Source: Desulfobulbaceae bacterium (GTDB taxonomy: Bacteria; Desulfobacterota; Desulfobulbia; Desulfobulbales; Desulfobulbaceae). From it: a stretch of 37,235 bases of DNA. Positions 1 to 37,235 of the stretch are shown here, piece after piece. Positions within the stretch are counted from its first letter, which is position 1, and each line of letters starts with the position of its first letter. The notes under the pieces are model-generated. The model was not told the DNA's origin, did no database searches, and saw only the letters and a list, made by a program, of their open reading frames with translations. The stretch lies in contig JAAYIE010000094.1 in NCBI GenBank assembly GCA_012744275.1, positions 1 to 37,235 on the forward strand, written 5' to 3'. The position numbers were made by a program, and so were the translations under genes.

Positions 1-163
1 ATTTGGCTCCCTGAGAGCGAAGGCAAGCCAGATTGCCCCATGATCGTCTGCATCATCAGTTGCCCTGGATGAGGCTGCCTCCTGGGTTTGAACATCTGAA
101 AAAAATCATTCTTCAACAGGCTGTTAAGTTTCGATATCAAGGACTGAGTGCCTGGACCTTCCA

Positions 164-189
164 GCAGTACCCGTGTAAACGGGTACTGC
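164..189. repeat. Perfect 11-bp inverted repeat with GTAA loop
   Basis: The arms GCAGTACCCGT (164-174) and ACGGGTACTGC (179-189) are exact reverse complements around the four-base loop GTAA. As RNA on the plus strand this gives a GNRA-type tetraloop on a GC-rich stem. No T-run follows on either side, so it does not read as a classical intrinsic terminator. It lies about 105 bases beyond the stop codon of the minus-strand E1 beta gene. Its role is unknown; it could be an RNA-stability hairpin, a dispersed repeat or a protein-binding palindrome. Confidence 0.75.
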
Positions 190-252
190 AGATTTATGGA
201 TGTAAATTATTTCAAAATTTTGATGAGGTAGCTCCAGAGGAATATGGGCTTG

Positions 253-288
253 GCCAGTGTCATACTCTCAAGAGAGCCTGACACTGGC
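253..288 (-). other. Nested hairpin just after the E1 beta stop codon
   Basis: GCCAGTGTCA (253-262) and TGACACTGGC (279-288) form a perfect 10-bp stem. The 16-base loop contains a second inverted repeat, CTCTC and GAGAG. The element starts five bases downstream of the TAG of the E1 beta gene as transcribed on the minus strand. Its position suits a transcript 3'-end or RNA-processing hairpin. There is no U-tract after it, so termination by this element alone is uncertain. Confidence 0.55.
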
Positions 289-293
289 TCTGG

Positions 294-1271
294 CTATATG
301 ATCTCCCTGATGGCCTTGATGAGTTGCTCAGCATTGGGAATAAAAAATTGTTCCTGGGGCGGGCTGACCGGTACCGGAATATCCGGCGCAGCCACCCGGC
401 GCAGCGGTGCTTTAAGATGGCTGAAACCCTCTTCCATCACCACCGCCGCAATTTCGCCGCCAAAGCCGCCGGTCAGATTGGCCTCGTGCAGCACCACTAG
501 GCGGCCGGTCTTGGCCACGGAATCAAGGATGGTTTTCTTGTCCAGGGGAGCCAGGCTGCGCAGATCCACAATTTCCACCTGCACGCCTTCCTGGGCCAAT
601 TGATCTGCAGCAGTCATGGCCACTCCCAGCATGCCCGACCAGGTAACCACAGTCACATCCGTGCCTGGCCGTTTAATCTCGGCCTGGCCAATGGGCGTCA
701 GGTACTCGCCTTCGGGTACTGGCATGGGCGCAAAGTACAGGCCCATGTGCTCGATGAAAATTACGGGGTTATCATCCCTGATGGCTGACTTGAGCAGCCC
801 CTTGGCGTCCGCCGCGGTCGCCGGCATAACTACCTTCAAGCCAGGGCAGTGCGCCACCCAGGCCTCCAGGTTGTGGGAATGCTGGCTGCCAGCACCAAAG
901 CCTGCGCCGCATTTCATGCGCACCACCAGGGGAAAGGTGGATTTACCTCCAGACATATAGCGCAACTTGGCCGCGTGGTTGACAATCATGTCTGAGGCCA
1001 GGGTGAAAAAGGGGTTGAACATGATTTCCACTACCGGCCGCAGCCCGGCTTCAGCCGCGCCCACGGCCAGCCCGGCAATGGCTGCCTCGCTCACCGGCGT
1101 ATCCCAAACCCGCTTAGCCCCGAACTCTTCCAAAAGACCGTGGGTCGGAAGCATTGGGCTGGGGTGAATGCTCACGCCCACGCCTTCTCCGGCGATAAAC
1201 ACATTCGGATCGCGCCCCATTTCCTCCCGCAGGGCCTGATTCACGGCTTGTCCCATTCCTAATTTCTGCAT
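294..1271 (-). CDS. 2-oxoacid dehydrogenase E1 component, beta subunit (pyruvate/acetoin type)
   Basis: 325 residues, normal length for the beta chain of heterotetrameric E1 enzymes. With the alpha chain it binds thiamine diphosphate, decarboxylates a 2-oxoacid and acylates the lipoyl group of E2. Visible signatures are MGQAVNQALREEM at the N-terminus, TPVSEAAIAG with the cofactor-contacting Glu, GAGSQHSHNLEAWVAHCPGLKVV-type pyrimidine-domain sequence, and the C-terminal transketolase domain with HEANLTGGFGGEI. The start has an AGGAAGGG ribosome site about five bases upstream. It follows the alpha gene by 52 bases, so the two are co-transcribed. Neither E2 nor E3 lies in the window, so the substrate (pyruvate, acetoin or a branched-chain oxoacid) cannot be fixed; pdhB or acoB would both fit. 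Confidence 0.93.
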   Translation of the reverse strand: MQKLGMGQAVNQALREEMGRDPNVFIAGEGVGVSIHPSPMLPTHGLLEEFGAKRVWDTPVSEAAIAGLAVGAAEAGLRPVVEIMFNPFFTLASDMIVNHAAKLRYMSGGKSTFPLVVRMKCGAGFGAGSQHSHNLEAWVAHCPGLKVVMPATAADAKGLLKSAIRDDNPVIFIEHMGLYFAPMPVPEGEYLTPIGQAEIKRPGTDVTVVTWSGMLGVAMTAADQLAQEGVQVEIVDLRSLAPLDKKTILDSVAKTGRLVVLHEANLTGGFGGEIAAVVMEEGFSHLKAPLRRVAAPDIPVPVSPPQEQFFIPNAEQLIKAIREII

Positions 1272-1304
1272 AGCGTCCCTTCCTGTAGCATTTGTTGTCT
1301 GGAT

Positions 1305-1316
1305 TGTTCACGAACA
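1305..1316. other. Short palindrome between E1 alpha and E1 beta genes
   Basis: TGTTCACGAACA has 5-bp perfect arms (TGTTC and GAACA) around CG/AC. It sits in the 52-base gap between the two E1 genes, upstream of the E1 beta ribosome site. It could be an operator half-site pair or chance; a related but imperfect string occurs near 15036. Confidence 0.25.
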
Positions 1317-1323
1317 GATAGTC

Positions 1324-2286
1324 TCATACGAACACATCCTCCAGCGCCTCCTCAGGACTGGGGTAGGGGCTGTCTTCGGCAAAGCGCACCGCCTCCAGCA
1401 CAATGGTCTCGGCCCGTTTTTCCATGGCCTGAAAATCCGCAGCTGTGAGTATTCCCTCGCTCAGGAGGGTATCCCGCAAACGGGGAATAGGGCATTTGTC
1501 CAGCCAGGCGCTGATCTCGTCTTTTGGCTGATAGAGCTGTGGGTCTGCCTCGCCATGGCCACGGCAGCGGTAGGTCTTGCATTCAATAAAGGTTGGCCCT
1601 TCTCCAGCCTGGGCGCGCTTCTTCGCCTGCATGACCGCCTGGTGCACAGCCAAGGCATCATTGCCATCCACGCTCACTCCAGGCATGGCATAGCCCGCTG
1701 CCCGGATGACTAGATCTGGAACTGGCGTGTGTTCTTCAAGGCGTTGGGCTCCGGCGTAGACATTATTTTCACAGATAAAGATCAGCGGCAGTCGCCATAG
1801 GCCAGCCATGTTCATGGCCTCATGCACCGAACCTTCGGCTGCAGCGCCGTCGCCGAAGAAACAGACCGTGACCTGTTTATCCCCCTTGTACTGCTGGGCA
1901 AAGGCCTGGCCCACGGCAATGGGCGGCCCGGCGCCCACCACAGTGGATGTGCAGGGTGCGTTCACCTCTGGCACAGCCAGGTGCAGGGTGCCGCTTTTGC
2001 CTTTATTGCAGCCGGTAGCTTTGCAATAAATTTCGGCCATCAGGGAATTAGGGTCAGCGCCCTTGGCCAGTAGATGATTATGGCTGCGATGGTTGGTGAT
2101 GATCACGTCTTCAGGATCAAGCGCCGCGCAGGCACCCGAACCTACAGCCTCTTGGCCGGTGGCCAAGATCATCATGCCATGAATCTTGCCCTCAATTTTG
2201 CATAATTCGGTCAGCTCGTCCTCAAAACGACGGGACAGGAGCATGGTCCACAGCATTTCCTTCTTCTTTTCTGCTGAAATCGTCAT
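1324..2286 (-). CDS. 2-oxoacid dehydrogenase E1 component, alpha subunit (pyruvate/acetoin type)
   Basis: 320 residues from the ATG at 2286, chosen because GGAGGT precedes it at 2290-2295; the frame is open further upstream but carries no family sequence there. This is the thiamine-diphosphate-binding half of E1. The diphosphate/Mg motif is visible as GDGAAAEGSVHEAMNMAG followed by ICENN, and the phosphorylation-loop region reads YRCRGHGEADPQLY. The GHGEADPQ version resembles acetoin-type (AcoA) chains at least as much as pyruvate-type, which is why no symbol is given. It is the first gene of a two-gene transcript with E1 beta and is divergent from the phosphoesterase gene at 2540. Confidence 0.92.
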   Translation of the reverse strand: MTISAEKKKEMLWTMLLSRRFEDELTELCKIEGKIHGMMILATGQEAVGSGACAALDPEDVIITNHRSHNHLLAKGADPNSLMAEIYCKATGCNKGKSGTLHLAVPEVNAPCTSTVVGAGPPIAVGQAFAQQYKGDKQVTVCFFGDGAAAEGSVHEAMNMAGLWRLPLIFICENNVYAGAQRLEEHTPVPDLVIRAAGYAMPGVSVDGNDALAVHQAVMQAKKRAQAGEGPTFIECKTYRCRGHGEADPQLYQPKDEISAWLDKCPIPRLRDTLLSEGILTAADFQAMEKRAETIVLEAVRFAEDSPYPSPEEALEDVFV

Positions 2287-2474
2287 AACACCTCCGTTTT
2301 CAAAAGCTTCGCCCGTGCTATAATCCGGACCGGGAGAACCAATATAGAGCTCACAGTACCATGCTGGTTGGCAAAATGCTGTAAACACGGGCTGCTTATG
2401 CCCATGACCTTATTCTTGGCTGAATACGACGACATCTTTGTCAAAATATTGCCCGTGCCTTCAAACCACAAACC

Positions 2475-2503
2475 TTGTGCCCGGCGGATGACTTGATTAC
2501 AAT
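2475..2503 (+). promoter_or_regulatory. Candidate sigma70 promoter for the phosphoesterase-HIT-mutS operon
   Basis: TTGTGC (2475-2480) and TACAAT (2498-2503) are separated by 17 bases. The -10 box matches five of six consensus positions, the -35 box three of six. The predicted transcript start near 2510 lies downstream of the ATG at 2507 and about 30 bases before the ATG at 2540, which supports the later start codon. Based on motif match only. Confidence 0.35.
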
Positions 2504-2539
2504 GCTATGTTCTCTCAACTATACAATCTGGGCAGGGTT

Positions 2540-3028
2540 ATGATTATCAGGGTAGGCGTACTTTCAGACACCCATCTCCATCAGGTGGATGCACAGTTCA
2601 CGACGCAGATGGCCCGTCTTTTTGCTGCGTGCGAGGTTATTGTTCACGCCGGTGACCTCACTGATGCGGGTATCTTGGCTGCATTTCAAGGCAAGACTGT
2701 GTACGCGGTCAGCGGCAACATGTGCAACGCTGCTACCAGAATTTCCCTGCCAGAGCAGCGCGTGTTTCAGTTAGGCAAGTTCACCATTGGTCTGGCCCAT
2801 GGCGCAGGCATGGGCATGGATATTGAAGACCGGTTGTGGACGCTCTTTCCAGAGGCAGACTGCATTGTCTACGGCCACACCCACCGGGCGGTGTGCCACC
2901 GGGAAGGCGGCAGGGATGGGGTCTTGTTTCTAAATCCTGGCACCTTCCGTGCTGGCAGCTATGCTATTCTTGAGGCAGGAGACGAGCTGCGCGCCAGCCT
3001 CCATACCCTGGGTGAAACCCGGCCATGA
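2540..3028 (+). CDS. YfcE-family metallophosphoesterase
   Basis: 162 residues from the ATG at 2540; an earlier ATG at 2507 has no ribosome site and lies at the predicted transcript start. Calcineurin-like phosphoesterase motifs appear in order: SDTH near residue 10 (D-x-H), HAGDL, SGNMCN (the usual GNCD/GNHD block, with an atypical N-M-C), a histidine in LAHGAG, and GHTHR. The fold coordinates two metal ions; YfcE/MJ0936 relatives hydrolyse phosphodiesters in vitro, but the natural substrate is unclear. The stop overlaps the start of the HIT gene (ATGA), pointing to coupled translation with HIT and mutS. Confidence 0.85.
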   Translation: MIIRVGVLSDTHLHQVDAQFTTQMARLFAACEVIVHAGDLTDAGILAAFQGKTVYAVSGNMCNAATRISLPEQRVFQLGKFTIGLAHGAGMGMDIEDRLWTLFPEADCIVYGHTHRAVCHREGGRDGVLFLNPGTFRAGSYAILEAGDELRASLHTLGETRP

Positions 3029-3528
3029 AAAACCTGTGGACGCCTTGGCGTATGGCGCACGTGGATGGCAGCGTCCATGCAAGCAAAGCGGATGGCTGCA
3101 TCTTTGAACCGCCTGGCGAAGCCGCCTGCGACAAGGCCCACTTGCTCCTCTACCGCGATCACCTGCTGGTGGCGCTCTTGAACCGTTTCCCCTATGCCAA
3201 TGGTCATCTGCTGCTTGCACCGCGCCGCCATGTAGCGGATATCACCGAATTAAATCCGGCGGAGCAGGCTGGTCTGATGGCCCTGTTAAGCTACAGTTGC
3301 ACCCTGCTGCGCAGGCATTTTAGGGCAGAGGGCATCAACATTGGCCTGAATTTAGGTGAATGCGCAGGTGCAGGTACCCCTGGCCACCTGCACTTCCACG
3401 TGGTGCCCCGCTGGCCCGGCGACCATAATTTCATGACCGTGCTGGCTGATATCCGCACTATCCCCCAACATATTGAAGCAAGTTTTGATCTGCTCCTGCC
3501 CGACTTTCAGCAGTTTGCCGCTCTATGA
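3025..3528 (+). CDS. HIT-family nucleotide hydrolase/phosphorylase
   Basis: 167 residues. The histidine triad is H121-L-H123-F-H125-VV, with the middle residues expected to carry the nucleotidyl intermediate. The N-terminal NLWTPWRMAHV and the RWPGDHNFM stretch after the triad resemble the Ap4A-phosphorylase/hydrolase subgroup known from Mycobacterium Rv2613c, so cleavage of dinucleoside polyphosphates is the likely reaction; this is inference from the subgroup. The gene overlaps the phosphoesterase before it and mutS after it by four bases each (ATGA), so all three should be translated from one mRNA. Confidence 0.88.
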   Translation: MKNLWTPWRMAHVDGSVHASKADGCIFEPPGEAACDKAHLLLYRDHLLVALLNRFPYANGHLLLAPRRHVADITELNPAEQAGLMALLSYSCTLLRRHFRAEGINIGLNLGECAGAGTPGHLHFHVVPRWPGDHNFMTVLADIRTIPQHIEASFDLLLPDFQQFAAL

Positions 3529-6176
3529 CAAAAGCCCCTAAAATTACCCCCATGCTCCAGCAATATCTGGAGATAAAAAAAGAATATCCCGACGCTATCC
3601 TCTTCTACCGCATGGGCGATTTTTACGAGATGTTCTTTGAAGATGCCGAACTTGCTGCCTCGGTTCTCGGTATTGCCCTCACTTCGCGCAGCAGCAAGGA
3701 TGAGGACAACAGGGTGCCCATGTGCGGCGTGCCTTACCATGCCTTGACCGCCTACCTTGCCAAAATGATCCGCGCTGGCTACCGGGTGGCGCTGTGTGAG
3801 CAGGTAGAAGACCCGAAGACAGCCAAGGGTATAGTCCGCCGCGAAGTGGTGCGGGTGATTTCTCCGGGCGTGACCACGGAAGATCAGCTCTTGGATGAAA
3901 AAAAAGACTGCTTCCTCTGTGCTCTCATGCCTGGCCCGGCCAGGGTGAAAAAACGGCTGGCCGGGCTCGCCTTTCTCGATGTGAGCACCGGCCATTTTCT
4001 AGTGAGCGAGGTGGAGATCAGTCAAAGCTGGGAGCCGATGCTGGATGCCATCAACCGGATGCAGCCAGCGGAACTACTGCTGCCCCAGGCTGTGCTGGAG
4101 CATGAAACCGCATTGGTGCAGATGCTCAAGCAGCAACTTGAACCCATCTGCCTGAGTGCCGCGCAGGATAGCCATTTTGAAGCGGTTGCCGCTAGCCGCA
4201 CCCTGCACGAACATTTTCACACCGTGAATCTGGCTGGTTTTGGCTGCGGCGAAATGACCGTAGCCCTGCAGGCGGCAGGTGCTCTTTTGGCCTATATTGA
4301 GGAAACGCAGAAAACTGACATCAGCCATATCGACCGGCTTACTCCCCTGCATTCCGAGGATTTTCTTATTATTGATGACAGCTCCCGCCGCAATCTGGAG
4401 CTGACCGAAACCCTGGTGGGCGGCAAGCGGGAAGGATCGCTGCTCGACACCCTGGATATGACCGCCACGCCCATGGGCGCGCGCCTGTTCCGGCACTGGT
4501 TGCTCTTCCCTTTACGGAATAGCGACGCCATCAATAGCCGCCTGAACGCGGTGGAGGAACTGGCCCAACGCAGCAGATTACGGACGCAGTTTCGCGAATT
4601 GCTGGGCCATATCACGGATATTGAACGCCTCTGCAGCCGCTTGGCGCTCAATCAGGGCAATGCCCGCGATTTGAATTCGCTGCGAGTATCGCTGGAACGT
4701 TTGCCGGAGTTCCATACCCTGCTTCAGGATTGTTCGGCCCCGCTTTTGCAGGCAATGGCGGCCAGTTTTGATGCGCTGGCCGACCTGCATGCGCAGATTT
4801 TCAGCGCAATTCGCGAGGATGCGCCTTTAGGTCTGAAGGATGGCGGCTTGATCCGCGAGGGCTATGATCCTGAGCTTGATCGCCTGCTGGTGCTGTTGCG
4901 CGACGGCAAAAAATTGATCCTTGAACTGGAGGCCAAGGAGCGGGAAAGCTCGGGCCTGGCCAAGTTGAAGGTGGGCTATAATCGGGTTTTTGGCTACTAC
5001 TTTGAGCTGAGCCGCAGCCAGGCAGACAAGGTGCCTGACTATTTTATCCGCAAACAGACCCTGGTCAATGCGGAGCGTTTTATTACCCCTGAGCTGAAGG
5101 AGCTGGAAGAATCCATCTCCAACGCCCAGGAAAAGCGGCTGGACTTGGAATTTGCCCTCTTTTCCCGCATTCGTGAGCAGATTGCCAGCGAAAGCAAGCG
5201 GTTGCTCAGCGTATCCGCGCAACTGGCCACTGTGGATGTGCTCGCCTCCCTGGCTGAGGCAGCAGCGCGCTTTCGCTACTGTCGGCCAGAGATTAACAGC
5301 GAGCGCAGCATCACCATTGTTGAGGGCCGCCATCCTGTGATTGAGCGGGGCATGGATCCGGGCCGTTTTGTGCCCAACGACGTGCATCTGGATCACGACA
5401 CCAGCCTCCTCCACATCATCACTGGGCCAAACATGGCTGGCAAGTCAACGATTTTGCGCCAGACCGCCCTGATTGTGCTGATGGCCCACTTGGGCAGTTT
5501 TGTGCCAGCAGACAGCGCCAGTATCTGTCTGGTGGACCGTATTTTCACCCGGGTGGGCGCCATGGACGATTTGCGCCGGGGGCAATCCACCTTTATGGTG
5601 GAGATGAATGAAACCGCCAATATCCTCAACAATGCCACGGAAAATAGTCTGGTCATCCTGGATGAAATCGGCCGGGGCACCTCCACCTATGATGGCCTGG
5701 CCATAGCCTGGGCTGTGGCAGAGGAACTGGCCGGGAAAAACGGGCGGGGCATCAAAACGCTTTTTGCCACCCACTACCATGAGCTAGTGGATTTGGCGGC
5801 CACCTGTACAGGGGTGCTGAATTATTCGGTTGCGGTTAAGGAGTGGAACGACAGCATTATTTTTCTCCATAAACTGGTGAGCGGGGGCACCAACCGTAGC
5901 TACGGCATTCAGGTGGCTTCACTGGCTGGAGTGCCTGGTCATGTTATCCGCCGGGCCACAGCCATCCTTAAAAAAGTGGAGCAGGGCAGGCCGGAAGGAG
6001 GCAAAAGGAAAAGGCAGGCAGATCCACTTGCACCACAGCAGATGTCGCTCCTGCCAGAGGAACGTTCAGCCCTGGAGGATCTGTTGCATTCGCTTGATCC
6101 GGACAGGATCAGCCCAAAAGAGGCGCTTGAGGTGCTCTACCGCATACAGGAGTTACGCCAACAGGGCGGCGGATGA
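3525..6176 (+). CDS. mutS: DNA mismatch repair protein MutS
   Basis: 883 residues, usual MutS length. The mismatch-contacting Phe-x-Glu is F33-Y-E35 in GDFYEMF. Connector, core and clamp domains follow, then the ABC ATPase: Walker A GPNMAGKST near residue 634, Walker B VILDEIGRGTSTYDG and the ATHYHEL switch. The C-terminus (SPKEALEVLYRIQELRQ) matches the short dimer/tetramer-forming helix of full-length MutS. It recognises mispairs and recruits MutL; mutL is not in the window. It is the last gene of the overlapping phosphoesterase-HIT-mutS set; the link with the HIT gene may be operonic convenience rather than a shared pathway. Confidence 0.97.
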   Translation: MTKAPKITPMLQQYLEIKKEYPDAILFYRMGDFYEMFFEDAELAASVLGIALTSRSSKDEDNRVPMCGVPYHALTAYLAKMIRAGYRVALCEQVEDPKTAKGIVRREVVRVISPGVTTEDQLLDEKKDCFLCALMPGPARVKKRLAGLAFLDVSTGHFLVSEVEISQSWEPMLDAINRMQPAELLLPQAVLEHETALVQMLKQQLEPICLSAAQDSHFEAVAASRTLHEHFHTVNLAGFGCGEMTVALQAAGALLAYIEETQKTDISHIDRLTPLHSEDFLIIDDSSRRNLELTETLVGGKREGSLLDTLDMTATPMGARLFRHWLLFPLRNSDAINSRLNAVEELAQRSRLRTQFRELLGHITDIERLCSRLALNQGNARDLNSLRVSLERLPEFHTLLQDCSAPLLQAMAASFDALADLHAQIFSAIREDAPLGLKDGGLIREGYDPELDRLLVLLRDGKKLILELEAKERESSGLAKLKVGYNRVFGYYFELSRSQADKVPDYFIRKQTLVNAERFITPELKELEESISNAQEKRLDLEFALFSRIREQIASESKRLLSVSAQLATVDVLASLAEAAARFRYCRPEINSERSITIVEGRHPVIERGMDPGRFVPNDVHLDHDTSLLHIITGPNMAGKSTILRQTALIVLMAHLGSFVPADSASICLVDRIFTRVGAMDDLRRGQSTFMVEMNETANILNNATENSLVILDEIGRGTSTYDGLAIAWAVAEELAGKNGRGIKTLFATHYHELVDLAATCTGVLNYSVAVKEWNDSIIFLHKLVSGGTNRSYGIQVASLAGVPGHVIRRATAILKKVEQGRPEGGKRKRQADPLAPQQMSLLPEERSALEDLLHSLDPDRISPKEALEVLYRIQELRQQGGG

Positions 6177-6240
6177 GATAGTACAATGTTGTCTGCCATG
6201 GAAGAAAATATGGAAGCGGCAAGGCTGCGGTACGATTTCT

Positions 6241-6269
6241 TTTACCTCTTGAAGTAAATACGATATATG
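6241..6269 (+). promoter_or_regulatory. Candidate promoter of the amidase gene
   Basis: TTTACC (6241-6246) and TATATG (6264-6269) are separated by 17 bases; each box matches four of six consensus positions. It lies 55 bases before the amidase ATG and 65 bases after the mutS stop. No terminator was seen between mutS and the amidase gene, so read-through is also possible. Confidence 0.35.
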
Positions 6270-6323
6270 TCTTGAGTATAGGCGTTCATTGTGTCCTTAG
6301 GTTCCAGCTTTTAAGCAGTCGGC

Positions 6324-8414
6324 ATGAATAGAAATAGTTTTCTCCCGATCAAAAGATCAGTGCATAACTTGCCTGTATTGCGTCTTTTTATGGTTGTTCT
6401 TACCGGATTGGGTCTCCTTGCCTTCCTGCCCTTTGCTGCTGCGGCACCGGTTGCCGTTCGCGCTATGCCTTCACCTCAGCCAAAAATCCAGCCGAACATT
6501 CAGTCAAAAATACAGGCAAGCTCAGCTGATGGCCTCTATGCCGAGGCCAAATCTTCCCTCACCCGTTTGGAACGGAATGAGACTTTGGGCAGTAACCGTG
6601 AAAACTGGCTTTCTGCTGTACGGCAGTTCCGCAAGGTGCAGCTCATGCGTAAAAGTGAGGAACTCACTGTTAACAGCCTTTTCATGCAGGGTCGCCTGTA
6701 CCGGCAGATGTACGAACGCTTTCGGATGCCGCTGGATTTGGATAATGCCATCGGCTCCTTTTACGACGTCGCCACTCTCTACCCCAAAAGTAACCTTGCC
6801 GATGACGCTCTGTACTACGCGGCAGAGGCGTCACTGCTGCACCCAATAAAAAAAGGACAGGCCAAGGATCTGTTGCGCAAGGTCACCCAAAACTACGCGC
6901 ACGGTGATCAGGTCCGATTGGCAAACGATTTATTGAGCCGGCTGAATCGAACCACAACCAGACCGGATGCGGTGGCGCAGCAGGAAAACAAGCCAGCAGC
7001 GGCAGTTGATCAGGCTCGCCCTCTACCTGCCCAGGAACATGAAGTGGTGCCCGTACCCGCTCCTACCCCCATAGCTATAACCCGGGTCGAAACAACTCCT
7101 GCCCCTTCTCCGTCTGTCGCCCCTGTGCCGATCTCGATCCAGGAGAACAATACACTTGAAAGCCAGGCGGCAATGCGGCGCGCTCTAATTCAGCCGGTTA
7201 AGTTCTGGTCATCCGATGGCTACACCCGTATTGTCATCCCCGCCACCAGCTCGGTTCCCTTTACTTCTACCTTGCTCAAAGGCGGAGGAGCCCAACCGCG
7301 CGGGCTGGCAATCAATTTCACCCAAAGCAAGCTGGCCGCTAATTCACTACATCCAGTCAATATTGACGATGGCCTGCTTAAGCAGGTGCGCACCAGTCAG
7401 AACGCCCCTGACACGGTACGAGTAGTGCTTGATATTGAATCTCTCTTCGACTACAAGGTTTTTAGTCTGCCCGATCCGTTCCGGGTGATTGTCGATGTAC
7501 ATGGGATCAAGGCCCTGGGTAAAACCCAGGCAGCAGTTGCCGCTACCCCAGTCCCCCAACTCCAAGCCCCGGACAGTGCTTTCGTTAGAGCGGAACCAGT
7601 CGCAGTGTCTCAACCTTCAGCAGAGCCTGAAACCGAGGTTATTGCCCTGCGAGGCCAGAAGAAGACCGCTCCTTTGAATACGAAATCCGGCAAGGAGGAA
7701 CCACTGTCGCTGGCACAACAGCTTGGCTTGGGGATTCGCCACATCGTGATTGATCCCGGTCACGGAGGAAAGGATCCCGGGGCGATTGCATTTGGCATCA
7801 AGGAGAAGGATGTGGTGCTGCGACTGGCCAAATTGTTGGCCACAAAATTGAAGGAGCAGCATGGTTATGAGGTCAATCTGACCAGAACGAAGGATGTGTC
7901 TCTTCCTCTTGAGGAGCGTACCGCCATTGCCAACACGAAAAAGGCGGATTTGTTCCTTTCCCTTCATGTGAACGCCCATCCGGATAAGCGCGTCGGCGGA
8001 GTGGAAACATATTTCCTGAATCTGGCAAGTGATGCAGACGCTATGCGCGTGGCTGCTTTGGAAAACGCCACCTCAACCCACAGCATTGGCGAACTGCAGG
8101 ATATTCTTCAGGATCTGCTAAAGAACGCAAAGATTGATGAATCTGCGCGTTTGGCACAATTCGTTCACCGCAACCTGGCCCATGGACTGAATCAGGGCTA
8201 TAAAATTCAAAACCTGGGAGTAAAGCAGGCACCATTTTATGTGCTGATTGGTGCCGAGATGCCTGCGATATTGGTGGAGGTCTCTTTCATCACCAATCCG
8301 GCAGAAGCAGATCTCCTGCAGAGCGAGCGCTATCTCGATAAAATAGCAAATGAAATTGCGAACGGTATCATAGCGTATGTGTCGCATCACCACAGTGCAG
8401 CCTTGCAGTATTGA
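6324..8414 (+). CDS. Periplasmic N-acetylmuramoyl-L-alanine amidase (AmiC-like) with AMIN domain
   Basis: 696 residues. A basic N-terminus and hydrophobic stretch (about residues 19-41, ending AAAA) form a signal peptide. Residues about 70-210 are helical and tetratricopeptide-like, followed by a Pro/Ala-rich linker (about 215-275). An AMIN domain (about 290-395) normally targets septal peptidoglycan. After a second linker comes the Amidase_3 domain from about residue 470: VIDPGHGGKDPGA, the Glu of KEKDV, LFLSLHVNAH and the catalytic Glu of LVEVSF. The enzyme should cut the bond between MurNAc and L-Ala during cell separation. The long N-terminal part makes it larger than E. coli AmiC (about 417 residues). 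No strong ribosome site is visible before the ATG. Confidence 0.9.
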   Translation: MNRNSFLPIKRSVHNLPVLRLFMVVLTGLGLLAFLPFAAAAPVAVRAMPSPQPKIQPNIQSKIQASSADGLYAEAKSSLTRLERNETLGSNRENWLSAVRQFRKVQLMRKSEELTVNSLFMQGRLYRQMYERFRMPLDLDNAIGSFYDVATLYPKSNLADDALYYAAEASLLHPIKKGQAKDLLRKVTQNYAHGDQVRLANDLLSRLNRTTTRPDAVAQQENKPAAAVDQARPLPAQEHEVVPVPAPTPIAITRVETTPAPSPSVAPVPISIQENNTLESQAAMRRALIQPVKFWSSDGYTRIVIPATSSVPFTSTLLKGGGAQPRGLAINFTQSKLAANSLHPVNIDDGLLKQVRTSQNAPDTVRVVLDIESLFDYKVFSLPDPFRVIVDVHGIKALGKTQAAVAATPVPQLQAPDSAFVRAEPVAVSQPSAEPETEVIALRGQKKTAPLNTKSGKEEPLSLAQQLGLGIRHIVIDPGHGGKDPGAIAFGIKEKDVVLRLAKLLATKLKEQHGYEVNLTRTKDVSLPLEERTAIANTKKADLFLSLHVNAHPDKRVGGVETYFLNLASDADAMRVAALENATSTHSIGELQDILQDLLKNAKIDESARLAQFVHRNLAHGLNQGYKIQNLGVKQAPFYVLIGAEMPAILVEVSFITNPAEADLLQSERYLDKIANEIANGIIAYVSHHHSAALQY

Positions 8415-8714
8415 GCGATTCTAAATCTGCGCTATATCCAATTTTTCAACACAAAGCCCCCCCACAAGGCCGTTACCCTCGGGTCATTATAGCCTAGCTC
8501 CTTGAAGTTTGCCGCCCAGGGTATTCTTAAGCTCGTTAGGGCTGGATTCTGGGGTGGGCGTAAGTTCCGGATAAGGTCCAGGGCATAGCCAGAATAAAAA
8601 CACCTGCCTTACCGTACGGTTAGACAGGTGTTTTTCACAATTTGAGCTAGACAGACGAGCTCTTGCCAAGAGCAACACGTGTCAGTTTGCTGCTCTAATT
8701 TATTGTATTGTGCT
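8415..8714. other. Convergent intergenic region between amidase gene and atpC
   Basis: Apart from the terminator at 8596-8635 nothing is assigned here. The stretch 8490-8595 lacks stops in more than one frame and has a codon-like look on the minus strand (FWLCPGPYPELTPTPESSP and onward to a TAA at 8487-8489), but it has no start with a ribosome site and runs through the terminator. It may be a gene remnant or a dispersed repeat. Confidence 0.4.
8596..8635. terminator. Bidirectional intrinsic terminator between amidase gene and atp operon
   Basis: AAAAACACCTG (8596-8606) pairs perfectly with CAGGTGTTTTT (8625-8635). Read on either strand this is a GC-containing stem ending in five U, so it can stop both the amidase transcript (plus) and the atp transcript (minus). 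The loop holds a second perfect palindrome, ACCGTACGGT (8611-8620). Confidence 0.85.
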
Positions 8715-9131
8715 TTACAACTTGGTCTTGTGGGCTGTCTGAATGCGCGCCATAGCCCGATGCAGGGCTGCTTCGGCGCGAATGCGGTTGATATGCTCGT
8801 CACCTTGCGCCACTTGAGCAAGCCGTCTTTCTGCACGCTCTTTGGCTTTCAGGGCACGTTCAACATCAATAGCGGTGCCGAACTCCGAACTCTCCACCAA
8901 AAAGGTCGCGCGGTTATTTGAGACTTCAACAAAACCACCACTCACCATAAGGTATGTGGTATCCCTGTCTTTTTTGTAGCTCAGGGTACCGGGTTTAATG
9001 GTCGTCAAGAAGGGGGCGTGGTTGGCCAGCACACCAAACTCACCGCCGGTGCCTGGTGCCGTGACCACATCCACGTCTTCACTGACCACCGGACCACTTG
9101 GGGTCACAACTTCCAGATGTATTTGCGCCAT
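8715..9131 (-). CDS. atpC: F0F1 ATP synthase epsilon subunit
   Basis: 138 residues. The N-terminal beta sandwich reads [39 protein letters not shown] in the usual pattern (shown here only to name its landmarks: [20 protein letters not shown]). The C-terminal two-helix part ([12 protein letters not shown]) is the segment that in bacteria can insert into F1 and inhibit ATP hydrolysis. It forms the central stalk with gamma and touches the c ring. It is the last gene of the operon, 27 bases after atpD, and is followed by the terminator at 8596-8635. Confidence 0.96.
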
Positions 9132-9158
9132 GTCTTCCTCGCTGCTCAGAGCGGCTGG

Positions 9159-11518
<2,360 letters not shown>

Positions 11519-11558
11519 TCGCTGTGTTCCCTATCTGTGTTCAAACTCTGATCAGGCC

Positions 11559-13082
11559 TTAATTCAATCCTTTAGTTGCCTTAAAGGTGTCACCGAAGGA
11601 TCCAAGCACCTTCTTCATTTTCTCTTCGAGTTCGGGTGAAATCACCTGCTTTTCGCGAAGCTCTTCGAAAATGCTGGGCTCGTTGGCTTCAAGAAAAGTG
11701 TAGAGTTCCTGTTCGTAGTCACGCAGGGTCTCAACCGGAAGTTTATCCAAAAAGCCCTTGGTGCCGGCAAAGATAATGGTGACCTGCTTTTCCAATGGTA
11801 ACGGCAGGTATTGAGGCTGTTTCAGGATTTCAACCAGACGCTCGCCGCGAGTAAGCTGCGCTTGAGTGGCTGCATCCAAATCTGAGCCAAAGCCGGCAAA
11901 GGCTGCCAGTTCACGGTATTGGGCCAAGTCGAGACGGAGGGTGCCTGCGACCTGCTTCATGGCCTTCACCTGGGCAGCGCCACCAACGCGTGATACTGAA
12001 AGACCAACGTTAATAGCTGGGCGCACGCCAGCGAAGAACAGGCTCGGTTCCAGATACACCTGACCGTCGGTAATGGAAATTACGTTGGTAGGAATAAAGG
12101 CCGAAACGTCGCCAGCCTGGGTTTCAATGATGGGCAGCGCGGTGAGAGAACCAGCACCAAGTTCATCGTTCAGTTTGGCGGCACGCTCCAGAAGACGTGA
12201 GTGGTTAAAGAAGATGTCGCCAGGATAGGCTTCGCGTCCCGGAGGGCGACGCAGCAGTAGCGATAGTTCACGGTAGGAAACCGCCTGCTTGGAAAGATCA
12301 TCATAGATGATCAGTGCATGTTGGCCGTTGTCGCGAAAATATTCGCCCATGGCACAACCGGCAAACGCGGAAACGTACTGCATCGGCGCGGGGTCGGAGG
12401 CACAGGCAGCAACCACAGTGGTGTATTCCATGGCACCGTGCTTACGCAGAGCTTCAACCACCAGGGCCACCGTAGACTGCTTCTGGCCTATAGCGACATA
12501 AATACAGTGGACGTCGGAGTTTTTCTGGGCAATGATGGCGTCAACGCAGAGGGCGGTCTTGCCGATCTGCCGGTCACCAATCACCAGTTCGCGCTGACCG
12601 CGGCCGACAGGGGTCATGGCATCCACAGCCTTGGCGCCGGTGTAACAGGGTTCATGCACACTTTTTCTGGCAATAACACCGGGGGCAAGTACCTCGATCT
12701 TGCGGGTCTCCTTGGCATTGATCGGGCCTTTGCCGTCAATGGGCTGGCCAATGCCATCCACCACCCGGCCTTCCATCTCAGGGCCGACCGGAACCTCGGC
12801 GATGCGACCGGTGCGTTTGACAACGTCGCCTTCTTTAATCTGACGCACATCACCCAGAACAGCGCAACCAACGTTGTCCTCTTCCAGGTTCAGGGCAAGA
12901 CCAAAAATATTTCCAGGGAACTCGAGCAACTCCATGGCCTGGCAGTTCTCGACACCATACACACGGGCGATACCATCACCAACTGAAAGAACGGTACCGG
13001 TTTCCTTGAGGTCTATGTCCTTGGTGTAGCCGGCTATCTGATCTTTGATAATCTGGCTGATCTCTTCGGCTTTGATCTGCAT
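11559..13082 (-). CDS. atpA: F0F1 ATP synthase alpha subunit
   Basis: 507 residues. The non-catalytic nucleotide site is GDRQIGKT at residues 169-176 (Ile where many species have Thr). The alpha/beta signature and arginine finger region ([11 protein letters not shown]) are present, as is the C-terminal helical domain. It alternates with beta and supplies the arginine finger to its catalytic sites. The start is three bases beyond the atpH stop, so translation is probably coupled. Confidence 0.98.
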
Positions 13083-13085
13083 TGG

Positions 13086-13634
13086 CTAGTCTCTCCCCTT
13101 GATTGATTCCTTAAGTCCGTTGAGTTGTGTTCTAATACTGCCGTCCAGCACCAGGTCGCCAACCTTGGCCACGATTCCGCCAATGATTGAGGGATCAATC
13201 TTGGTTTCTAGTAGTACCTGGGTACCGGTGAGTTTTTCTAGCGTGGTCTGAACCTTGGCAAGCATATCCTTTTTCAAGGCAACTGCCGAGATCACGATAC
13301 CATGGCTGATGTTGCGATCTTTATCGGTCATGGTACGCAGTTCATCTGCAATTTCCGGCAGAATGGCGGCGCGGTTTTTGTCCACCACCAAGACGAGAAA
13401 GCCAGAGAGCATGGTGTCGGCTTGCACATTTTCTGCTATCTTGGTCATCACCCGCTGTCGCACGTCCAGCGGATAGAGCGGATTGGTCAGGGCATCCCGC
13501 AGCCCAGCCTCTTCATCATCAAAAAGCGCGGCTATGGCACTTAGCTTTTCACTGTATTCTTCTGTTTTCTCTTCCTGCTTGCCCAGCGAAAACAGTGCCT
13601 TGGCGTACCGGCGCGCCAGTATAGTGTTTCTCAC
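13086..13634 (-). CDS. atpH: F0F1 ATP synthase delta subunit
   Basis: 182 residues. The N-terminal helical bundle starts with ILARRYAKALFSLGKQ, which is typical of delta/OSCP, and the C-terminal signature DPSIIGGIVAKVGDLVLDGSI is intact. Delta sits on top of F1 and holds the outer stalk formed by the two b-type subunits. Its start overlaps the atpF stop by four bases (ATGA). Normal length for the family. Confidence 0.95.
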   Translation of the reverse strand: MRNTILARRYAKALFSLGKQEEKTEEYSEKLSAIAALFDDEEAGLRDALTNPLYPLDVRQRVMTKIAENVQADTMLSGFLVLVVDKNRAAILPEIADELRTMTDKDRNISHGIVISAVALKKDMLAKVQTTLEKLTGTQVLLETKIDPSIIGGIVAKVGDLVLDGSIRTQLNGLKESIKGRD

Positions 13635-14323
13635 AGTGCTGCCCCCACTCGTTCAAGATACTGTTCCGTAATCGACTCCTGATCCGCTGCGGTCAGGTTC
13701 TTTTTGATCAACTCTTCGGCCATGAGCGCTGCTTCTTCGGCAATTTCCTCGCGTAGAAGACGTTTGGCGTCTTCTATTTCACCCTGTACCGCTGCCTGTG
13801 CCTGCCGTTTGATGTCTTCAGCGGCGCGTTCGGCTTCTGCCAGTATGCGATCCTTTTCAATTTGTGCCTGCGCTGTTGCCTGAATAATAACTCGTTCCAT
13901 CTCCTTTTCCATGCCAGCGAGCTTGGCGCTAAAGGCGGTGTACGAGCGTTCGGCCTCGTCCCGACGGGCGTTGATGTCAGCAAGTTCACTAGCGATACGC
14001 TCTTGTCTGCTGCTCAGGCTGTTCATCACTGGTTTGCCCAAAAATTTTACCAGAATAATGAGCAGGGCAATGAAGTTGATAGTGCGCCAGAAAAGATCCT
14101 TCAATTTTTCGGGAGCAAGCGGGCTGCTGTGTTGTTCACCGTGGCCATTGCTCGTTGCTGTTGTGTTAGCATGCACTGCATCAGCAGCAGGTTGGGCAGT
14201 GGCAACGGCAGGTGTGTTCTCCGAAGCGAAGACTGCGTCATTATGAACAAAAAACGGAGGAATGGCGACAAGCAGCAGCGTAAGAAAAAGCTGCTGCAGC
14301 AAAGAGACCAATGATGATTTCAT
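13631..14323 (-). CDS. atpF: F0F1 ATP synthase b subunit with N-terminal export-like extension
   Basis: 230 residues, longer than the usual 156-170. The first 33 residues look like a signal peptide (hydrophobic run 10-23, possible cleavage after AVFA). A low-complexity Ala/Thr/His-rich stretch follows to about residue 70. The normal b subunit begins with the membrane helix TINFIALLIILVKFLGKPV (81-99) and a long charged coiled coil. It is the stator linking subunit a to delta. An extra signal-like leader on b is, from memory, common in Desulfobacterota relatives. The start overlaps the atpF' stop by four bases (ATGA). Confidence 0.93.
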   Translation of the reverse strand: MKSSLVSLLQQLFLTLLLVAIPPFFVHNDAVFASENTPAVATAQPAADAVHANTTATSNGHGEQHSSPLAPEKLKDLFWRTINFIALLIILVKFLGKPVMNSLSSRQERIASELADINARRDEAERSYTAFSAKLAGMEKEMERVIIQATAQAQIEKDRILAEAERAAEDIKRQAQAAVQGEIEDAKRLLREEIAEEAALMAEELIKKNLTAADQESITEQYLERVGAAL

Positions 14324-14751
14324 GCTTTCAGACTCCTTCCAAGTATCTTTTCCGCCATGGCTGATGCAAAATCAGTAGTGCTTGCCTGCAAGGTTTTGCG
14401 GGCAGACTCAACTTGTTCGTGGGCGCTGGCCAAAGCCTTTTTTTTGTCCTGGTCGCTAGCTTCTCGAATGGACGCAAGTTTTTCCGACCCAATGGCCTGC
14501 GCTTGAGCCTTGGCTTCATCCAGTGCTTTCTTTGCGCGTGCGCTGGCCTCACGCATTTTACGATCCAGTTCAGCCTGTTGCGCCTTGGCGTCCAGCTCAA
14601 ACTGAACCACTTCACCCTGTAGGGTGTCAATGCGTTGTGCTCTTTTTTCCATTATACCAAGGATAGGCTTATAGAGCACCGCATTGAGAACCAGCATCAA
14701 CACGACAATGTTGATCACGTGAAGCAGAAGGGTGATGTCAATGGATATCAT
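14320..14751 (-). CDS. atpF': F0F1 ATP synthase b' subunit
   Basis: 143 residues: an N-terminal membrane helix (about 7-28, ITLLLHVINIVVLMLVLNAV) and then a charged coiled coil (EKRAQRIDTLQGEV and onward). It pairs with the longer b subunit to form a heterodimeric outer stalk, as in photosynthetic bacteria and many Desulfobacterota. It is the first gene of the operon. Subunits a, c and AtpI are not next to it; in this lineage they usually sit in a separate atpB-atpE cluster. The c subunit, which decides proton or sodium coupling, is therefore not visible. Confidence 0.92.
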   Translation of the reverse strand: MISIDITLLLHVINIVVLMLVLNAVLYKPILGIMEKRAQRIDTLQGEVVQFELDAKAQQAELDRKMREASARAKKALDEAKAQAQAIGSEKLASIREASDQDKKKALASAHEQVESARKTLQASTTDFASAMAEKILGRSLKA

Positions 14752-15244
14752 GGTAACTCCCTGAAAGTCGTATGATATTGGTGTCAGTCGCCACGAACGA
14801 TGAATAGTGATTCATAATACAACCCGATAACTAATGGAAAAAGATGCTGCTGTCAAATGAATAAAAAAAAATTTATGTAAGGATTCAATTCTGTTGAGGG
14901 CTCAGGCTGGCCGGTTGCGGTGCATCAAACTACTTTTGGATGATAAGTAGTGTTTCATCTCTCGTTATTCGGCAAAGGTGGGGCTTCATCTTTCTCCTGT
15001 TTAGCTTGCTGGCTCTTGCCCGCAATTCGTTCCCTGTTCACGAATAGATTAAGATTGGCAGCATGAATATGGTGTAATCCATTTGCCGCCTGTGCTATCA
15101 TGCCCTACTTTGGCCCTGTCACCACATTTAGTTGATTGTTTTTGCCGTCTTGGCGCGCTGTAAGCGTCTCAGTGCGATGGATACGGTATAAAACGGGTGA
15201 ATGTTTTGAGCCTGGCTCCTCATGCCAGACGAAAAGGATGTGAT
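14752..15244. other. Divergent intergenic region between atp operon and dgkA
   Basis: About 490 bases without a supportable gene. It must hold promoters for the atp operon (minus) and dgkA (plus). A small hairpin, ACTACTT (14929-14935) with AAGTAGT (14945-14951), is visible. On the minus strand there is an exact TTGACA (14851-14856) and a TATTAT (14814-14819), but they are 31 bases apart, so they cannot be one promoter. AT-rich runs lie at 14862-14880. No tRNA or other RNA gene was recognised. Confidence 0.4.
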
Positions 15245-15613
15245 GTGAACGACAAACGACAAAATGGCCAAGGCTTAGCCCGCATTGTACGGGCTACTCG
15301 CTGTTCCTGGGCAGGACTCCTGGCCGCCTGGGAAAACGAGGCAGCCTTTCGTCAGGAAGCGATCATGGTGATCGTGCTTTTGCCTCTTGCCCTGTGGTTG
15401 GGCGAGAATGGCGTGGAGCGAGCACTGTTGGGTGGAAGTCTTTTGCTGGTGCTAATAGTGGAACTGCTCAACAGCTCCATTGAGGCAGCGGTTGACCGTA
15501 TCGGTCCGGAGCGGCACGAGCTGTCCGGTCGTGCCAAGGATTTGGGCTCGGCAGCAGTTGGCTGTGCTATTGGGGTGGTTGCTTTTGTTTGGCTCTGTGT
15601 GTTGTGGCCTTGA
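15245..15613 (+). CDS. dgkA: Diacylglycerol kinase (DgkA type)
   Basis: 122 residues from a GTG at 15245, chosen because AAGGA lies at 15234-15238 and the result matches the usual DgkA length; an ATG at 15197 would add 16 unrelated residues. Three membrane helices are visible, with the family motifs ENEAAFRQE, VELLNSSIEAAVDRI and RAKDLGSAAV. It phosphorylates diacylglycerol to phosphatidate in the inner membrane, recycling lipid left by periplasmic glycan modification. It is monocistronic and converges on the peptidase gene, whose stop is 20 bases away. Confidence 0.92.
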   Translation: MNDKRQNGQGLARIVRATRCSWAGLLAAWENEAAFRQEAIMVIVLLPLALWLGENGVERALLGGSLLLVLIVELLNSSIEAAVDRIGPERHELSGRAKDLGSAAVGCAIGVVAFVWLCVLWP

Positions 15614-15632
15614 AGAATCAAAACCGCCGATT

Positions 15633-16208
15633 TTACCAAAAGCGATGGCGACCGGTGTCCAAGTGGATAAAATCGGAGGAAGGATAGTAACCTACTCCCC
15701 CTGTCTGCAGGTTGATGGCGTAATCTCTCAGCCGTTTGGTCGACGTTTCCGAAAAACGTACATCTATGGCCTTTCCTACCATGTGCAGGCTTTGTTTCGC
15801 CACTCCGTCGCTTTCGTTGCGGAGTTTCGTGTTGGTCTGCGGTGAGCGGAAGCCGGAAATAACTGAAAAAACGCCTGATTTACCACAGCGTCTCTGCAGG
15901 GCCCAGAGCATGTCCAGCAGTTGCGGATCAATGGCATGGACTTCGCCTGTGCGGAAGTCACCAAGGTAGTTGTTGATTTTGTTTAAAGCTAGGGGATTGT
16001 AGCGTTTGCCCACGGCGTAGGTGAGTTCAAGTTCCTTGCCGGTATGGGTGTGATAGAAGGAGAGTTTGCGTTTGCCCGAACGCAGAGCAGCCTCAGCCAG
16101 GTCAGGCATGGATAGCAGGGCCAAGCCAGCACCGGTGAGAAGGCTTCGAGAGAGCAAGGTGCGGCGCGACAGGAGCGGTGCAGCGGGTGTCTGGTCGCTG
16201 TGATCCAT
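15633..16208 (-). CDS. Tat-exported YcbK/MepK-type peptidase (DUF882, M15-like)
   Basis: 191 residues. The N-terminus has a twin-arginine signal (LSRRTLLSRSLLTGAGLALL) with probable cleavage after AEA near residue 41. The mature domain carries the zinc-peptidase pattern of DUF882: SGFRSPQTN, SLHMVGKAIDVRF (His and Asp ligands) and FIHLDTG near the end. Relatives include E. coli MepK (YcbK), which cuts meso-DAP-meso-DAP crosslinks in peptidoglycan. The substrate here is inferred from the family. In the adjacent 145 bases upstream nothing was identified. Confidence 0.88.
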   Translation of the reverse strand: MDHSDQTPAAPLLSRRTLLSRSLLTGAGLALLSMPDLAEAALRSGKRKLSFYHTHTGKELELTYAVGKRYNPLALNKINNYLGDFRTGEVHAIDPQLLDMLWALQRRCGKSGVFSVISGFRSPQTNTKLRNESDGVAKQSLHMVGKAIDVRFSETSTKRLRDYAINLQTGGVGYYPSSDFIHLDTGRHRFW

Positions 16209-16353
16209 GTTAGGAGCCCATATTTATACGTTGGTGAATGCTGTATGCGCACTGAATGCTAACAAAAAAGCAGAAACATGGCGGCTTGTCAAGCTGCAGC
16301 TGCTGGAAAATAGCGGATACTGCGTTAATCATATTGCTACAGGTGCTGACCTT

Positions 16354-17226
16354 TTACGTGAGTCCTTCCATCAGGCGGGTACACATGTCTGCACGGTTCA
16401 AGGTGTAGAGGTGGATGCCAGGGACACCGGCGTCGAGCAACTCTTTCACCTGCTGACGGGCATAGGCAATGCCCACCTCGTATACTGCTTCCGGTCCTTT
16501 TTCCTCCTCTGCTTGCAGCACGGCGTTGATGAGGCTTCCCGGCACACGGGCATTGCAGAGCTTCAGGGTGAAACGCAGTGAAGCCAGGCTGCGCACCGGC
16601 AAAATACCAGGAATGATGGGGGCGGTTACTCCAAGTTGACGTAGGCGTTCCACATAGTCAAAGTAGCAGCGGTTATCAAAGTAGAGCTGGGTGATGGCAA
16701 ATTGCGCACCGTAGTCGAATTTGTCCTGCATGGCCGCAATATCAGCGGCAAAAGTGGGTGATTCGGCGTGCGCCTCAGGGAAGGCAGCGGCACCAATAGC
16801 TATGTGTGGGCTATGCTGACGGATATGGCGGATGAGATCGCTGGCATGGGGGAAGGCAGCAAACAGCTCGGCGTCTGTACCGGTATAGCCGACAGGGCGG
16901 TCGCCCCGTAGGGCCAGCACATTATCGATACCCATCTCGGTGATTTCATCCAAGAAAGCGTCTATGACCTTCGGATGTGCGTTGACCCCGGTAAGGTGTG
17001 GCATAACTGTATAGCCGCAGGTCTTGATGAGCTGTTCGCAAATTTCCAGGGTATAGGTTTGGGTTGATCCGCCCGCGCCATAGGTGACCGAGACAAAGAG
17101 CGGATCCAGATGGGCAAGCTCTTTTGCGGTTTCCAGGAAAGCCGGCCATTCCTGCTCCTTCTTCGGAGGAAAAAATTCAAGGGAAATAAAGGGGCTGCGC
17201 TGGGCGATAAGTTCCGGAATCCGCAT
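16354..17226 (-). CDS. metF: 5,10-methylenetetrahydrofolate reductase
   Basis: 290 residues, the length of the bacterial single-domain enzyme. It reduces methylenetetrahydrofolate to methyltetrahydrofolate with an FAD-bound TIM barrel. Landmarks: SLEFFPPK near residue 15, SVTYGAGGSTQ, HLTGVN, LALRGDRP, and the FDNRCYFDYV helix. In anaerobes with a Wood-Ljungdahl pathway MetF can also act in C1 flow, usually with a partner gene such as metV; none is beside it. It lies 36 bases after the J-domain gene and probably ends the minus-strand operon. Confidence 0.96.
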   Translation of the reverse strand: MRIPELIAQRSPFISLEFFPPKKEQEWPAFLETAKELAHLDPLFVSVTYGAGGSTQTYTLEICEQLIKTCGYTVMPHLTGVNAHPKVIDAFLDEITEMGIDNVLALRGDRPVGYTGTDAELFAAFPHASDLIRHIRQHSPHIAIGAAAFPEAHAESPTFAADIAAMQDKFDYGAQFAITQLYFDNRCYFDYVERLRQLGVTAPIIPGILPVRSLASLRFTLKLCNARVPGSLINAVLQAEEEKGPEAVYEVGIAYARQQVKELLDAGVPGIHLYTLNRADMCTRLMEGLT

Positions 17227-17262
17227 AATAATTCTGAGTATAGATTCAAAAGTGACCAGCGG

Positions 17263-17598
17263 CTAACGCCGCCGTGTTTTCTTGTCGGCCCATATCGGGT
17301 CTTGGCCAAACCGCGCCCGCCACCACTCTTGGGGATCGTACAGGTCGTACCCGCCCACGTCGTCCGTTTGTATCAGGGGGAAACGGTAGTTCTCGCAGTA
17401 GCGCTTCAGTAGTTCGTAGGCCGCGGTGAGGCGATACATTTGCTTGCCGTTTTCAGCTGCTTGATCGCAGGCAACATCCGGATGATACTGTTTGCTCAGG
17501 CGATGATAGGCACGTTTGATTTCTCCCAAGGTCGCGGTTTCACCTAGTTGGAGCAGGGCTGCAGCGGCCTTGATCTTATGCCAATCGTCTCGGTTCAC
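17263..17598 (-). CDS. Small J-domain protein
   Basis: 111 residues. A J domain covers about residues 10-65: GETATLGEIKRAYHRLSK, then QYHPDV with the HPD motif that stimulates Hsp70 ATPase. The glycine/phenylalanine and zinc regions of DnaJ are absent. The tail (YDLYDPQEWWRARFGQDP) is rich in aromatics and unlike classical co-chaperones. It overlaps plsY by four bases, so it is translated with it. A specialised Hsp70 partner is likely; its client is unknown. Confidence 0.85.
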   Translation of the reverse strand: MNRDDWHKIKAAAALLQLGETATLGEIKRAYHRLSKQYHPDVACDQAAENGKQMYRLTAAYELLKRYCENYRFPLIQTDDVGGYDLYDPQEWWRARFGQDPIWADKKTRRR

Positions 17599-18212
17599 GC
17601 CGCGGTTCCATTGTTCTTTTTCCAGGTTTTTTCCGTGCGGTTCAGCAGGCGCTTGATGTTACCGCTGTGCTTGAACCAGATCAGAACAACCACAAAAAAT
17701 GCCAGGGCAATTTTCCAGGGTTCTCCATCCAACATGAGCAACCACAGCGGCATGGAAGCGGCTGCGGTCAGTGAGCCGGCCGAGACATAACCTGAAAAGC
17801 GCACTGTGGCGAGGAATACGAGCAAAACCAGGGCTACGGCCCAGGGAGCAAGATACAGAAAAAGCCCGAGGGCAGTGGCCACGCCTTTGCCGCCGTGGAA
17901 GCGGAGGTAGACTGGAAACATGTGGCCAAGCACTGTGGCGGCTCCGCTCAGCGCCATGATGAGGGTTCGGCTGGGGTCTTGCTGGACAAGGAGCGCGGTG
18001 CAGAAAATGGGTAGAAAGCCCTTGGCAACGTCGCAGAGCAGGGTGAGAATACCCAATTTTTTTCCTAAAAGCCGGGCAACATTGGTAGCGCCAATATTAC
18101 CACTGCCCTGGGTGCGGATATCGATACCGCTTCTTCGGGAGAGCAGTATACCAAAGGGGATGGCACCAACCAGATATGAGAAAAGGATGCAGAGAAAACC
18201 GCTGCTGCTCAT
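17595..18212 (-). CDS. plsY: Acyl-phosphate:glycerol-3-phosphate acyltransferase
   Basis: 205 residues, a polytopic inner-membrane protein. Family motifs are present: YLVGAIPFGILLSR at the N-terminus, GSGNIGATNVAR, and KGFLPI with FRFHGGKGVATALG-type sequence (here YLRFHGGKGVATALG). PlsY moves an acyl group from acyl-phosphate (made by PlsX) to glycerol-3-phosphate, the first step of phospholipid synthesis. The C-terminus (NIKRLLNRTEKTW) is slightly long. It lies 26 bases after the cysteine-cluster gene and overlaps the J-domain gene. Confidence 0.95.
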   Translation of the reverse strand: MSSSGFLCILFSYLVGAIPFGILLSRRSGIDIRTQGSGNIGATNVARLLGKKLGILTLLCDVAKGFLPIFCTALLVQQDPSRTLIMALSGAATVLGHMFPVYLRFHGGKGVATALGLFLYLAPWAVALVLLVFLATVRFSGYVSAGSLTAAASMPLWLLMLDGEPWKIALAFFVVVLIWFKHSGNIKRLLNRTEKTWKKNNGTAA

Positions 18213-18238
18213 GGGTATATGTATTCCGGGCGTATTGA

Positions 18239-19105
18239 TTAAGCTTTGTTGTGGCGGAAGATCAGTTCCAGTTCACTGGCGGCAGCGTAAAGGGCGATAT
18301 CATCCTGCAATGCTTGCACATAGGGGCAATCCATTACCGCCAGCAGGATATTACGCAGGCGAAAGATCATTTTGCTTTCGTCTGCCCCATCTACTTTCTC
18401 TTGTTCGAGCAAGTAGGAAAAGATTTGGGGTTTGCGGCAGACCTGCGGTCTTTTTTTATATATGGAGCAACGGCCAGCACTATCCAGTGCCGGGCAGTGG
18501 GCATGTCTCGGTAAAATCAGACTGTATCCCTGCAGATGCCTGACTAGAACAGCGTCACTGCAGGACGCATCCAAGCCCGCAGCTATCGTTTCCAGAGTGT
18601 GCAGGGTAGTGTCACCATGGCCGGATTTCACCGGTTTTTCGAGGGCAAAAAGTGTCTCTTCCCCGCTGTGCAGGGGAATGTCAAAATACTGCTGCCGCAT
18701 GGATGCTTCCGGTCCTGTGCAGCACAAGGTGCAGTTGTGCGCGCCGCAGAGCAGGCTGTTGATCTGCTCCAACTCTTTTTCCAGCACCCGCTGGCCAAGA
18801 AGTGCGGCAAGGGTTTCTGTGGTGCTTAGCGGTTCCCCATCGGGATCGAGAACCAGCGGTAGAGCATCGTTTCCCTCTGCCTGTGGGCTGCAGAATTGTT
18901 CCAACTCCGGCAAATACGGCTGCAGATACTGCCGCGCCCCCTTGTAGGTTGCTCTCTCCGTTTCAATGGTCTCCGGCAGCATATCCAGCACTTCCTGGGC
19001 ACAGGCAAATGCGCCGGTGTGGAGGATGAACTCCACAATGTAGAGCAGTGGACGCACTGGATGACGCAAGCGCTGCAGTCCGGCTTCGTAGATCGCTTTG
19101 GGCAT
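18239..19105 (-). CDS. YkgJ-type cysteine-cluster protein with extra N-terminal domain
   Basis: 288 residues. A cysteine cluster covers residues about 120-225: C120, C125, C128, C129, then C204, C213 and C223 in KKRPQVCRK. This CxxCC plus KRPxxCR layout defines the YkgJ/UPF0153 zinc- or iron-binding family, whose reaction is not established. The first 115 residues are helical and acidic and have no recognised domain, making the protein about twice the size of the minimal family. It opens a transcript with plsY, the J-domain gene and metF, none of which explains its role. Confidence 0.8.
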   Translation of the reverse strand: MPKAIYEAGLQRLRHPVRPLLYIVEFILHTGAFACAQEVLDMLPETIETERATYKGARQYLQPYLPELEQFCSPQAEGNDALPLVLDPDGEPLSTTETLAALLGQRVLEKELEQINSLLCGAHNCTLCCTGPEASMRQQYFDIPLHSGEETLFALEKPVKSGHGDTTLHTLETIAAGLDASCSDAVLVRHLQGYSLILPRHAHCPALDSAGRCSIYKKRPQVCRKPQIFSYLLEQEKVDGADESKMIFRLRNILLAVMDCPYVQALQDDIALYAAASELELIFRHNKA

Positions 19106-19128
19106 AATTTTGTCAAATTAAAACATTA

Positions 19129-19157
19129 ATAGTACACTATTTGCACGGGGAAAACAA
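19129..19157 (-). promoter_or_regulatory. Candidate promoter of the cysteine-cluster/plsY/metF operon
   Basis: On the minus strand TTGTTT (19152-19157) and TACTAT (19129-19134) are 17 bases apart, matching three and four of six consensus positions. The distance to the ATG at 19105 leaves a short AT-rich leader. Confidence 0.3.
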
Positions 19158-19238
19158 GCGACAGGTCCTGAGAGTTCGGTGCGTAAGCGCGTATTCGCAG
19201 CACGCAGAAGCCGCTATCACATCTTCTTGCGCTGTCGC

Positions 19239-19267
19239 TTTACAAGCAGGATTAAACTGATTACATA
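19239..19267 (+). promoter_or_regulatory. Possible promoter of the def-fmt-larC operon
   Basis: TTTACA (19239-19244; five of six -35 positions) is followed after 17 bases by TACATA (19262-19267; three of six -10 positions). Other AT-rich boxes (TATACA at 19274-19279) are possible alternatives. Weak support. Confidence 0.25.
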
Positions 19268-19295
19268 GCTTACTATACACTATTTTATGAATAGA

Positions 19296-19316
19296 AGCGC
19301 TGCCTTCGGCAGCGTT
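19296..19316 (+). other. GC-rich hairpin in the def leader
   Basis: CGCTGCC (19298-19304) and GGCAGCG (19308-19314) form a perfect 7-bp stem around TTC, extendable by a G-T and an A-T pair. It ends 19 bases before the def ATG and has no T-run, so it is a leader structure rather than a terminator. It may affect translation of def, which has no clear Shine-Dalgarno sequence. Confidence 0.5.
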
Positions 19317-19335
19317 AATACGGACTGCAGCCAAC

Positions 19336-19845
19336 ATGGCAATACGAACTATCCTTACCTACCCACATCCGGTGCTGCGACAGAAGGCGGCTCCGGTAAT
19401 CGAATTTGACGACAAGCTCAAAGAGCTGGTGGCCGACATGGGGGAAACGATGTTTGCGGCACCTGGTGTTGGACTGGCCGCCAATCAGATCGGTGTCCCC
19501 CTGCAGGTGGTGGTGATCGAGCAATCCACAGCAGAAAATACGAGTTTCATGGCTCTGATCAACCCCGTTCTTTCCAATGGTGAAGGCAGTGTGGTGGATG
19601 ACGAAGGCTGTTTGAGTGTGAGGGAATGCCAAGCCAAGGTCAAACGTTTCCGCAAAATCCATGTCACTGCCCAGGATGTAGAGGGTAGACCCATCGAATT
19701 TGACGCCGAAGATCGTTTTGCCCGTATCATCCAACACGAGGTCGATCACCTGCTCGGCACACTCTTCATCGACCGTATCAGCCCACTTAAGCGGTCGCTG
19801 TACAAAAAAAAACTTAAAAAAATTTTGGAACAGGACGAAGAATGA
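19336..19845 (+). CDS. def: Peptide deformylase
   Basis: 169 residues. All three family motifs are intact: GVGLAANQIG (motif 1), DEGCLS with the metal-binding Cys (motif 2) and QHEVDHLLG, the HExxH helix (motif 3). It removes the formyl group from nascent N-terminal methionine using Fe2+ or a similar metal. The Lys-rich C-terminus (SLYKKKLKKILEQDEE) is usual for this type. Its stop overlaps the fmt start (ATGA), pairing the enzyme that adds formyl to initiator tRNA with the one that removes it. Confidence 0.97.
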   Translation: MAIRTILTYPHPVLRQKAAPVIEFDDKLKELVADMGETMFAAPGVGLAANQIGVPLQVVVIEQSTAENTSFMALINPVLSNGEGSVVDDEGCLSVRECQAKVKRFRKIHVTAQDVEGRPIEFDAEDRFARIIQHEVDHLLGTLFIDRISPLKRSLYKKKLKKILEQDEE

Positions 19846-20783
19846 CGCGCGCACTCCGTCTTATCTTCATGGGGACGCCGGATTTTGCTGTTCCATCCCT
19901 TGAGGCGCTTCTGTACAGCCCGGATGCCGTTGTTGCGGTGATCTGTCAGCCGGATAGGCCGCGGGGCCGTGGTAAAAAGCTGGAACCTCCGCCGGTCAAA
20001 CGGCTGGCCATGGCCCATGGCCTACCCGTTCTTCAGCCCGGCTCGGTTAAAGATGATGGTTTTGTCACAACGCTTGCCCACTTGCAGCCCGATCTCCTGG
20101 TGGTGGTAGCCTATGGCCAGATTTTACCCGAGACCGTGCTTACCCTTGCCCCTTTGGGGGCAATCAATGTGCATGGATCTTTGCTGCCGAAGTACCGGGG
20201 TGCTGCCCCTATTCAATGGGCGATTATGAATGGCGATACAGAAAGTGGGGTCACCATCATGCAACTGGATAGAGGTATGGATACCGGCCCAATGCTTCTT
20301 GCTGCCAGGGAAATTATTCGACCCCATGACACGGCCGGCACCCTGGCCGAACGCCTGGCAAAGCTGGGTGCTCAGACTGTGGTGCGGGCAATTGATGGTT
20401 TGAAAAAAGGTGAAATACATCCCAAAGAGCAGGACCATGCCCTGGCCAGTTATGCTCCCATGCTGACCAAGTCCCAGGGTCATGTGGACTGGACACTATC
20501 TGCTGCCCGTCTGCACTGTCAGATCAGGGGGCTAGATCCCTGGCCTTCGGCCTATGGATTTCTTGATGGAGTACGCTACCGTTTTTTTGTGCCAGAATGT
20601 ATGGGCAAAAAGAGCAGTGAAGCACCGGGCACCATCTGCCGTGCAGACCAGAACGGCCTATTCGTCGCTACCGGTGACGGTATTCTCTGCCTCCATGAAA
20701 TACAGCCCGAAGGAAAGAAGCGTATGCCGGTAGCTGCCTGCCTGCACGGAAACCCACTCCAGCCGGGACAAATGTTTACCTGA
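19842..20783 (+). CDS. fmt: Methionyl-tRNA formyltransferase
   Basis: 313 residues, standard length. The N-terminal domain has FMGTPDFAVPSLEAL and the catalytic region INVHGSLLPKYRGAAPIQWA with the conserved Asn and His, then MDTGPML carrying the catalytic Asp. The C-terminal OB-like domain binds the tRNA acceptor. It formylates Met-tRNAfMet from 10-formyltetrahydrofolate. It overlaps def by four bases and its TGA overlaps the larC ATG by one base, so the set is tightly coupled. Confidence 0.97.
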   Translation: MTRALRLIFMGTPDFAVPSLEALLYSPDAVVAVICQPDRPRGRGKKLEPPPVKRLAMAHGLPVLQPGSVKDDGFVTTLAHLQPDLLVVVAYGQILPETVLTLAPLGAINVHGSLLPKYRGAAPIQWAIMNGDTESGVTIMQLDRGMDTGPMLLAAREIIRPHDTAGTLAERLAKLGAQTVVRAIDGLKKGEIHPKEQDHALASYAPMLTKSQGHVDWTLSAARLHCQIRGLDPWPSAYGFLDGVRYRFFVPECMGKKSSEAPGTICRADQNGLFVATGDGILCLHEIQPEGKKRMPVAACLHGNPLQPGQMFT

Positions 20784-21997
20784 TGCGTGTAGCGTATCTT
20801 GACTGTTTTTCGGGTATCAGCGGGGACATGTTTTTGGGTGCCCTGTTGGATGCCGGCTTCCCTGCCGAGGCGCTGGAAGATATCTATGCAGCCCTTGGCC
20901 TGGACGGCATCAGCCTGCACCAGCAGCAACTGCTGGTGCAGGGTATTAGCGCTGTACGGGTGGACATCCAGTGCGCAGAAGGGCACCATCACCGCGGACT
21001 CAAAGAGATTACCGTTATACTTGAGCAGGCGCAACTTGCCCCGGAGGTGCGAAATGGCGCTCTGCGCGTTTTTAGCAAGCTGGCGCAGGCAGAAGCCGCA
21101 GTGCATGGCACGAGTGTCGATGCCGTGCATTTCCACGAAGTCGGCGCCCTGGACGCCATCGCCGATATTGTGGGTTGCGTGGCTGGTGTGCAGCATCTTG
21201 GCATTGAACGTCTGGTCTGCTCACCTCTGCCCATGCCCAGGGGGTGGGTGCAGGCGGCCCACGGCTTTTTGCCGCTTCCTGCTCCGGCTGTGCTGCGTTT
21301 ACTTGAAGGTATGCCGGTATACGGCCTGAACCTTTCTCAGGAATTGATTACACCCACTGGAGCCGCTTTGGTGGCAGGTTTGGTGGATGAGTTTGGCCCC
21401 ATGCCCGCCATGCAGCTCGAGGGCAGCGGCCATGGTGCAGGCTCCATGGAACGGGAAGATGGCCGCCCCAATCTGCTGCGACTGGTGATCGGTACGGGAG
21501 AGCAGGTGGAGACAGCAGATTACGTTGACGTTCTTGAGACGCATATAGACGACTGGAATCCTGAGTTTTGGCCGTATGTGAGTGAGCGACTGATGGCAAG
21601 CGGTGCGCTTGACGTGTGCCTTATTCCTATGCAGATGAAAAAAGGTCGCCCTGGTTTTCTTCTGCGCGTGCTCTGCGAGACAGCGCAGCGGCAGCAGCTG
21701 GCGGAAATCATCCTGAGTGAAACCAGCGCCATTGGTTTGCGCTGGCGGCGGGAAGAACGCATGCTTCTGCCGCGCGAGGCGATCATAGTTACCACCAGAT
21801 TGGGTGCAGTGGCGGCCAAGCGAATCAGCACGCCCACAGGGGTGGTGGTCACACCGGAATACGAAGACTGTCGCAGGGTGGCTGCAGCACAGCAGGTGCC
21901 GCTGCGCGCAGTGTACGCTGCCTGCGCTGCGGCAATACCGAATCAAGTCGAGCCGGGGCACAATCCGATACATTCCCGCGAAGGTGAAAGTAAATAA
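20783..21997 (+). CDS. larC: LarC-family nickel insertion protein
   Basis: 404 residues. The N-terminal AYLDCFSGISGDMFLGALLDAG signature, the metal-binding histidine run EGHHHRGLKEI (about residue 67), DAVHFHEVGALDAIADI and ITPTGAAL, LETHIDDWNPE (C-terminal domain) identify LarC. In Lactobacillus LarC is a CTP-dependent cyclometallase adding Ni to the pincer cofactor of lactate racemase; there it is made as two ORFs by frameshift, here as one ORF. LarB, LarE and LarA are not in the window. It follows fmt directly and precedes pgpA by 12 bases. Whether a LarA-like enzyme is served is inference. Confidence 0.9.
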   Translation: MRVAYLDCFSGISGDMFLGALLDAGFPAEALEDIYAALGLDGISLHQQQLLVQGISAVRVDIQCAEGHHHRGLKEITVILEQAQLAPEVRNGALRVFSKLAQAEAAVHGTSVDAVHFHEVGALDAIADIVGCVAGVQHLGIERLVCSPLPMPRGWVQAAHGFLPLPAPAVLRLLEGMPVYGLNLSQELITPTGAALVAGLVDEFGPMPAMQLEGSGHGAGSMEREDGRPNLLRLVIGTGEQVETADYVDVLETHIDDWNPEFWPYVSERLMASGALDVCLIPMQMKKGRPGFLLRVLCETAQRQQLAEIILSETSAIGLRWRREERMLLPREAIIVTTRLGAVAAKRISTPTGVVVTPEYEDCRRVAAAQQVPLRAVYAACAAAIPNQVEPGHNPIHSREGESK

Positions 21998-22009
21998 GCA
22001 GGGGCTAGC

Positions 22010-22477
22010 GTGGATAGACTCTTTCTTTTTATCGCCACCGGTGCAGGCAGTGGCTATCTGCCCAAGGCGCCAGGTACCTGGGCCTCAGCCCTGACAGTCC
22101 TGCTCTGGCTGCTGGCTGCCAATTTCATTTCTTTTGGCTTGACTCCGTACCTTTGTTTTGTGGCGACAATATGTTGCCTTGGTGTGGTCAGCGCCGGTGC
22201 GGCAGAAAAACTGGTCGATCGCCCTGACCCGGGGCTGGTGGTGATTGATGAGGTGGCGGGGCAGCTGATTGCCTTAAGTGCGGCGCCTGCACATCCGCTG
22301 GCTGCACTGGCTGGTTTTGTTCTCTTTCGTATTTTTGACATATTCAAGCCTTTTCCTATCCGCTGGCTGGACCAGCATATCCATGGCGGCTTGGGCATCA
22401 TGCTGGACGATATACTGGCCGGCCTCTACGCCCTGTTTGCCTTGCAGTTGGGCCTGTATCTGCTCAAAATTTACTGA
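22010..22477 (+). CDS. pgpA: Phosphatidylglycerophosphatase A
   Basis: 155 residues from a GTG at 22010 with AGGGG a few bases upstream. Motifs: GSGYLPKAPGTWAS near the N-terminus, DPGLVVIDEVAGQLIAL in the middle and FRIFDIFKPFPIRWLD, all diagnostic of PgpA. Three to four membrane helices. It dephosphorylates phosphatidylglycerophosphate to phosphatidylglycerol at the inner membrane and belongs to the same lipid pathway as plsY and dgkA, coded nearby in other operons. It lies 12 bases after larC. Confidence 0.94.
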   Translation: MDRLFLFIATGAGSGYLPKAPGTWASALTVLLWLLAANFISFGLTPYLCFVATICCLGVVSAGAAEKLVDRPDPGLVVIDEVAGQLIALSAAPAHPLAALAGFVLFRIFDIFKPFPIRWLDQHIHGGLGIMLDDILAGLYALFALQLGLYLLKIY

Positions 22478-22502
22478 TCGTCTGTGGTCGATCTATATAC
22501 GA

Positions 22503-23315
22503 ATGGGCCACATTGATTTTCATACCCATGCCTTCCCGGATGCCCTCGCCCTCCGGGCCATAAGCTCTCTGGAGGTGAGCGGCAATATCAGGGCCTATGG
22601 CGAGGGCACCATCCAGAGTCTGCTTGCCTCCATGGATGCAGCTGGTATTGAACAGTCGGTGCTCTGTTCCATTGCCACCCGGCCAGGCCAGTTTGCCGAT
22701 ATCCTGCAATGGTCTCTTGCCATCCGCAGCGATCGCATTATCCCTCTGCCCTCGGTGCATCCGCAGGACGAACAGCTCCTTGAGCATGTGCAACTGGTGC
22801 ATGCGCAGGGCTTTGCCGGTATCAAGATGCATTCCTACTATCAGAATTATTTTCTGGATGATCCGGCGCTTTTTCCCCTGTACGACATACTGGGTGAACT
22901 CGGCATGCTGCTGGTTATCCACGCGGGTTATGATATTGCTTTCCCGAGGGAGCGCAGAGCCGATCCGGCCCGCATCGACTGGATTACCCGGCGCTGGCCC
23001 AAGCTGAAGCTGATTGCCACCCATGTGGGCGGCTGGGAGGAGTGGGATGAGGTTGAACGCCTGCTCATTGGCAGGCCAGTGTATCTGGAGCTATCCTTTG
23101 GTGCAGATTTTATGCCAGCCGAGCGCTTAAAACGCCTCTTGCTGGCCCATCCACAGGAATACCTGCTCTTCGGTTCAGATTCGCCCTGGACAGATCAGAA
23201 GAAAAGTTTGGAGGCCCTGCGCAACCTGGATTTGCCGCAGAACCTGTTTGAGCGTATTACCAGCGGCAATGCCCGCCGTCTTTTGCGCAGCTTGGGCAGG
23301 CATTGCCAATCCTGA
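22503..23315 (+). CDS. Amidohydrolase-family TIM-barrel hydrolase
   Basis: 270 residues from the ATG at 22503; the frame continues upstream only through pgpA in another frame. No strong ribosome site is visible, so coupling to pgpA (25 bases upstream) is likely. The metal motif HIDFHTHAFP (H-x-H), FAGIKMHSYYQNYFLDD, VIHAGYD, IATHVGGW and FGSDSPWTD match the amidohydrolase-2 (decarboxylase/lactonase-like) group, with the final Asp as catalytic base. Substrate unknown. It ends six bases from the stop of convergent dapL, without room for a terminator between them. Confidence 0.85.
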   Translation: MGHIDFHTHAFPDALALRAISSLEVSGNIRAYGEGTIQSLLASMDAAGIEQSVLCSIATRPGQFADILQWSLAIRSDRIIPLPSVHPQDEQLLEHVQLVHAQGFAGIKMHSYYQNYFLDDPALFPLYDILGELGMLLVIHAGYDIAFPRERRADPARIDWITRRWPKLKLIATHVGGWEEWDEVERLLIGRPVYLELSFGADFMPAERLKRLLLAHPQEYLLFGSDSPWTDQKKSLEALRNLDLPQNLFERITSGNARRLLRSLGRHCQS

Positions 23316-23321
23316 AGACAA

Positions 23322-24548
23322 TTATTTGGCAAGGGCTGTGGCGAGGCGCTCCATGGCCTTCTCCACGTTAGCCGTTGAGTTGAAGGCGGAAAGACGGATA
23401 TAGCCCTGACCACACCTGCCAAACCCTGCTCCGGGCGTGCACACTACCCCGGCCTTCTCCAGCAGTTCATCAAAAAACTCCCAGGAATCGCGCTCGCTCT
23501 GCACCCAGATGTAGGGGGCATTATCGCCGCCAACATGGGCATAGCCAAGTTTCGCCATGGCCTGGGAGATCAGGCGCGCATTGTCCAGATAACCGTCAAT
23601 CAGGGCCTTGCATTCCGCCTTACCCTGTTCTGAATAGACTGCCTCAGCCGCCCGCTGCACCGGATATGATACGCCGTTGAATTTCGTGCTGTGGCGCCGA
23701 TTCCAGAGGGCGTGCAGGCTATGGGCGGTACCGCTGCGGTCGTACGCCATGCAGTCTTTGGGCACCACGGTATAGGCACAGCGGGTGCCGGTGAAGCCAG
23801 CGCTTTTAGAAAAACTGCGGAACTCGATGGCAACCTGACGTGCGCCTTCAATTTCATAAATAGAATGGGGCAGGCTGTTGTCACGGATGAAGGCCTCGTA
23901 GGCGGCGTCAAAGAGGATCAGTGCCTTGTGCTCGCGAGCGTAGTCCACCCAGGCTTGCAGTTGCGCTTTGCTGATGGTGGAGCCGGTGGGGTTGTTGGGA
24001 AAGCAAAGGTAGATGAGATCCACCGGTTCTCTGGGCAGGCTGGGCACATAACCGTTTTTTGCGGTGGAGTCCAGATACACCAGACCCTGGTAGCGGCCGT
24101 CCTGAAAAGCGCCGGTGCGGCCAGCCATGACATTGGTATCCAGATACACCGGATACACAGGGTCCGGAATGGCTACTCGGGCATCAAGGGCAAAGAGTTC
24201 CTGGATGTTGCCGGTATCGCATTTGGCCCCATCGGAGATGAAGATTTCGTCGGCACTGACATCGGCTCCACGTGCCTGAAAATCGTTAGCGGCAATAACC
24301 TCCCGCAAAAACGCATAGCCCTGCTCCGGACCGTAACCACGAAAACCACTGGTCGTAGCCATTTCGTCAATTGCAGCATGGAAGGCCGTGATACAGGCAG
24401 GCGGCAGCGGATTGGTCACATCGCCGATGCCCATTTTAATGATTTCGCGCTCAGGATGTTTTTCCTGAAAGGCCGCGACCCGGCGTGCGATGTCTGAAAA
24501 CAGGTAGGAGGCCTGCAGTTTGAGATAATGTTCGTTGATGTGCAGCAT
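23322..24548 (-). CDS. dapL: LL-diaminopimelate aminotransferase
   Basis: 408 residues from the ATG at 24548, the usual length; a TTG at 24587 would add 13 residues without similarity. It is a fold-type I PLP enzyme: [12 protein letters not shown] holds the Schiff-base lysine (K248), and [37 protein letters not shown] and FPNNPTGS are DapL signatures. It makes LL-diaminopimelate from tetrahydrodipicolinate in one step, bypassing DapD/C/E, a variant typical of Chlamydiae, cyanobacteria, plants and many anaerobic Desulfobacterota. It lies 149 bases after lptC; a separate promoter is possible. Confidence 0.95.
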
Positions 24549-24697
24549 TACAGTTCCGTGATATTGAGGGAAAACAGATAATTCCAATTCAGTATTACAG
24601 CGCCCTTACGTGCCTGGCTTTGGAAAATGCTCCGCAATGTATCTTGTAGGTACCTCAGCGGCACATTGAGCATCTTTGCTCTGGAATTGGCATGGGG

Positions 24698-25267
24698 CTA
24701 CAGTTTCACACGCACTCGCTCGCCGAAATCATAGCCATCGGTTGAAAGATCATAATCCATACTGCCGGCATTCAGGTGGAAATCTTCGGTGATGATTTCC
24801 ACCGGGCCGGGGCTGTGTGCCATTTTGGTGGCGTCGTAGTAGTGCAGCAGCTCAGTGCGCAACTCCTCACGCTGGCGGGGCTTGCTTATGCGCACTTTGT
24901 CCATGAGTATCAGCTCGCGCGCCTCCACCAGATAGCGGCCCCGCTCACTGACCACATTGGTGGGCTCCCGCTCTGTGCCGATGTACATGGCATTGACAGC
25001 AACCATCTCAATTTCATTGTCCTGCTCACCGGTGTAAGCCTGTTTGGCATCGATTTGCCATTCTTCCTTGCCTTTGCTGGTAAGGGTGATGGAGACTGAA
25101 TCCATGGTGAAATTCTGGATAGGAGTCGTGGATACCTGGCCGCTGAATCTGGGATCATAGCCGCCGCGCGGTGCAAGGAATCGGCTCAGCGGTGGCAGCC
25201 AGAGCGGCGTGGTGACAAAAAATACCAGAGGCAGCAGCCATAAAAGGTTGCGGGGCGAATGGCTCAT
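24698..25267 (-). CDS. lptC: LPS export protein LptC-like
   Basis: 189 residues. One N-terminal membrane helix (about 8-27, LLWLLPLVFFVTTPLWL) anchors a periplasmic beta-jellyroll domain of the LptC/YrbK family: FTMDSVSITLTSKGKEEW, then SERGRYLVEARELILMDKV, and NAGSMDYDLSTD near the end. LptC passes lipopolysaccharide from the LptBFG transporter to LptA. It overlaps kdsC by four bases (ATGA), the classic kdsC-lptC neighbour pair. lptA and lptB, which usually follow, are absent here; dapL follows instead. Confidence 0.85.
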   Translation of the reverse strand: MSHSPRNLLWLLPLVFFVTTPLWLPPLSRFLAPRGGYDPRFSGQVSTTPIQNFTMDSVSITLTSKGKEEWQIDAKQAYTGEQDNEIEMVAVNAMYIGTEREPTNVVSERGRYLVEARELILMDKVRISKPRQREELRTELLHYYDATKMAHSPGPVEIITEDFHLNAGSMDYDLSTDGYDFGERVRVKL

Positions 25268-25851
25268 CGATCAAACCCTGTAAGCAGTTGAGCATGCAGT
25301 CCCTGGGCTTCCAGCAGAAGATCGCAGAGCTCGCGCACTGCGCCTTCGCCGCCCTTGCGCTGGGTAACAAAATGGACCCGGCGCCTGACTTCAGGTACTG
25401 CATTAGCCGGGGCAGCTGCTAACCCCACCCGGTTGAGCAGTGGCAAATCCATCCAGTCGTCCCCCATGTAGGCGCACTGTGCAGCCTGCAGCCCTTCCTG
25501 GCTAAGAATGTCCTCGAAAAGCGCCAGCTTGTCCTTGGCATTTTCATAGAGATGGCTCAGCTTGAGCTCGGCGGCTCGCCTTCGTACCGCCTCGGAGCTA
25601 CGACCGGTGATGATGCCGGCCGCAATACCGCTTTCCCTGAGCAGGCGCAGACCAAAACCATCCTGGGTATGGAATGATTTGATTTCTAGGCCGTCACTGC
25701 CGAAGCTGACACGGCCGTCGCTGAGCACGCCGTCCACATCGAGCAGTAACAACCGCACCGGACGGGCCAGGGACAGAGCCTGGTTCCGCTGGGACAAGCC
25801 TGTTTGCGGGTGCTGTTCGTTTATTTTTACAGCATCATCCATGTTCGTCAC
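25264..25851 (-). CDS. kdsC: 3-deoxy-D-manno-octulosonate 8-phosphate phosphatase
   Basis: 195 residues from the GTG at 25851, which overlaps the kdsA stop (GTGA); an ATG three codons later is an alternative. HAD superfamily, C0 type: nucleophile motif [13 protein letters not shown] (D38, D40), [12 protein letters not shown], the Lys in ENAKDKLA, and GDDWMDLP (130-137). The [10 protein letters not shown] tail seals the neighbour active site in the tetramer. It removes phosphate from KDO-8-P made by kdsA just upstream. Confidence 0.93.
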
Positions 25852-26717
25852 GAATCTTCGGGCTGCGTGTGGGTGAAAACGGGCGGTACAATTGCGCTGC
25901 GCACCAGTAAGAGGCTTTGCAGAAGCGGCTCCAGTTTATCCAAGGGCAGGGAGTTGGGGCCATCGCACAGGGCCTTGTCCGGATCGGGATGCACTTCCAG
26001 AAAGAGGCCGTCTATGCCAGCGGCCATTGCCGCCCGGGTGAGCAGGGGAACGAATTCGCGCTGACCGCCCGAGGAGGAGCCGGCACCGCCGGGCAGTTGC
26101 ACCGAGTGGGTACCGTCGAAGATAACAGGACAGCCAAGGCCGTGCATTACCTGGAAGGAGCGCATGTCCACCACCAGGTTATTGTAACCGAAACTGGTGC
26201 CGCGCTCGGTGAGCAGAATGTTTTTGCAGCCTGCCTCACGCAGTTTGCCGACCACATGCGCCATATCCCAGGGAGCCACAAATTGGCCCTTTTTTACATT
26301 GACCACCTTGCCGGTTGCTGCAGCGGCTAGGAGCAGGTCAGTTTGACGGCAGAGAAAGGCGGGAATCTGGATAATATCCAACACCTCGCCTGCGGGCCCG
26401 GCCTGGGCAGACTCGTGGATGTCAGAGACAATGGGGACATGCAGGTCTGTACGCAATTGCCCCAGAATACGCAAGCCTTCGCTTAGGCCCGGCCCACGGA
26501 AGGAAGTGATGGAGGTGCGGTTTGCCTTGTCAAAGGATGCTTTAAAAATAAAGGAAATACCAAGCCGGTTGCAGATAGCCTTGACCTCCGTTGCCACCTC
26601 GCGCGCCATGGCCTCGTTTTCCAGCACGCAGGGACCAGCCAGGAGCACAAGGGGCTGGCCCGGACCGATACGCAGGCTCTCTCCGGGAAATGGAGTGAAA
26701 ACTACGGGTTGTATCAT
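25848..26717 (-). CDS. kdsA: 2-dehydro-3-deoxyphosphooctonate aldolase (KDO-8-P synthase)
   Basis: 289 residues, TIM barrel. It condenses phosphoenolpyruvate with arabinose-5-phosphate. Signatures: [53 protein letters not shown] and [15 protein letters not shown]. The residue at the metal-site position is Cys (C30 in AGPC), not the Asn of the E. coli enzyme, so it should be the metal-dependent class known from Aquifex. It follows pyrG by 18 bases; pyrG supplies CTP for KDO activation. Confidence 0.96.
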
Positions 26718-26735
26718 GAAGTATCTGATGCTGTT

Positions 26736-28681
<1,946 letters not shown>

Positions 28682-29128
28682 TTACTCGCCCCAGGCAAAT
28701 CGGCACAGGCGCACAAGCTCCTTTTGTTGTGCTTGGTTTAAACTGGTGAAGGGAGAATTGTCGTAGGTGGTATCGCGGTTCTCCACTACCAGCACCTGGG
28801 CTTCCGTACTCAGGGTGTGGGTGTGCCAGACACCCCGGCGTACGTTGTACAGCAGACCGGGGCGCAGATCCTCCGCGTAGATGCTGTCAACCGAGTCTGT
28901 GCCATTACCGATAAAGAGCAGACATCTTCCCTTAAGCAGAACAAAGACCTCATTGGTTTCGTTATGGCGCTGCATGGTGTCAAGCGCCATGATATCCAGT
29001 TCAGGGCTGTAGTTGAGCAGGGCGACCCGCCATGCTCCGTAATCAACCATCGGCTTGTAACCGTTTTGCCGGTGGCTGTGTATGCTGAGCAGGTGCGCGG
29101 GCGCAGAGGTACTGTGATGCGAGTTCAT
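28682..29128 (-). CDS. Cupin-fold protein
   Basis: 148 residues. The middle holds the two cupin motifs: QRHNETNEVFVLLKG (His, Glu, Gly of motif 1) and RRGVWHTHTLS (His of motif 2), with a single jellyroll. The first 26 residues are Ser/His-rich and may not be translated; an internal ATG before VDYGAWRVALLNY would give about 122 residues. No enzyme activity can be assigned. It starts 18 bases after the ABC ATPase stop and is the last gene of the transporter operon, so a role in metabolism or sensing of the imported compound is plausible. Confidence 0.78.
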   Translation of the reverse strand: MNSHHSTSAPAHLLSIHSHRQNGYKPMVDYGAWRVALLNYSPELDIMALDTMQRHNETNEVFVLLKGRCLLFIGNGTDSVDSIYAEDLRPGLLYNVRRGVWHTHTLSTEAQVLVVENRDTTYDNSPFTSLNQAQQKELVRLCRFAWGE

Positions 29129-29146
29129 GCGAGTGGCTGCGGCAGT

Positions 29147-29887
29147 TTATAGAATCTGTTGCAGAAAGAGCTGGATACGCGGGTTGCCGGAACTGTTGAA
29201 AAAGACCTTTGGTGGGTGGTCAGAAATGATCTTGCCTTGATCCATGAAGAGAATGCGGTCGGCCACTTCGCGCGCAAAACCCATTTCATGGGTGACTACT
29301 ACCATGGTCATGCCCTCCCTGGCAAGCGTGGTCATAACTTCCAGCACCTCGTTGATCATCTCAGGATCAAGGGCCGAGGTGGGCTCGTCGAAGAGCATAA
29401 TCTTGGGCTCCATGGCCAGGGCGCGGGCAATAGCCACCCGTTGTTGCTGGCCGCCGGAAAGCTGAACCGGGTAGTGCTCACTGCGGTCGCTCATCCCTAC
29501 CTTGGCCAAAAGAGCGCGGGCCTTTTCTTCGGCTTGAGCTGGTGGCTGATTCTTTAACTTGATGGGGGCCAGGGTGAGATTTTGCAGGGCAGTCTTGTGC
29601 CGGAACAGATTGAAATTTTGGAAGACCATGCCCACTTCCATACGGATGGTATTGATGTTCTCCGTGGGAGCGTACAGGTCGTGGCCATCAATGCAGATGG
29701 AGCCGCTGTCAATGGTTTCCAGGCGGTTGATGCTGCGCAGGAGAGTGGACTTGCCCGAGCCGGATGGGCCAATGATCACGATTTTTTCGCCGGCGTGGAT
29801 GTCCAGATTGATATTGCAGAGTGCCTGAAACGCTCCAAAGGATTTGTTGACCGCGCGCAGTCGGATGATGGGATCAACGGCGTTCAT
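29147..29887 (-). CDS. Polar amino acid ABC transporter, ATP-binding protein (GlnQ/HisP type)
   Basis: 246 residues. All ABC motifs are intact: Walker [11 protein letters not shown]-loop in [11 protein letters not shown], signature [15 protein letters not shown], Walker [15 protein letters not shown] and switch VTHEM. The sequence is of the polar amino acid uptake class. It powers import through the permease encoded just upstream, whose stop it overlaps by 14 bases. Only one permease gene is seen, so the membrane part is probably a homodimer. Confidence 0.95.
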
Positions 29888-30662
29888 AGTGACTCAGTCG
29901 GTATTCCATGATGCTGATTCCTTTAGAAAGAATCAGGGTGATGAGCAGATAAACCAGGGCGATAATGGTGTAGGTTTCAAAGTAGTTGAAACTCTCGGCC
30001 GCGTATTCGCGTCCGCGCCGCAGGATATCGGACACCGCCAGGATGGATACCAGCGAAGTGTCTTTCAAGAGCGCAATGAACTCGTTGCCCACCGGCGGCA
30101 AAATGGTGCGCCATGCCTGGGGTAAAACAATATACATCATGGTTTGGTGTCGGCTGAAACCCAGCGAGCGCGAGGCCTCGGACTGGCCACGGTCGATGGA
30201 TTTGATCCCCGCGCGGATTACCTCCCCCATGTAGGCGCCGTAGCAGAAAGCCATGGCAATGATGGCTGCTGCGATGTCCGGTACCCGCACTATCCGGCCC
30301 AGGGCAAAGTAGATATAGAACAGCTGGACCAGAAGCGGGATGCCGCGTACCACCTCAACATAGAGAGAGGCGATCAGGTTGATGATACGGTTGCGGGAAA
30401 TACGGCCAAGGCCGGTGAGCAGGCCGATGATGATGGCCAAAATTATGGAGGATACAGTCACCTTGAAGGTGATGACCACTCCATCGGGTATAAAGCGGAC
30501 GATAGCAAGGTACGGATCCGGCTTGAGCAGTGGCAGCAGAATTAGAAGTGACACGGCGCCAGTAAGCGCAATCCACCAGGCGGAGACCAGACCTCGATCA
30601 TCGCGGCGGGGGATGGCTGCACCATCTCCCACCTCGATCTGGCTGCTTTTTTGTTCGTTCAT
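29874..30662 (-). CDS. Polar amino acid ABC transporter, permease (HisM/GlnP type)
   Basis: 262 residues from the ATG at 30662; a TTG at 30692 overlapping the binding-protein gene would add ten. A first membrane helix (about 25-45) precedes the BPD_transp_1 domain with about five helices. The HEQ-type signature [19 protein letters not shown] at the start of the domain and the EAA loop [14 protein letters not shown] are those of amino acid permeases. It lies between the binding-protein and ATPase genes. Confidence 0.94.
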
Positions 30663-30681
30663 AATGGCGTAGATTGCCTGG

Positions 30682-31431
30682 TTACTGACCAATCCACTTC
30701 AGTTGTAGTTCTTTGTCGATGCCCTTTTCCTTAACAAGGCTCAAGCCCCTGTTAAGAAGTTCAAGTGTTTCATCGTTCCCCTTGTTAACGGCAAAGCCAT
30801 ATTGTTCTACTTCGCCGCCTTCAATAATCTGCACGATTTTCAAGCTGTCCTTGTAGCGCTTCAGAGCATAGTTAGCTGCGACCGGATCATCACATACCAC
30901 TGCAGCCAGCCGGCCGACATTCAAATCTTCCATGGCAAGGCCAATTTCATCATAAGATTTGGCTTCCAGACCACTAGCGTTTTTAATGGTGAAGTAGCCG
31001 GTGGTACCGATTTGGCCACCAACTTTCTGGCCTTTGAGATCGTCCAGAGTGGTGGCATTGGAATCTTTGCGGACAATCAGGGCCTGGCGCACCGTGTAGT
31101 ACGGTTCGCTGAAGTCCATACTCTTCTTGCGGTCTTCTGTTATGGAGACGGAGGAGGCGATAGCGTCGTACTTGCCCGCGGCAAGGCCTGCGAAAATACC
31201 GTCCCAGGCGGTGTTCTTGATTTCTGCCTTGAAGCCGGCCTCCTTAGCAATGGCATGCACCATATCAATGGCATAGCCAACCAGATTTTTTTGTTCGTCA
31301 ACAAATTCCATGGGTGGCCAAGTTGCGTCGGATGCGAAAACTATGGTTTTTTCGGCTGCAACTACAGGCTGGCAAAGCATGAAGATGCTTGCGAAAAATG
31401 ACACGATCAGGGTGATAAATCTGGTAATCAT
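30682..31431 (-). CDS. Amino acid ABC transporter, periplasmic substrate-binding protein
   Basis: 249 residues with a signal peptide (cleavage likely after VVAA, residue 26). SBP_bac_3 family: FASDATWPPMEFVD, VGYAIDMVHAIA, WDGIFAGLAAGKYDAI, YYTVRQALIV with the Arg that holds the substrate carboxylate, and VVCDDPVAANY with the Asp that holds the amino group. These residues indicate an alpha-amino acid ligand; which one cannot be told. The start has AGGAGG about nine bases upstream. First gene of the transporter operon, divergent from the Pal gene. Confidence 0.94.
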   Translation of the reverse strand: MITRFITLIVSFFASIFMLCQPVVAAEKTIVFASDATWPPMEFVDEQKNLVGYAIDMVHAIAKEAGFKAEIKNTAWDGIFAGLAAGKYDAIASSVSITEDRKKSMDFSEPYYTVRQALIVRKDSNATTLDDLKGQKVGGQIGTTGYFTIKNASGLEAKSYDEIGLAMEDLNVGRLAAVVCDDPVAANYALKRYKDSLKIVQIIEGGEVEQYGFAVNKGNDETLELLNRGLSLVKEKGIDKELQLKWIGQ

Positions 31432-31561
31432 AGAGTGCTTCCTCCTGAAAAAGTGTGGAATTTTCCAGTTTCTCTACCATTGCAGTTGATGGCGTGCAAG
31501 AAAAAACCTGCCAAACCGTTTACTATCCAGCCTTTTGCATCTGTTTTAGAAGCTGTTTCCC

Positions 31562-31591
31562 TTGACCTTTTCCTGGCAGGAGCGCTATATA
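31562..31591 (+). promoter_or_regulatory. Candidate promoter of the Pal/OmpA lipoprotein gene
   Basis: TTGACC (31562-31567; five of six) and TATATA (31586-31591; four of six) are separated by 18 bases, about 40 bases before the ATG at 31632. The self-complementary TATATA could also serve a minus-strand promoter with TTGTGA at 31610-31615 (18-base spacer), which would give overlapping divergent promoters for the transporter operon. Confidence 0.5.
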
Positions 31592-31631
31592 CATACGTCG
31601 CGGCTTTCTTCACAATTTTGCGAGGTCTACC

Positions 31632-32258
31632 ATGGAGAAACTTTCCAGAATTTTTCTTTTGACAATGCTTGCCTGCGCTTTGTTGCTCACTGGTTGTAAA
31701 TCCAAGCAGGTGGGTCCTTACACCCCAACTGGCAATAATCGGCCCGAGGGCAGTCTGACAGACGGCTTCCGTGAAGGCCAAATTACCGAAGAGATGCGGC
31801 CGGGCCAGGATGGATTCGGCCCCAGCACCGAGGGTCTTGATGCAACCGGCGGAGCAGGGACCGGCAGTCTTTTTTCTAACGCTGACTCCCAAAGCGATGC
31901 GTACAAGCGCGAGCATGGTCGTTCATCCCCCGAGATGAAGCCGATATACTTCGATTTTGACCAGTCTGTCGTCCGGGCCGATCAAATTCCCAGCATGGAG
32001 CATAATGGTTCATATCTGATCAATAATCCTGCACGTAACGTTGTTGTGGAAGGGAATACTGACTACCGGGGAACCAATGAGTACAACCTTGCCCTTGGTG
32101 AGCGCCGTGCGGCCAGTGCCAAGAGTTATCTGATGGAACTCGGTGTGGCCGAAAGTCGGATTCGCACCATCAGTTACGGCGAGGAGCGACCGCTGTTTTT
32201 AGGTGAGAATGAAGGCGATTATGCCTATAATCGTCGGGCAGACTTTGTTTTAGAATAA
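31632..32258 (+). CDS. Pal/OmpA-family outer-membrane lipoprotein
   Basis: 208 residues. Signal peptide with lipobox LLTGC, Cys22 being the lipidated residue. A Gly/Pro/acid-rich linker (about 25-100) precedes an OmpA-like peptidoglycan-binding domain from about residue 103: KPIYFDFDQSVVRAD, VVVEGNTDYRGTNEYN, ALGERRAASAKSYL and the end YNRRADFVLE. The Asp and Arg that bind meso-diaminopimelate are in these last motifs. It should tether the outer membrane to the wall. tolB, tolA and the cpoB homologue are not adjacent. Ribosome site GAGGT at 31622-31626. Confidence 0.92.
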   Translation: MEKLSRIFLLTMLACALLLTGCKSKQVGPYTPTGNNRPEGSLTDGFREGQITEEMRPGQDGFGPSTEGLDATGGAGTGSLFSNADSQSDAYKREHGRSSPEMKPIYFDFDQSVVRADQIPSMEHNGSYLINNPARNVVVEGNTDYRGTNEYNLALGERRAASAKSYLMELGVAESRIRTISYGEERPLFLGENEGDYAYNRRADFVLE

Positions 32259-32360
32259 AATTATGCCTTAATGCTCAAGACGCTGCCCGCTGTTGTTGTG
32301 GCGGGCCTGCTGCAGGACAGGCCGGAATAACCTTGGCTGATTCTATTTGAGCAGAATTAA
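32259..32360 (+). other. Structured 3' UTR of the Pal gene, possible small-RNA source
   Basis: A 7-bp stem TGCTCAA (32272-32278) with TTGAGCA (32347-32353) encloses two hairpins that exclude each other: GCCCGC (32285-32290) with GCGGGC (32301-32306), or GGCCTG (32304-32309) with CAGGCC (32318-32323). The strong terminator follows directly. Whether a processed RNA exists is not known. Confidence 0.3.
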
Positions 32361-32395
32361 AAAAGAGCGTGTCAGAACATCTGACACGCTCTTTT
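32361..32395 (+). terminator. Strong intrinsic terminator after the Pal gene
   Basis: AAAAGAGCGTGTCAG (32361-32375) and CTGACACGCTCTTTT (32381-32395) pair perfectly over 15 bp, extendable by an A-T pair to leave the loop ACA. The descending arm ends in TTTTATTT. Because the stem begins with A-run, it can also act on minus-strand transcription. Confidence 0.93.
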
Positions 32396-32878
32396 ATTTA
32401 TGCTCTTCAGGCGAATTGTATGCGGGGCTGGGTCGACCAGGCATGCCCTACGGTGTATACGCCTCATGATGACTGGGCCTCGGCCATCCCTTTGGCGCCT
32501 CAGGCGATGCCATCATGGCGCAGCTCTGGACGGCAAATCATATCGCAAGTGTTGTGGCGGTTATAAATACTTCTGCAACACGTTACCCGTTGATCTGTCC
32601 AGTTTTGACGAACAGGTCACAGCATGTGTGCTGCACGTGTTGTTATGGTCAAGGAGTATCAAGGGTGCCAGTTGAAAGAGTCGGCTGTTTTTGTATCTGA
32701 CCGCAAGCGTGGCTGGTCTCGGATCCAGATCTAGGTCCTTCTGTCTGCCTGGCATCAGCGGTTGCTTATAGGGCGTATCCTTACGTATCTTGGTGTAGGC
32801 TAGCGCCGGCTTTTTTGCCACCATTTTTGTTCTGGAGTTGGCGCACATAAAAGGGTGTCGCCACTATCGGCCAAAACG
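32396..32878. other. Gene-poor stretch between Pal terminator and signalling operon
   Basis: About 480 bases. Short open frames exist on both strands (for example 32561-32848 minus, 95 codons), but none has a ribosome site, family resemblance or codon pattern like the neighbours. No terminator with U-tract was found for the minus-strand signalling operon that ends at 32879. No tRNA or repeat was recognised. Confidence 0.4.
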
Positions 32879-34006
32879 TCAACAGGCCTCTGCCAGCGGC
32901 AGTCGCAGGCAAAAGACAGCCCCACCATCCTTGTCATTAATCGCAGTGAGTTCTCCGTTGCGGGTGCTGGCCAGCGAGCGGGCCACGGCTAGCCCCAAAC
33001 CGGCATAGCGATGGCCATTTGGCCCGGGGCCAGAGGGTAGCAAGGCGCGTGTACTAAAAAAAGGTTCAAAAATGTGGGGCATATCTGCTTCGGGTATGCC
33101 TGCGCCACTGTCCTGCACGCGTAGTTCGTACCAGTGCCGACTATGGCCATCAGACCGGACTTGACCGTTTAGGCGCATCACTCCACCGTCTGGCATGGCG
33201 TCCAGCGCGTTTTCCAGCAGGTGCAGGCAGATCTGTCGTAATTCGGTGCTGGACCCCAGTGGCTTACCATTACTGTCGATCTGCATCTCAAGCTCTACCC
33301 CGGCCTTTTCCATGCGTTCGCGCAACAGGACCAGCACCTGTTCCAGTTCAACAGCAACATCAAGGGGGCGGATGCTGTTGTCCAGTCCATGGCCAAGTAT
33401 GAGTAACTTCTTGGTTATTTCACGCACTCGCAGGCACTGCGTCCTGATTTTCAGTAACGCGTCAAACACATCCTCCATGCCAGGCAGGCTAGCTGCCTCG
33501 GCCTCTTCCAGGCAGTCTCGAATGAGTCCTGCCGCCTGCACAATAATATTCAGCGGATTGTTAACCTCGTGTGCAACACCTTCTGCAACCCGGCCCAGAC
33601 TGCGCCAGCGGGCTGTTTCCGCCAGGCGGGCCGCCTCCTGCCGCGCTGCTATTCTCTCTCCGGCCTTGCGGCATTCATTGAGGATATCGTCCAGCCGCAT
33701 GGGTTTCGACAACCAGTTGACCGCACCGCAGCGCATGGCCTGTACGGCCTTGTCCATATCTCCAGCGCCCGAAAGCATGACCACATCAGTCTGGGGGAAC
33801 TGCTCGTGCAGCACCTTGAGCAGGGCCACCCCGTCCATCCCCGGGAGACCCACATCTAGAAAAATAAGGTCGTGGGGGGCATGCTGCATTATGGACAGGG
33901 CCTCCTGTGCATCCAGGGCAGTAGTGATCTCCATGCCGCGCAGCTGCAGGCGCTCTGCCAGTGGTAGTGAAAAAGACGGCTCATCATCAACAATGAGGAT
34001 ACGCAT
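32879..34006 (-). CDS. Receiver-histidine kinase fusion protein
   Basis: 375 residues from the ATG at 34006 with GGAGGT three bases upstream. Residues 1-115 are a receiver domain: DDE at 7-9, phospho-acceptor D51 in IFLDVGLPGMDG, Lys101 in LSKPM. A coiled linker follows, then the kinase core: H-box GVAHEVNNPLN (H146), N-box LLENALDAM, G1 VQDSGAGIP, F-box HIFEPFF and G2 AGLGLAV. There is no membrane segment or sensor domain, so it is cytoplasmic and probably takes phosphate or signal through its receiver. Last gene of the signalling cluster. Confidence 0.92.
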   Translation of the reverse strand: MRILIVDDEPSFSLPLAERLQLRGMEITTALDAQEALSIMQHAPHDLIFLDVGLPGMDGVALLKVLHEQFPQTDVVMLSGAGDMDKAVQAMRCGAVNWLSKPMRLDDILNECRKAGERIAARQEAARLAETARWRSLGRVAEGVAHEVNNPLNIIVQAAGLIRDCLEEAEAASLPGMEDVFDALLKIRTQCLRVREITKKLLILGHGLDNSIRPLDVAVELEQVLVLLRERMEKAGVELEMQIDSNGKPLGSSTELRQICLHLLENALDAMPDGGVMRLNGQVRSDGHSRHWYELRVQDSGAGIPEADMPHIFEPFFSTRALLPSGPGPNGHRYAGLGLAVARSLASTRNGELTAINDKDGGAVFCLRLPLAEAC

Positions 34007-34052
34007 GGGACCTCCAAAGAGCTTGTGACCGTCTGGCAATGGCCGTATGTGT

Positions 34053-34523
34053 TCAGTCGCTTCCGTCTTTCAGTTTATTTTCTTTAAGAATGTCACGAGC
34101 AGATTCAAAGTCTCCTCCTTGTGCCAGGGAAACCGCGACCATAGTATTTTCCAGCTTGTCGCGGTACGCCAGGCGGATGCTGCCCAGCAGTTCGTCAATA
34201 TCCATGGGTTTGCGTAGAAAGTTGTACGCGCCCATACGGTAGGCGGTTTGCTCTTCTGCATCGCCGCCGTGACCGGTGAGGATGATGACCTGCACCAAAG
34301 GGTTACTTTTTTTAACGTTGCGCAACACCTCAAAGCCGTCCATGCCGGGCATACGCAGATCAAGAACGATCACGTCTACAGGCTGTTCCACGGCCTTGAG
34401 GGCTTCCGGCCCGTCATAGGCCACCTGCGCAGCAAAGCCCCGCATGGCCAAGCGCTCGGCCAACGTGTCCACAAAGTGTTTTTCATCGTCTACCAGTAAA
34501 ATTTTAATATCTTCCTTGGTCAT
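34053..34523 (-). CDS. Single-domain response regulator
   Basis: 156 residues, ribosome site AAGGAG. Receiver domain residues 6-120: acidic pair VDDE (11-14), phospho-acceptor D55 in VIVLDLRMPGMDG, Thr in ILTGHGG and Lys in LRKPM. The C-terminal 35 residues are charged and contain no DNA-binding or enzymatic domain. The N-terminal FVDTLAERLAMRGF is nearly identical to the other receiver of the cluster (35240-35635). Probably a phosphate shuttle or protein-interaction switch. Confidence 0.93.
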   Translation of the reverse strand: MTKEDIKILLVDDEKHFVDTLAERLAMRGFAAQVAYDGPEALKAVEQPVDVIVLDLRMPGMDGFEVLRNVKKSNPLVQVIILTGHGGDAEEQTAYRMGAYNFLRKPMDIDELLGSIRLAYRDKLENTMVAVSLAQGGDFESARDILKENKLKDGSD

Positions 34524-34556
34524 GGCTGCTCCTTGGTAACCGGGATTGTCTCCGGC

Positions 34557-35243
34557 CTATTGACTGTCGGCTTCACAGGCGACAAGAGAAAGAAAATAAC
34601 GGGAACCGGCATCACGCCACGGCGTGAGTGCCGCTCTCCAGCCAGGGGACATACTACTGAGCATGGGAGCACCGGTCAGGGCGGCCAGCACCATCTCGCG
34701 GTTGGAACCATCCCGCACGTCAATCACAATGCCCTCTTCCTTACGCAGGCGGTCGGCGGCAATATGCAAGGCAACCTGCCCGCCAACCGCAGCGCAGAGA
34801 TCAAACACTTCCAGTAATGAGCGTAGTACGGCCAGCGCGGGGGCATTGGTCCAGACTGGTTCGGCGGTAGCTTCACTGCTGAGCTGGATCTGCACGGCAC
34901 GGGCCTGACGGGCCGCCAGTAACTGGAAGCTGCGACAGGCTCGGGCAAGATCACAAGGACCAGCCGTATTCCTGCCATCTGCGCCGCCTGCATGTGCCAT
35001 GTAATCCATGGCTTCGGACAGGGCTGCTCCTTGCAGCACTGCTCGTTGCACCTCTGCCAAGGAAGCCGAAATGCGACTATTTCCAGCAGACAGCCTGTCT
35101 CCATCCCCCGCTGCTTTCTGCTTGGAGACAAGGGCTGCAATATCCTGTGCTAATCCGGCCGATTCGCGCACAATAGCCAGAAGGTTGCGCATATCGTGGA
35201 CAGCAGAGGCCAAAAGGCGAGCCATACACAGTGTATCATTCAT
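34557..35243 (-). CDS. Histidine-box protein with degenerate kinase domain, possible phosphotransferase
   Basis: 228 residues. The N-terminal helix has a histidine box, SAVHDMRNLLAIVRES, with H16 as the candidate phosphorylation site, followed by a second helix with heptads, as in DHp dimerisation domains. The rest (about 85-228) has the size and rough pattern of a HATPase domain, but the N-box (N-x-x-x-N) and the G1/G2 glycine motifs cannot be found. Size and layout resemble the Spo0B/ChpT phosphotransferases, although a divergent kinase is not excluded. It overlaps the receiver gene before it by four bases (ATGA). Confidence 0.7.
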   Translation of the reverse strand: MNDTLCMARLLASAVHDMRNLLAIVRESAGLAQDIAALVSKQKAAGDGDRLSAGNSRISASLAEVQRAVLQGAALSEAMDYMAHAGGADGRNTAGPCDLARACRSFQLLAARQARAVQIQLSSEATAEPVWTNAPALAVLRSLLEVFDLCAAVGGQVALHIAADRLRKEEGIVIDVRDGSNREMVLAALTGAPMLSSMSPGWRAALTPWRDAGSRYFLSLVACEADSQ

Positions 35244-35635
35244 AAACGCTCTCCGTTTGCTGTGGCAGCGCCTGTGTGCGTCGTCGCGGCCGCCAGGATT
35301 TCCAGCAGCGCTTTCAGCGCCAGAGGTTTGGTCATGCAGGCAAAGGCCTGCTCAACCGCCATCGGGCATGTGTCGCCCACAACGCCATGTCCGCTGAGCA
35401 CAATAACCGGCAAATCGGGAAAAATGTCTTTCAGGCGGCGGAGAGTTTCCTCTCCGGGCATACCCGGCATGAGCATGTCCAGCACCACAACATCTGGCTT
35501 ATCTGTACGTACTGCCTGCAAGGCGCTCTGGCCACTATAAGCAACGCGGGGATCGTAGCCGCGTAGTGCCAGGCGTTCGGCCAGGGTGTCGACGAATTCG
35601 GTTTCATCATCAATCAGGAGAACGCGCAACGCCAT
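35240..35635 (-). CDS. Single-domain response regulator
   Basis: 131 residues from the ATG at 35635, preceded by GGAGGT; the frame is open upstream but inside the kinase gene. Only a receiver domain: DDE at 9-11, phospho-acceptor D53 in VVVLDMLMPGMPG, Ser in VLSGHG and Lys in MTKPL. No output domain. It starts one base after the sensor-kinase stop, so it is the likely first partner of that kinase, and overlaps the histidine-box gene downstream. Confidence 0.93.
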   Translation of the reverse strand: MALRVLLIDDETEFVDTLAERLALRGYDPRVAYSGQSALQAVRTDKPDVVVLDMLMPGMPGEETLRRLKDIFPDLPVIVLSGHGVVGDTCPMAVEQAFACMTKPLALKALLEILAAATTHTGAATANGERL

Positions 35636-35636
35636 C

Positions 35637-37235
35637 TCACACCTCCACAGGAACTTCAGGCGGTACAAGGGGCAAAATGACACGCACCACGCTGCCCCGG
35701 CCTTCTTCACTTTCCACATGTATTTCTCCACCTAGACGGCGCACAATGCCATAGGTGATGAACATGCCGAGGCCTGTGCCTTTGTCTGCCTTGGTGGAGT
35801 AGAATGGTTCAAAGATATGCTTCAGCACTTCCGGTGACATACCCTTACCGTTGTCTGCTACGGTCGCCACCACCCCGGTTTCTTCTTCATAGTTGCAACT
35901 GACCCGCACAAAGGATTCTTCAGGTGGATTATCGGCATGGCTGGCAGCCACTGCATCCAGCGCATTGCCGACAAGATTCAGAAACACCTGCTGCAGCTGG
36001 CCGCGGTCCGAAACAATTTCCGGAAGGTTATCGGCCAGCTCCATCTCAAGTCTGATTCCCCGGTTATTCGCCTCCCGCTCCACGAAACCCAGGGTTTCTG
36101 TGATAATTTCCTCAAGATGCAGGGCCTGACGATTGGTTTCCATGCGCCGGGCAAAGCCTAGGAGTCTGTGCGTGATTCCCTTAGCCCTTTCCACCGTACT
36201 TTCAATACCTTCAAGCAGAGCATGGAGGCGTTCTCGAAACTGGCTATCGCCGCCGCTCTTGTCCAAGGCCAATAGATCCATGGCAAGCCCAGCTTTTTCA
36301 TAGATGACTGCCAGAGGATTGTTGACTTCGTGGGCTACTCCGGCAGCAAGCCGCCCTATGGACGACAGTTTCTGACTGTGTTCCATCTGGGCAAAGGCGA
36401 CAATGCGCCGTTCATCGCTGGCCTGGAGCCGATTCACCAACTGGCCCATCAATATTCTGGACACCAGAACAATGAGGGCAATGCCGCCACTCAGCACCAG
36501 CAGAAGCTCGCTGCGCAGCAGTAGCCAAGGACGAATGGCGTCGGCAACGGGCTTGATGGCCATCAGGGTAAATTCTGTACCGGTCAGGGTACAGGAAGCC
36601 ACCATCAGTCTGCGGCCCTGGGCATCGGTCACGCGGCGTACCACGGTTTCGTGGGAGTGAGGCGGCATAGCGATGGGGATTGTTTCCAGGGCCTTGCCAT
36701 ACAAACTGGAATCGGTTTGGAGTACTCCATCACTGTTGACCAGAAAAACATCCGTATCATGCTCTGGTCCAACCACCGACACGATTTGCTGCAGGCGCAG
36801 CGTGTCGGTGGCTACGCGCAGGGTCCAAGAAGTGCCGTTTTCTTCAAGCCTGTTGACCGCCACCACCATATGGGGATAACCGCGATAGCCCAGAAAAACA
36901 GGGCTGAGGTAGCGTCCCTGCACCTCGGTTTCCTGCAGCCACGGTTCGCCGGCATAGTCGACCCCCTTGAGTTTGTAGGGGCCCACATAGGCAACCTGAC
37001 GGCCATCGGCATCCACCAGTCCCATGTCAACAAAGCCCTGGAATTCGCTTTTGAGGGACAGAAAAATTCGATTGAGCGTTCGTTCATCAGTTAAATCGGA
37101 AAAATGATAGGCATGGGCGAGAAAACTGACCGTGGAAACTCGTTCTCCCAGGTATAGTTCCAGTGCCGCCTGGGACTTGCGTGCCAGGGCATACACGGGG
37201 CTTTCCATCTCCCCTTCCAGAGTGCGCATGTATTG
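35637..37235 (-). CDS. Membrane sensor histidine kinase with Cache-type sensor (5' end outside window)
   Basis: 532 residues visible; the reading frame is open to the window edge and the ATG at 37229 has no ribosome site, so the N-terminal membrane helix probably lies outside. Residues about 15-235 look like a periplasmic double-Cache domain (SEFQGFVDMGLVDADGR, YLSPVFLGYRG). A membrane helix (LLLVLSGGIALIVLVSRI) follows, then H-box GVAHEVNNPLAVIYEK, N-box LNLVGNALDAV, G1 VADNGKGM, FEPFYSTK and G2 GTGLGM. It should autophosphorylate on the H-box histidine in response to a periplasmic small-molecule ligand; the ligand is unknown. Confidence 0.92.
   Translation of the reverse strand, partial: QYMRTLEGEMESPVYALARKSQAALELYLGERVSTVSFLAHAYHFSDLTDERTLNRIFLSLKSEFQGFVDMGLVDADGRQVAYVGPYKLKGVDYAGEPWLQETEVQGRYLSPVFLGYRGYPHMVVAVNRLEENGTSWTLRVATDTLRLQQIVSVVGPEHDTDVFLVNSDGVLQTDSSLYGKALETIPIAMPPHSHETVVRRVTDAQGRRLMVASCTLTGTEFTLMAIKPVADAIRPWLLLRSELLLVLSGGIALIVLVSRILMGQLVNRLQASDERRIVAFAQMEHSQKLSSIGRLAAGVAHEVNNPLAVIYEKAGLAMDLLALDKSGGDSQFRERLHALLEGIESTVERAKGITHRLLGFARRMETNRQALHLEEIITETLGFVEREANNRGIRLEMELADNLPEIVSDRGQLQQVFLNLVGNALDAVAASHADNPPEESFVRVSCNYEEETGVVATVADNGKGMSPEVLKHIFEPFYSTKADKGTGLGMFITYGIVRRLGGEIHVESEEGRGSVVRVILPLVPPEVPVEV

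Follow-up and report, generated by a model that had tools for sequence, protein, structure and literature searches.

A putative histidine phosphotransferase family, probably derived from a neighbouring histidine kinase, in a signalling operon of a Desulfobulbaceae bacterium

The 37,235-nucleotide contig analysed here (JAAYIE010000094.1 of a Desulfobulbaceae bacterium, assembly GCA_012744275.1; its whole length is called the window below) carries, between two genes for receivers, a gene for a 228-residue protein which has the histidine box of a kinase, and the question raised by this locus is what such a protein would do if it cannot bind ATP. A sequence-only reading had taken it for a phosphotransferase resembling ChpT and Spo0B. 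Judging from relatives and predicted models, we consider it likely that the 228-residue protein descends from a histidine kinase whose ATP site was lost and now acts as a histidine phosphotransferase, because the histidine is kept, the ATP site is lost and receivers surround the gene. The features on which the argument draws are as follows.

34557..35243, minus strand: putative histidine phosphotransferase of 228 residues, with a DHp hairpin and a degenerate ATPase-like domain (sequence, profiles, predicted fold)
34989..35237, minus strand: DHp helical hairpin of the 228-residue protein, residues 3-85 (helices 3-45 and 48-85; AlphaFold2 model)
35196..35198, minus strand: codon of H16, the predicted phospho-accepting histidine (invariant in 23/23 relatives)
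34992..34994, minus strand: codon of H84, another invariant histidine, located where helix 2 ends (His in 93/93 members, Arg in 83/84 nearby kinases)
34578..34949, minus strand: degenerate ATPase-like (CA) domain of the 228-residue protein, residues 99-222 (alignment columns and predicted fold)
35637..37229, minus strand: dCache sensor histidine kinase, taken from the most upstream start codon available, 5' part missing (ORF and Pfam)
35240..35635, minus strand: single-domain receiver 1, 131 residues, with an ATGA overlap with the start of the 228-residue ORF (Pfam)
34053..34523, minus strand: single-domain receiver 2, 156 residues, with a short C-terminal tail (Pfam)
32879..34006, minus strand: receiver-histidine kinase fusion, 375 residues, final gene of the run (Pfam)

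The open reading frame begins with an ATG at 35241-35243 and stops at 34557-34559 on the minus strand, and it has the 228 residues, with H16 in SAVHDMRN, that the sequence-only reading gave it. Pfam bears out the five-gene signalling cluster that had been described, in the order dCache kinase, receiver, 228-residue protein, receiver and receiver-kinase, with the genes tightly packed on one strand: one nucleotide separates the kinase stop from the ATG of receiver 1, receiver 1 and the 228-residue ORF share the ATGA, and gaps of 33 and 46 nt follow. The upstream kinase matches HATPase_c (E 2.5e-25), HisKA (1.2e-6) and dCache_1 (2.8e-11, at 43.9 bits below the cut-off of 45), and the receiver-kinase matches Response_reg (1e-25), HATPase_c (2.1e-19) and HisKA (0.00034). 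Both flanking receivers were said to lack output domains, which agrees with the single Pfam domain that each of them (131 and 156 residues) shows over cut-off. A point missed earlier is that the frame of the upstream kinase stays open to the contig end at 37235; its 5' part is therefore missing, and the operon, being cut here, may have further genes. At the three codon positions the 228-residue ORF has G+C values of 0.69, 0.52 and 0.56, a weaker polarisation than in its four neighbour genes, which makes its coding signal the weakest of the five, but a chance ORF is argued against by relatives in 102/218 genomes of the order, mostly beside the same kinds of genes. A conserved tail of receiver 2 was considered as a feature of the family and dropped, as just four receivers, the window's among them, fit the pattern.

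These relatives were collected at several depths. BLAST with the window protein found 23/55 genomes at E<=0.01, its own genome included, with all other matches weak (2.0e-6 to 0.0096), and searching with a profile built from these 23 sequences yielded 103 matches in the 102/218 genomes at E<=4.0e-40 (both numbers counted from the listing), followed by a step in scores to a 581-residue frame at 4.1e-32. At the level of the phylum, a profile search found 40/297 genomes at E<=1e-35, a cut-off that misses the window copy itself. From named genomes, we took by means of a peptide pattern the best 80 of 138 loci (L061-L140), nearly all of which come from genomes named as Desulfo- or Deltaproteobacteria, including Solidesulfovibrio alcoholivorans DSM 5433 at L122 and Desulfopila aestuarii DSM 18488 at L138. 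Since this pattern fixes H, H+1 to H+4 and H+6 to H+8, conservation counts only in the motif-free set of 23 sequences, in which A12, H16, N20, L22, E27, G30, L31, D34, H84 and R112 are invariant (23/23). The 92 sequences taken from loci have 202-239 residues, bar three cut by contig ends (L121, L124, L125), and with the window protein they form the set of 93 members used below, from which L154 and L136 were left out. When 77 members were scanned singly with Pfam, HisKA was matched at E<=0.1 by 75, and HATPase_c was absent from the 25 of 29 families listed. NCBIfam assigned kinase models to the family at modest E-values and matched nothing in the window protein; a sequence search of the PDB returned kinases first and then chance-like matches, e.g. 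USP7.

The second half of the protein had been described as devoid of recognisable ATP-binding motifs, and this holds for the window protein as well as for the family. Against Pfam, the window protein has a weak HisKA match alone at E<=1 (E 0.13) and no HATPase_c. The search for N, G1 and G2 boxes that had been proposed showed strict G1 and strict G2, by regex, each in 0/93 members vs. 83/84 nearby kinases, and in the alignment with these 84 kinases the GTGLG columns are gaps in 92/93 members. The N-box was judged from alignment columns, the corresponding regex having found merely 1/84 kinases and 1/93 members; N occupies its two columns in 84/84 and 82/84 kinases and is outside the four commonest residues of the family at both. 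The comparison kinases were picked by an H-box regex, and their H, E/D, N and P are therefore built in. We rejected an ordinary active histidine kinase on the lack of HATPase_c in the window protein at E<=1 and on the counts of G1 and G2, each 0/93. A kinase that still works through an unusual nucleotide site might be suggested by the retained ATPase-like fold and by the few members with looser glycine patterns (DxGxG in 5/93, GxGxG past residue 90 in 3/93; NA past residue 110 is found in 25/93), but we regard it as very improbable, with the strict boxes absent from 93/93 by regex and the N-box residues replaced.

The predicted fold points to the same make-up. The AlphaFold2 model of the window protein (pLDDT 86.1, pTM 0.82) folds into a hairpin of two helices (residues 3-45 and 48-85) followed by an alpha/beta domain (residues 99-222), and that of the relative L063 (pLDDT 93.3, pTM 0.87) has the same layout, with a second domain matching the CA domains of kinases such as ThkA (Z 16.2, 2.5 Å, 126 residues). 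The window protein is thus predicted to combine a histidine-kinase hairpin with a degenerate ATPase-like (Bergerat-like) domain; a monomeric Hpt domain, which would be a four-helix bundle in one chain, was rejected in view of this two-helix hairpin plus alpha/beta domain and the lack of an Hpt profile match. Two aspects of the fold searches count against the phosphotransferase reading: 1) the best Z of the window model (10.8, for ZraS and DivL, 3.4 Å, 123 residues) was tied with unrelated coiled or helical proteins that match its hairpin; 2) kinases and the pseudokinase DivL outrank ChpT, with Foldseek listing DivL first, then kinases, and 4fpp (E 5.4e-5), 4qpk and 4fmt at ranks 32, 41 and 44. 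The entry 4fmt is titled ChpT, and we take 4fpp and 4qpk to be ChpT as well. As the TM-scores for the window model are low (0.30-0.47), the ChpT match speaks for the two-domain plan and not for common descent with ChpT. In the suggested comparison of predicted structures with ChpT and Spo0B, ChpT is among the Foldseek matches of the window model, and Spo0B was not among the matches listed in any fold search; this absence carries no weight either way, nor does that of ChpT from the 50 matches listed for the L063 model.

The adjacent genes were scored in 79 of the 80 named loci (the best of 138), each feature where there was enough flanking DNA. A receiver lies within reach of the family gene in 67/67 loci, upstream in 64/77 and downstream in 61/71, and at least two receivers are present in 48/67; that no receiver was scored upstream in 13/77 and downstream in 10/71 counts against the phosphotransferase reading. 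The script found a kinase nearby in 65/70 loci, and we recognised three more by eye (L084, L086, L128), missed by the script as their frames overlap the family ORF. The phospho-accepting Asp is kept in 65/65 upstream and 64/66 downstream receivers, and none of these 65 upstream and 66 downstream receivers has at least 60 residues after the receiver domain (maximum 43), so that, by length, the adjacent receivers are without room for a DNA-binding domain. In one genome of the order, receiver and family domain are even fused in one frame of 344 residues (L154, 6867-7898, minus strand), an entry which had been labelled a receiver-kinase. With its relatives placed beside sensor and receiver genes, the protein probably hands phosphate between receivers. 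We postulate that the dCache kinase would autophosphorylate and phosphorylate receiver 1, from which the phosphate would be passed to H16 of the 228-residue protein and then to receiver 2; in the window, H16 may perhaps also supply the receiver of the receiver-kinase. We infer the direction of this flow from gene order and precedent; the dimerisation, the phosphate transfer and the signal are inferred as well.

The receiver-kinase itself is matched at E<=1e-25 in 35/55 genomes, among them that of the window, many of the matches covering just the kinase part, and no other such fusion on the same strand as the family gene was seen among the relatives' loci inspected. A kinase-receiver hybrid is carried by L085, and L089, L099, L111 and L120 have a kinase on the opposite strand.

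Conservation at the H-box allows for a different use of the same receivers, i.e. that the DHp domain strips phosphate from them, as a phosphatase or phosphate sink, rather than passing it on. The residue N at H+4, invariant in 23/23 motif-free relatives, has a role in the phosphatase activity of HisKA kinases. In addition, PhyT of Sphingomonas, another degenerate kinase, was initially proposed to be a phosphatase, although, as the text of PMC5898713 relates, it was later found to be a phosphotransferase. Both activities can coexist, but a second receiver is usually near, and we think it improbable that removal of phosphate is what the protein is for.

The neighbourhood of the relatives also suggests which process the putative phosphotransferase may serve. 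In 54/65 loci, a cytidylate-kinase-like protein fused to a C-terminal receiver is encoded before the kinase (e.g. L063:1444-2673, L111:1441-2676). Its cytidylate-kinase-like domain showed a P-loop in 0/55 by a single regex, which a family-specific loop may escape; the domain may therefore be an inactive nucleotide kinase that is used as an output. A SulP or STAS gene is present in 43/59 loci, and Sulfate_transp, STAS, Cytidylate_kin2 and dCache_1 were confirmed by Pfam on sample proteins. In two loci a SulP-STAS permease carries a fused receiver at its end (L137:1-1530, by Pfam, and L136:1-1536, by our own profile), an arrangement that would let phosphorylation act directly on transport. A second arrangement was seen upstream of kinase, receiver and family gene, where a PAS/sigma-54 activator that has no receiver is accompanied by a small NifX-like protein (L149:2862-4670, L150:2585-4337, L152:3135-4935); a CitMHS-type transporter gene lies near the cluster in L149, and L138 has a sigma-54 activator together with a 118-residue protein to which Pfam gives no match.

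As to the origin of the family, the neighbouring kinase is the nearest candidate for a parent. A tree was built from 28 family members together with 28 kinases of the operons and 19 other kinases (14 of the window genome's 28 HATPase_c matches, those with H-box and G2, and 5 from flanks). One branch (SH-aLRT 99) separates the family from the rest, a different one (SH-aLRT 95) separates the other kinases, and the operon kinases fall between; the tree is quick and unrooted with long branches, and the operon kinases form no single group. Over the 20 residues from the histidine, mean identity is 62% between members and their own operon kinases (80 pairs) vs. 33% between members and the 19 other kinases, a difference partly fixed by the search pattern. 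Outside the pattern, E at H+11 is found in 93/93 members and 65/80 operon kinases (the remaining 15 have Q), and in 1/19 other kinases. Taking H260 to be the phospho-histidine of HK853, positions H+8, H+11 and H+15 correspond to A268, A271 and T275 of that kinase, which are altered in structures with a "rewired interface" according to the entry titles; the helix that chooses the receiver therefore seems to be shared. At these three positions the window has IEL in the 228-residue protein and VEL in the operon kinase. We surmise that a duplication of the neighbouring kinase probably gave rise to the family, with the receiver-recognising helix kept and independently of ChpT and Spo0B.

The same similarity might mean that the protein is a partner of the neighbouring kinase, which it would bind by way of its similar DHp hairpin and modulate, carrying no phosphate itself. 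Partnerships between pseudokinase and kinase are known for RetS with GacS and DivL with CckA, and both DivL and RetS are among the fold matches. A mere partner of this kind is distinctly unlikely in our estimate, however, since H16 is invariant in all 23 motif-free relatives, at least two receivers accompany the gene in most loci and the fusion with a receiver exists. For the phosphotransferase reading, the domain make-up, the loss of the ATP boxes, the kept histidine, the linkage by operon and fusion and the likeness to the neighbouring kinase are supported by sequence comparison and models.

The window copy is not a typical member, and this counts against extending the phosphotransferase reading to it. 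It shares 13-24% identity in the alignment with 76 others, no member exceeding 25%; it has the longest branch of the family (end branch 4.09) and an odd composition, and it departs from near-universal residues at A8 (G in 85/93), V15 (S in 88/93) and R19 (K in 91/93). In addition, its genome has no cytidylate-kinase-like match over cut-off, and its codon-position signal is, as noted, the weakest of the operon. These features could indicate that the window copy alone has decayed or taken a new role within a family of phosphotransferases, which is compatible with our main reading of the family. The open frame, the ATGA overlap, the retention of H16, N20 and H84 and the confident model speak against decay, and we consider it unlikely. 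The SulP genes of this genome lie on other contigs, and the ORFs around two of them (labelled by eye) are unlike the phosphotransferase cluster.

Putting these observations together, we offer as a tentative proposal, which we hold to be possible rather than probable, that a phylum-wide phosphotransferase family, which arose when the adjacent kinase was duplicated and the copy decayed, and which has an origin apart from those of ChpT and Spo0B, connects a phosphorelay whose adjacent receivers include no DNA-binding regulator, and that in sulfate reducers this relay would adjust the uptake of sulfate both by acting directly on the SulP permease and by way of the cytidylate-kinase-like receiver protein, the module in the window having been rewired onto the receiver-kinase. 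The main text of PMC11887813 describes SulP and DASS sulfate-transporter clusters of Desulfobacteraceae which carry cache-domain kinases and regulators; the latter are called WalR type, with a promoter interaction given in a figure legend. With SulP, a cache-domain kinase and response regulators, these SulP clusters are probably the same kind of locus as our SulP-type relatives, but the promoter model contrasts with the receivers here, 0/131 of which have at least 60 residues after the receiver domain. That main text uses none of the terms phosphorelay, phosphotransferase and cytidylate, and 'histidine kinase', 'response regulator', 'two-component' and 'cytidylate' are absent from the main text of a survey of sulfate transporters (PMC5840216); in searches of the open-licence literature we recognised no description of this phosphotransferase family, or of a phosphotransferase in SulP clusters. 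Beside SulP, the family would offer a mechanism for the control of sulfate uptake unlike the promoter-binding model in PMC11887813.

How does the family compare with the systems to which it had been likened? By profile, membership in the known families did not hold up: at E<=1 the window protein matches just HisKA in Pfam, and neither HPTransfase, which we take to be the ChpT profile, nor SPOB_a and SPOB_ab, presumably the profiles of Spo0B, were found; HPTransfase is also not among the 25 of 29 families listed for the 77 members. What stands of the likeness to ChpT and Spo0B is the reading as a phosphotransferase, through the fold, the lost ATP boxes, the kept histidine, the receivers and the fusion in L154. 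To our knowledge, few phosphotransferases made from dead kinases are known, i.e. Spo0B, PhyT and the ChpT of alphaproteobacteria such as Caulobacter. Spo0B of Bacillus shuttles phosphate from one receiver to another; it is a dimer in which DHp domains form a four-helix bundle and the ATPase domain is degenerate. The window protein, modelled as one chain with a two-helix hairpin, differs from it in having no match to its profile. In the text of PMC3433190, ChpT comprises a DHp hairpin with the phospho-histidine and an atypical Bergerat domain which does not use ATP and in which the ATP lid is replaced. Our family resembles it in the DHp and ATPase-like domains, in the lost ATP site with lid columns that are mostly gaps, and in the solved ChpT chains of 205-209 residues among the fold matches of the window protein; it differs in that the window gene lies in an operon with a kinase and single-domain receivers, and in that the family is nearest its own operon kinases (in the 28+28+19 tree, built without ChpT). 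PhyT, as given in the text of PMC5898713, takes phosphate from a single-domain receiver to another regulator; it is anchored in the membrane and its HRxxN motif is that of the HWE/HisKA_2 family, in contrast to the H-[ED]-x-[KR]-N box and the two cytoplasmic-type domains alone in our family. We surmise that the family would work like ChpT, Spo0B and PhyT, while it is separate from them by profile and probably in origin. The principle is already known; the addition made here is the family, its frequent link to SulP and the apparent parent kinase next door, which, in still adjoining its presumed offspring, shows how phosphotransferases may arise from dead kinases.
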